Assembly (NCBI GenBank): GCA_003221195.1
Contig: QHQO01000021.1
Span: 1 to 45,151 of the forward strand
DNA: 45,151 nt
Reading direction: 5' to 3'
Source of the DNA: Verrucomicrobiota bacterium
GTDB lineage: Bacteria > Verrucomicrobiota > Verrucomicrobiia > Chthoniobacterales > UBA10450
The translations under genes and the position numbers were made by a program. Below the pieces are notes generated by a model. It was not told the origin of the DNA and made no database searches. It worked only from the letters and a program-made list of their open reading frames with translations. Below are positions 1 through 45,151 of this stretch, piece after piece (position 1 is the stretch's first letter; the number at the start of each line of letters is the position of its first letter).

Positions 1-1745
1 TTAATTGTCCGGCGGTTCCAGAGTTGGACCTACTCGACCGATTCAAAGCACGGGAAAAAGCAGCGGAGTCATTGCAAGCGATGGGAGCCCTCGCGAAAAC
101 CGAGGCGTACGAAAACAATGTCGGGTTCAGTGATCGCAGCGATGTACCGATCGAGCCCCGCATCAGTGAACAATGGTTTTTGCGTTACCCGAAAACAAAG
201 GAGGCCCTGGCTGTGGTGCGTGATAACCTGATCCGATTCTTTCCCCCGCATTGGGAGAAGGTTTACGCACAATGGCTGGAGAACATTCGCGATTGGTGCA
301 TCAGCCGCCAGGTCTGGTGGGGGCACCGGATACCGGCCTGGTACCGGAAAGCCCAAATCCCAAGTTCCAAATCCCAAAACGGGGAAGAGATTCATGTCGG
401 GATCAATCCTCCGGCTGACGCTGAAAACTGGACCCAGGATTCGGACACACTCGATACCTGGTTTTCATCGTGGCTTTGGGCTTATGAAACGATGGATAAA
501 GAAACACGGAAGAAGTTTTATCCGACGAGCGCGCTCGTAACTGCGCCAGATATCATTTTCTTTTGGGTGGCGCGCATGATTATCGCAGGGTTGGAGTTCA
601 AGCCTGGCAAATCAGACAGCGTTGAGGACAATATTGCGTTTCGCGACGTTTATTTTACGGGTCTCATTCGCGACAAGCTCGGCCGGAAGATGTCGAAGTC
701 CTTGGGCAACTCGCCCGATCCGCTCGAATTGATCGATAAGTATGGCGCTGACGGCCTGCGCTTCGGCCTGATGCGCATCGCTCCCCGAGGACAGGATATT
801 CGCTTCGACGAAAAGCAAATCGAAGAAGGGCGGAACTTCGCGACAAAACTTTGGAACGTGGCGCGCTTCCGGCAAATGCATGGACCAAGCGATGTCGCTC
901 CAAAAATCGACAAGGAGGCGGTATCGATCTACGCCTTGGAACTACTCGCCCGCTTGAACGAAACCATCGACGCAATCGAAGCTGCTTACCGCGAATATCA
1001 GTTCAACACGGTCGCACAACGCCTTTACGACTTTGTCTGGAGCGATTACTGCGATTGGTTCGTTGAAGCCGCCAAGACGGAAATCTTCGGCAGCGACGAG
1101 GCGCAGAAGAAGTCTGCGCTGGCGGTAATGGACTTTGTGCTTTCCGCGATATTGCGGTTGCTGCATCCCTTCATGCCCTACATTACCGAAGAACTTTGGT
1201 CACTATTGGACTTCGGAAAAACCTCAATTCAATTTGCCCTGCCGCCAGAAAAGATCCGATTGGATGACGTCCCGGAGCTTACCGGGAAACGCCGCCTTGT
1301 TTCAGCTCTTTACCAAACAATCCAAGCGGGACGAAATTTGAGAGCGGAATCCAAACTTCCGTCAAATAGGAAGATACGATTTATCTTACGCACAGATGAG
1401 AAATTAATTTCCAGCCAGATTTCGACCCTGACACGGTTATTGAATGCCGAAGAAGTGGAATTGGATCCGAAATATCAATCGCCAGCCGGAAACCCGGTCG
1501 CGGTTACGCCATTAGGCGAGATCTTTCTGACGGTTGCCGCAGCCGATAGAGCAGGGGAACGGCAGCGGCTCGACAAGGAAATTACAAAAATCGAAGTCGA
1601 AATGCGCGCGGTCGAGGAAAAATTGGGAAATAAATCGTTCGTTGACCGGGCCCCCGCGGCCATTGTGGAAGAACATCGTCAGCGACTGAAGGCTTTCAGC
1701 GTGCAACTCGAGAAGTTGAAACACGCGCGCGAAGGCCTGAATTGA
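1..1745 (+). CDS. valS: Valine--tRNA ligase, C-terminal part (5' end outside the window)
   Basis: Class I aminoacyl-tRNA synthetase that charges tRNA-Val with valine in the cytoplasm. The frame is open from base 3 without a stop, so the gene starts upstream; about 580 of the usual 900 or so residues are present. Visible are the tail of the editing/catalytic region (WCISRQVWWGHRIPAWY), the KMSKS loop at 687-701 (KMSKSLGNS), the anticodon-binding helical domain, and the C-terminal coiled-coil tRNA arm rich in Lys, Glu and Leu. A short direct repeat sits inside the catalytic domain (see separate entry). The 3' end overlaps the convergent methyltransferase gene by about 50 bp. The identity is very secure. 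Confidence 0.97.
   Translation, partial: NCPAVPELDLLDRFKAREKAAESLQAMGALAKTEAYENNVGFSDRSDVPIEPRISEQWFLRYPKTKEALAVVRDNLIRFFPPHWEKVYAQWLENIRDWCISRQVWWGHRIPAWYRKAQIPSSKSQNGEEIHVGINPPADAENWTQDSDTLDTWFSSWLWAYETMDKETRKKFYPTSALVTAPDIIFFWVARMIIAGLEFKPGKSDSVEDNIAFRDVYFTGLIRDKLGRKMSKSLGNSPDPLELIDKYGADGLRFGLMRIAPRGQDIRFDEKQIEEGRNFATKLWNVARFRQMHGPSDVAPKIDKEAVSIYALELLARLNETIDAIEAAYREYQFNTVAQRLYDFVWSDYCDWFVEAAKTEIFGSDEAQKKSALAVMDFVLSAILRLLHPFMPYITEELWSLLDFGKTSIQFALPPEKIRLDDVPELTGKRRLVSALYQTIQAGRNLRAESKLPSNRKIRFILRTDEKLISSQISTLTRLLNAEEVELDPKYQSPAGNPVAVTPLGEIFLTVAAADRAGERQRLDKEITKIEVEMRAVEEKLGNKSFVDRAPAAIVEEHRQRLKAFSVQLEKLKHAREGLN
353..376. repeat. Intragenic 10-bp direct repeat in valS
   Basis: The 10-mer ccaaatccca occurs at 353-362 and again at 367-376, separated by agtt. 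It encodes a polar stretch (QIPSSKSQ) just after the conserved WGHRIPAWY segment, where other valyl-tRNA synthetases have a variable loop. It resembles the low-complexity 'caaatcccaa' microrepeats scattered in genomes of this type; that family link is from memory, not from a search. Confidence 0.6.
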
Positions 1746-2451
1746 AAATCACTTTTTGCTCGTTGATCCTACCGCCGCGCTTTTGAAAAAATTTCTTTAG
1801 CTCAGGCGTGTAGAAGGACCCGTCATATTCCTGATTTAGTTCGAGCCAGACTCGGCCGCGTGGCGTGAGATGCTTTGCCAGGTCGTCCAGAAAAAATCCC
1901 CATTCCGGCACGTCCCAGAGGTCCGGCATTTTGTGATTGTTGAAGCAAATCATGAAAGCCGTGATGAGATCAAATTTTTGTCCAAGATCGGGCAACGGGC
2001 GAAAAGCTTCAATTCGCTGGACTATACGGCGGACCCCGAGCAGACGTGTAACTTCCCGGAACATGGATAAACGGTCCATATCAAGACCGAGTCCGGAATG
2101 ACCTAGCAGTTGGGATATGTAGAGGAAATATCCTGCGCCGCAGCCAAGATCGAGGATGCGTTTGGGACGCGCCAAATCGAGTTCGACCTGGCGAATTCGC
2201 CGAATGTTGATTCCGATCCACCGATCGAGATCGAGATACTTCGGCCAGTCTGCGCCGGGATTTGCGACTGTGTATCGCTTGCGAATCTGCTCGAAAGCAA
2301 CCGGATCGATTGTTTCGATAACCCGTTTTTTATTCAGCGGAAATCGACCGGTTCGCAGCAGTCTGAGCGTATGTTTTCTCGCGCTGACCAGGCTCTGGCC
2401 ATCTACAAGCTTGCGTATTTTATGTCGAAATCGCACCTGAAGAAAGATCAC
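1696..2451 (-). CDS. Class I SAM-dependent methyltransferase
   Basis: A 251-residue protein with a Rossmann methyltransferase core. Motif I is ILDLGCGAGYFLY (around residue 100), followed by an acidic residue at the end of strand 2 (GLDMDR) and a motif IV-like segment (FDLITAFMICFNNH). The first 95 residues are basic and mostly helical. The substrate is unknown; the fold resembles small methyltransferases acting on lipids, sugars or quinones. The gene converges on valS and its last 50 bp overlap the valS 3' end, so its C-terminal 15 or so residues are constrained by another frame. The ATG at 2449-2451 is divergent from cstA with a 43-bp gap. Confidence 0.8.
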   Translation of the reverse strand: MIFLQVRFRHKIRKLVDGQSLVSARKHTLRLLRTGRFPLNKKRVIETIDPVAFEQIRKRYTVANPGADWPKYLDLDRWIGINIRRIRQVELDLARPKRILDLGCGAGYFLYISQLLGHSGLGLDMDRLSMFREVTRLLGVRRIVQRIEAFRPLPDLGQKFDLITAFMICFNNHKMPDLWDVPEWGFFLDDLAKHLTPRGRVWLELNQEYDGSFYTPELKKFFQKRGGRINEQKVIFNSGLRARVSTSRVAR

Positions 2452-2494
2452 ACCTTGTAGCGGAGCGCAACAATTTCAATTAAACTGCAACAGA

Positions 2495-4540
2495 ATGAGT
2501 TTGTGGAAAAGGCTGCTTTGGTTCGCTGTAGCGGCGTTGGGCACGTGGGCAGTGGCGATGCTGGCGTTATCTCGCGGCGAACATATCAGCGCGCTGTGGA
2601 TCGTTACTGCTGGATTTTGCGCGTTGTCGATCAGCTATCGTTTTTACAGCAAATGGCTGGCCACAAAAGTGCTCATGCTCAATGAGCAGCGTGCCACACC
2701 GGCGCTGCTGCAAGACGACAACAAAGATTATGTGCCAACAAACGGCTGGATGGTTTTCGGACATCACTTTGCAGCGATCGCCGGTCCGGGGCCGTTAGTT
2801 GGTCCCGTCTTGGCGGCGCAGTTTGGTTTTCTTCCCGGCACACTCTGGATCTTGATCGGCGCGACGCTCGGCGGCGGCGTCCACGACATGATTGTTCTTT
2901 TTGCCTCAATCCGCCGTGGCGGCAAAACGCTTGGGCAAATGGTAAGAGAGGAAATCGGACGCGGCGTTGGTCTGCTCGCTCTGGTCAGTGTCCTGGCGAT
3001 CATGATTATCTTGCTGGCTGTTCTCGCGCTCGTTGTCGTGCAAGCTCTCGCGGAAAGTCCATGGGGCGTGTTCACCATTGCGACGACGATACCAATCGCG
3101 CTGGTCATGGGAATTGGATTGCGCACGGGAAAAGTAAGCGTAATGGCCGTCACGATCTTCGGTTTACTGGGTCTGGCCTTTGGCGTATGGGGCGGACAAT
3201 TCCTCGCGCATTTTCCCGCAATTGAGAGTTGGTTCCGTCATGATCAGAAATGGCTGGCCTGGGCCATCATGATTTATGGGCTCGCAGCCTCGATCCTGCC
3301 CGTGTGGATGCTGCTGACGCCGCGCGATTACCTCAGCACGTTCTTGAAACTAGGCACTGTCGCCTTGCTTGCTGCTGCTGTGCTGTTGATCAATCCGACG
3401 TTGCAAATGCCAGCGATTACCAAATTCATCGATGGTAGCGGCCTCGTCTTTGCCGGTCCAGTTTTTCCCTTTGTATGCATCACCATCGCCTGCGGCGCAG
3501 TCTCCGGATTTCATTCTCTAATTGCTTCTGGCACGACGCCGAAAATGATCACACGCGAATCGCGAATACGCAGCATCGGATATGGCGCGATGGTGACCGA
3601 AATGATGGTTGCCCTGATGGCGATGATCGCAGCATGTGTCCTTCAACCGGGAGAGTATTTCGCTATTAACACAAAGGGAGCGCCGACCGAAGTCGTTGCA
3701 AAAGTTTCCACGGCTGGTTTTCCGGTGACGGAAGCTCAAATGCAGAAGCTCGCCACGAACCTCGGAGAATCCACGATGTTTAATCGCGCCGGGGGAGCGC
3801 CGACCTTCGCAGTGGGCATGGCGAACATGTTTGCGCAAGTCTCAACCAAGCCGACGGCGCTGGCGTTGTGGTATCACTTCGCCATCATGTTCGAAGCTTT
3901 GTTCATCCTCACAACAATCGATGCTGGAACACGCGTGGGACGATTTTTACTCCAAGATTTTCTGGGCAATCTCTGGCGTCCCTTAGGAAATACACGTTCA
4001 TGGACTGCGAATTTTTTCTCCAGCGTTTTGCTGGTCGCAGCGTGGGGCTGGTTTTTATATGAGGGTGTGATCGATCCTCTTGGCGGCATCAACTCGCTTT
4101 GGCCGCTGTTCGGTCTTGCCAATCAATTGCTGTCGGTGGTCGCGCTCTGTCTCGGCACGACCCTTTTGATCAAAATGCGAAAGAGCAAATATCTCTTCGT
4201 AACCCTGGTTCCACTTTGCTTCATGTGTGCGGTCACGTTTTCGGCTGGCTATTTGAAAGTTTTCTCTCCCGACCCAAGGCTCGGTTTTTTGAGCGGCGCC
4301 CAATCGCTTTTAAGTCAGGCGGCCGCGGTTACCGATCCAGTTAAAGCAGCTAATCTGGCGCGGCAGGCAACTATCTGGCGATTCGACGCGTTTGTAGCTG
4401 TTTCCTTTCTTGTCCTTGTACTTCTAATCGTTGTGGGCTCGGCGAGGCAATGGTTGCAATTATTGCGCGGCACCAAGCGCGTCGTTTTGCACGAGAGCGA
4501 ATTTGTACAGATGACCCCTACACAGCTCGCACAGTTTTAG
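2495..4540 (+). CDS. cstA: Carbon starvation protein A (CstA-family transporter)
   Basis: A 681-residue polytopic inner-membrane protein of the CstA family, known members of which import peptides or pyruvate during carbon limitation. Diagnostic stretches are HHFAAIAGPGPLVGPVLAA, GGGVHDMIVLFASIRRGGKT and SGFHSLIASGTTPKMI, with at least 14 hydrophobic segments visible. Length is close to the family norm. It stands alone between a divergent methyltransferase and the sigma-factor gene. Whether the substrate is pyruvate or peptides cannot be told from the sequence. No clear Shine-Dalgarno precedes the ATG. Confidence 0.95.
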   Translation: MSLWKRLLWFAVAALGTWAVAMLALSRGEHISALWIVTAGFCALSISYRFYSKWLATKVLMLNEQRATPALLQDDNKDYVPTNGWMVFGHHFAAIAGPGPLVGPVLAAQFGFLPGTLWILIGATLGGGVHDMIVLFASIRRGGKTLGQMVREEIGRGVGLLALVSVLAIMIILLAVLALVVVQALAESPWGVFTIATTIPIALVMGIGLRTGKVSVMAVTIFGLLGLAFGVWGGQFLAHFPAIESWFRHDQKWLAWAIMIYGLAASILPVWMLLTPRDYLSTFLKLGTVALLAAAVLLINPTLQMPAITKFIDGSGLVFAGPVFPFVCITIACGAVSGFHSLIASGTTPKMITRESRIRSIGYGAMVTEMMVALMAMIAACVLQPGEYFAINTKGAPTEVVAKVSTAGFPVTEAQMQKLATNLGESTMFNRAGGAPTFAVGMANMFAQVSTKPTALALWYHFAIMFEALFILTTIDAGTRVGRFLLQDFLGNLWRPLGNTRSWTANFFSSVLLVAAWGWFLYEGVIDPLGGINSLWPLFGLANQLLSVVALCLGTTLLIKMRKSKYLFVTLVPLCFMCAVTFSAGYLKVFSPDPRLGFLSGAQSLLSQAAAVTDPVKAANLARQATIWRFDAFVAVSFLVLVLLIVVGSARQWLQLLRGTKRVVLHESEFVQMTPTQLAQF

Positions 4541-4605
4541 ATCAACGCCCGAGCGTTTGGGAAATCACTGAATTGTGATGGCTTGCTTAAGGCCCTGTTT
4601 TTTGT

Positions 4606-5385
4606 TTGGATCGCAGCGTGCCTCCTGATGATGAGGTGACCTCACTGAGCGCGATTGGCGGAAATGCTCATCACGGTCCGGCGATATTTACTACTACGCA
4701 CTGGAGCGTGGTGCTGGAAGCACAAGGCGAATCGCCAGAGGCAGACGCTGCGTTGGAAAGGCTCTGCCGGACCTACTGGCGGCCACTTTACGGGTTCGTC
4801 AGACGGCAGGGCCATAGGCCGGAGGAAGCGCAGGATCTCACCCAGGCTTTTTTTGCGTTGTTATTAGAACGCAGAGATTTGAACGCTGTCCGCAAGGAGA
4901 AGGGACGACTTCGTTCGTACCTGCTTTCGTCGCTCAAACATTTTCTGGCTGACGAATGGCGCCACGCCATGACAGTCAAGCGAGGCAAAGGACAGTGGTT
5001 TATTCCATTGGAGGAACTTCGTGAGCATGAGCGCGTCGATGTCGAACGCAGCGACAGCTTAACGGCTGAGCAAATTTACGAACGTCGTTGGGCGTTGACA
5101 GTTCTGGGGCAAGTAATGGCGCGACTGCGCGAGGAGTATCGCAGCGCGGGCAATGTGCGGTTCTTTGAGCAAATGAAGAAGATGCTCATGGACGAACCGG
5201 ACCGGCCTTCGCAAGCAGAGATCGCGAGCGAGTTCGACATGACAGAGAACGCGGTCAAGCAGGCCTTTTATCGATTTCGCCAGCGTTACCAAACCTTGTT
5301 GCGAGAAGAGATCTCCCACACGGTTGCAATGCCCAGCGATATCGAAGATGAGCTGCGCCATTTAATTGCTGTGGTCCGGGCGTAA
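4606..5385 (+). CDS. ECF-type RNA polymerase sigma factor
   Basis: A 259-residue sigma-70-family factor. Region 2 is the segment with YWRPLYGFVRRQG, DLTQAFFALLL and LRSYLLSSLKHFLADEWR; region 4 is the helix-turn-helix near SQAEIASEFDMTENAVKQAFYRFRQRY. This divergent type is common in Verrucomicrobiota and Planctomycetota beside large Ser/Thr kinases, as here. No anti-sigma gene is next to it, so the kinase is a plausible controller (inference). No ATG is available before the conserved TTHW segment; the start must be TTG 4606, GTG 4618 or GTG 4636. The stop codon overlaps a promoter-like site that precedes the kinase gene. Confidence 0.9.
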   Translation: MDRSVPPDDEVTSLSAIGGNAHHGPAIFTTTHWSVVLEAQGESPEADAALERLCRTYWRPLYGFVRRQGHRPEEAQDLTQAFFALLLERRDLNAVRKEKGRLRSYLLSSLKHFLADEWRHAMTVKRGKGQWFIPLEELREHERVDVERSDSLTAEQIYERRWALTVLGQVMARLREEYRSAGNVRFFEQMKKMLMDEPDRPSQAEIASEFDMTENAVKQAFYRFRQRYQTLLREEISHTVAMPSDIEDELRHLIAVVRA

Positions 5386-5406
5386 CCTCTGGTAGGATTT
5401 TACGCA
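5381..5406 (+). promoter_or_regulatory. Candidate ECF-sigma promoter upstream of the kinase gene (site A)
   Basis: The site has a -35-like GTAACC at 5382-5387 and a TTTTACGCA block at 5398-5406, about 39 nt before the kinase ATG. It matches site B (8448-8473) at 22 of 27 positions with the same spacing. GTAACC resembles known ECF -35 elements (GGAAC type). The element overlaps the sigma-factor stop codon at 5383-5385, so it would uncouple kinase transcription from the sigma gene. Confidence 0.55.
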
Positions 5407-5442
5407 GTAAAAGAGGGGGAGCGCACGAGCGACTCTCCGATA

Positions 5443-5970
5443 ATGACCAGCGCAATCAGACTTTGCCCAAAGTGCGGCTCGGAAATTCCCGCCGACGCCC
5501 CTGAAGGAGATTGCCCGGGTTGCTTGCTCGAGACTGGCCTTGGCCTGCTTCCGGACGCACCTGTAGCCGCCGGCGGCTCGTCCGCCGTGGCTTCGGCGAA
5601 GGCGGATGACGGCGGCTCCGCTGAAGATATTGATGCGAATGCTGCAACCGCTGGTCCCCATAGCAAGAAAGCAAAGCACTTGGTGGAGATGCTGGGAGAG
5701 TTGGGCGACTACGAATTGTTGGGAGAGGTCGGTCGCGGCGGTCAGGGCGTGGTATTTTGCGCTCGGCAAAAGAGTCTCAATCGCACAGTCGCATTAAAAG
5801 TCATTAACCTTGGTCAATGGGCGAGCAAAGCGCATGTGAAGCGTTTTCGCAGGGAAGCCGAAGCCGCCGCGAGCTTGGATCATCCGTGCATTGTTCCTAT
5901 CTACGAAAGTCGGCGAGCGCGATGGGTCGTGTTACTTCAGCATGAAGTTCGTCGAAGGCGGGCAGCTTGA
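5443..5970 (+). CDS. Fragment 1 of the kinase: zinc ribbon and kinase N-lobe
   Basis: As read, a 175-residue product that starts at ATG 5443 with the zinc-ribbon cysteines, passes through a repeat-derived Ala/Gly/Ser/Asp linker (about residues 40-66), and contains the glycine loop and catalytic lysine of the kinase. It leaves the kinase frame after IVPIYE and ends with 18 unrelated basic residues. Alone it cannot be an active kinase because HRD and DFG are missing. Confidence 0.6.
5561..5617. repeat. Palindromic microrepeat inside the kinase gene
   Basis: It contains a perfect 14-bp palindrome (agccgccggcggct, 5565-5578), a second inverted pair tccgcc/ggcgga at 5581-5586 and 5601-5606, and a third ggcggct at 5611-5617. 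It encodes the low-complexity linker between zinc ribbon and kinase domain. It looks like a dispersed 'tccgcc...ggcgga' repeat that entered the gene in frame. Confidence 0.55.
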
Positions 5971-7015
5971 CGAAGTAAGCAGGCGCAGGCCGATGTCGAT
6001 CCGGCACGCCGCGGAGTTAATCGCGAAGGTAGCACGCACCGTGCATTACGCGCATGAACACGGCATTCTGCATCGGGACATTAAGCCGGGGAACATTCTG
6101 CTCGATGACAAAGGCGAACCGCATCTGACCGATTTCGGCCTTGCGCGACTGGTAGAGACGGAGAGTACGATAACGCGCACGCTGGAGCTGCTGGGGACGC
6201 CAAGTTACATGGCACCTGAACAAGCTGCCGGTAATAACACACAGCTTACAAGTGCAACAGATGTGTACGGACTAGGCGCAGTCTTGTACCGATTGCTGAC
6301 AGGTCATCCGCCTTTTGTTGGCGGTACAACCTACGAGACTATCAAGTTACTGCTGGACACCGAGCCGCGGCAACCGCGCCTCTGGAATCCGAAAATAGAT
6401 CGCGACCTCTCAACAATCTGCCTCAAGTGTCTCGATAAAGATCCGCAGAGGCGTTATGCTTCCGCTCTCGCGCTGGCCGAAGACCTCGAACGCTGGCTAA
6501 AGCACGAACCGATTCAGGCCCGTCGCATCGGAGCTTTCACGCGAGGAAGGAAATGGGTGCGACGCAATCCAACAAATGCGCTACTTGCAGGCTCCTTGCT
6601 CGCACTGGCGGCAGCTGCTGGCTGGATCGTTTCGAAAAGCGAATTGATCCGGCAACCCGTAACAACGAGCTCACCCGAAAAAAGCATTGCCGTGTTGCCC
6701 TTTGAGAACTTCAGTGACAACGAAGAAAACTCTTACTTCGCCGCTGGGATTCAAGACGACGTCCTGACGACTCTCGCGCAGATTCGCGATTTGAAAGTAA
6801 TCAGCCGCACTAGCGTGATGGATTACCAAAAGCGCGGTAGGCGCAATATGCGTGAGATCAGCCAGGCGCTAGGTGTGGCGAATGTTCTCGAAGGGAGCGT
6901 CCGGCGCACGGGCGATCGCGTGCTTCTTAATGTCCAGCTCATCGACGCACGCAACGACCACCACATCTGGGCGGAGCGTTACGACCGCGCCGTCGCCGAT
7001 TCGATTGGCCTTTAG
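5891..7015 (+). CDS. Fragment 2 of the kinase: C-lobe, membrane segment, TolB-like domain
   Basis: This frame holds the kinase C-lobe ([30 protein letters not shown]), the single transmembrane helix and the periplasmic TolB-like domain that ends near [10 protein letters not shown]. The nominal TTG start at 5891 lies within the upstream frame and is probably not used. The fragment ends at the in-frame TAG at 7013. Confidence 0.6.
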
Positions 7016-7021
7016 GGCGAA

Positions 7022-8350
7022 TTGGCCACACAGATCGCGACCGCGCTGAAAACGAAACTCGCGCCGGAAGAAAAGGCGCGGCTTGATACCAGACCTACTA
7101 ACAACTCACAGGCCTACGTCCTTTACCTGAACGGGGTGGGACGGGAAGTGGCGGGCAATAGATCGTCGGAAGACCTGACGGCAGCGGAGCAGCTTTACAT
7201 GCAAGCCGCCGCGCTTGATCCGGGGTTCGGCCTCGCATGGGCGCAAGCATCCATTCTCAATACCGAGGTGGGGAGTTCTGGCGAGGACCCGGCGCGTAGG
7301 GCAAAAGCGCGCGCCCAGGCCGAGGAAGCTCTGCGCGTATCCCCAAACCTCGGCGAAGCGCACGCGGCTTTAGGTCTTTGTCTCAGGGACGAGAGGAACT
7401 ACGACGTAGCTCTTAAGGAACTCGAGCGTGCACTCGCGAGTTCTTCCAACAATGCAGAGATCTACTACTACATTGCACAGGTCTATCGCCGGCAGGGGCG
7501 CTGGCGCGAAGCGGTAGCCAGCTTCCAACGCGCCCGCTCTCTCGATCCTCTCAACGACAACACCGCTTTCCCCGCCGGCAACAATTATCTCTTTATGCGG
7601 GACTGGCCCGCTGCTGCTGCCAGCTTTAATCGCGCGCTGGAGATCAGTCCCGGTCGCGTGCTTCCCAGGGTCGGCCTGGCCTATCTTGAAGTGTTTCGTA
7701 ACGGTGACCCGGCTGCCGGCAGTAGAACTTTGCAAGGCATTCCGGCCGGTAAGGATCCCTCTGGACTGGTAAGTTCGGGGCGCTGGGACATGGCGATGTT
7801 GGAGCGGGATTATGCCACGGCCGATAAGATTCTGACTGAGACTGCGCTCGAAGAATTTCCTCAAGCGGGCGACGTTCCGAAAGCATTTTACCGGGGCCGT
7901 GTCGCCCTCGCTCGCGCTGACATCGAATCGGCGCAACGCTATTTTGCCGCGGCCAGGCCAGCCATGGAAAAGCGGGTGCGCGACGCGCCAGACAATGCAC
8001 AACGTCACGCAGAACTCGCCTTACTCTACGCCTACATGCAGAGGAAGGAGGCGGCAGTTCGAGAAGCTCGTCGCGCGGTCGAAATCGAACCCGAAAGCCA
8101 GAACGCATTTCATGGCGCTGCTTGGGCGGCCAATCTGGCGCTGGTGTCTGCACTCATTGGCGAACATGATCAGGCGATTACACTCGTCGAGCGTCTCCTG
8201 ACTACTCCCGGCGCGGTGGGCTCGAGGGTCGATGCCGTGTCGAATATCACGCTCGCCGACCTGCGTCTGCGCTGGGAGTGGGACTCGCTTCGAAGCAGCC
8301 CACGTTTCCAGAAGATTCTCGCGGGACCGGAGCCGAAGACGGTTTATTAA
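7022..8350 (+). CDS. Fragment 3 of the kinase: TPR region
   Basis: Same frame as fragment 2, two codons past the TAG. Its 442 residues consist of tetratricopeptide-like repeats, for example NLGEAHAALGLCLRDERNY, NAEIYYYIAQVYRRQGRW and RVLPRVGLAYLEVFRNGD. There is no plausible independent start: the first codon is a TTG with no ribosome site. The TPRs would bind protein partners in the periplasm. It could only be made by read-through or if the TAG is an error. Confidence 0.6.
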   Translation: MATQIATALKTKLAPEEKARLDTRPTNNSQAYVLYLNGVGREVAGNRSSEDLTAAEQLYMQAAALDPGFGLAWAQASILNTEVGSSGEDPARRAKARAQAEEALRVSPNLGEAHAALGLCLRDERNYDVALKELERALASSSNNAEIYYYIAQVYRRQGRWREAVASFQRARSLDPLNDNTAFPAGNNYLFMRDWPAAAASFNRALEISPGRVLPRVGLAYLEVFRNGDPAAGSRTLQGIPAGKDPSGLVSSGRWDMAMLERDYATADKILTETALEEFPQAGDVPKAFYRGRVALARADIESAQRYFAAARPAMEKRVRDAPDNAQRHAELALLYAYMQRKEAAVREARRAVEIEPESQNAFHGAAWAANLALVSALIGEHDQAITLVERLLTTPGAVGSRVDAVSNITLADLRLRWEWDSLRSSPRFQKILAGPEPKTVY

Positions 8351-8447
8351 GAGTTTCTAAGAAACTTATTCGACTAGTTGCTCAACGCTCGGCTGAGGAG
8401 TTCCCGGACCGAAGGCGGATCCCTTCAGAAGATTTCCAAACTTTCCG

Positions 8448-8473
8448 CGTAACCTCGCGTCGGGTTTTACGCA
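8448..8473 (+). promoter_or_regulatory. Candidate ECF-sigma promoter upstream of the secreted-protein pair (site B)
   Basis: The site has GTAACC at 8449-8454 and a TTTTACGCA block at 8465-8473, with the same spacing as site A. It lies about 87 nt before the ATG at 8558. The shared layout suggests one sigma factor reads both sites; the neighbouring ECF factor is the obvious candidate (inference). Confidence 0.55.
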
Positions 8474-8557
8474 CTACCTGAGTGAACGGCCACAAATGAC
8501 TTTTCACAACGAGAAATCAGAAAGGGCCAAAACAACAATAGAAATCAAAATTAACAT

Positions 8558-9028
8558 ATGAAAACAAGCAGCTTACTAGCAGCAATATCCTTGATCGCGG
8601 TCTTAGCCACCTCTGCGGTGGCAAGCGAGCAGGTACCCTTCAGAGGGTCTCTGGCGGCGGTCCAAAGTGGCGAGGTGATAGGCGGGTTCTTGATCGTAGA
8701 GGGGAGCGGGACGGGAAGAGCTACGGAGCTTGGCCGATTTACCGTGACCTTTCACGAGGAGGTCGACCTCAGCACAGGCATCGGCACCGGGACGTTTACC
8801 TTCGTCGCAGCCAACGGAGACACTCTCTCCTCGAGCTTCATCGGCAACGCGACACCGACGCCTGACCCAAATATCCTCCTGCTGGAGGAGGTCGATACTA
8901 TCACCGCGGGACGGGACGGTTCGTTGGCGCGACCGGGACCTTTACCCTCGAACGCGTGTTAAACCTGAGCAGCGGCGTTTCCACCGGCTCGTTTTCGTGG
9001 GACAATATTGAACCGCGGAAAGCGCTAA
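8558..9028 (+). pseudogene. Secreted beta-rich protein, copy 1, frameshifted
   Basis: It has a signal peptide (MKTSSLLAAISLIAVLATSAVAS) followed by a beta-rich domain very like copy 2 (SEQVPFRGSLAAV, TELGRFTVTFH, ATPTPDPN). As read it stops at 8962 after 134 residues. One base is missing near 8910 (ggacggga where copy 2 has an extra base), so ITAGTGRF is lost. One base is extra near 8992-8996. Correcting both restores the copy 2 ending with a stop at 9026-9028. The function is unknown; the family is small, extracytoplasmic and rich in Gly, Thr and Val. Candidate site B lies upstream. Confidence 0.7.
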
Positions 9029-9081
9029 CGGTTTGGTTTGGCTCTGTCAACGCAGCAACAATCCACAGAAAAAATAAACAG

Positions 9082-9552
9082 ATGAAAAAAACAAATCTAG
9101 TAGCGGTAATATCCCTGATCGCGGTCTTCGCCAGCCTCGCGCTGGCAAGCGAGCAGGTACCCTTCAGAGGATCCTTGGCGGCAGTCGAAACTGACGTAGT
9201 ACAAGGTGGCACCTTGATCGTAGACGGGAGCGGCGTGGGAAATGCCACGGAGCTTGGACGATTTGCCATGACCTTCCACGTCGAGGTTGACCTCGGCACT
9301 CTCATCGGAGTCGGAACGGCTACCTTCGTCGCGGCCAACACAGATAGTCTTTTCACGAGCTTCACCGGCCACGCAACACCTACGCCTGATCCAAATGTCT
9401 TTACGCTTGAGGAGGTCGAGACTATTACGGGCGGAACTGGGCGGTTCGCCGGCGTGACGGGGAGTTTCACGCTGGAACGAGTGGTTAACCTCGTTACAGG
9501 CGTTTCCTCCGGGTCCTTTAATGGGACAATATTGAATCCCGGGAGACGCTAG
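9082..9552 (+). CDS. Secreted beta-rich protein, copy 2 (intact tandem paralogue)
   Basis: A 156-residue exported protein. The signal peptide is MKKTNLVAVISLIAVFASLALAS and the mature part starts SEQVPFRGSLAAVE. Repeated short beta segments end with ITGGTGRFAGVTGSFTLER and GVSSGSFNGTI, typical of a small barrel or jelly-roll fold. The frame is open further upstream to 8956, but that part is the out-of-frame tail of copy 1; ATG 9082 with its signal peptide is the real start. It has no promoter-like site of its own and probably depends on transcription through copy 1. The role is unknown, perhaps an envelope stress product. Confidence 0.8.
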   Translation: MKKTNLVAVISLIAVFASLALASEQVPFRGSLAAVETDVVQGGTLIVDGSGVGNATELGRFAMTFHVEVDLGTLIGVGTATFVAANTDSLFTSFTGHATPTPDPNVFTLEEVETITGGTGRFAGVTGSFTLERVVNLVTGVSSGSFNGTILNPGRR

Positions 9553-9626
9553 CGGTTTGCGTTTAGTTTTACGAGGACTGCGATAGTTAATCAGACTTCC
9601 GACAATACGCCAAAATTGAAGGATAT

Positions 9627-9668
9627 GATCGCCGCACTGGTCGCAATCGGTGCGGCGGTCTTCCTTTA
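9627..9668 (+). terminator. Probable Rho-independent terminator after the signalling locus
   Basis: An 11-bp stem (gatcgccgcac at 9627-9637 with gtgcggcggtc at 9650-9660, one G-U pair) encloses a 12-nt loop and is followed by ttccttt. It lies 75 bp after copy 2 and before the convergent nitrilase gene. Confidence 0.6.
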
Positions 9669-9800
9669 ACTTTCTTACACCTAAGTCGGCGCGCCACATC
9701 CTCGCCAGATCCCATGATGTTTTGGAGATTACTGAAAAGCTGCGGCCTGCTTTTACTTACAATCTAGATCAAGGCTGACTACCAGAATTTCGTGTTTCTT

Positions 9801-10589
9801 CTAATTGTATAAATCCTGTCGGCGATGAGCGAGCGACTCTACTCGGCTCCGGACTGAGAGCACGAGGTCTTCAGACACATCGGCCTGAATCAGTTCTTCG
9901 CGGTCCGCCGAGGCGGATGCAACCATGACTCCGCGAGGATCAATGATTGCTGAGCTGCCGCAAAACCATAAGTCGTCATCCTTGCCGACGCGGTTCGATG
10001 CGATCACATAACTCTGGTTTTCAATCGCGCGCGCGAGGGCAAGCGTTCTGAAATGTTCAATGCGCGGGAACGGCCACGCGGAAGAAACGATAAGAGCCCC
10101 CACATTCTGCTCAACGACCAACTTCCGATACATCTCCGGAAACCGGAGATCGTAGCAGATACTGAAGCCAAACCGCAGATCGCCAACGGCAAAACTTGCG
10201 AAAGCGTCGCCTGAAGCAAAACACTTTTGTTCTTCAACGGGTGCAACCGCATACAGATGCGTCTTGCGATATTTCGCAGCGATTTTGCCGTGTTGATCAA
10301 CAAGAACCAGGGAATTGTAAATTGAAGCGCCATCGCGCTCTGATACGCCGCACACGATGGCAATGGAAAGGTTCGCGGCGATTTCCTGAAGTTCAGGGAT
10401 GAAACCACTCGTCCAGGAATTAGCATGAGCTTGTATTACGGGCATCGAGTAGCCCGTATCGCTCATTTCCGGAAAAACAATCAGCTCCACGCCAGCGTCT
10501 CTGCCGCGACGACAAAAGTCGCGAACCTTGAGCAGATTGGCTTTTGGATCGCCGAGCGAACAACAAATCTGAGCGGCCGCAACCTTCAT
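9801..10589 (-). CDS. Carbon-nitrogen hydrolase (nitrilase superfamily)
   Basis: A cytoplasmic amidohydrolase of 262 residues that would cleave an amide or nitrile C-N bond. The Glu-Lys-Cys triad is visible: Glu in FPEMSDTGYS, Lys in YRKTHLY, Cys in FSICYDLRFPEMYR. The pattern is close to omega-amidase/Nit-type members, but the substrate cannot be fixed. The ORF could start 12 residues earlier; ATG 10587-10589 (MKVAAAQI) matches the family N-terminus. It is convergent with the secreted-protein genes and reads away from batE across a 133-bp gap in which I see no gene. Confidence 0.88.
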   Translation of the reverse strand: MKVAAAQICCSLGDPKANLLKVRDFCRRGRDAGVELIVFPEMSDTGYSMPVIQAHANSWTSGFIPELQEIAANLSIAIVCGVSERDGASIYNSLVLVDQHGKIAAKYRKTHLYAVAPVEEQKCFASGDAFASFAVGDLRFGFSICYDLRFPEMYRKLVVEQNVGALIVSSAWPFPRIEHFRTLALARAIENQSYVIASNRVGKDDDLWFCGSSAIIDPRGVMVASASADREELIQADVSEDLVLSVRSRVESLAHRRQDLYN

Positions 10590-10722
10590 ATGAATCCGCC
10601 CACTAAATACGCAAAAGGACGCCAAATCTCATATACGACCATTCAGCGCCTGTTTTCCCTCGGTCCGTTTTGCGTTTTCGAGGGCTAAGCACATTAGAAA
10701 CATAAGAACCGCGGGAAAACAG

Positions 10723-11466
10723 TTACAAACGCACCTGCTGCGCGTCTTTAGCTGGAATCCAACCGCGCAGGTTATTCGGTAACCCTGCATAGATCCAATC
10801 CCCACGGGTGCTCAAGATTTTGACTTCACTGCCAGATGGCAACGCCAGGATGCTGTTCGCAGTATCCGCAGTTGCAAGACGCGCTTGGACGTTCTTGCCC
10901 GTTACTATGGCCAGGGCGCTTCCATTGCTCCCGCGTTCGAGTGTATACACAGCGTAGATCGCCACGGCGCTGACCAGCAGGCAAAATATTAACGAGGCGA
11001 TCAATGTGGCCGATCTGCGACGCGCAAAGATCAACATGACCGTCGCAAACATTGCGAGCCAAAAAGCGATAGCCGCTGCGATGCTGTACTGATCAACACT
11101 GGCAAATTGGAAATAACGTTCCGGCCAGCTTTGCTGTAGCTCAAGCGCGTGCGCCTCGTCACGCGCGATCTGCAAGTTGGCTATGGCTTCAGGGTGATGT
11201 CGCTCCAAGGCAAGCGCGCGTTCGTAGTTTAAAACAGCCTGCCCAAAGTCGCCGACACGAAAATAGGCATTGCCAAGATCGTAAAATAGATTTGCGCTCC
11301 ATTGCCCCGCACGAGCGAGTGCCTCGTACCCAGAGATCGCTTCTTTGAAGTGTCCTTGCGCATAATCCTGGTTTGCTTTTGTGAAGTCGCCTTCTGCTTG
11401 CCCAAACGAAGATACTGTCGATACGGCGCCGCAAAGAATTGCAATAAAACAGGCGGACAGTTTCAT
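10723..11466 (-). CDS. batE: BatE-like TPR/SH3 protein
   Basis: A 247-residue envelope protein: signal peptide (MKLSACFIAILCGAVSTVSS), TPRs (NLFYDLGNAYFRVGDFGQAV, NYERALALERHHPEAI), two membrane helices (around residues 130-180) and a C-terminal bacterial SH3 domain (GKNVQARLATADTANS, GDWIYAGLPNNLRGWIP). BatE closes the Bat operon in Bacteroides and Leptospira-type loci, where it is linked to aerotolerance and envelope integrity. Its ATG overlaps the end of batD by 4 bp, so translation is probably coupled. Confidence 0.85.
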   Translation of the reverse strand: MKLSACFIAILCGAVSTVSSFGQAEGDFTKANQDYAQGHFKEAISGYEALARAGQWSANLFYDLGNAYFRVGDFGQAVLNYERALALERHHPEAIANLQIARDEAHALELQQSWPERYFQFASVDQYSIAAAIAFWLAMFATVMLIFARRRSATLIASLIFCLLVSAVAIYAVYTLERGSNGSALAIVTGKNVQARLATADTANSILALPSGSEVKILSTRGDWIYAGLPNNLRGWIPAKDAQQVRL

Positions 11467-13337
11467 CTTAAATTCTCAATCAACTCCAGCACTTCTCGCC
11501 GGCTTTCAGGAGAAACTTTTCCGGGACCGTTATGCGCTCCGCTGTATTGCCATTCGTCGCTTTGCTCGAACAATCGGCGGAGCCGGTCACGTGAATCGCT
11601 ATTAAGTTTGAAAGTGTCTGCCGCAGTCTCGACATCCACTATGTTTGGATCGATGCGGCGATTGCCTGACGCCAGAGCGGCTTTTAAGCGAACGACTCTG
11701 GATGCTTCGGCATAATATTCTCGGGGTGACACATCGTTGCGATGTAGCTTGTGCATCAGATCAGTCGTTTCATGTCGCAGCGCAGCGACACGTTGCGCCT
11801 CACGATTATCAATTCTTGTCCGGCGAATTTTCCAACCTGCAAATCCAACTAACGCGAGCAACGGAATCAATTGTGCAGCCCAGAAAACTCTTTGTGTGTA
11901 AATCGGCGCAAACGATTCCGCTGTCCGGGGCCGTTCGGTCAACTGATAAAGAATATCCTGCTGCTTGGTTGCAGTCGGGACGGGCGGACGTGCTGTCCCC
12001 GTCGGCGGAGTCGGTGCCGCCGACTGGGCCGCACCCGCGTTTTGCGCAACCGCCGCGCCTCCCTGCACATTGAGCGGAATCGGCTCGCTGTGCAGTGTCA
12101 CATATTGTTGCTTCACCGGGTCAAAGTAAGAGAACGCGAGCAGCGGTAGCCCCTGCTTTTTCTCGTTGGGTGAAAGCACCATCTCAAAAGTTTTGGTGCC
12201 ACTGAGACCGACCTCATCGTCCTGCTTGAACTTGGACGATGGCGGATATTTGTGCCAACCGCGCTCGTCTTCAATGACTGGCGCATTGACGCGGTCAAAA
12301 TTTCCGCGGCCAGAAAGTGTAGATGTGACGGTGATGGGATCACCTACCTGCAGGCTCTTTGGGTTCGCGTCCGTCGCCATTGTGAAATTTCCAATTGCAC
12401 CCGAAAAGCTGGGGGGCGCATTTTTTGGCAATGGCTTTACTTCGAGTGCCACAGGTTCACTCTTGATCTCTACTTCGCGGCGCTCCCCAAGTTGACTGAA
12501 CGGATTCGAGAAGAATGGATCGGAGAATGGGTCATCTTGATCGAACAGGTCGAAAGGCGAACGCGGACGTGAGCGTGGCGCGCTCTGCCTGCGAGGAACG
12601 ACAACTTGCGCCTTCGCTTTCACCGGCCCGATTTCAAATCTTCCCGCGCGCGCCGCGGCGATTGCAGTTTTAAACGTCACCACCTCATAAGGTCTCCCAC
12701 TGATCGTTTCAGTATTTTCCCCGGACTGCTGCAACTTCTGCGCGGTAAATCCTTGACCAGTGATTTCCGGCGGTTCGACGAGTCGCGGGCGAACGCGCGG
12801 ATCAAATCCCATTCGGACCTGAACCGGAACGATCTCACCCACGTACGCAGTCTTGCTTGGTACGATCAACTCCGCGAAAACCAGGCTGCTTGCGCTGGCT
12901 GCCGCTGCGTCACGGCCGGGCCGGGTGCCAGACGAACGACCGGGCGAATCCGCGACGTTTAATGTCAGCGCCGGTGTACGCAGCGAATTGTTTCCGACGC
13001 GAATGGTTTGAGGCGGGATGGTGAATCTTCCCGCTCTCAACGGCATTACAGTATAATCATATATCACACTGGAGGTTAAGTTGAGATTGTTCATCTCGAT
13101 GCGTTGTGACGTTCCCGTTCGCCGGATCTCGAGACCGTCCACCATGATATTCTCCGGCGCGTCCGCGCCACGTGCTCCGGCAACTCGAATTTCCAAATGC
13201 ACCGTTTCGCCCACTGCGGCTTCCGAACTATTCAAAACCGCTGTCACGCTCGGCGAATCAGCGTACGCAAGCTGCGCGCTCGCGAAAACACCCAGGACAG
13301 CAAATAACCTCCGACAGTGCGTGCGCATTTCTATCAA
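11463..13337 (-). CDS. batD: BatD-like protein
   Basis: A 624-residue exported protein. The signal peptide is visible in RRLFAVLGVFASAQLAYA, followed by several Ig-like beta domains (AVGETVHLEIRVAGARG; VGEIVPVQVRMGF; LQVGDPITVTSTLSGRGNF), a Pro/Ala-rich linker, one membrane helix (FWAAQLIPLLALVGFAGWKI) and a cytoplasmic helical tail. That is the BatD layout. ATG 13328 (MRTHCRRL) is an alternative start three codons in. It lies 25 bp after batB and overlaps batE by 4 bp. The role is in the Bat oxygen-tolerance complex; the mechanism is unknown. Confidence 0.88.
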   Translation of the reverse strand: MIEMRTHCRRLFAVLGVFASAQLAYADSPSVTAVLNSSEAAVGETVHLEIRVAGARGADAPENIMVDGLEIRRTGTSQRIEMNNLNLTSSVIYDYTVMPLRAGRFTIPPQTIRVGNNSLRTPALTLNVADSPGRSSGTRPGRDAAAASASSLVFAELIVPSKTAYVGEIVPVQVRMGFDPRVRPRLVEPPEITGQGFTAQKLQQSGENTETISGRPYEVVTFKTAIAAARAGRFEIGPVKAKAQVVVPRRQSAPRSRPRSPFDLFDQDDPFSDPFFSNPFSQLGERREVEIKSEPVALEVKPLPKNAPPSFSGAIGNFTMATDANPKSLQVGDPITVTSTLSGRGNFDRVNAPVIEDERGWHKYPPSSKFKQDDEVGLSGTKTFEMVLSPNEKKQGLPLLAFSYFDPVKQQYVTLHSEPIPLNVQGGAAVAQNAGAAQSAAPTPPTGTARPPVPTATKQQDILYQLTERPRTAESFAPIYTQRVFWAAQLIPLLALVGFAGWKIRRTRIDNREAQRVAALRHETTDLMHKLHRNDVSPREYYAEASRVVRLKAALASGNRRIDPNIVDVETAADTFKLNSDSRDRLRRLFEQSDEWQYSGAHNGPGKVSPESRREVLELIENLR

Positions 13338-13362
13338 TTATCAACCATCAATTCCCGCGGCT

Positions 13363-15591
13363 TTACCAGTCCTTATAGACATGGCGCGTTGCTCTGCGTT
13401 CATCAAGTTGAACCCGCGCCTCCTCGTCTTTCATCGATTCCAGAAGCGCCTCGGCCTGGCGTTCGCTCATCTGGCCCTCCTTCTCCGCTTCAGCTTCAGC
13501 TTCGGCCACCTGCGCGTTCTGATCAGGCGGCTTCTGTGATTTCTCTTCGCCGGCTCCCTTCACTTCACCCGCAAGTTTCTTGGATTCTCCAGGAGTCGCG
13601 GAAGGCGTCGTGTTTTCCCCTTCACCCTCTCCTGGGGATGGTGAGGGGGTTTCATTTTCTCCTTCGCCCGGGCTCGGCGATTCTTCACCTTGTCGTTCTC
13701 CTGGCGAGGGTGAGGGTTGTTGACCTTGTTGCTTGTCGGCGCCCGGCGAAGGAGAAGGAGTCTCCCCAGGCTGCTGCTGTTTTTTTTGCGGTTCGTTCTT
13801 CGCCTGAGCTTGGTCGTTTTTTTCCTGTTGCTGATCTTTCTGATTTCCAGACTTGCCTTGTGATTGCTGATCTTGGGGCTGCTGCTGGTCTTTCTGTTGC
13901 TCCTCGCCCTGACCTTGTTGTTGCTGTTGATTCTGTTGTTGCTGTTTTTGTTGTTCTTGCTGTTTTTGCTGCTGGTTCTGCTTCTGATCCTGCTTGTTCT
14001 GTTTGTCCTGTTTATTCTTTTCGTTCTTCTGCTGCGGCGACGGGGAAGGGGAGGGCTGTTCTTGTTTTTTATTTTTCAGTTCTTCGATCTTCCGCTTCAC
14101 GTAATCGTAATTGTCCTTCGCTTCCTTGTTTTGCGGGTCGAGCTTGAGCGTTTGCTCATAATGATCGAGCGCATTTGTCCAGTCGCTGAGCTTTTTATCA
14201 TCGCCCTTTTGCGCTTCGCCACGCTGATAAAGTGTGTTCCCAAGGTTATAATGGCCTTTGCTTTGCAAAGCGGTATCCCGGGAAAGCAATGCTTGGCTAA
14301 ATGATTCCAGCGCCTTACTGTAATCCTTCAGTTTGTAAGCAGCTGCACCTGAGTCGAACTGTAGCTTGTCCTCTGCGCGCGATTGCGGATGGGATTTTAA
14401 CGCGTTCTGAAATTGGCTGTAGGCGTCTTCGAATTTTCCGCCGCGATACGCGTCGAGACCCGGCGCGGTAGCGAAGGCAGGTGAAAACAGGAACATCACG
14501 AGAAGTGCGGTGGCAGCTGCGGCCCCGGCAGGCGCGTTGGCAACGCCACGCGCAGCCTTGCGAGCAGGCGCGACAGCATAAGCTCTTTGTCGCGCCCGTT
14601 TTCGTTCGGGAATCAGGATCGACAGTGCGAGAGCGATTAACGCTGCGCCGAGCGGCCATTCGTAACGTTCAATCGGTCGACGCGACAAACGCACATCCAT
14701 TTCGGCAGCCTGCATTTTTGCCAGGCCCTCATTCTGAATTTGCTGCATCGTGCGAGGTCCGTTTTCCAAGTGAAGATAAAAACCCCCGGTAGTCTGAGCG
14801 ATTTCGCGCAAACGTTTATCATCCAGCTTCGATTTAACGACTTGACCGGAAGAATCTTTGACGAAGCTGGTTTGACCATCGTCGCCGGTCACCGGAATGA
14901 GTGAGCCCTGTGGTGTTCCGACGCCTACCGTGAAAATCCGCACACCGGCGTCGACCGCTTGCTTCGCGGTTTTCATGGCATCCCCACTTAATTCTTCGCC
15001 GTCGGTGAAGATGACCAGAGCGCGATTTCCCATGGCGCTTTTACCGAAACTCTGCGTGGCGAGAGTAATCGCGCTGGAGATATTGGTGCCGCCTTCGGGA
15101 ATCGTCTTGGTATCCAGATCGTTCACGGCCTCAACTACCGCGTCGTAGTCAATAGTCAGAGGCGCCTGTAAAAACGCGCGTCCTGCAAAAGCAATCAGAC
15201 CAACACGATCGCCCTGCAACTGAGTGATCAAGTCCTGGATCGCCAGCTTGACGCGATCGAGTCGGGCCGGCTGGACGTCATTGGAAAGCATGCTGCGCGA
15301 TGTATCCACGGCAATCAACAAGTCGAGACCCTTGCGTTTCACGTCTTCAAACGTGTAACCCCAGCGTGGCTGCGCCAGACTGACAATGGCCAAAGCAAGG
15401 CCGAGCAATTGCAACGCAAATCTTAATATCCGACGGGGACGATTCATCGTTCCAGCGAGTTGGGGCAGCAGTCGCGCCGAAACGAATTCCTGCAATCGTT
15501 TGAGCCCGCGCTGTTCCGAACTAACGAACAACGCAATCAGAAGTGGGATCACAAGCAATCCCCAAAGCCATTGTGGAACGCCGAAGCTCAT
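13363..15591 (-). CDS. batB: BatB-BatC fusion: von Willebrand factor A domain plus TPR and charged tail
   Basis: With ATG 15589-15591 (MSFGVPQWLWGL) the protein has 742 residues. It carries an N-terminal membrane helix pair, a vWA domain with MIDAS residues (AVDTSRSM; TNISS; FTDGEE), a third helix near residue 310, a second hydrophobic segment near 370, TPRs (YRGGKFEDAYSQFQNALKSH; KGHYNLGNTLYQRGEAQKG; NALDHYEQTLKLDPQNKEA), then about 230 residues of Gln/Lys and Pro-Ser-Pro-Gly-Glu low complexity. BatB and BatC are separate in many genomes; here they are one chain. The ORF extends 29 residues upstream, but that part is a microrepeat hairpin, so the later ATG is preferred. Confidence 0.88.
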   Translation of the reverse strand: MSFGVPQWLWGLLVIPLLIALFVSSEQRGLKRLQEFVSARLLPQLAGTMNRPRRILRFALQLLGLALAIVSLAQPRWGYTFEDVKRKGLDLLIAVDTSRSMLSNDVQPARLDRVKLAIQDLITQLQGDRVGLIAFAGRAFLQAPLTIDYDAVVEAVNDLDTKTIPEGGTNISSAITLATQSFGKSAMGNRALVIFTDGEELSGDAMKTAKQAVDAGVRIFTVGVGTPQGSLIPVTGDDGQTSFVKDSSGQVVKSKLDDKRLREIAQTTGGFYLHLENGPRTMQQIQNEGLAKMQAAEMDVRLSRRPIERYEWPLGAALIALALSILIPERKRARQRAYAVAPARKAARGVANAPAGAAAATALLVMFLFSPAFATAPGLDAYRGGKFEDAYSQFQNALKSHPQSRAEDKLQFDSGAAAYKLKDYSKALESFSQALLSRDTALQSKGHYNLGNTLYQRGEAQKGDDKKLSDWTNALDHYEQTLKLDPQNKEAKDNYDYVKRKIEELKNKKQEQPSPSPSPQQKNEKNKQDKQNKQDQKQNQQQKQQEQQKQQQQNQQQQQGQGEEQQKDQQQPQDQQSQGKSGNQKDQQQEKNDQAQAKNEPQKKQQQPGETPSPSPGADKQQGQQPSPSPGERQGEESPSPGEGENETPSPSPGEGEGENTTPSATPGESKKLAGEVKGAGEEKSQKPPDQNAQVAEAEAEAEKEGQMSERQAEALLESMKDEEARVQLDERRATRHVYKDW

Positions 15592-15600
15592 AGCGGAAAT

Positions 15601-15662
15601 GATGCTCGATACTCGATACTGGATGCTAGATGTACGCATCGAGAATCCAGCATCCAGTATCC
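15601..15662. repeat. Hairpin microrepeat between batA and batB
   Basis: An 18-bp inverted repeat with two mismatches: cgatactggatgctagat at 15614-15631 and its near complement at 15645-15662, with a 13-nt loop. It is preceded by tandem 'gatactc' units. It fills most of the 109-bp batA-batB gap and could act as an mRNA stabiliser or attenuator. Similar 'gatactggatgct' units occur in related genomes, by memory only. Confidence 0.7.
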
Positions 15663-15700
15663 AGCGTCGTGCTGCCACGCGGTAAAATCTGATTTCAAAT

Positions 15701-16747
15701 TCACGGCAATTTTTTCCAGATGGTTTGCGACAATAAAATCTGCGCCAGCAACAGCCCGCAGCCGCTCATCAGACACAGCGGAAATAAGTCGCGGTATTGT
15801 TGATATTTTTTCACGCTAACCGTCGATTTTTCCAGCTTATCTATGTCGTTATAAATTTGTTCCAACGATTGTGTATCGGTCGCGCGGAAGAACTTGCCGT
15901 CGGCAATTTTAGCCACTTCTCTTAGACCGGCCTCGTTAAATTCCACGCGCTGGTTTTCATAGAGAATGTTACCTAATGCATCTGTTAACGGTCCTTTGGG
16001 AGTGAATATTGGGGCGGGGGCGATCCCGTTGATTCCGGCGCCGATTGCATAGAGGTGGATCTTTAACGCTTTGACTGCTTCCGCCGCAGTATTTGGTGGA
16101 ATTTTACCAGCATTATTTTCTCCATCGGTTAACAGAACGAGCACGCGACTTTTTGAACGTTTGTCATTTAACCGATTAGCTGCTGCTGCCACGGCCGATC
16201 CAATGGCAGTGCCATCCTCGACCAGTCCGATCCGCACTCGATCCAGATTTTGAAGTAGCCAATCGTGATCCAGTGTCATTGGGCTTACGACGTACGGACG
16301 ACCTGCGAATGCGATGATCCCGATTCGATCATTTGGCCGGCCTTCGATAAATTTACGTGTGACTTCGCGAATCGCATCGACACGCGTCGCTTCCTGCCCG
16401 CCGATGGTAAAATCCTTGGTCAGCATCGATCCGGAGACATCTAGCGCGAGAATAATGTCGATCCCACTGGCCTCGATCTGCGTAAGACTCTTGCCGAGTT
16501 GCGGACGCGCCAGCGCGATCACGAAGACAGCAAGCGAAGCCAGAAGCAATGTTCGCAGAATTTTCCCTGCACGGGCGGCGCTTTTTTTTCCGATCGCCCT
16601 AAGGCTTGCTGTGGATGAAAAAGTCAGCGCAGCGGCCGGGCCGCGTTTTCCACGCAAATAGGCGAGCAACGGAACTCCGAGGAGCAACAGGAGCAGCCAC
16701 GGATGCGCGAAGGTCAACGCGCTATTTCCTGTGAACCAATCAAACAT
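15701..16747 (-). CDS. batA: BatA: membrane-anchored von Willebrand factor A protein
   Basis: A 348-residue protein with two N-terminal membrane helices (HPWLLLLLLGVPLLAYL; LRTLLLASLAVFVIALA), a vWA domain with a full MIDAS (LALDVSGSM, DGTAIGSA, LLTDGENNAG) and a C-terminal helix (LCLMSGCGLLLAQILL). The AFAGRPYVVSPMT stretch is typical of BatA. Its ATG is preceded by a near-perfect Shine-Dalgarno (AAAGGAGGT, complement of 16753-16761) that lies inside the upstream gene, which it overlaps by 34 bp. It should form part of a MoxR-dependent envelope complex. Confidence 0.92.
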   Translation of the reverse strand: MFDWFTGNSALTFAHPWLLLLLLGVPLLAYLRGKRGPAAALTFSSTASLRAIGKKSAARAGKILRTLLLASLAVFVIALARPQLGKSLTQIEASGIDIILALDVSGSMLTKDFTIGGQEATRVDAIREVTRKFIEGRPNDRIGIIAFAGRPYVVSPMTLDHDWLLQNLDRVRIGLVEDGTAIGSAVAAAANRLNDKRSKSRVLVLLTDGENNAGKIPPNTAAEAVKALKIHLYAIGAGINGIAPAPIFTPKGPLTDALGNILYENQRVEFNEAGLREVAKIADGKFFRATDTQSLEQIYNDIDKLEKSTVSVKKYQQYRDLFPLCLMSGCGLLLAQILLSQTIWKKLP

Positions 16748-17280
16748 GGTTGACCTCCTTTCACGAAGCGGATCGCTTCCTCAAGTAATAATTCACTATC
16801 TGAAAGTGTTGCCTCGTACCTTGCAAACTTGATTAGGTCGCAGCGGTTCAAGAAATCTTCGAGCAGCGACTTTTCGTCGTCGGAGAATGGCGATGAACCT
16901 CGGAGCCCATTCAGAAACTCGACAGAAGTTTGCCGCGTGACGGGTAATCCGAACTGTTCTGTCACGTAGCGCCTGAGAATGTCCGACACACGGATACTGA
17001 AGCGATATGGATCGATCGCCGTGATCTGCCCTCGTATTTGCTCGAGCAACGCAAGTGCGCGCTCGCGCGGTAGTTGGGGCGGCGTAGGACGCCGAAAAGA
17101 TTTCGCAACAAACCACACGATCAGACCGATCGTCGTGAGCAAGACGAACACTCCCAGAAAAATCAGCCACGGCGAAAGCAACGAATAATCGACCGGCGGC
17201 GTAATATCGTGAAACTCCTCAGCCAACAGTAACGGAATAATGGAGTAGTGGAGTAGCGGAGTAGTGGCAGGCGAATTCAT
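16714..17280 (-). CDS. DUF4381-like membrane protein of the Bat operon
   Basis: A 188-residue protein with one strong membrane helix (SPWLIFLGVFVLLTTIGLIVWFVA) and a cytoplasmic helical domain (ALALLEQIRGQ; FSIRVSDILRRYVTEQFG; TSVEFLNGLRG). This is the small protein usually found between DUF58 and the vWA genes. The first 20 residues (NSPATTPLLHYSIIPLLL) are translated from an 8-bp tandem repeat, so the true start may be lost or replaced; no other ATG lies before the helix. It overlaps batA by 34 bp and starts 35 bp after the DUF58 gene. Confidence 0.75.
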   Translation of the reverse strand: MNSPATTPLLHYSIIPLLLAEEFHDITPPVDYSLLSPWLIFLGVFVLLTTIGLIVWFVAKSFRRPTPPQLPRERALALLEQIRGQITAIDPYRFSIRVSDILRRYVTEQFGLPVTRQTSVEFLNGLRGSSPFSDDEKSLLEDFLNRCDLIKFARYEATLSDSELLLEEAIRFVKGGQPCLIGSQEIAR

Positions 17281-17295
17281 TTCATCACTCCATTA
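17238..17295. repeat. 8-bp tandem repeat with inverted copy at the DUF58 / DUF4381 junction
   Basis: Four 8-bp units (taatggag, tagtggag, tagcggag, tagtggca) run from 17238 to 17269. The first nine bases, taatggagt, are matched in inverse by actccatta at 17287-17295. The repeat supplies the N-terminal codons of the DUF4381-like protein and could fold as a hairpin over its start. Confidence 0.6.
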
Positions 17296-17315
17296 CGCAT
17301 CGCTGCTGCGATCTC

Positions 17316-18200
17316 TCATCGAATGCCGATGCGGCGCTCCCGCTGTTTGAAAAAGGAGCGCAGCTGCGGCAGATAGTCTTTGCCGGTTTGCAGGGCGATC
17401 GCGTCGATATTGTTCCGGCGCAGCATGCGCGCAAGCTCATGCTCGTGTTCATCCACAAGCCCGCTAAAACGCGCCCGCGTTGTGCGATCCGCCGTATTGA
17501 TCTCAATTTGATCGCCGGTCTCGGCGTCTTCCAAGGTGATGATGCCGATATTTGGCAATACCCGTTCTCGTTCATCGTGGATATGGATGGCCACGAAATC
17601 GTGCCGCCGTCCACTCACTGCCAGCGCTCGCGAAAAATCGGGCGCCTGAAAATCCGAAATGAAGAAAACCACGGCGCGGCGTGTGACAATTTTATTCAGA
17701 TAGTCGAGGGCCAGCGCTGGCTCTGTGCCCCGTCCCTTTGGTTCGAAAAACAAAATCTCCCGGATAAGTCGTAGCGTATGGGAGCGGCCTTTCTTTGGAG
17801 GAATAAAAAGCTCAACGCGATCGGTGAAGAGGATGAGTCCGACCTTGTCATTGTTCCTGATCGCGCTGAAAGCGAGCAAGCACGCAACTTCCGCTGCCAA
17901 CTCCCGTTTTGATTGCGTTGTGCTTCCGAAGTTTCCCGATGCGCTGACATCCACAACCAGCATTACAGTTAGCTCGCGTTCTTCCGTAAATTTTTTCACA
18001 AACGCGTTGCCCATCCGTGCGGTCACGTTCCAGTCGATCGCCCGGATCTCGTCGCCGGGCTGATACTCACGCACGTCTTCAAAATTCATTCCCCGGCCTT
18101 TGAAAACACTGTGGTAATCGCCGGCGAACGCGGTCTCGACGAGGCCTCTGGTTTTTATCTCCAGGGTTCGGATCTTCTTGAGAATCTCTGCGGGGTCCAT
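17316..18200 (-). CDS. DUF58 family protein (vWA-like)
   Basis: A 294-residue protein with the DUF58 signature: DYHSVFKGRGMNFEDVREYQ, PGDEIRAIDWNVTARMG and KKFTEERELTVMLVVDVSAS. The last part resembles a vWA first strand with D-x-S-x-S. No membrane helix is seen. DUF58 proteins are usually encoded directly after moxR and are thought to be its partners in protein-complex remodelling. Here the two genes are separated by an inverted-repeat cassette, and the DUF58 ATG (18198-18200) lies only 6 bp from the cassette edge. Confidence 0.92.
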   Translation of the reverse strand: MDPAEILKKIRTLEIKTRGLVETAFAGDYHSVFKGRGMNFEDVREYQPGDEIRAIDWNVTARMGNAFVKKFTEERELTVMLVVDVSASGNFGSTTQSKRELAAEVACLLAFSAIRNNDKVGLILFTDRVELFIPPKKGRSHTLRLIREILFFEPKGRGTEPALALDYLNKIVTRRAVVFFISDFQAPDFSRALAVSGRRHDFVAIHIHDERERVLPNIGIITLEDAETGDQIEINTADRTTRARFSGLVDEHEHELARMLRRNNIDAIALQTGKDYLPQLRSFFKQRERRIGIR

Positions 18201-18206
18201 TTACCT

Positions 18207-18237
18207 GTGAGAAGTGATTGGTGAGAAGTGAGAAGTA
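18207..18237. repeat. Left arm of the cassette inverted repeat
   Basis: It is built from gtgagaag units in tandem. It lies 6 bp upstream of the DUF58 start codon on the minus strand and 57 bp after the S23 stop codon. Confidence 0.8.
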
Positions 18238-18294
18238 GTCATGCGAAAAACTCTTCGACAGTCGAGGACTGTTTGCTCATCGAGTCGGTCTCTT

Positions 18295-18705
18295 CTACGC
18301 GCGAAGCGCCTCGATAATCTGTCGCTGGAGATGCTTACAGAAGTCGTCTGCACGGTCGATCATGCGCGACAGCATCTGGCCAATCGAGATGCAGTTCGAA
18401 TCAAGAGTGTTGAATTGCTCGATTGAGAGGTACTTCGCGTCCCGCGCATCGTCTAACCACGATTGCGTTTCGGTAGCCTCGCCCAAGGCTTCATCCAGCT
18501 TGTTTACAAAGACCGCCTTGTAGCGGCGCCGTCCCCAAGCCTCGGCGATCATCGCTTTCACCGCACGTGAGCTCCTGCGAATCTGATCAGTGAGTGAGTA
18601 ACGTTCTTCAGGCGGAAATTCGCGACTGAGCCCAAAAATCTCCTGCGCCGTTTCTCGGGCTTTCCGATAAACATTTAGATCACGAAACGATCTTGCGATA
18701 GCCAT
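18295..18705 (-). CDS. Four-helix bundle protein (S23 / 23S rRNA intervening-sequence protein family)
   Basis: A 136-residue soluble all-helical protein. Family features are the N-terminal FRDLNVYRKARETAQEIF, the FPPEERYSLTDQIRRSSRAV turn, the IAEAWGRRRYKAVFVNKLDE helix and the final GQMLSRMIDR helix. Relatives are encoded inside 23S rRNA intervening sequences and include the Avd accessory protein of diversity-generating retroelements; they bind nucleic acid, but most have no known role. ATG 18703-18705 is preferred to GTG 18709, which lies in the repeat. The protein is not a known part of Bat operons, so this gene is a guest. Confidence 0.88.
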   Translation of the reverse strand: MAIARSFRDLNVYRKARETAQEIFGLSREFPPEERYSLTDQIRRSSRAVKAMIAEAWGRRRYKAVFVNKLDEALGEATETQSWLDDARDAKYLSIEQFNTLDSNCISIGQMLSRMIDRADDFCKHLQRQIIEALRA

Positions 18706-18708
18706 CGA

Positions 18709-18739
18709 CACCTCTCACTTCTCACGAATCACTTCTCAC
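18709..18739. repeat. Right arm of the cassette inverted repeat
   Basis: Inverted copy of the left arm. On the minus strand it ends with gagaggtg three bases before the S23 ATG, so the repeat itself supplies a weak ribosome-binding site. It begins 7 bp after the moxR stop. Confidence 0.8.
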
Positions 18740-18746
18740 TTGGGCA

Positions 18747-19733
18747 TCATGGCACAGGCAATCCAGCAAAAATTCTCTCAATAATCGTCTCGCTGGTAAC
18801 TGCCTCCGCCTCGGCTTCGTAACTGACGATGATGCGATGTCGAAGCACGTCAGGCCCGATGCTCTTGACGTCCTGTGGGGTGACATAACCGCGGCCGTTC
18901 AGAAACGCATGAGCCCGAGCGCCGAGAGCAAGATAGATCGTCGCACGTGGTGAAGCTCCGTAACGAATGAGCCCTTCGAGTCGTAAGTTGTAGGCTGCCG
19001 GCTCGCGCGTCGCCCAGACGACGTCCACAATGTAATCCTTTACGCGGTCATCGATGTAAATGCTGTTAACCACGTCCCGGGCAGCGATGATTTGCTTCGG
19101 ATCAACCACTGGATCGACTCGCAAATCCGGCGAGGAAGTCGCCATCAAGTCGAGAATGTTTCGCTCCTCGGACTTTTGCGGATAACCAATGTTCAATTTG
19201 AACATGAAACGGTCGAGCTGCGCTTCCGGCAGTTGATAAGTTCCTTCCTGTTCAATCGGGTTCTGCGTCGCCAAAACAAGAAACGGATCGGAAAGCGGAT
19301 AGGTTTGCTCGCCGATGGTGACTTGCCGCTCTTGCATCGCCTCAAGCAACGCGCTCTGTACCTTGGCCGGTGCGCGATTTATTTCGTCGGCCAGGATTAG
19401 ATTTGAAAAAATCGGGCCGAGCTTGGTGGTAAATTCCCCTGTCCGCGGATTGTAAATGAGAGTGCCGATTAGATCCGCGGGTAAAAGGTCTGGCGTGAAT
19501 TGCAATCTTTGGAAACCAGTCTGGATGCAGGCGGCCATCGTTTTTACCGTGAGCGTCTTGGCTAGCCCCGGGACGCCTTCGAGCAGGAGATGACCATTAG
19601 CGAGCAGCCCGAGGAGGAGACGATCCACCAAATATTTCTGGCCTATGACCACGTGACCAACCTGTTGGCGGAGCCCTGGAATCCATTGGCCCAGCTCCCG
19701 AACTTCTTGCGTAATTTCCTGCGTAGATTTCAT
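18747..19733 (-). CDS. moxR: MoxR-family AAA+ ATPase
   Basis: A 328-residue AAA+ ATPase. Walker A is GVPGLAKT, Walker B LILADEINRA, sensor 1 LATQNPIEQEGTYQLPEAQ, and the lid domain contains RYGASPRATIYLALGARA. MoxR proteins act as chaperones for vWA-containing partners; the partners here are DUF58, BatA and BatB, all downstream in the same direction. It is the first gene of the operon. The 144-bp gap to the divergent gene at 19878 should hold the operon promoter, but I cannot pick out a confident -35/-10 pair. Confidence 0.95.
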   Translation of the reverse strand: MKSTQEITQEVRELGQWIPGLRQQVGHVVIGQKYLVDRLLLGLLANGHLLLEGVPGLAKTLTVKTMAACIQTGFQRLQFTPDLLPADLIGTLIYNPRTGEFTTKLGPIFSNLILADEINRAPAKVQSALLEAMQERQVTIGEQTYPLSDPFLVLATQNPIEQEGTYQLPEAQLDRFMFKLNIGYPQKSEERNILDLMATSSPDLRVDPVVDPKQIIAARDVVNSIYIDDRVKDYIVDVVWATREPAAYNLRLEGLIRYGASPRATIYLALGARAHAFLNGRGYVTPQDVKSIGPDVLRHRIIVSYEAEAEAVTSETIIERIFAGLPVP

Positions 19734-19859
19734 ACGGACTCGTGAGACATGCAGGCCGGGGAGAACGTTCGATCAAACGTGCCGCAACCTGCTGAATTTC
19801 TGCTCATTTCGCTCACGAATCTCCCGGTCTACTCGCGTGAGCGCACCGGCAGAATAATG

Positions 19860-19871
19860 CTAAACGTTTAG
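19860..19871. promoter_or_regulatory. 12-bp perfect palindrome in the moxR / GT-C divergent gap
   Basis: The site ctaaacgtttag is a perfect palindrome that lies 6 bp before the ATG at 19878. Its place between divergent genes suggests an operator, but no matching regulator is known and a 12-bp palindrome can occur by chance. Confidence 0.3.
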
Positions 19872-19877
19872 ATCGCA

Positions 19878-22733
19878 ATGTTCCTTCTCAAGCCATGGCA
19901 TCGAGCGATTGGGGTAGCCGCCTTTGCAGGTGTCGGGCTATCGGTCCTCACATGGATCGCCTGGAATGATCCGGCTATCAATTTTTTGAGCCGTGATAAA
20001 CGAGCCGAGTGGATAGTCTTTCCTGCTGCAGTTGACGCCCACGCGCATTGGTTCGCCAGTCTCGACGCAACGTTCCGGCGCGAGTTTGTTTTGACGGACC
20101 GACCGGCGACCGCGCGTCTGGGTGTTCGCGCAATGCGGGGCGCCGAAGTGAGAATCAATGGCGGACCCATTCGCTTTCCGTCGAATCGCAATTGGAAAGA
20201 GATTGTGAGCGTCGACGTTGCCGGGCAATTACAGGGAGGCAGTAACGTGATCGAAGCTCGCGTCTTTAATCATAATGGACCCCCGGCGCTGTGGCTTACT
20301 TTGAATACGGATCAACTAAGTCTGCGCAGCGACAAAACCTGGGAAGTATCGTTTGCCGGTTCTTCATGGCGTCATGCCGCGTTGGCCGCGGCGGCGAAGA
20401 CTCCAGGGCCCGGTAATTCCATTGCTGGCGGGGAAGGTACGTTTGACGCGCTGAAAAAAGTTTGGCCTTTTTGGATAGTTCTCCTTGTAATCGCTTCTGT
20501 AGCCATCTTTATCTGGAACCTCATCCTTAAAAGCTCCACAACACGATGGCTGGAAAAAACACTCTTGCTCATCCTAGCCGGCCTCTGGTTGCTGTTATTC
20601 TGGAATAATTCGCGGCTGTTGCCGTTTCACGCGGGCTTCGACGCGAAGGAGCACCTCAAATACATCAACTACATCCAGGAACACCGCGCATTGCCGTTGG
20701 CGAACGAAGGCTGGGAAATGTATCAGCCGCCGCTCTATTACTTGATTGCCGCGGCCAGCCTTTCAGCGTGCAAACTGTCAATCAACGATCCTGCGTCCAT
20801 TTTATTACTGCGTTTGATCGGCGCGTTCTTGGGCATCGCCCAATTCATCTTTGTTTTTCTTAGTTTACGGCTTTTGTTTTCTGCGCGAACCGCGTTCGTC
20901 GGACTTTTGCTCGCAGCATTTCTGCCGATGCACGTGTATCTCGCACAGTATGTGACGAATGAAATGCTGGCCGCCACTCTGGCCACAGCGACGCTATATG
21001 CATGTTTGCGACTGCTGAAGAGCGATACGCCGTCCGCGTCGCAGTTCGCCTGGGTCGGATTCACGCTTGGCGCAACGATGCTGGCGAAAGCGACCACAGT
21101 TTTGCTACTTCCGATCGCGATTGCTGCAATCGCTGGGAAGCTCGCTTACACGCGAGCGCGACTCGCAATTTCGCTGCGCAACCTTGGGCTACTGCTTACG
21201 ATATGTCTTACCGTGTGCGGCTGGCATTACGCGCGCATCTGGCTGAGGTTCGGTACGCCACTCCTTGGCAACTGGGATGTAGTCAGCGGATTCACCTGGT
21301 GGCAGGACCCCGGTTATCACACTGCGACTGATTACCTTCGTTTCGGCCGGTCGTTGGTGCATCCACTCTTCAGCGGTTTCGCCGGATTTGCTGACGGAAT
21401 CTATTCCACGCTTTGGGGTGACGCATTATGCGGCGGCGCGTCGAGCCTGACCTTCGCCTGGAACGGGCAGCCAATGGTAGCCGGTTATTTGTGGGCGGTG
21501 ATTCCCACGGCGTTGATTCTCGTAGGCGTCGTCGCCGCGATCGTTCGGTTTATTCGAAAACCTTCCAGCGAATTGTTCGTGTTACTTGGTTTCTGGACAG
21601 TACTCGTGCTCGGCTTAATTTTTATGACCCTCAAAGTTCCTTCCTACGCACAAGCAAAAGCGTTCTACGGGTTGTCGGCTCTTACGTCGATTTGCTTCTT
21701 TGGCGCGCTCGGTTGGGAAGTGCTGACATACGGCAGTAGGCGTCTGCGGTTTGTTCTTGATATGCTGATCTTAGTTTGGGCGATGAATAGTTTCGCCACT
21801 TACTGGATTGTTCCTTCGGTGGCGCAACATCTGTATGCCGCAAAAGCTTTTGGCGTTCAGGGCAAGATCGACCACGCCGCCGCCGAAGCGCTTAAGGCTG
21901 TAGAAGCAGATCCCTCCAATGCGACCGCACGCGGCTTTCACGCCTTGAGCTTGAGTGAACTAGGCCAGGATGAGGAAGCCATTAAGGAAGCCGAACGGGC
22001 GGTTGAGCTGAATCCGGCCGATTCTGCCGCCTATTTGAACCTCGCTTTCTCAGCAAAGCGCAGTGATCCCGAACACGCAATCGCGGAAGCTCGCCACGCC
22101 ATCGAGCTTGGCCCTGAAAATTCTTCGGCCTACCAGCTCCTGATGAATTGTCTTTTCGAATCGCGCCGCTACAGCGAAGCGGTCGAGCTTGGACGAGATT
22201 GGGTGACTGTATCGCCATACGACGCCGCTGCTCATTCCGCGTTAGGAACGGCTCTGGCCGAAAGCCATGATTTTGTATCGGCAGCGCAGCACGTCGGTTA
22301 CGTGATGATGCTGCGGCCGGAAGTTGAACAAGCTCATGCACACCTGCGGCAGATTCTCCTATCGATGGCGAAGGAGCCAGATGGTTTGGAGCGACTCCGG
22401 GACATCGCTGCAAACGCGCCGGATTCACCGCGGATGCTCGACGAACTGGCTTGGTTGCTTGCGACGTATCCCGATTCGAAATCGCGCGACGGATCCGAAG
22501 CGGTTCGTCTTGCCGAACGCGCTTGCGCTCTGACCGAACGTCGGATCCCAGCTCTTCTCGATACCCTGGCTGCGGCTTATGCTGAGGGAGGAGATTTTCC
22601 GCGGGCAATCAGCGTTGCCGAAGAAGCGCTCAATGACGCGCACTCCTCGGGCGACAATGATGCCGTCAAGCTGAGCGAAATCATTCTTAGATCACTTCGC
22701 GGAAGCCTTCCCTATCGCCAAGAGCCGGAGTAA
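19878..22733 (+). CDS. GT-C-like membrane glycosyltransferase with beta-sandwich and TPR domains
   Basis: A 951-residue inner-membrane protein in three parts. After one membrane helix, residues of about 40-150 form an extracytoplasmic beta-rich domain (FRREFVLTDRPATARLGVRA, VNGQ-like segment). Next come 10 or more helices with a GT-C pattern: an acidic loop after the second helix (HAGFDAKEHLKYINYI) and YQPPLYYLIAAASL, as in polyprenyl-phosphate-dependent mannosyl or arabinosyl transferases. From about residue 660 come TPRs (DPSNATARGFHALSLSELGQ; NPADSAAYLNLAFSAKRSD). The substrate is unknown. It reads away from moxR and stops 5 bp before the convergent der gene. Confidence 0.75.
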   Translation: MFLLKPWHRAIGVAAFAGVGLSVLTWIAWNDPAINFLSRDKRAEWIVFPAAVDAHAHWFASLDATFRREFVLTDRPATARLGVRAMRGAEVRINGGPIRFPSNRNWKEIVSVDVAGQLQGGSNVIEARVFNHNGPPALWLTLNTDQLSLRSDKTWEVSFAGSSWRHAALAAAAKTPGPGNSIAGGEGTFDALKKVWPFWIVLLVIASVAIFIWNLILKSSTTRWLEKTLLLILAGLWLLLFWNNSRLLPFHAGFDAKEHLKYINYIQEHRALPLANEGWEMYQPPLYYLIAAASLSACKLSINDPASILLLRLIGAFLGIAQFIFVFLSLRLLFSARTAFVGLLLAAFLPMHVYLAQYVTNEMLAATLATATLYACLRLLKSDTPSASQFAWVGFTLGATMLAKATTVLLLPIAIAAIAGKLAYTRARLAISLRNLGLLLTICLTVCGWHYARIWLRFGTPLLGNWDVVSGFTWWQDPGYHTATDYLRFGRSLVHPLFSGFAGFADGIYSTLWGDALCGGASSLTFAWNGQPMVAGYLWAVIPTALILVGVVAAIVRFIRKPSSELFVLLGFWTVLVLGLIFMTLKVPSYAQAKAFYGLSALTSICFFGALGWEVLTYGSRRLRFVLDMLILVWAMNSFATYWIVPSVAQHLYAAKAFGVQGKIDHAAAEALKAVEADPSNATARGFHALSLSELGQDEEAIKEAERAVELNPADSAAYLNLAFSAKRSDPEHAIAEARHAIELGPENSSAYQLLMNCLFESRRYSEAVELGRDWVTVSPYDAAAHSALGTALAESHDFVSAAQHVGYVMMLRPEVEQAHAHLRQILLSMAKEPDGLERLRDIAANAPDSPRMLDELAWLLATYPDSKSRDGSEAVRLAERACALTERRIPALLDTLAAAYAEGGDFPRAISVAEEALNDAHSSGDNDAVKLSEIILRSLRGSLPYRQEPE

Positions 22734-22738
22734 GGCCT

Positions 22739-24136
22739 TTATTTCGCTCGGAAGCGTGATGGTGGCGTCGCACTCTGGGCGCGGGGACGTAGCGTTAGAA
22801 TGATCGGCAACCCTGGAAAAGGTTGCGCCCGGCGGAGGCGAGATTCCAAGTAGCGCTCGTACGTTTGATTCAGTAATCGAGGATCATTTACGAAAAGGAC
22901 GAATTCCGGAGGCCGCAGCTGTTGATTTTCTTTCCCTTTCGATTGGGCAGCATAAAAGAGTTTGAGGCGCCGCGCTCTGATGATCGGTGGGGGGGTCGCT
23001 TCAAATGCCTGCCGCAGTAATCGGTTTAGAACTCCAGTACTTACGTGCTGCCGTGCGGCGCATTGGATTTTTTCGATCGACCCAAACAATTTGCTGACAT
23101 GTTCTCCAGTTAACGACGACGTAATTAGAACTGGCGCATAATCCAGGAAGAAAATTTGCTGCCGCGCGACCTCAACGAGTTTGGTGATGGTCTGCTTTTG
23201 ATTGCGGTTTGGTTTAACCAGGTCCCATTTGTTCAAAACGATGATCGCCGGCTTCTGTGCCGCCTGAATCAATCCAGCGATCCGTTTGTCCTGTGCAGTT
23301 ACGCCCGTTGTGAGATCAACAATCAGAATGCAAAGGTCGGCCCGGCGGACGCTCCGTTCTGCGCGCATTGCACTGAAGATCTCAACTGAACTGGATTGCT
23401 TGCCCCGTCGGCGGATTCCCGCCGTGTCGATGAAAACGAACGCGCGCCCGTCTCGTTGATAAAGAACGTCAACGGCATCGCGCGTGGTTCCTGGCAGTTC
23501 ACTCACGATAGCGCGTTCGCTGCGCACGATGGAATTGATCAGTGAAGATTTTCCCACGTTTGGTCGGCCGAGGATCGCGACCGCGAGTGGCTCGGGGCTC
23601 GTGGGTCGCGAATCAACAGTGGGCGAGGGGAGAAGTCGATCGATCTCGTCTAGCAAATCCAAGACGCCCCGATTATGTTCTGCGCTGATCAAAACATTCG
23701 AGCCGAAGCCTAACGAATCGAATTCCGCCGCAAACGGCTCATGTTTTTCATTGTCGATCTTGTTGATTACAAGAATCGCCGGTTTTTGAGATTTGCGCAG
23801 CGCGCGCGCAAGCTCTTCGTCTATTGGCGACAAACCTTCTTTTGCATCGACGACGAAAAGCAAAAGATCGCTGTCGCGAAACGCTTCCTCGGCGGTGCGG
23901 CGAACCTGCCGGGTCAGTTCCGCTTCACCCGCGCCAAAAATCCCGCCGGTGTCCCAAAGAACAAAAGGCCGTGTGCCGCTTGCGCAAACCGCGGAAATTC
24001 TGTCGCGCGTAATTCCAGGCTGATCGTGAACGATGGCAACTTTTCGCCGGATGAGACGATTGAATAAGGCAGATTTGCCCACGTTGGGCCGGCCTACGAT
24101 CGCAATGGAAGGAAGCTTGTTGGCGGCGTCGTTCAT
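22739..24136 (-). CDS. der: Ribosome-assembly GTPase Der (EngA)
   Basis: A 465-residue essential GTPase for 50S subunit maturation. It has two GTP-binding domains: G1 motifs are GRPNVGKSALFN and GRPNVGKSSLIN, G3 motifs are DTGG and DTAG, G4 motifs are NKID and NKWD. The C-terminal KH-like domain follows (FEATPPPIIRARRLKLFYA). Length and order are normal. It lies 18 bp downstream of pgsA in the same direction, so the two are probably co-transcribed. Confidence 0.97.
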   Translation of the reverse strand: MNDAANKLPSIAIVGRPNVGKSALFNRLIRRKVAIVHDQPGITRDRISAVCASGTRPFVLWDTGGIFGAGEAELTRQVRRTAEEAFRDSDLLLFVVDAKEGLSPIDEELARALRKSQKPAILVINKIDNEKHEPFAAEFDSLGFGSNVLISAEHNRGVLDLLDEIDRLLPSPTVDSRPTSPEPLAVAILGRPNVGKSSLINSIVRSERAIVSELPGTTRDAVDVLYQRDGRAFVFIDTAGIRRRGKQSSSVEIFSAMRAERSVRRADLCILIVDLTTGVTAQDKRIAGLIQAAQKPAIIVLNKWDLVKPNRNQKQTITKLVEVARQQIFFLDYAPVLITSSLTGEHVSKLFGSIEKIQCAARQHVSTGVLNRLLRQAFEATPPPIIRARRLKLFYAAQSKGKENQQLRPPEFVLFVNDPRLLNQTYERYLESRLRRAQPFPGLPIILTLRPRAQSATPPSRFRAK

Positions 24137-24154
24137 TATACGGAAACGTCGATC

Positions 24155-24760
24155 TCACTGTTTTGTTGCATGCGCGTGCCCTTCGGCTTGCAACTGGCGC
24201 ACCCCGTCGGTGACGTAAACGATTCCTGAGATGAATGTGAACACCCCGGCTGCAATAACTACATAAAGCAGCGGAAGAAAGTGAAGCTGTAGCATCACCC
24301 ATCCAATCGCGATCATTTGCAAGACGGTCGCCACTTTTCCGGTCCAATTTGGTTTCACGTGCACTTTGCCATTGAGCAAATAAAGGACCATTGCGCCCAC
24401 CAGGATCACGGCGTCACGCGAGATGACGAGAACGGGAAACCACGCCGGGAACCTTCCATAATCAGGATCAATGTCGCTCCAGTTGCTGATGCTTAGTGTA
24501 ATTATGCCGCTCAAAAGCAGGCCCTTATCGGCGAGCGGATCAAGAATGACCCCCAGCGAACTCCTCTGGTTGTAATGGCGCGCAACGTAGCCGTCCAAAC
24601 CGTCACTGACGGCAGCGATCACGAAAATGGCAATTGCTGTATAACGTATCCACTCGAGCGGCGTGCCATGCTGGATGCTTTCACCATAATAGATCGCCAT
24701 CGTCACAAAAACCGGGATCATCAAAATCCGGACGACGGTGATCTTGTTGGCTGTGGTCAT
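24155..24760 (-). CDS. pgsA: CDP-alcohol phosphatidyltransferase, probably phosphatidylglycerophosphate synthase
   Basis: A 201-residue inner-membrane enzyme with the CDP-alcohol phosphotransferase motif DG-x2-AR-x8-G-x3-D-x3-D, seen as SDGLDGYVARHYNQRSSLG followed by VILDPLADK. The N-terminus NKITVVRILMIPVFV is typical of PgsA, which makes phosphatidylglycerophosphate from CDP-diacylglycerol. Four to five membrane helices are visible. Relatives that use other alcohols share the motif, so specificity is probable rather than certain. It precedes der by 18 bp. Confidence 0.9.
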   Translation of the reverse strand: MTTANKITVVRILMIPVFVTMAIYYGESIQHGTPLEWIRYTAIAIFVIAAVSDGLDGYVARHYNQRSSLGVILDPLADKGLLLSGIITLSISNWSDIDPDYGRFPAWFPVLVISRDAVILVGAMVLYLLNGKVHVKPNWTGKVATVLQMIAIGWVMLQLHFLPLLYVVIAAGVFTFISGIVYVTDGVRQLQAEGHAHATKQ

Positions 24761-24781
24761 ACCGTGGATAGGCGCAGAAAA

Positions 24782-24944
24782 TTGTAGGGCGTTTGATTCG
24801 TTCGCGCCAGCGAACTCACCCTTTGGGCTTCCCGTCTATGTCGCTCGGCGCCCGCCAGCTCCATTCTGTGAAACGCCAATGCCTGATTGGCGTCTGGTAC
24901 AGACGCCCTACAACTTTGGCTGCTTCGATCTGGCGTCTGACATG
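24782..24944. repeat. Nested-hairpin intergenic repeat between pgsA and the PfpI gene
   Basis: An outer 11-bp perfect inverted repeat (ttgtagggcgt at 24782-24792, acgccctacaa at 24903-24913) encloses acgccaat/attggcgt (24872-24879, 24885-24892). The pair ggcgtctg/cagacgcc (24889-24896, 24900-24907) overlaps the right side, and a further ggcgt...acgcc pair follows at about 24932-24949. All share a gacgcc core. It looks like a dispersed non-coding repeat; no gene was seen in this 195-bp gap. Confidence 0.65.
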
Positions 24945-24955
24945 ACGCCGTTAAG

Positions 24956-25522
24956 TCAAGCTGCAGCGGCTGCTGCGTGTCGGCCTTCTGCGAGTTCTTC
25001 GATCATCTTTCTATTGAATGCCGGGATATCGTCCGGTTTACGACTGGAAACCAGTCCGTTGTCCACGACGACTTCCTCATCGACCCACTTTGCGCCTGCG
25101 TTGCGCATGTCGACCTGAATTGCTGGCCACGAAGTCATCTTTCTGCCGCGAACAAGATCCGCGCTGATCAAAACTTGTGGTCCATGACATATGACCGCCA
25201 CCGGTTTGTGCTCCCGGAAAAAATGCTGCGCAAATCCAAGTGCGTTTTGATCTGAACGGAGCACATCCGGATTGAACAAACCGCCCGGAATCATGAGCGC
25301 GTCAAACTCGTCCGGTCTCGCATCTTTAACGGCGAGATCCACATCGAATTTGTCGCCCTTGTCCGCATGATTCATCCCTTGGATTTTGCCAGGTTTAAGA
25401 GAAACGATCTTGGTTTGTGCACCTGCTTCATCCAGCGCTTCACGCGGTTTTGTCATTTCCACCTGTTCGAAGCCATCCGCTACAAGAATGGCCACCTTCT
25501 TTCCGTCGAGTTTTCGTGCCAT
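24956..25522 (-). CDS. DJ-1/PfpI family protein (type 1 glutamine amidotransferase-like)
   Basis: A 188-residue cytoplasmic protein with the DJ-1/PfpI fold. The nucleophile elbow is AVICHGPQVL (Cys followed by His) and an upstream acidic residue is present in the VADGFEQVE segment. PfpI-type relatives are stress proteins with protease, chaperone or deglycase activity; which one applies here is open. A strong Shine-Dalgarno (ggaggt) lies 8 nt before the ATG, in contrast to most genes of the window. The Ala-rich tail (HAAAAAA) is unremarkable. It is a single-gene unit. Confidence 0.92.
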   Translation of the reverse strand: MARKLDGKKVAILVADGFEQVEMTKPREALDEAGAQTKIVSLKPGKIQGMNHADKGDKFDVDLAVKDARPDEFDALMIPGGLFNPDVLRSDQNALGFAQHFFREHKPVAVICHGPQVLISADLVRGRKMTSWPAIQVDMRNAGAKWVDEEVVVDNGLVSSRKPDDIPAFNRKMIEELAEGRHAAAAAA

Positions 25523-25696
25523 AAGATTTACCTCCCCGTTAGTGTTGAATGAGTCGATCGTGAAAATCGACCCCTATTAAAACTACGCAGCGTGCGCGGT
25601 CACTGGCCGTAGTCCGAGGTGCTCGCTCGCTTTTGCGCACTAGCGCAATTGGCAATTAGAGTTTGATCGCTAACTCGGCGGGAATATTCTCTTCTC

Positions 25697-25939
25697 GTGG
25701 TCATCGAATCCATCCGCCAATTCAATCACGCCGTACCTTTCGTCCCCTACGAGATTCACATGGCAAGTGGGGAACATTACGATGTGCCGCATCCGGACTT
25801 TATCTCGATCTCGCCGAGAGGATCATTTGTAGTTGTCATCGATGCGAAGGAGCGCCCACATCATCTAAACGCTTTACTAATTGAGCGCGCTACGCTGCTC
25901 AACGGCCAGAAGCGCCGCAGGCTCCGGAAGCGTCCTTAA
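25697..25939 (+). CDS. Small conserved hypothetical protein
   Basis: An 80-residue protein starting at GTG 25697: VIESIRQFNHAVPFVPYEIH then MASGEHYDVPHPDFISISPRG. I recognise the sequence style from small proteins of unknown function common in Verrucomicrobiota and Planctomycetota. It has no signal peptide or membrane helix, a compact beta-rich look and a basic tail (KRRRLRKRP). It stands alone, divergent from the PfpI gene, and ends 6 bp before the convergent dehydrogenase gene. The 174-bp upstream gap shows nothing else. Confidence 0.65.
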   Translation: MVIESIRQFNHAVPFVPYEIHMASGEHYDVPHPDFISISPRGSFVVVIDAKERPHHLNALLIERATLLNGQKRRRLRKRP

Positions 25940-25945
25940 AGCCAA

Positions 25946-28900
25946 TCAACGCGAAGCGATACGTGCTTCCGGTTCCGAAATTTTAAATCCTTCGATTTGC
26001 TTCTTAATTTCGTTCGCGAAGCTGGCTGCGCCGGCGCCGTTTACAACGCGATGATCGAACGTGAGCGAAAGTGTGATCACTTCCGCACTTTCATTTTTCT
26101 TCCCGTTAGGAATTAACTCGCGATGCGCGGTGCCGACGAAAAGCGTGCCGACTGAGGGCGGCACAACAATGGGCGCGCCGGCCTTTACCCCAAATGCGCC
26201 CAGACTGGTTATCACAACCGGGGCGTTCATCGCGTCGATGCGGCCGCTGCGAGTAGCATCGACTGTTTCGTTGTAAGTCTTGACGAATTCCGGCCAGGCC
26301 TTCTTGTTCGCATCAACGATCACCGCTGTTGCCAGGCGATCGCCTTCCATCGCTACCGCAATACCCAGATCGAAATTTTCGTTCTCAACGATACGCTCGT
26401 CTTCCAAAATGAGACGACGGAAGGGTGGATGTTTTTTCATGGCTCGCACCACTGCCCACGCGATCATCACGGAAGGAGAAGGGGCATGTTTTCCATTTTT
26501 CCTTTTGGCTGCATCGCGCGCGTTGCGAATTGCGTCCCATCGCGCATCGATCTGCAAGTTGGCAGGGATCACGTGAATGAGCTTGCGTGTGATCGTTGGC
26601 GAAAGCGCTGGTTCGATTGCTGTAGCCGGGGTCGTCGACCCCAGATGGGTGATCTCGCCCCTAGACACTGGATGGCGACGGTCAGCGCCTGCGGCCACAG
26701 CGTCGCCTGCCGATTCTTTTGCTGTCTCCTGAAACTGGTCAGCTAGCGATGGTTCGGCGGTTATGATGGTGCCAAGCTCCTGACCGATTTCGACCGTGTC
26801 GCCTACCTTTATTTTCCATTCACCCATCACGGCCGCAAAGGACGACTGAATGGGATAAACGGCTTTATCAGTCTCCACTTCGCAGAGCTCATCATCGAGC
26901 GCGATGGTGTCGCCGGAATTTTTCAAAAGCGAAACGACTTTTGCATTGCGAATCCCTTCGCCCATGACTGGGACGGTGATGCTTTGTATTCGCTGCTTGC
27001 TGGTTTCCGCTGTAGCCGCAGGCACTGACCTCGGGGCCACCAGCACTGGCTCTGCAATCGGGGTGCCGCGGTCAACGCCCGCGGCCACTGCGCGTTCCTG
27101 TTTTGTCGCAACCGAGCGCTGAATTGCGGAGACGATCCGCTCCACGTCTGGTAACGCCGCGTACTCATAAATCGGGTTGTAACCGATCATGACGTTTGCC
27201 TTACTCACAAGAACCGGCGGGCTGATCATTTCGTTCCATAGCTCGGGTGCGCTCGCGATGTGAGAAATCAACATGTGCCCGACACTGCAATTTTCGGTGT
27301 CCTCCTGAACCACGACCAGCCGGCGAGTCTTGCGCACGGATTCCTCGATTGCCGATTTGTCCCACGGAACGATGGAACGCAGATCAATCAGCTCGACGCT
27401 GATCCCATTGTCGATTTTATCTAAAGCCTCGAGCGATTTTTCGACGGTGTTGCCCCAAGTAACCAGCGTGATATCGGAGCCATTGCGTAACTTGAGCGCC
27501 TGACCCAAGGAAACGGCGCGAATTGGTTCCGCATATTGCTGTTCCGCCCAAAGGAGATGTTTCGGTATTAGAAAGATGACCGGATCCTCGCCATGCATCG
27601 CTGTCCATAGCAATCCGGCGGCATCAGCCGGCGAGCTTGGGATTACAATGTTCAGACCGGGATAATGAGCGAGCGCTGATTCATTCGCCTGGCTGTGCCA
27701 CAAACTTCCGCCAGGCAGATAAGCTCCGTATGGCGCATAAATCACCACCGGGCATTTCCAATTGCCGAACGATCGCCAGCGCAAATTCGATATGTTCGTG
27801 ACGAGCTGATTGAACCCCGGATAAATGAAATCAATAAATTGCAGTTCGAAAACCGGGCGTTTGCCGTACGCCGCCAGACCGCAGGCGACACCGAGAATCG
27901 TCGATTCGGCAAGAGGCGAATTGAACACCTGTTTTGGAAACTCGGTTGAAAGCTTTTGTGTGAGACGGAACACACCACCCTTCGGATCTTCAATGTCTTC
28001 ACCAAATAGAATGCGTCGCGAATCGTCCTCCAGACCCGCGCGCAATGTTTTATTCACAGTATCGCCAATGCGATATTTCCCAGGCGGGAGAATCTCCTTG
28101 TTAAGTTTTGGAGGTGATTCGCTAAGGTTGCCAAGTAACTCGTTAGGCGATGGGTTCTCGGCTTTTTCCGCCTCCGTGTACTCGCGGCGAATGCGCTCTT
28201 TAACCTCATTATCGAGCTTCGCGAATTCCTCGGCAGTGATCGCGCCCTCGTGGATCAGCTGATCCTTCCAGCACTTGAGGGGGTCTGATTTCTCTAGCGC
28301 CTCCAATTCTTCGGCGCTGCGATAAAGTTTCTGATCATCGGAGCTGGTGTGACTGGAAAGCCGCTCCATCCGGATCCAGAAAAAGAACGGCCCGGCTCCC
28401 GCGCGAATTTTTTCAAAGGCTTCGGCGGTTGCGTCATACACCTGCTGCACGTCTTGTCCCTCGATTCGGCGCCAGTTGTCAGGTTGGAGGACGTTGAGCG
28501 CGAGAGGATTATTCTTCCGCGTCGGCATGCTGATGCCGTACCCGTTGTCTTCCACAAGGAAGAGCATGGGAAGTTTCTTCTCACTGGCGAAACAGAGCGC
28601 TTCAAAAAAATCTCCCTGGCGTGTCGCAGCATCGCCGACCGTCGTGACCACGAGATTTTTTTTGCCGTCGAGCTGAATGCCCCAAGCCATGCCGCACGCC
28701 GGAAGTAACTGCGAACCGGTCGGAGTCGGCACGCTCCAAATGTGTAAGTCCGCATCGCTGTAATGCGATGGCATCTGCCGACCGCCGCTTCCAGTATTGC
28801 GCTTTGCAAAATATTCGAGACCAAGCTGGCGCGTTGTCATACCGCGCCCGAGAACAAGACCGCGGTCGCGATAATACGGTACGATGTAATCGCCTGGTTC

Positions 28901-29062
28901 CGTTTGGATCGAGACCGCCGCAAGCGCCTCGTGGCCCATGCCAGAAACATGAAAATGTCCTTTGCCCTGACGATTCAAGTTCTGTTCCCGCAGATCTGCG
29001 TGACGACTCTCCAGGATGGTGGTTAAGAGTCGGAGCTTATCTTCCTTGCTGAGCACAGGCAT
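25946..29062 (-). CDS. Single-chain 2-oxoacid dehydrogenase: E1alpha-E1beta-lipoyl-E2 fusion
   Basis: A 1038-residue protein that would oxidatively decarboxylate a 2-oxoacid (branched-chain type most likely) and pass the acyl group to CoA. E1alpha is about residues 1-325, with thiamine-diphosphate motif VGDAATRQGDFFEA ending in LVEDN. E1beta is about 345-655 (ILFGEDIEDPKGGVFRLT; SPLAESTILGVACGLAAYG). The lipoyl domain is about 688-768 with Lys733 (EVETDKAVYP). The E2 acyltransferase is about 820-1035 with FDHRVVNGAGAASF: His1004 is present, but the usual Asp at 1008 is Asn. No peripheral subunit-binding domain is visible. Both linkers hold an 81-bp repeat. ATG 29060-29062 (MPVLSKEDKL) is preferred over the upstream in-frame start. 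E3 is not in the window. Confidence 0.9.
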   Translation of the reverse strand: MPVLSKEDKLRLLTTILESRHADLREQNLNRQGKGHFHVSGMGHEALAAVSIQTEPGDYIVPYYRDRGLVLGRGMTTRQLGLEYFAKRNTGSGGRQMPSHYSDADLHIWSVPTPTGSQLLPACGMAWGIQLDGKKNLVVTTVGDAATRQGDFFEALCFASEKKLPMLFLVEDNGYGISMPTRKNNPLALNVLQPDNWRRIEGQDVQQVYDATAEAFEKIRAGAGPFFFWIRMERLSSHTSSDDQKLYRSAEELEALEKSDPLKCWKDQLIHEGAITAEEFAKLDNEVKERIRREYTEAEKAENPSPNELLGNLSESPPKLNKEILPPGKYRIGDTVNKTLRAGLEDDSRRILFGEDIEDPKGGVFRLTQKLSTEFPKQVFNSPLAESTILGVACGLAAYGKRPVFELQFIDFIYPGFNQLVTNISNLRWRSFGNWKCPVVIYAPYGAYLPGGSLWHSQANESALAHYPGLNIVIPSSPADAAGLLWTAMHGEDPVIFLIPKHLLWAEQQYAEPIRAVSLGQALKLRNGSDITLVTWGNTVEKSLEALDKIDNGISVELIDLRSIVPWDKSAIEESVRKTRRLVVVQEDTENCSVGHMLISHIASAPELWNEMISPPVLVSKANVMIGYNPIYEYAALPDVERIVSAIQRSVATKQERAVAAGVDRGTPIAEPVLVAPRSVPAATAETSKQRIQSITVPVMGEGIRNAKVVSLLKNSGDTIALDDELCEVETDKAVYPIQSSFAAVMGEWKIKVGDTVEIGQELGTIITAEPSLADQFQETAKESAGDAVAAGADRRHPVSRGEITHLGSTTPATAIEPALSPTITRKLIHVIPANLQIDARWDAIRNARDAAKRKNGKHAPSPSVMIAWAVVRAMKKHPPFRRLILEDERIVENENFDLGIAVAMEGDRLATAVIVDANKKAWPEFVKTYNETVDATRSGRIDAMNAPVVITSLGAFGVKAGAPIVVPPSVGTLFVGTAHRELIPNGKKNESAEVITLSLTFDHRVVNGAGAASFANEIKKQIEGFKISEPEARIASR
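26620..26700. repeat. 81-bp inverted-repeat element, copy 1 (lipoyl-to-E2 linker)
   Basis: The arms at 26620-26639 and 26681-26700 pair at 14 of 20 positions. It is translated as about residues 788-815 of the fusion protein (VAAGADRRHPVSRGEI and onward). It has the same length, arm design and codon phase as copy 2. Confidence 0.65.
27010..27090. repeat. 81-bp inverted-repeat element, copy 2 (E1beta-to-lipoyl linker)
   Basis: The arms at 27010-27029 and 27071-27090 pair at 15 of 20 positions (left arm ctgtagccgcaggcactgac). It is translated as about residues 658-685 (VAAGVDRGTPIAEPVLVAPR). It starts exactly 390 bp from copy 1, a multiple of three. Confidence 0.65.
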
Positions 29063-29124
29063 ACGGCATGATCTTACACGGCACTTACAGATCGACAATC
29101 ACACGGATTTGCTTCGAATAGAAA

Positions 29125-30219
29125 ATGCATACGGAAAGGACAACATCAAAATTCGGTCGTGGTGTGATCGAGCATTACCGCGAGTATCTTCCCGTTGCTG
29201 AATCGACGGCGGTTATCTCCCTGAGCGAGGGGGATACGCCGCTGGTGTTTTGTCCACAATTGAGCAAACGCGTCGGTCGCGTGGTTTTCGTCAAGAACGA
29301 AGGTGTTAACCCAACCGGCTCGTTTAAAGATCGCGGCATGACCCTGGCGGTATCGAAGGCGAAGGAGCGAGGCGCGACTGCGCTGATTTGTGCTTCTACA
29401 GGGAACACTTCGGCGTCAGCGGCGGCCTATGCAGCGCGCGCAGGAATTTCATGCGTCGTGATTTTGCCTGCGGGAAAAATTGCGACGGGAAAATTGCTTC
29501 AAGCTTTTGCTTACGGAGCTAAGATCGTCGCGATCGATGGCAATTTTGACGACGCACTGCGACTCGTGCGTGAGCTCGGCGAGGCCGGCGATCTTGCCAT
29601 TGTAAATTCGATCAACCCTGATCGGATCGCCGGCCAGAAGACCGCTGCCTTCGAAATTGTCGACGTTCTCGGCGACGCGCCTGATTTCCATCTGTTACCG
29701 GTAGGCAATGCCGGAAACATCACTGCGTACTGGGCCGGCTATCGAGAATACCACGCGCTTGGACGGTCGACGAAGTTGCCGGCGATGATTGGCTTTCAGG
29801 CCGCAGGCGCTGCTCCGATTTTTTACAATCGCATCGTCGAACAACCCGAAACGGTGGCTTCGGCGATTCGCATCGGCAATCCAGCAAGTTGGAAACAAGC
29901 CCGTGCCGCCATCAACGAATCACATGGAGCGATTGATGTTGTTAGTGACGAAGAAATTCTTGCGGCGCAGACGTGGCTGGCACAGCACGAGGGAATTTTT
30001 GTCGAACCTGCAAGTGCGGCCTCCGTTGCGGGGCTTTTTAAATGCTGCGATTCAAAAGACGCAGCATATTCATTTCAGAAGATCCAAGGACAGAGTCGAA
30101 TTGTTTGCACCGTCACCGGACATGGACTGAAAGATCCCGACGTGATTATTGGGCAGATGAAAGAATTAAAGTCTGTTCCGGCGACTGTGAATGATGTGCG
30201 ACGCGCAGTTGGGCTCTAG
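29125..30219 (+). CDS. thrC: Threonine synthase
   Basis: A 364-residue PLP enzyme that converts O-phosphohomoserine to threonine. The PLP lysine is in NPTGSFKDRGMTLAVSKAKE; the phosphate-binding loop is VGNAGNITAYW, and ASTGNTSASAAAYAARAG is the substrate-binding segment. The length fits the shorter class of threonine synthases. It is divergent from the dehydrogenase gene (62-bp gap) and followed by lysC after 90 bp, so the two belong to one aspartate-family pathway unit. Homoserine dehydrogenase is not in the window. Confidence 0.95.
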   Translation: MHTERTTSKFGRGVIEHYREYLPVAESTAVISLSEGDTPLVFCPQLSKRVGRVVFVKNEGVNPTGSFKDRGMTLAVSKAKERGATALICASTGNTSASAAAYAARAGISCVVILPAGKIATGKLLQAFAYGAKIVAIDGNFDDALRLVRELGEAGDLAIVNSINPDRIAGQKTAAFEIVDVLGDAPDFHLLPVGNAGNITAYWAGYREYHALGRSTKLPAMIGFQAAGAAPIFYNRIVEQPETVASAIRIGNPASWKQARAAINESHGAIDVVSDEEILAAQTWLAQHEGIFVEPASAASVAGLFKCCDSKDAAYSFQKIQGQSRIVCTVTGHGLKDPDVIIGQMKELKSVPATVNDVRRAVGL

Positions 30220-30309
30220 TTGCTGACCCAGGTCCTAAGCATTGTGATGCAAACCAAGTCTTAGTTTGTTTTGGAACTTCTCGTTCCTGTTCCGTAATCT
30301 ATTCACGCC

Positions 30310-31560
30310 ATGCATCTGATCGTTCAAAAATATGGCGGCACCTCCGTCGGTACACCGGAGCGAATTTGCAACGTGGCCCGCCGAATTCTTGAGACGCAGC
30401 GTAAAGGCTGTCGGGTCGTGGCAGTCATCTCAGCAATGGCAGGAGTAACCGATCAGTTGCTCAAGCTCGCAAAAGCTGTCTCGCCGCAGCCGACAGAACG
30501 CGAGCTCGCTATCTTGCTTGCCACTGGTGAAGGTGCTGCCAGCGCCTTGACTGCAATGGCCGTGAACGCGCTGGGTGGAACAGCTATCTCGGTGACCGGC
30601 GCTCAGGCAGGAATCTTAACCGACCACCATCACACCAAGGCGCGCATCGCGAACATCAGTCCGAAGCAGATTCACGAGATGCTGTCGGAGGATTACATCG
30701 TAATCGTCGCCGGTTTTCAGGGTCAAACTCCGGAAGGAGATACGACCACGCTGGGTCGAGGCGGCTCGGACTTAACCGCCATTGCACTGGCGGGGGCATT
30801 GAACGCCGACGCCTGCCAGATCTTTACGGACGTAGATGGTGTGTTCACGTGCGATCCGCGCGTTGTCCTCGATGCAAAAAAAGTTAGTGAGATTGCCTAC
30901 GACGAGATGCTCGAGATGGCGGGCAGCGGCGCCAAAGTGATGCAGTCGCGTGCGGTAGAGTTTGCAAAAAAATTCGGCGTCGAATTTGAAGTGCGGTCAA
31001 GCTTTACCAAAAGGCGAGGGACAGTTGCTAAAGAAGAGACTCCCAGCATGGAGGACGTTCTAGTTCGGGGTATCAGTCTCGATCGGCACCAGGCAAAACT
31101 CAGCATCACAGGCGTACGTGATGAACCGGGAATCGCTGCCCGGATTTTTTCGAATATCGCCGCAGTGCACATCATCGTTGACATGATTGTGCAAAACGCG
31201 TCAATCGACGGAACGACTGACATCTCATTCACGATTCATGAAGACGAACTGGAAAACGCCCGTACGATCTTAATGCCGGTGATTGGCCAGATGGGCGCCA
31301 AGCGCTTGAACACTACTGCCGGCTTGGCCAAGCTGAGCGTGGTTGGCATCGGAATGCGATCGCATTCGGGAGTCGCAGCGCGAATGTTCGAGTGCCTGGG
31401 GAAAAGCGGGATTAACATCCAGCTGGTTTCTACTTCGGAAATCAAGATTGCAGTCATCATCGATGAAAAAGACGCGGAACGCGCTGCGCAATTGATCCAC
31501 GCCGAGTTCGGTCTGGCGCGATTGCTGCCTGCTCCCTCTGTGACGCGACCGCTCGCCTGA
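30310..31560 (+). CDS. lysC: Aspartate kinase
   Basis: A 416-residue enzyme that phosphorylates aspartate, the first step to lysine, threonine and methionine. It has the kinase signature VQKYGGTSVGTPERI, the nucleotide loop TTLGRGGSDLTAIALA and FTDVDGVFTCDPR, then two C-terminal ACT domains (LSITGVRDEPGIAARIFSNI; LSVVGIGMRSHSGVAARMFE) for feedback control by lysine and/or threonine. The length is typical of monofunctional enzymes. No lysine riboswitch is recognisable in the 90-bp leader. It is convergent with arsS. Confidence 0.96.
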   Translation: MHLIVQKYGGTSVGTPERICNVARRILETQRKGCRVVAVISAMAGVTDQLLKLAKAVSPQPTERELAILLATGEGAASALTAMAVNALGGTAISVTGAQAGILTDHHHTKARIANISPKQIHEMLSEDYIVIVAGFQGQTPEGDTTTLGRGGSDLTAIALAGALNADACQIFTDVDGVFTCDPRVVLDAKKVSEIAYDEMLEMAGSGAKVMQSRAVEFAKKFGVEFEVRSSFTKRRGTVAKEETPSMEDVLVRGISLDRHQAKLSITGVRDEPGIAARIFSNIAAVHIIVDMIVQNASIDGTTDISFTIHEDELENARTILMPVIGQMGAKRLNTTAGLAKLSVVGIGMRSHSGVAARMFECLGKSGINIQLVSTSEIKIAVIIDEKDAERAAQLIHAEFGLARLLPAPSVTRPLA

Positions 31561-31611
31561 CCGGTTAGGAGTTTGTTTAGTGCGCGGTGAAGCGGCTATA
31601 GGACAAGATCG

Positions 31612-32568
31612 TTACACAATCGCTCCGCCGCAGCTGGAGCCAACGCCGGCAGTACAGCCGAAACAATGATCGCCGGTCATGATCTCACGATTTTCGAGCG
31701 ACTCCGGATCGACATCCCACAGAAAAATCGGCGTCCCATTCTTCCACTGCATCTCGAGCTGTTGGTTAAAATCACAATCATAAACTTCGCCTCGCCATCC
31801 CACGCTGATGGTGTTGCGGCACATCAATCCGCCAATTGTTGCTGGATTAAACGCGTCAATGAGCAGTTGTATGTACTCCTCCAGTTTACCGTTATGCCGG
31901 AGATAACTCGCAAAGCGGCCGATCGGCAGATTCGTGAGTGCATAAAGCTTATTAAACACGATTCCGAAATGTTCTTTGAGTTCGTGTTTGTAATCGACCT
32001 CAAGCTCGTCTTGCAGCGGCGGCAGAAATGTCCCCACTGGATTGTAGACAAGATGCAGCGGTAATTCGGGATCGCTTCCGTAGCCTAACGAGTTGAGTAA
32101 CTGCAGAGCAGCGATGCTGTCGTCGAAAACGCCTTCGCCACGTTGCGCATCTACGTTTTTCGCCGAATAACACGGCATCGAAGCAATGATCTCGACCTTG
32201 TTCGTCGCGAGGAACTCAGGCAGATCTCCGTAACCGCGCTCAAGCAAAATCGTCAGATTGCAGCGGTCGATCACGTGTCGTGACGGCTCCAGCGCTTTCA
32301 CTCGCTCAATGAAATAGCGGAAATCCGGAATCAGTTCCGGCGCACCGCCGGTGAGATCGACGGTGGGGATATCGGTTTTTGCGAGCCAATTGACGATCCG
32401 ATCTACAGTCTCCTGCGCCATGATTTCCTTGCGCTTTGGCCCAGCGTTCACGTGGCAATGCACGCACGTCAGATTGCAAAGCTTGCCCACGTTAACCTGA
32501 AGAATTTCCGTGCGGCTGCGGCGCAGCCGTGAACCATCCGTTGCAAGTCGATGAGAAAACCGGTTCAT
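31612..32568 (-). CDS. arsS: Arsenosugar biosynthesis radical SAM protein ArsS
   Basis: A 318-residue radical SAM enzyme. The 4Fe-4S motif is CNLTCVHCHVNAGPKR (Cys-x3-Cys-x2-Cys), with TGGAPEL after it as the SAM-binding GGE-like motif. The C-terminal CFGCTAGVGSSCGG adds further cysteines, probably for an auxiliary cluster. ArsS is thought to attach the 5'-deoxyadenosyl group to methylated arsenic on the way to oxo-arsenosugars. The ORF runs 38 codons further upstream inside arsM; ATG 32566-32568 overlaps the arsM stop by 4 bp and is the likely start, which couples the two genes. Confidence 0.92.
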   Translation of the reverse strand: MNRFSHRLATDGSRLRRSRTEILQVNVGKLCNLTCVHCHVNAGPKRKEIMAQETVDRIVNWLAKTDIPTVDLTGGAPELIPDFRYFIERVKALEPSRHVIDRCNLTILLERGYGDLPEFLATNKVEIIASMPCYSAKNVDAQRGEGVFDDSIAALQLLNSLGYGSDPELPLHLVYNPVGTFLPPLQDELEVDYKHELKEHFGIVFNKLYALTNLPIGRFASYLRHNGKLEEYIQLLIDAFNPATIGGLMCRNTISVGWRGEVYDCDFNQQLEMQWKNGTPIFLWDVDPESLENREIMTGDHCFGCTAGVGSSCGGAIV

Positions 32569-33737
32569 TCGAGACGAAAGAAACCGCAAGCGCCGCCGTC
32601 GCAGCATTTGCTGTTTGCTTCTGTGGTTGCGTCGTAGTCCCGGCCTTTGGTCTCTTTCGGATGACGCAATTCGCGGGAGCAATCGAACGGTTTTGCGTCG
32701 GCCAGGGGAACATCGACGATCGGATCGACAAACTCGAAGAAATCGCGATAGGGCGCTTTCTTGTAGAGATTGTAAATGTGATCGCAGACCGCATACCGCC
32801 TGCCGCGCTCCATGCGGTGATTGTCATCGTCCAGCACTTCCTTGAATGGCCCGCGATAGATCACGGCCTGATTGCGCTCGAAACATTCCCCCTGTTTTCC
32901 CTTGAACGCTTCGACCGTTACCGAACGAAACTCGATTCCTTGCACTGTGCGCCAAGGCTCGGCGGCTCGGTTCAAGATTTGGATTCCATAAAAACCCGCG
33001 TTCTCAAACGCCGCGATGAAACTCTCTTCGGTGAATGCTCCGGAGATACAGCCGCTCCAAAGCTCCGGATCGTTTTGCATCTCCTCGGGCACGCCTTCGT
33101 CGCTTACAATGTCCGAAATAACGGCGCGTCCACCCGTTTTGAGAACACGGAAAATTTCGTCAAAGAGTTGCCGTTTTGATTTCGGCTCAACCAAATTGAT
33201 TACACAATTAGAAACGACCACGTCGATCGAGTCGGTGGCGATGAGCGGATGCTTAACGCGCAATTCTTCAGCCAGCTCGTCCGCCGCGAGAAATGAGGCC
33301 GAGTCTGTGATTGGCATTTTCTTTAGCTCGCGGTCCAATAATTCCAGATCAAGCGCCAGATCCTGAATGTGGCCTTTAAGGAATTCGACGTTCGAATAGC
33401 CGATGCGCTCAGCGACGATTGGTGCGTTTCGACGCGCAACTTCGAGCATTTCGTCCGTCATATCGACGCCGATGACTTTTGCTTTCGGCCCAACAATCTG
33501 CGCGGCTATGAAACAGATTTTTCCTGTACCACTGCCCAGATCGAGAACGGTTTCGCCTCCATGCAAATAGCGCGATGGATCGCCACAGCCGTAATCGCGC
33601 TCGATTACTTCCTGCGGGATCACCTTCAGATACTCCGATGAGTAATTTACAGGACAGCAAAGCTTCCCCGCGCTCTCTTTGGCACCTGCCGCGTATCGCT
33701 GGCGAACGATAGTTTCTTTATGGCTGGTCTCGATCAT
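32565..33737 (-). CDS. arsM: Arsenite methyltransferase of the arsenosugar pathway
   Basis: A 390-residue SAM-dependent methyltransferase. Motif I is TVLDLGSGTGKICFIAAQ, followed by VIGVDMTDEMLEVARRN and the ArsM-type VVVSNCVINLVEPKSK. Arsenic-binding cysteines are likely the KLCCPVNY pair and Cys in SNCVINL; the tail has another set (KCCDGGACGFF). It is longer than the second arsM of this window because of a C-terminal extension of about 110 residues seen in arsS-linked enzymes. The ORF opens at TTG 33758; ATG 33735-33737 (MIETSHKETIVRQ) is preferred. It is the first gene of a two-gene unit with arsS. The 240-bp upstream gap shows no arsR gene. Confidence 0.92.
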   Translation of the reverse strand: MIETSHKETIVRQRYAAGAKESAGKLCCPVNYSSEYLKVIPQEVIERDYGCGDPSRYLHGGETVLDLGSGTGKICFIAAQIVGPKAKVIGVDMTDEMLEVARRNAPIVAERIGYSNVEFLKGHIQDLALDLELLDRELKKMPITDSASFLAADELAEELRVKHPLIATDSIDVVVSNCVINLVEPKSKRQLFDEIFRVLKTGGRAVISDIVSDEGVPEEMQNDPELWSGCISGAFTEESFIAAFENAGFYGIQILNRAAEPWRTVQGIEFRSVTVEAFKGKQGECFERNQAVIYRGPFKEVLDDDNHRMERGRRYAVCDHIYNLYKKAPYRDFFEFVDPIVDVPLADAKPFDCSRELRHPKETKGRDYDATTEANSKCCDGGACGFFRLE

Positions 33738-33977
33738 AGCTATGGGAAGCTCTACCAAGGCGTCTTATTCCTGAAAAGCCGTAATTCGTTTGCGGTCAAT
33801 TGCAAAAGGAACTAAAGCCGCGCTTGCCCGCGCAGCGCTGACTTCGAACCCAGCGTATGATCCCGGGTGTTTTGGCTTACGCGCTTATTTTTCGGCTGTG
33901 CGGATATAAACGGAATGTGCGGCCTACCTACAGGCCGGTACAGCTGCTTTTTGGGCAACATCTTTAAGTAAACAGAA

Positions 33978-34700
33978 CTACTCGAAAAAGGTTTCTTTGT
34001 TGGGGCGGAGATCGATTTCCAGACTCCATGCGCTGCGCTCTTGCTGGATAAGATCCCAATACGAATCCGCGATCGCCTCTGGCTTGAGTAGCGGTTCTTT
34101 GGCAGAGGGCTTATAGGTCCTGCGGACCTTCCGCGTATCGATTACACCATCGATGACGACGTGCGCGACGTGAACGCCTTTGGGCCCAAGCTCGACCGCG
34201 AGCGATTGCGCCAAGCCGCGCACGGCGAACTTTGCGCTACTGAATGCAACAGCCCCGCCGCGACCACGCACTGATGAAGTCGCGCCGGTAAAAATGATCG
34301 TGCCCTTTCCCCGCTTAATCATTTCGGGCGCGGCTTCACGCGCGCAGAGGAATGCGCCCAAAGCTGCGATTCGCCACGATCCTTCGAATTGATCCGGCGT
34401 GGTTTTCATCAAGCTTTCGCCGAGCGAACCACTTGCGTGCGAGATGAGAATCTCAACCGGGCCAAACTGACGACGCGCCTTGTCAAAACCTACGCTGACT
34501 TGCTTCGCATCAGAGACGTCTGTCGGGACGGCCAGGGCATGTGATCCAAGTTCTGCGGCGAGTTTGCCGATAAATTCCGGCGAACGAGCGAACATTCCTA
34601 CTCGGCAGCCTTCTCCCACGAGCTTGTGTGCCAGCGCTGCTCCGAGACCGGGGCCGACGCCAGCGACAATCGCCACGCGTTCGTGCCCCTTGTCAGTCAT
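33978..34700 (-). CDS. Short-chain dehydrogenase/reductase with Tyr-to-Phe active-site change
   Basis: A 240-residue Rossmann-fold protein. The cofactor motif is VAGVGPGLGAALAHKL (variant of TGxxxGxG), then ISHASGS in place of NNAG. The active site reads FTGATSSVRGRGGAVAF then SSAKFA: Ser and Lys are in place, but the Tyr of YxxxK is Phe. This change is shared by a known SDR subfamily, so it is probably ancestral rather than damage; catalysis may differ or be lost. ATG 34698-34700 (MTDKGHERVAIV) is preferred over one 6 codons upstream. It lies downstream of the hydroxylase-like gene, same strand, 72 bp apart. Confidence 0.87.
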   Translation of the reverse strand: MTDKGHERVAIVAGVGPGLGAALAHKLVGEGCRVGMFARSPEFIGKLAAELGSHALAVPTDVSDAKQVSVGFDKARRQFGPVEILISHASGSLGESLMKTTPDQFEGSWRIAALGAFLCAREAAPEMIKRGKGTIIFTGATSSVRGRGGAVAFSSAKFAVRGLAQSLAVELGPKGVHVAHVVIDGVIDTRKVRRTYKPSAKEPLLKPEAIADSYWDLIQQERSAWSLEIDLRPNKETFFE

Positions 34701-34772
34701 GCCGTTTCCTTTTCGCATTCACAGTGAGATTCAGGCGGGCCTGCCGTTCATTGAGCATTCGCCCGCCAAAAT

Positions 34773-35645
34773 CTACTCTGCCAGCTTTCCTGCCGATTGT
34801 GCCTCGCGCTTGGGAATATCGCCATTGGGCAATCGCCATTCGCGTTGTCGACGAAATGGTAATGCCAAGAGTTTCCAAAGCGTGAGTTCGTTTTCTTCAC
34901 GATACGCTGCGACGCCGATAGTAAGCGCGTCCTGTGGCACGTCGCGTCGCAGCGTGCGATGAAACTTGTCCCACCAACAAAAAATCGTGCCCCAATTTGA
35001 GTTGGTTTCACGTTGCACGATGGAATGATGAATCCCATGCATTCGCGGCGTGACGATGATTAAGTTCAAAATCCGTTCGACCTGAATTGGTAGTCGCCAG
35101 TTGGAATGATGAAAGAGTGTCGCGGTCTCAAGGGTGATGAAGAATATCACCAGCATCACAGGCCCGATGCCAATGATCATTACGGCAAGCGAAAGAAATC
35201 CGATGGAAAAAAACATCTCGCCAAAATGAAATCGCGCGGCGGTGGTCACGTCGAGGTCCAGATCGGTATGATGCACGTTATGAAACCGCCAGAATAGCGG
35301 CACCATGTGGTTGGCCCAGTGCCACCACCAATAAGCGTAATCCATCAGTAGAAACGTCGCGATGCCAGCAGCCCAACCCGGAACGGAAAGCCAGTTCAAC
35401 AGACCGATACGTCGATGTTCTGCCCAGATCGCCACCGCGATCGGAATTGGTAGCATGGCGAAGCGTACAATGCCAAAACCTGGGAGCGAGAGCACAAAAT
35501 TGCGCACCAGTCGGTTCACCACGCTAAAATGCTGGCGGCGCAGCGGGAAGCGCCATTGCAGCAAGAGCAGCACAAGAAAGATGCAAGCCAGCAGTGGCCG
35601 GCCGACATAATCCATCAAAGGAATCCTTGGCACGACCGGGGGCAT
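34773..35645 (-). CDS. Fatty acid hydroxylase / sterol desaturase family protein
   Basis: A 290-residue membrane protein with the di-iron histidine boxes of the family: HWANH, HNVHHTD, FHHSN and MHGIHHS. About four to five membrane helices are visible (ACIFLVLLLLQWRF; GIATFLLMDYAYWWWHW; MIIGIGPVMLVIFFITLE). Members hydroxylate or desaturate lipids. The substrate is unknown; a link to arsenolipids through the nearby ars genes is only a thought. The start could also be ATG at residue 11 (MDYVGRPLLA). Confidence 0.88.
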   Translation of the reverse strand: MPPVVPRIPLMDYVGRPLLACIFLVLLLLQWRFPLRRQHFSVVNRLVRNFVLSLPGFGIVRFAMLPIPIAVAIWAEHRRIGLLNWLSVPGWAAGIATFLLMDYAYWWWHWANHMVPLFWRFHNVHHTDLDLDVTTAARFHFGEMFFSIGFLSLAVMIIGIGPVMLVIFFITLETATLFHHSNWRLPIQVERILNLIIVTPRMHGIHHSIVQRETNSNWGTIFCWWDKFHRTLRRDVPQDALTIGVAAYREENELTLWKLLALPFRRQREWRLPNGDIPKREAQSAGKLAE

Positions 35646-35671
35646 AGCTGGTAAAAGACTTAAGTGTATCC

Positions 35672-35731
35672 CTCTTACTCCTATTCCTACTCGTTGAAAT
35701 CAGTCGAGCACAAGTACGAGCAAGATAAGAG
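35672..35731. repeat. Imperfect inverted microrepeat between hydroxylase and transglutaminase genes
   Basis: A pyrimidine-rich ctcttactcctattcctact at 35672-35691 is followed by an imperfect complement cgagcaagataagag at 35717-35731. It is similar in style to the other tandem-unit hairpins of the window but different in sequence. Confidence 0.4.
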
Positions 35732-35766
35732 AGACTAAGGCGGGTTGCCTGTAATTTGTCAGTACT

Positions 35767-36711
35767 TCAGGTGCCGGTGCGCCGGAATTTGAAAGTTGTT
35801 TCGGGCTTGACTACTTCGCCGTTCATCTCGAGCAGCGGGTAGGCGAGAAAATTAATCGGGCCACTCGCAGGCTCGGGATCGACGACCAGATCGCGCCCTT
35901 TGGTTAGTTCGAAACGATTAGCCGGATTATGCCCGAAATAGTAATTCGCCAGCTTTGAATTCTTCCACGCCTCGCTGATGTCAACGGGAACCCAGCGACC
36001 ATCTGCCAGGAATTCGGCCCAACAATGATAGCCATCGATCGTGCCCTCGTTTTTGTCAGCAGGAATGGTTGCACCGATCGCAAAGCGGGCCGGGATGCCG
36101 ATGCTGCGCGCCAATGCAATAAAATAGGCATGAAAATCCGTGCAGTTACCCGTTTGCGCGTCACATGCGTACATAGCGTCACCGCGACCCCAGCCGGTAC
36201 CTGATTTGTCGTAGCGCATTCGGCCCATAACGTGATCGTAAAGCGCTTTCGCACGTTCGAGATCATCGGTTTTTCCGGCCGTCGCTTTCTGAGCAAGCGT
36301 CCTGAAGGTTTCGTTGATGGGCACCAGTTTTTCCGGGCGAAGGTAATGCGCAGTTTCCGCTTCGGTTGCGGAATAGGAGACCTTCTCTTTGCGGACGACG
36401 CGGTAGCGGACCTCGACTGTTTTGCCGCTATCCGAAGGCTGCGGATAGATCACGCAAATATCATTGCCGTAATCGCGGTCCTGCACTTTTTCCCATTTCA
36501 TTGGGATACTCAGTTTTTCTTCGGTCACAGTTTGAAAAGCATCGGTCTTTGCGAGCGGGACCCAGACGCGGGTCTCGCCCTTGATCTCTGGAACTTTAAC
36601 TTGGTAGATGAATTCAAATTGATCTGTTCCTTTGATGATACCCGGATTATCCGCAGCGCGGTTCGCGACGGCTGCCGCCAGGAAAAATACCGGGATAGTC
36701 AGAAGTCGCAC
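35767..36711 (-). CDS. Transglutaminase-like protein, exported
   Basis: A 314-residue protein with a signal peptide if started at GTG 36709-36711 (MRLLTIPVFFLAAAVANRAA). A beta-sandwich region is followed by the transglutaminase-like core: Cys in TGNCTDFHAYFIALARSIGI, His in GYHCWAEF, Asp in PVDISEAW. Such bacterial proteins act as cysteine proteases or amide-bond-forming enzymes in the periplasm. The upstream ORF extension overlaps the preceding gene by 46 bp and lacks a signal, so the later start is preferred. It is probably co-transcribed with the small secreted protein 23 bp upstream. Confidence 0.87.
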   Translation of the reverse strand: MRLLTIPVFFLAAAVANRAADNPGIIKGTDQFEFIYQVKVPEIKGETRVWVPLAKTDAFQTVTEEKLSIPMKWEKVQDRDYGNDICVIYPQPSDSGKTVEVRYRVVRKEKVSYSATEAETAHYLRPEKLVPINETFRTLAQKATAGKTDDLERAKALYDHVMGRMRYDKSGTGWGRGDAMYACDAQTGNCTDFHAYFIALARSIGIPARFAIGATIPADKNEGTIDGYHCWAEFLADGRWVPVDISEAWKNSKLANYYFGHNPANRFELTKGRDLVVDPEPASGPINFLAYPLLEMNGEVVKPETTFKFRRTGT

Positions 36712-36734
36712 GGCGAGCGGGTCCGTTTGCAAGG

Positions 36735-37211
36735 TCAGCTCGCCGGCGCTTTGTGCCACGTGCCATTCTCTTCTTTCCAATTGTAAAGCGGCTTCCCGTC
36801 GATCTTGTGAACCGACGTCTCGGTGACGTTCATTTTGCCCGGCTGTCCAGTTAAAAAGAAGTCGATGTCGTACGTTTTGCCATCGGTAGCTTTCATATCG
36901 ACGCAGGCAAAGTACTTGCCTCCACCGAGATCCTGCAGGCGATCATCGTGTACTTTTACCAAATCGAGCGCGAGATCTTGGCCCTCGTGATTGACGTGAA
37001 ATTTCCCGTCAGGGCTCTTTTTGCTTTTCGCGTCGATATTTGTCTTGATGCCGGCAGAGATATCGGTCGTGCTGACATGTTTTGCCTCCGTACCTTGTTT
37101 TGGATGCTCGGTGGTCTTTTGGGGATGCTCCGGATGTTCCTGGGAAAAAACCAGCGCGGCCGGTGCGAAGAGCAGTGCAATAGCTGCCGTGATAATAAGT
37201 CTTAGGATCAT
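36735..37211 (-). CDS. Small secreted hypothetical protein
   Basis: A 158-residue protein with a clear signal peptide (MILRLIITAAIALLFAPAALVFS), a His/Pro-rich start to the mature part (QEHPEHPQKTTEHPKQG) and a compact beta-rich domain (DGKTYDIDFFLTGQPGKMNV; KIDGKPLYNWKE). No family name can be given. A good Shine-Dalgarno (ggagga) precedes the ATG. The His-rich stretch could bind metal. It is paired with the transglutaminase-like gene. Confidence 0.75.
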   Translation of the reverse strand: MILRLIITAAIALLFAPAALVFSQEHPEHPQKTTEHPKQGTEAKHVSTTDISAGIKTNIDAKSKKSPDGKFHVNHEGQDLALDLVKVHDDRLQDLGGGKYFACVDMKATDGKTYDIDFFLTGQPGKMNVTETSVHKIDGKPLYNWKEENGTWHKAPAS

Positions 37212-37375
37212 ATGAATTCCTCCGTTTTCGCTTCGTTTGTTGATAGTTGCATGGATGCTTCGTTAGTTTTCTGGCCTTGTGGCTGAGACAGCAAGGAGGT
37301 TCCTACTTCTACTTGTTGCGAGAGGCATCACGCAGCCGTTTTATTCCTCGGATTAATCTCCGTGGCAACCAATTG

Positions 37376-38080
37376 GTGAAAAGTACTCAAACGAAGGTCT
37401 CGATTATTGTCCCAGTCTTTAATGAGGCGCTACTTATACGCCCATTCCTTGAGCATTTGCGGGACCGAGCGGCAGAAGCGGAAATTATTGTCGCCGACGG
37501 CGGAAGCACCGATGACACACCTGATCTCAGTGTGGGCTTTTGCGATCAACTCGTCCGGAGTGAATCCAATCGGGGCGTACAAATGAATGCTGGGGCACGT
37601 GCCGCACATGGCGACATCCTTTGGTTTGTCCATGTCGATGCCGAAGTTCCGCGGGGATGTTTGCACGAGATCGAGCAGATCATGAATGACCCAAAGATAG
37701 CGGGAGGTTTTTTTCGAATTCGTTTGCCGCGAAGCTCCATTTATCGATTTACGGACGGCTTTGCGCATTATGCCGGGATCTTGCTGCGAATGCGATGTGG
37801 TGATCATGGGCTATTCTGTCGGCGCACGGCGTTCGTGCACGTGGGTGGCTTTCCAGAAGTGCCCCTAATGGAAGACGTGGAGTTTTTTCGCCTACTTCGA
37901 CGGCGCGGTCGCGTGATATGCAGCCAGAAGCGGATCTTGACGAGCCCGCGACGCTATGAAGCTGTTGGACGGGTGCGTTTGACTCTGGCTTACGGATTGA
38001 TCGCAATGCTTTACATTTTCGGTATCCCGCTGTCGAAGCTTGCGTCCCTCTATGGGCGAATATGCTGCAAAACAGTGTAG
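37376..38080 (+). CDS. Glycosyltransferase family 2, TIGR04283 type (arsenosugar-associated)
   Basis: A 234-residue GT-A enzyme. The N-terminus VSIIVPVFNEA, then IIVADGGSTDDT and the DxD equivalent WFVHVDAEVP, mark family 2. The stretches CGDHGLFCRRTAF and GGFPEVPLMEDVEFFRLL fit the TIGR04283 group, which databases name as an arsenosugar biosynthesis glycosyltransferase. A C-terminal hydrophobic stretch (LAYGLIAMLYIFGIPLS) may anchor it. ATG 37247 would add 43 residues unlike the family; TTG 37373 or GTG 37376 is more likely. It lies 5 kb from arsM-arsS. Confidence 0.8.
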   Translation: MKSTQTKVSIIVPVFNEALLIRPFLEHLRDRAAEAEIIVADGGSTDDTPDLSVGFCDQLVRSESNRGVQMNAGARAAHGDILWFVHVDAEVPRGCLHEIEQIMNDPKIAGGFFRIRLPRSSIYRFTDGFAHYAGILLRMRCGDHGLFCRRTAFVHVGGFPEVPLMEDVEFFRLLRRRGRVICSQKRILTSPRRYEAVGRVRLTLAYGLIAMLYIFGIPLSKLASLYGRICCKTV

Positions 38081-38189
38081 CCAGGATGACGGAATCGTGT
38101 GCTATCGCGTGGAAGCGGCCCGATGCGCCCGGTGAGGCCGCCTCATCCGTTTTCTATGTACAAGGAAAACAAATCAAAAGGAGGCAGTC

Positions 38190-38561
38190 ATGAAAATAAT
38201 GAGCCTGATTATTACTCTGGTCGCGACGACGGCGCTCATTGCTCTTGGGCAGGAAGGGACTGTGGAAGAGGTGAAGCACGGAGCGAAAAAAGCAGGGGAA
38301 ACAGTCAAAAACGGGCTTGAAACTGCGGGCAAAAAAACCAAGGAAGCTGCTGAAACAGTCGGAGAGAAAACGAAAGAAACGGCCCAGACTGTTGGCAGAA
38401 AGACCAAGGAAACCGCCCAAACTATCGGCGGAAAAACGAAGGAAAGTACCAGTTCGACTCACCGAAAATCCAAAAAGACATCGAGGAAGACCAAGACAGA
38501 AACCAGCGAGCAACAATCGACAAATCAGACGCCTAATACGCCAAGCCCCACCGATCGTTAG
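38190..38561 (+). CDS. LEA-like secreted repeat protein
   Basis: A 123-residue protein with a signal peptide (MKIMSLIITLVATTALIALG) followed by 11-residue repeats of the form KTKEtAqTvGx, as in group 3 late-embryogenesis-abundant proteins. Four clear units run from 38334 to 38465, and two weaker ones precede them. The tail is Ser/Thr/Lys-rich and disordered. Such proteins form amphipathic helices on drying and protect membranes. A strong Shine-Dalgarno (aaaaggagg, 38176-38184) lies 5 nt before the ATG, which suggests high expression. Confidence 0.75.
   Translation: MKIMSLIITLVATTALIALGQEGTVEEVKHGAKKAGETVKNGLETAGKKTKEAAETVGEKTKETAQTVGRKTKETAQTIGGKTKESTSSTHRKSKKTSRKTKTETSEQQSTNQTPNTPSPTDR
38334..38465 (+). 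repeat. 33-bp tandem repeats encoding 11-residue LEA-like units
   Basis: Four units of 33 bp at 38334, 38367, 38400 and 38433 encode KTKEAAETVGE, KTKETAQTVGR, KTKETAQTIGG and KTKESTSSTHR. The third base of codons differs between units, so the repeat is old or under protein-level selection. Confidence 0.8.
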
Positions 38562-38632
38562 AATCGAGCTCGCCTGTTCGACTCGCGCACTGGGCCACCT
38601 GAGGTTCCGCTTTCATCGGTTCTGTGATGTTG

Positions 38633-38670
38633 AGCGCTTCGGCTTTGCTCAGGATAGGCTGCGCGAAACG
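38633..38670. repeat. Possible dispersed repeat in the pdxJ upstream gap
   Basis: The segment that includes cttcggctttgctcagga and ggctgcgcgaaacg has the look of a repeat seen many times in related genomes. This rests on memory only. The 277-bp gap from 38562 to 38838 shows no gene otherwise. Confidence 0.3.
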
Positions 38671-38838
38671 TCTCTGGCCAGTATTGTTGCCGATCATGGC
38701 GGAAACGGTTTGAGATTCTTCTAACGCGACTGCTGGATCAGAATGGTAACACGCTTTACGATTTTGTTCGTTTCTGACTTGCTCAGTCCGATTGAGTGAG
38801 TCCTATTTGGCCGCGATTAGTCGAATTTTCCGAGTCAA

Positions 38839-39591
38839 ATGAGCGGTCTGCGCCTGGGCGTCAACATCGATCACGTAGCAACGCTGCGGCAGGCGCGGTA
38901 TGCGACGATGCCGGAATCCAAAAACGCGGAGCCTGATCCGCTCGTCGCCGCGCGAATGTGTGAGCAAGCAGGGGCCGGCGGGATCGTGGCCCATCTGCGT
39001 GCCGATCGCCGCCACATTCAAGACCGCGATATCGAGCGGCTGCGCCAGAATATCATGACCAAACTAAATCTGGAGATGGGCAATACGGAGGAGATTATCG
39101 ATATTGTGCTTCGGATTGTGCCGGATGAAGTCTGTCTTGTTCCGGAGAAGCGCGAGGAGATCACCACCGAAGGCGGACTCGATGTCATCGCAAATCGCAA
39201 GACATTGGAACCGACGGTGAAACGGCTTCAAACTTCTGGCATTAAAGTCAGCTTGTTTATCGATCCCACATTGGAGCAAGTCGATGCGGCAGCCGAGCTA
39301 GGCGTGGAAATGGTTGAACTACATACCGGGAGCTTGGCCAACGCGTTTACGGAAAAGATCCAAAAAGAAGAACTGGAACAACTGCGGGCCGCCGCGCGGG
39401 CCGCGGCTGAGTCACATCTTCAGGTCAACGCCGGTCATGGAATCAATTACAAAAATATCGAGCTTATCCATCAGGTCCCGTGTTTGACTGAGCTTAATAT
39501 TGGTCACTCCATCGTATCGCGGGCCGTCTGGGTCGGGCTTGAAACTGCGATAAAAGAAATGCTCGCGGCGATGAAAAATTATCCGGGATGA
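38839..39591 (+). CDS. pdxJ: Pyridoxine 5'-phosphate synthase
   Basis: A 250-residue TIM-barrel enzyme that condenses 1-deoxyxylulose 5-phosphate with 3-amino-2-oxopropyl phosphate to form pyridoxine 5'-phosphate. Diagnostic segments are LGVNIDHVATLRQAR, VAHLRADRRHIQDRD, CLVPEKREEITTEGG and VNAGHGINYKN. The length is normal. It overlaps acpS by 4 bp, the same pdxJ-acpS pair found in many bacteria. Confidence 0.97.
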   Translation: MSGLRLGVNIDHVATLRQARYATMPESKNAEPDPLVAARMCEQAGAGGIVAHLRADRRHIQDRDIERLRQNIMTKLNLEMGNTEEIIDIVLRIVPDEVCLVPEKREEITTEGGLDVIANRKTLEPTVKRLQTSGIKVSLFIDPTLEQVDAAAELGVEMVELHTGSLANAFTEKIQKEELEQLRAAARAAAESHLQVNAGHGINYKNIELIHQVPCLTELNIGHSIVSRAVWVGLETAIKEMLAAMKNYPG

Positions 39592-40004
39592 GCGTGATCG
39601 GTACCGGAGTCGATCTCGTCGAGTGCGCGCGTATCCAGCGATCCATCGATCGATTTGGCGATCGTTTTCTCCAACGTGTTTTCACCGACGGCGAGATTAA
39701 ATACTCGATGTCGATGAAATTCCCGGCGCGTCATCTGGCTGCGCGTTTCGCGGCAAAAGAGGCTGTTTCCAAGGCATTCGGCACCGGCATCGGCAAAGCA
39801 ATCGGTTGGCGCAATATCGACATCCAGAAAAAGCCGAGCGGCGAACCATTTCTCGTTTTCTCCGGACCGGCCAACGAACTCGCGACGCGACGCGGAGTCA
39901 CTGCCGCACTCGTTACGCTTAGCCATACCGAGCATCACGCAGTCGCCTGTGTCGTTCTGGAAGGTACGCCTTCTTCGCCGGGACAGAAGCTCGGAAGGTT
40001 TTAA
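39588..40004 (+). CDS. acpS: Holo-[acyl-carrier-protein] synthase
   Basis: A 138-residue phosphopantetheinyl transferase that activates acyl carrier protein. Motifs are IGTGVDLVECARI and FAAKEAVSKAFGTGIG with Glu and Lys in place; SHTEHHAVACVVLE ends the core. It starts within the pdxJ stop codon (ATGA overlap), so translation is coupled. Confidence 0.96.
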   Translation: MSVIGTGVDLVECARIQRSIDRFGDRFLQRVFTDGEIKYSMSMKFPARHLAARFAAKEAVSKAFGTGIGKAIGWRNIDIQKKPSGEPFLVFSGPANELATRRGVTAALVTLSHTEHHAVACVVLEGTPSSPGQKLGRF

Positions 40005-40032
40005 TAGACCACGATCGTTGCAAGGCCCCTTC

Positions 40033-40857
40033 ATGAGACCACATGCCATCCGCATCGCGTTTGTCATCATCGCTTTCGGGGCAGCCGCCGCCATTGCGAT
40101 TGGCGATATCGCGCACCGGGCCGCGGGGCGCCGGCTGCGTGAGGTGATTCTTTCGGAGCTTCAGCCTGTCGTCTTGAAGAATTGTACGTTGAAGCGCTTC
40201 GGCAGCGCCAACGATGGCGGATACCTGATGTGCGAGAATCTGATCCAGCCGCTCGATGCAGCATACTCGTACGGAGTTGGCAGCAACGATGATTGGGGGT
40301 GCGAACTGTCGCGGCGCTATCACGTGCCGGTGCATCAGTACGACTGTTTTGATCCTGCCCGGCCGACCTGTGACGGCGGGACGTTCGTGTTTCACAACGA
40401 ATGTGTCGGCAATCGCAGCGGCTATACGGGCTCGCATTTCTTCGACACACTGGAAAATCAGATCAGGAAGAACGGTGATACCGGCCGGCGCCTGATCATC
40501 AAGATGGACATTGAGGGTGGGGAATGGGATTCGCTACTCGCAGCTCCGGAGGATCTGCTGGCATCGATTCCTCAGATCACGATGGAGATGCACGGCTTCG
40601 ACAATCCGAAGATTGTCGAAGTGCTTCGGAAGCTGAAGCAAAACTTCTATCTTGTGAACCTCCATTTCAATAACTGGTCGTGTACGCCAAAGGCCGCGCC
40701 GCTCCCAGCATGGGCGTATCAGACGCACTGGGTAAACAAGCGCATCGGCGTGCCGAATACCGCGGCACCCTTTCCCGCACCGGTGAGCTCGCTAAACGCG
40801 CCCGACTCGCCGACATCGCCTGATTGTCAGTTGCACACAACGCGGTCGAAACACTGA
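40033..40857 (+). CDS. Membrane-anchored methyltransferase-like (FkbM-type) protein
   Basis: A 274-residue protein with one N-terminal membrane helix (IAFVIIAFGAAAAIAIG) and a soluble domain. AYSYGVGSNDDWGCELSRRY resembles motif I of SAM-dependent methyltransferases, YDCFDPARP the acidic loop, and IIKMDIEGGEWDSLL with MEMHGF the FkbM-like core. The substrate is unknown. The frame is open from 39949 inside acpS; ATG 40033 (MRPHAIRI) is the likely start, 28 bp after acpS. The Pro/Ser-rich tail has no known role. Confidence 0.7.
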   Translation: MRPHAIRIAFVIIAFGAAAAIAIGDIAHRAAGRRLREVILSELQPVVLKNCTLKRFGSANDGGYLMCENLIQPLDAAYSYGVGSNDDWGCELSRRYHVPVHQYDCFDPARPTCDGGTFVFHNECVGNRSGYTGSHFFDTLENQIRKNGDTGRRLIIKMDIEGGEWDSLLAAPEDLLASIPQITMEMHGFDNPKIVEVLRKLKQNFYLVNLHFNNWSCTPKAAPLPAWAYQTHWVNKRIGVPNTAAPFPAPVSSLNAPDSPTSPDCQLHTTRSKH

Positions 40858-40917
40858 GGCTCACGGTTGTGGTTCGAAAAATAATTTCTTAAGGGATAGA
40901 CGCGCGAACGCGAAACG

Positions 40918-40931
40918 GTCGCCGCGGCGAC
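40918..40931. repeat. 14-bp perfect palindrome upstream of the DUF1622 gene
   Basis: The sequence gtcgccgcggcgac sits 53 bp before ATG 40984, in a 126-bp gap. It could be an operator or a simple GC-rich hairpin. Confidence 0.3.
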
Positions 40932-40983
40932 TCTTCAACGCGTTGCTCACAAAGAACGTTGAAAGTCGGCCCGCTTTCCGGCT

Positions 40984-41355
40984 ATGAACGGTGCCATGGA
41001 ATATTTTCGGCACATCATGGAAGTGGTCGGCACTAGTGTGGATGGCGTGGGTGTATTCATTGTTGCAGTTGGCATGCTGGTTGCCACCGTGAGACTCGCA
41101 ACTCGTCGTTCACACGAGACTGGCAATTATTATTCCCTTTACCGGCAGGATGTAGGGCGTGCGATCCTGCTTGGCCTCGAGTTTCTGATTGCCGGCGACA
41201 TCATTCGGACCGTCGTTGTCGCGCCGACTCTGCAAAATGTGGTCGTCCTGGGAATGATCGTGCTTATCCGCACGTTTCTGAGTTTATCATTGCAATTGGA
41301 GATCGAAGGAAAATTGCCCTGGCGGCGGGAAGCCGTTCGCGGAAAACAGAATTGA
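40984..41355 (+). CDS. DUF1622 family membrane protein
   Basis: A 123-residue protein with three hydrophobic segments (GVGVFIVAVGMLVATVRLA; AILLGLEFLIAGDIIRTVVV; VVVLGMIVLIRTFLSLSL). The YRQDVGRAILLGLEFLIAGDI region and the ending LQLEIEGKLPW are typical of DUF1622. The function is unknown. ATG 40996 is an alternative start. It is convergent with the cytochrome c gene, 40 bp apart. Confidence 0.9.
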   Translation: MNGAMEYFRHIMEVVGTSVDGVGVFIVAVGMLVATVRLATRRSHETGNYYSLYRQDVGRAILLGLEFLIAGDIIRTVVVAPTLQNVVVLGMIVLIRTFLSLSLQLEIEGKLPWRREAVRGKQN

Positions 41356-41395
41356 CCTCGGCGCGGCGCGAAGTCTTGCGTAAATCACACCCTGA

Positions 41396-42001
41396 CTATT
41401 TCACGTCCGGGCGAGGATCAGGGACGAATCCATCGAAGTTCGGCATCTTGACATGCGGCAGGGTTCGCTCGTTCAGTTCGAAGTATTCCGATACGATGCC
41501 GTTCATCGCGAGAAGATACGCTGTCACCGCATAAACTTCGTCGGGCTTCAGGGAGCCGGGATTTTGATAGGGCATCGCGCGGTTCACATAATCCCATACC
41601 GTTGTCGCGTAGGGCCAGTAACTCCCGACTGTTGGCAACGGGTTGTTGCTTTTAAGCGTCTCTTTGCCACCAACGAGCGCTGGATACTCGTTCGTTCCTT
41701 CGCCGCGCAAACCGTGACACGCAACACAGCTTTGAAGGTAGATCGCGCGACCTCCCCTCGCGGTGCCACGACCCTTTGGCAAGGCCGTTCCTTTCGGGCC
41801 GACCAAATACTCGTGCCTGGCAAAATCCGTGGGCATTGCCGGACGGCCGAGACCGTAACGCCTAGTTTCCACAGCGGGGCTACCCCGTTTTTGCGAGTCG
41901 GTTTTTTCCGGTCCGGCCAGACAAGTGCGATTAGCGAAATTCGCACCGGTTGCGGTCAATGCGACCGCGGCGAGCACATAGACGATTTTGCGTTTACACA
42001 T
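41396..42001 (-). CDS. SoxD-like monohaem cytochrome c
   Basis: A 201-residue exported cytochrome c. It has a signal peptide (KIVYVLAAVALTATGANFA), a CVACH haem site followed by GLRGEGTN, and a distal Met in the NRAMPYQNPGSL segment. VWDYVNRAMPYQNPGSL and DEVYAVTAYLLAMNGIV match the SoxD/sulfite-dehydrogenase cytochrome type. It would accept electrons from the molybdoenzyme encoded just upstream, which it overlaps by 8 bp. It is intact although its partner gene is frameshifted. No other sox genes are in the window. Confidence 0.87.
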   Translation of the reverse strand: MCKRKIVYVLAAVALTATGANFANRTCLAGPEKTDSQKRGSPAVETRRYGLGRPAMPTDFARHEYLVGPKGTALPKGRGTARGGRAIYLQSCVACHGLRGEGTNEYPALVGGKETLKSNNPLPTVGSYWPYATTVWDYVNRAMPYQNPGSLKPDEVYAVTAYLLAMNGIVSEYFELNERTLPHVKMPNFDGFVPDPRPDVK

Positions 42002-43066
42002 GGCTCACTTTTCCGTCTCGGTGGACAAACCAGGTTTTGATTCCGTTGTAGTGATTGAAACCATCTGGTCCTGCATGGAGTCCTCGCACAGAGATCAGTT
42101 GTTCTCGGGTTGGCTGCACGTAACCAGTCTCATCTGTGCAGCGCGATTGCAGCGCTACCGCGAGGCCGCTGATTTCGTACCAACCGCGGCCCTCCAAAAC
42201 GTGTTCCCCGGATGGACGCGTAATGACCGACTTCGCTTCCATAACAAATGTGAATGAGCGCGCTTTTCCATCCGGCATGAGGTCAGTGTAAATAGCCGCT
42301 TCCTCGCGCGTCATGAATGGCTCATCTGTCACCATGATTCGACCGAGCCATTTGATGTTGATGTTGCCTTCCCAGCCGGGAACAACGAGTCGCAGGGATA
42401 GCCCTGTTCCGGACGCAGTGCCTCGCCATTTTGGCCGTACGCAAGCAACACGTCGTCGAGCGCTTTATCCAGCGGAATGCTGCGCGACATCTTGGAAGCA
42501 TCCGCGCCCTCGGCGACAATCCAACGAGCCTTTGGCTTAATGCCGGCTTCTTCCAGAAGGTCTTTCAATGGCACGCCCGTCCATTCCGAATTGCTAAATA
42601 AACCGTGGCTTCGCTGGACGGTCTCACCGGGACGGCCTTCATGCTCGCGGCCGCTGTTACCGGCGCATTCGATGAAATGCACGCTTGAGGCGGAGGGAAA
42701 TCGTCGAAGGTTTCCAGCGTGAAGACAAGCGGTCGCTCGACCAGCCCATCCAATAACAATTCATGCGCGTTTGGATCGATTTTTGGAACACCCGAATGAT
42801 GCCGCTCAAAGTGCAATGCCGAGGGCGTGATTGTTCCATAGAGGTCCTGCAACGGCGCGCGACTCGATCCAGTACCCGGCGTAACGGATGCGCCAGAGGA
42901 GCGCGTGGCTTGTTCAAACGGCGATCGCTCTCCGTACGGCCGTCCGGGGATCGCCGAGTACGCGCGCAGCCGCTGGCCGTAAGGTCAGTGCGCCGAGACC
43001 AGCCGCTCCGAGCGCGATGAACTGGCGACGGCGGATGCGATGAGTTTGCAGTTTCGATTTTGGCAT
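41994..43066 (-). pseudogene. SoxC/sulfite-oxidase-like molybdoenzyme with three frameshifts
   Basis: Reassembled, the gene starts at ATG 43064-43066 with a Tat signal (RRRQFIALGAAGLGAL), continues AIPGRPYGERSPFEQATR, then LQDLYGTITPSALHFERHHS, the molybdopterin-site segment VHFIECAGNSGREHEG, and ends with the dimerisation domain (GWYEISGLAVALQSR). It is split into four frames. Lesion 1 lies near 42960-42990 (net +1). Lesion 2 near 42690 has ttccctcc where four C are expected. Lesion 3 near 42400 has tatccctgcg where four C are expected. Two C4-to-C3 contractions in one gene suggest sequencing error as much as decay. It should oxidise sulfite or a sulfur intermediate in the periplasm. Confidence 0.75.
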
Positions 43067-43139
43067 AGGATGCAGCGCATGAGCGCTTTGTTTGAGCAGA
43101 CGGCCTAAGGAGCGAAAAGACGCAGATTTTTCCGCGCGT

Positions 43140-43539
43140 CTAGTCGCAACATCGCGGATTGCGACGCTCCCAATCGATGACCTTCCCGTGCTGATCGAAT
43201 TCGAAATGACAGCAGTCCTGTAGCTTTTTCTTGATCATCTGCCGTCCGCGCCGAATGCGGGACTTCACAGCGGTGAGACTCAGTGCGAGCCGAATCGCGA
43301 TCTGGGACATCGTCATTCCTTCCAGTTCACAAAGCTGGAGTGGGGCGCGGTAAGCGTCCGGCAATTCTTCCATGTAACGGATGGTCGAGATAAGCACCGC
43401 ATCGCGAGCGATAGACTTTCAGTAATGTTTCTTGAGTGAGATCGTCCGCCGTCGCGTCGTCGGGCACTCGTGCGCGGATGAACGTGCGAAGCTTTGCGAC
43501 AAATTCCGTAACGCCCGTGTCGAATTGCACCGTGCTCAT
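43140..43539 (-). pseudogene. sigZ: SigZ-like ECF sigma factor with an internal deletion and frame change
   Basis: The N-terminal part (MSTVQFDTGVTEFVAKL, ADDLTQETLLKVYRSR) is region 2 of a SigZ-type factor. The C-terminal part, in another frame, is region 4 (YMEELPDAYRAPLQL, MTMSQIAIRLALSLTAVKSR) with the SigZ tail DCCHFEFDQHGKVIDWE and a final CC. The segment between, about 60 residues in normal SigZ, is missing and the frame changes near 43412-43420. The total is about 133 codons against 185-190. It starts 2 bp after arsM and should be in the same transcript. It is probably non-functional as read. Confidence 0.75.
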
Positions 43540-43541
43540 GG

Positions 43542-44327
43542 TTATGCCGCTTTAAACGCCGTGATGAAAGCACTTACCACAAAATCGCTGGCAATCTTGT
43601 CTTCTGTCCACTGATTGATGAGTGATCGGGTTTCGTCGCGCGGCACAATTTCGATCCGGATGAACCCCGCATCCTTTAACATCGTTTTAAGATCATCAAC
43701 TAAAGCGGCCCCGCCGATGCATGCTCCTATCGCGTTCGACTGCGTTCGAATGCTCTCCGGTAATGGTTTGATGGCGACTACGTCCGCGAGGGCAAGCCGG
43801 CCACCCGCTTTGAGGACCCGGAACGCTTCCCGAAAAACGCGCGGCTTTTCTGGCGACAAATTGATGACGCAATTTGAAATCACAAGATCGACGAAGTTAT
43901 CCGCAACAGGCAACGCCTCGATTTCACCAAGGCGGAATTCTACGTTCGTATACCGGCCTTTACGGATGTTGTTACGTGCTTTTGCGATCATCGCTGGCGT
44001 CATATCCACACCGATCACCCGACCAGTGCCGTTCAATTGTCGCGCAGCGAGAAAACAATCGAAGCCCGCACCTGAACCAAGATCGAGAATAGTCTCGCCG
44101 GGGCGAATGGAGGCGATCGCCATGGGATTGGCGCAACCCAATCCCAGATTAGAACCTTCGGGCACAGACGCTACGTGGACCGCCGAGTAACCCAGCCGCT
44201 GATCGCAACTATTTTCACTGCCACAGCAGCCATCCACGCTGCCACAACATCCACCGCCGTTCACGGCGATGTTTCCGTAGCGGGCACGAACGTGCTCACG
44301 AACAGTATCAGGTTCGATGGTTTTCAT
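43542..44327 (-). CDS. arsM: Arsenite methyltransferase, second copy
   Basis: A 261-residue ArsM. It starts at ATG 44325-44327 (MKTIEPDTVREHVRARYGNI); the ORF extends 101 codons upstream without family similarity. It has the CCG-rich N-terminus (GGGCCGSVDGCCGSENSC), motif I TILDLGSGAGFDCFLAARQL, VDMTPAMIAKARNN and VISNCVINLSPEKPRV. It methylates As(III), or moves methyl groups onto it, with SAM. It differs from the arsS-linked copy at 32565 in its N-terminus and in lacking the long C-terminal extension. It lies downstream of an aquaporin and upstream of sigZ, all one direction. Confidence 0.93.
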   Translation of the reverse strand: MKTIEPDTVREHVRARYGNIAVNGGGCCGSVDGCCGSENSCDQRLGYSAVHVASVPEGSNLGLGCANPMAIASIRPGETILDLGSGAGFDCFLAARQLNGTGRVIGVDMTPAMIAKARNNIRKGRYTNVEFRLGEIEALPVADNFVDLVISNCVINLSPEKPRVFREAFRVLKAGGRLALADVVAIKPLPESIRTQSNAIGACIGGAALVDDLKTMLKDAGFIRIEIVPRDETRSLINQWTEDKIASDFVVSAFITAFKAA

Positions 44328-44440
44328 CTCAATGTGACTGACGAGGAAACGACCGAAAAGATGCAGACTTTGTGAAATCTGCGTCGAATCAGCTTTGCCG
44401 CACTCCCCCAGATCGCTTGGAATCAGCGTTTTTTCTCGCT

Positions 44441-45127
44441 TCACGAAAGGTCTTCGGCGCAACGCGAAGGTTTCCCCGAGCAACATCCGGATTTCCTCAC
44501 ACAACGGCAGCCCAGGACGCCAATACAAGCACCGGTAACAGGAGCGACGACGTAAATCCAGAGATGCTGCAAATGACCGGACATTAGCGCGGGTCCGAGC
44601 GATCGCGCTGGGTTCATCGACGCTCCACAAATCGGTCCTGCAAACATCGCTTCTAAGCCAATGACAGCGCCAACAACCATTCCTGCAGTGATGCCTTTCT
44701 CAGCCGCTCCAGTTGAAACCCCGAGGATTACAAACATCAAGATTGCCGTCAGAATCAACTCGAGGACAAATGACTGCATCGCGGAGCCGGCGGGAACTGT
44801 CGTGCCCAGCATCTCGTTTTGCGGAAAGAGAACGTGCAATGTGCCACTAGCCGTTAAGGCTCCGACACATTGACTCACGATATATGGGATCACTTCCCGA
44901 AGTGGGAAGCGTCCCGCCGCAAAAAACCCCAGACTCACAGCAGGATTTAGGTGCGCGCCGGAAATGTCACCGACCGTGTAGATCATTGCGAGCACGATCA
45001 GGCCGAATGTCAGCGCCACGCCAACATGCGTAACTGCACCACCGGTGGTTTCGTCAATGACGATTGCGCCTGTCCCGGCGAAGACGAGAGCAAAGGTCCC
45101 GATGAATTCAGCCGCAAGGCGCTTCAC
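44441..45127 (-). CDS. Aquaporin / MIP-family channel, arsenic-associated
   Basis: A 228-residue channel with six membrane helices and two NPA boxes (SGAHLNPAVSLGFFAAGR; GASMNPARSLGPALMSGH). GTG 45125-45127 (MKRLAAEFIGTFALVF) is the likely start; TTG 45145 is in frame 6 codons upstream and the frame is open to the window edge. A cysteine-rich tail (CRCVRKSGCCSGKPSRC) is unusual for an aquaporin and could bind arsenite. Aquaporins in ars operons (AqpS type) conduct As(III) or methylated arsenic. It is separated from arsM by 113 bp that holds a small hairpin at 44363-44382. Confidence 0.88.
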   Translation of the reverse strand: MKRLAAEFIGTFALVFAGTGAIVIDETTGGAVTHVGVALTFGLIVLAMIYTVGDISGAHLNPAVSLGFFAAGRFPLREVIPYIVSQCVGALTASGTLHVLFPQNEMLGTTVPAGSAMQSFVLELILTAILMFVILGVSTGAAEKGITAGMVVGAVIGLEAMFAGPICGASMNPARSLGPALMSGHLQHLWIYVVAPVTGACIGVLGCRCVRKSGCCSGKPSRCAEDLS

Positions 45128-45151
45128 ACTTTGTCCGCAACGCAATGTTCT

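What the first reader, a model, noticed from the sequence alone, without database searches (positions are those of the whole stretch)
18201..18746. S23 four-helix-bundle gene between 31-bp inverted repeats, placed exactly between moxR and DUF58: an mRNA counterpart of the 23S rRNA intervening sequence?
Seen: arms at 18207-18237 and 18709-18739 match 28/31 in inverse, with one S23-family gene inside. The unit begins 7 bp after the moxR stop and ends 6 bp before the DUF58 start, so a normally tight gene pair is split without damage. Known: in some bacteria 23S rRNA carries intervening sequences with the same protein family and complementary ends that RNase III cuts. Inference: this is a related element that inserts into mRNA-coding DNA; its transcript could fold into a 31-bp stem that RNase III removes or cuts, separating moxR from the downstream Bat message. 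The protein might bind its own stem.
Basis: partly seen in the sequence, partly recalled or inferred. Interest (0 to 1): 0.78.

Follow-up and report, generated by a model that had tools for sequence, protein, structure and literature searches.

The report
Mobile S23 gene between heptamer arms
A small gene so far known mainly from inserts in bacterial ribosomal RNA turns out to travel, framed by two mirror-image rows of 7-letter repeats, into the gaps between ordinary genes, so the puzzling rRNA inserts look like one habitat of a wider mobile element.

Summary
It is not isolated. The host, a soil Verrucomicrobium, has 10 S23 genes. Of 129 S23 loci examined, 103 have inverted arms scoring >=14, against 10 of 453 ordinary genes. 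Arms are degenerate 7-bp tandem repeats; their sequence follows the S23 lineage even at unrelated sites, and units sit snugly, in sense, at gene junctions. The moxR|DUF58 junction is polymorphic among congeners, and between two sister species with 94%-identical flanks the unit is a sharp island of saturated synonymous divergence: units are exchanged in situ, as homing elements are. A canonical 23S rRNA IVS (Azospirillum) has the same heptamer arms, and heptameric repeats are published for the Coxiella IVS. The RNase III part is untested, and arm mismatches show no G-U bias that RNA pairing would leave. Best reading: a recombinase-less, S23-encoding mobile element with 23S IVSs as one habitat; the insertion mechanism is inferred.

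The parts
18709..18739 (-). upstream arm (5' in the S23 transcript): GTGAGAA GTGATTC GTGAGAA GTGAGAG GTG, degenerate 7-bp tandem
   Evidence: period shown for the set
18207..18237 (-). downstream arm, inverted copy of the upstream arm (28/31)
18295..18711 (-). S23 / 23S_rRNA_IVP four-helix-bundle gene, GTG start inside the arm (an ATG is the third codon); AlphaFold model mean pLDDT 95.9, closest solved folds 2gsc and 2rld, then the DGR protein Avd 4dwl (E 0.011)
18740..18746 (.). 7-nt spacer between moxR stop and unit
18201..18206 (.). 6-nt spacer between unit and DUF58 start
15604..15672 (.). S23-less hairpin with 7-bp tandem arms (TACTGGATGCT type, like the arms of the S23 unit L012 of this genome); probable miniature relative
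17236..17296 (.). probable decayed hairpin with GGAGTAGTGG 8-mer arm (like the arms of the S23 unit L013 of this genome); read by eye only, not reported by the scans shown

Best explanation
The feature is one copy of a mobile, single-gene element: an S23 gene between inverted arms, each a degenerate array of a 7-bp unit. Shown: arms and S23 travel together; the unit occupies stop/start junctions of operons in sense; it is present, absent, shrunk to S23-less hairpins, or replaced in situ by diverged units of the same site lineage; and a 23S rRNA IVS has the same build. Inferred: the S23 protein (Avd-like fold) binds the hairpin or heptamer array of its own arms and promotes annealing and exchange at matching arms or at new sites, using host replication and repair, since the unit has no nuclease, transposase or reverse transcriptase. 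Insertions survive where they do no harm: between genes, or inside rRNA helices where RNase III trims them. Expression of S23 comes by read-through from the host operon, which would explain the fixed orientation.
For: Arms at 103/129 S23 loci vs 10/453 ordinary genes. 7-bp period (self-match 0.61 at lag 7, 0.58 at lag 14, 0.35 at lag 8, 0.20-0.29 at the other lags tested) and in-register left/right identity 0.88, in 42 representatives. Arm similarity at different sites rises from 0-2% of pairs below 55% S23 identity to 62% (n=37) at 70-80% and 88% (n=8) above 80%; 0 in the reverse-complement control. Upstream neighbour same strand in 102/108 units and 39/43 site clusters. Polymorphic junctions: moxR|DUF58, sdhC|sdhA, sdhA|sdhB, cysD|cysN, ligA. 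In-situ replacement: moxR dS 0.22 and DUF58 dS 0.26 but S23 saturated between own and sister species; sharp identity island. Reverse case: S23 90% identical with flanks 77-79%. Azospirillum 23S IVS with heptamer arms. Arms in cyanobacterial plasmids and other phyla, 20/30.
Against: No general target-site duplication: 14/102 units share >=5 bp at their edges vs 16.7% in mismatched pairs; only sdhC|sdhA suggests one. Most site labels sit in one S23 clade (43 sites, 47 changes), so jumps to new sites are rare. S23 binding to arms is not tested. 26 of 129 loci score under 14, and in the complement-only control 13 of 129 reach 14. In the own genome L016 has stronger direct than inverted repeats and L014 equal ones; L375 and L298 also have stronger direct repeats. 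2 tandem-arm hairpins occur in a 285-kb sample of genomes in which no S23 gene was found. In C. burnetii the published view is that S23p is probably not expressed and its ORF is decaying (PMC4990558, passages), so there the protein looks dispensable.
Confidence: 0.62

Rival explanations
1. A resident mRNA-processing cassette: the transcript folds into the long stem, RNase III cuts it, and S23 (bound to the stem) tunes expression of moxR against the Bat genes; the host keeps it for that use.
For: Paired-arm RNA fold with z -4.38; S23 dN far below dS (0.022 against 1.09 in L085-L051), which suggests purifying selection; RNase III cleaves the Coxiella IVS in vitro (PMC4990558, passages).
Against: Only 9 of 21 readable congener junctions have the unit and 4 are clean; other hairpin families use the same junction; the 110 units compared fall into 43 site clusters; no G-U bias in arms; replacement by diverged units.
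Confidence: 0.14
2. The unit is moved in trans by a host reverse transcriptase, with S23 acting like Avd in diversity-generating retroelements.
For: S23 model matches Avd 4dwl (TM 0.71/0.90, E 0.011); fixed sense orientation would suit an RNA intermediate; the own genome has two RT genes on other contigs.
Against: RT found in only 17 of 56 genomes searched; G016 (96% complete, 12 S23 genes), G007 (96%, 5) and G014 (92%, 12) have none.
Confidence: 0.08
3. The unit is exchanged only by ordinary homologous recombination of transferred DNA; arms are fossils of the original insertion and S23 has an unrelated function.
For: Same-site units are mostly related to each other; in L082-L083 two 50-bp windows near the moxR end drop to 82%.
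Against: Identity otherwise steps up within about one 50-bp window of the arms; ordinary recombination should drag more flanking sequence along; arms track S23 across different sites.
Confidence: 0.12
4. Chance, assembly or annotation artefact.
For: Draft metagenome assemblies.
Against: Same architecture in many genomes and in complete plasmid records.
Confidence: 0.02

Closest known systems
23S rRNA intervening sequence (IVS) with S23 ORF, e.g. helix-45 IVS of Coxiella burnetii (PMC4990558, passages read) and the Azospirillum lipoferum 4B plasmid copy (L300)
   Same: S23-family ORF, terminal inverted repeats of about 28-36 nt, heptameric repeats at the ends (published GACAGAT repeats in Coxiella; GACRGAN-type in Azospirillum), similar size
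   Different: Sits between protein genes, not in rRNA; many arm sequences; no evidence of RNase III excision here
REPIN / RAYT elements (recalled; search listings only)
   Same: Short hairpins plus a longer copy with a gene, intergenic, several per genome
   Different: No transposase in the unit; the gene is S23; arms are 7-bp arrays; the gene sits inside the unit and many arm families coexist
TAACTGA and related heptamer direct repeats of Beggiatoaceae, cyanobacteria and Bacteroidetes (PMC4679880, passages read)
   Same: Intergenic 7-bp tandem repeats, often close to start codons
   Different: The main text has no occurrence of S23 and treats direct repeats; whether those repeats are arms of S23 units was not tested here
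DGR accessory protein Avd / bAvd (PMC10053308, passages read, notes the likeness of PF05635 to Avd)
   Same: Fold; weak sequence matches below cut-off
   Different: No RT on this contig by the RT search; template and variable repeats were not looked for

Membership tests
23S rRNA IVS | S23/IVP open reading frame inside the insert | tested here: met
   PF05635 106.4 bits, TIGR02436 95.9 bits
23S rRNA IVS | complementary ends of about 28 nt | tested here: met
   28/31
23S rRNA IVS | heptameric repeats in the ends (seen in Coxiella and Azospirillum, not a formal criterion) | tested here: met
23S rRNA IVS | lies within an rRNA gene | tested here: not met
   between moxR and DUF58; no Rfam match in 15000-20500 at E<=0.1
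23S rRNA IVS | excised by RNase III | not testable with these tools
   fold prediction only
REPIN/RAYT | Y1 HUH transposase in the unit | tested here: not met
   the unit's one long ORF hits PF05635 and, below cut-off, bAvd only
Insertion sequence / MITE | terminal inverted repeats | tested here: met
Insertion sequence / MITE | target-site duplication | tested here: not met
   no excess in 102 units; one site, sdhC|sdhA, shows a 6-bp duplication against clean empty sites
Homing element (endonuclease type) | site-specific endonuclease encoded | tested here: not met
   no nuclease family among the Pfam and NCBIfam hits
Homing element (endonuclease type) | horizontal turnover at one site with conserved flanks | tested here: met
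DGR | RT gene beside Avd | tested here: not met
   RT genes of the own genome only on contigs C117 and C119, not C59; bAvd 26.2 bits vs cut-off 40

The most novel reading that the evidence does not exclude
A class of bacterial mobile element without recombinase, nuclease or RT: an Avd-like S23 protein recognises self-complementary arrays of a 7-bp unit that are specific to its lineage, and mediates unit-precise homing and exchange by annealing at operon stop/start junctions. The 23S rRNA IVSs known since 1990, the S23 genes inside cas operons, and at least some of the bacterial heptamer-repeat arrays are all products of it; the GxxExxY units with 9-bp arms are a parallel family.
Probability: 0.42. 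Interest if true: 0.92.

Novelty: new variant of a known kind. Interest (0 to 1): 0.82.

Why it matters
The origin and movement of 23S rRNA intervening sequences have been open for more than 30 years; the Coxiella paper says their functionality and origin remain unclear (PMC4990558, passage). If the same unit is common at operon junctions, is exchanged between species, and keeps a conserved protein, then rRNA IVSs are a side habitat of a widespread mobile element. S23 becomes a candidate for a new mode of DNA movement, and there are many natural copies, with empty sites and sister pairs, to test it on. It could also explain part of the known intergenic heptamer arrays and the S23 genes found inside cas operons.

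Tried and rejected
General target-site duplication: tested, not found. RNA wobble signature in arm mismatches: tested, absent. Host RT as required partner: not found in 39 of 56 genomes searched. First hairpin scan used too high a threshold and mixed in unrelated palindromes, so it was replaced. S23 in phages: one weak hit only. Known RNA family at the site: none at E<=0.1. Defence-system model: none. S23-less hairpins as purely trans-mobilised copies: at the ligA site L390 looks like a deletion derivative of the S23 unit of L117, so internal deletion explains at least one. The arm left/right versus same-site-mate comparison (62 of 80) is biased, because arms were picked for left/right similarity, and is not used. 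Literature: nine answered searches listed no paper that, by title and abstract start, treats S23 units with heptamer arms outside rRNA. Papers with in-text mentions of S23 or four-helix-bundle proteins, such as PMC8700078 and PMC5524665, were not opened, and the library lacks most subscription journals and preprints, so this is no proof of novelty.

Limits: loci were mostly the best-scoring S23 hits (one search list), not a random draw; loci with under 100 nt of flank on a side, and duplicates, were dropped before the 129. Searches use 110 of them (score >=13, protein >=75 aa). In one search two frameshifted genes (L077, L080) count twice. In one search, 30 of 33 loci were measured (3 too short); two of them (L351, L362) are units already in the first set (L076, L067). 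PF13366: 26 of 30 fetched loci measured; PF01541: 21 of 30, eight left out as long UvrC-like frames (name recalled) and one for short flanks. Neighbour calls rest on a simple longest-ORF rule. Gene names sdhC, sdhA, sdhB, cysD, cysN and ligA are my reading of translations; no family search was run on them.

Full report
Observation. The S23 gene lies between arms 18709-18739 and 18207-18237, complementary at 28/31, with 7 and 6 nt to the neighbouring stop and start. It is listed first of the 47 inverted pairs found in the window. The protein is PF05635 / TIGR02436, models as a four-helix bundle (mean pLDDT 95.9) and matches the S23 structures 2gsc and 2rld and, more weakly, the DGR protein Avd.

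The unit recurs. The window's genome has 10 PF05635 genes, and 49 of 58 genomes searched, the own one included, have at least one. In the own genome 9 of the 10 have inverted arms scoring 15 or more, though L014 has a direct repeat of equal score; the tenth (L016) scores 12, with a stronger direct repeat (22.5). The arm sequence differs from locus to locus: GTGAGAA, AAAGTTG-type, TACTGGA, GGAGTAAT, CGTCCT, TGCTGAT, CGAAATC. Over 129 unique loci, 117 have an inverted-arm score of at least 12 and 103 of at least 14; direct-repeat controls give 10 and 4, mismatched left/right pairs 7.9% and 4.3%, and at 14 the reversed-only control gives 0 and the complement-only control 13; 453 ordinary genes of the own genome sample give 26 and 10.

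Arm grammar. Among 42 equal-length representative arm pairs the self-match is 0.61 at lag 7, 0.58 at lag 14, 0.35 at lag 8 and 0.20-0.29 at the other lags from 3 to 13; the best period is 7 in 43 of 63 representatives, 8 in 12, 6 in 2, 9 in 1 and 12 in 5. Left and right arms agree at 0.88 in register but 0.61 when shifted by one unit, so each arm is an inverted copy of the other as a whole. Over 103 units, arm mismatches are 95 G-U-compatible and 95 A-C type (48 and 57 in the 63 representatives): no trace of selection for an RNA stem, although the transcript is predicted to pair its arms (MFE -209.3, z -4.38, 0 of 100 shuffles as good).

Arms and gene travel together. For 110 units, pairs at different genomic sites have similar arms in 0-2% of cases when S23 identity is under 55%, 14% at 55-60 (n=94), 31% at 60-70 (n=239), 62% at 70-80 (n=37) and 88% above 80 (n=8); the reverse-complement control is 0 throughout; Mantel rho 0.26 against a maximum of 0.10 in 500 permutations. 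An example is L117 at the ligA 3' end, whose arms and S23 fall within the sdhA|sdhB lineage.

Where units sit. Of 108 units with both neighbours called (6 more had none), 102 follow a same-strand gene and 89 have same-strand genes on both sides; by site cluster 39 of 43 follow a same-strand gene (p 3e-8). Median distances are 5 nt from the upstream stop (n=102) and 4.5 nt to the downstream start (n=90).

Presence, absence and decay. In 21 readable moxR|DUF58 junctions of the genus (L082-L102; L103 is cut by a contig end), 9 hold an S23 unit (one, L085, in two frames), 4 another unit with CATTCCGAGCGAAG-type arms (GIY-YIG confirmed by PF01541 for L090 and L095; by likeness only for L084 and L096), 4 short relics, and 4 are clean with 15-27 nt; none of the 8 more distant loci L104-L111 has S23 there. 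At sdhC|sdhA, 11 of 27 readable loci have the bare overlap ATGA; the own genome has a 497-nt S23 insertion there flanked by a duplicated CTATGA, its sister species G016 a different 85-nt insertion with AGCTATGA on both sides, and L311 an S23 unit with only ATGA repeated. Since both genes need their own stop and start, ATGA must be doubled in any case; only the extra letters speak for a target duplication, and none is seen in general. The cysD|cysN and sdhA|sdhB junctions hold several different arm families. At ligA, L390 has a miniature hairpin with the arms of L117 and no room for S23, and L388 and L391 show relics. In 592 kb of the own genome, chosen partly for known arm and S23 contigs, 11 short tandem-arm hairpins were found (3 of them at the S23 genes of C39 and C202; none in a Markov shuffle; 2 in 285 kb of two genomes without detected S23). 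So units shrink and decay as well as arrive.

Replacement in place. Between the own genome and G016 the flanking genes differ by dS 0.22 and 0.26, but the S23 genes between them are saturated. L052-L053, L053-L060, L052-L060 and L102-L049 behave alike (flank dS 0.17-0.70, S23 1.25 or saturated); L083-L051 shows the reverse (1.53 and 1.39 against 0.71); most other pairs have flanks too diverged to tell, and only 50 of 253 pairs have finite dS for all three genes. Identity profiles in 50-bp windows show, for the own-G016 pair, flanks mostly at 90-100% and the unit at 60-86%, the step falling at the arms apart from two 82% windows near the moxR end; three other pairs look alike, with lower flanks (mostly 84-94%) in L102-L049. 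Over 239 same-site pairs (a few involve the split gene L077) the median S23 coding identity stays at 0.69-0.75 whatever the flank identity; at flank identity 0.90 or more S23 is lower in 5 of 6, the exception being L125-L011 at 0.96. Some units are more alike than their flanks (L045-L122: 0.90 against 0.77-0.79). dN is far below dS, so the protein seems constrained. This is the pattern of a homing or cassette-exchange element. S23 genes at one site mostly form one clade, so the exchange is largely between same-site units of different species, and jumps to new sites are rarer.

The rRNA link. An S23 hit in Azospirillum lipoferum 4B plasmid AZO_p2 lies inside a full-length 23S rRNA match (Rfam RF02541, L300 786-3984). 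Its arms read TCAGAGGACGGATGACAGAGGACGGAGGACAGAAAG against TCAGAAGACGGATGACAGAAGACAGAGGACGGATAG: tandem GACRGAN heptamers. By the flanking letters I take this for helix 45 (recalled, not computed). The paper on the Coxiella helix-45 IVS, of which I read passages, reports a 28-bp terminal stem, tandem heptameric GACAGAT repeats at the 5' end, and RNase III cutting at the start of the first repeat; it also argues that S23p is probably not expressed there and is decaying. So the classic IVS and the operon unit share gene, arms and arm grammar.

Breadth. Outside the first set, 20 of 30 measured loci have arms scoring 14 or more (mismatched 4.7%): cyanobacterial plasmids (mostly 8-mer GCAGAGGA-like types), two cas operons with cas6-S23-cas4 order, Azospirillum, Gemmatirosa, a bin labelled Meiothermus, Auribacterota and Victivallales (two of the 30 re-sample earlier units). 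Ten score below 14: L297, L298, L350, L352, L354, L355, L360, L364, L372, L376. L298 and L375 have still stronger direct repeats.

Mechanism. Shown: the unit's anatomy, co-travel, orientation, polymorphism, replacement, and identity of build with an rRNA IVS. Inferred: S23 binds arms; exchange runs through annealing at arms with host enzymes; sense orientation reflects dependence on host transcription; insertions persist where both genes stay intact. Against an RT route: RT was found in only 17 of 56 genomes and not in several near-complete genomes rich in S23.

Verdict. A real and general phenomenon. By membership it is not a 23S IVS, because it does not lie in rRNA, but it is best described as the protein-operon form of the same element. 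Whether it works through RNase III is open.

Noticed in passing
L262-L291 (PF13366 loci of relatives): GxxExxY / PDDEXK_3 genes also sit between inverted arms, often of 9-bp tandem units (CACGGATGAA, CACAGAGGA): 22 of 26 measured score >=14, mismatched 7.7%. Looks like a parallel family; the window's own genome has no PF13366 match.
   Followed up: partly
L084, L090, L095, L096; L232-L261: Small GIY-YIG genes often lie between CATTCCGAGCGAAG-type arms (12 of 21 measured score >=14, mismatched 13.6%), and units with such arms use the same moxR|DUF58 junction as the S23 unit; in L084 one follows the remnant of an S23 unit.
   Followed up: partly
L373 (Anabaena sp. 90 pANA02), L375 (Pseudanabaena galeata pPg_01): An S23 gene with tandem-repeat arms lies between cas6 and cas4 in two cyanobacterial plasmids.
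   Followed up: partly
window 15604-15672: S23-less hairpin with 7-bp tandem arms; the reading frame of ORF 13363-15678 runs through it, so the listed N-terminus of that ORF may be artefactual.
   Followed up: partly
L310, L311, L316 (sdhA|sdhB junction): A further hairpin family (GGTAGGGCGCGACCGCCGGGCGCGCC) without a gene occupies the same junction in other species.
   Followed up: no
L227 1914-1990, L222 2314-2423 (G044, no S23 found): 9-bp CACGGAGA-type hairpins in a genome without detected S23 genes; the arm type resembles that of GxxExxY units, but G044 was not searched for PF13366.
   Followed up: no
L014 (own genome C39) and L016 (C202): In the CGTCCT arm family both ends of the C39 unit, and at least one end of the C202 unit, are small hairpins in themselves, so the unit need not form one long stem.
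   Followed up: no
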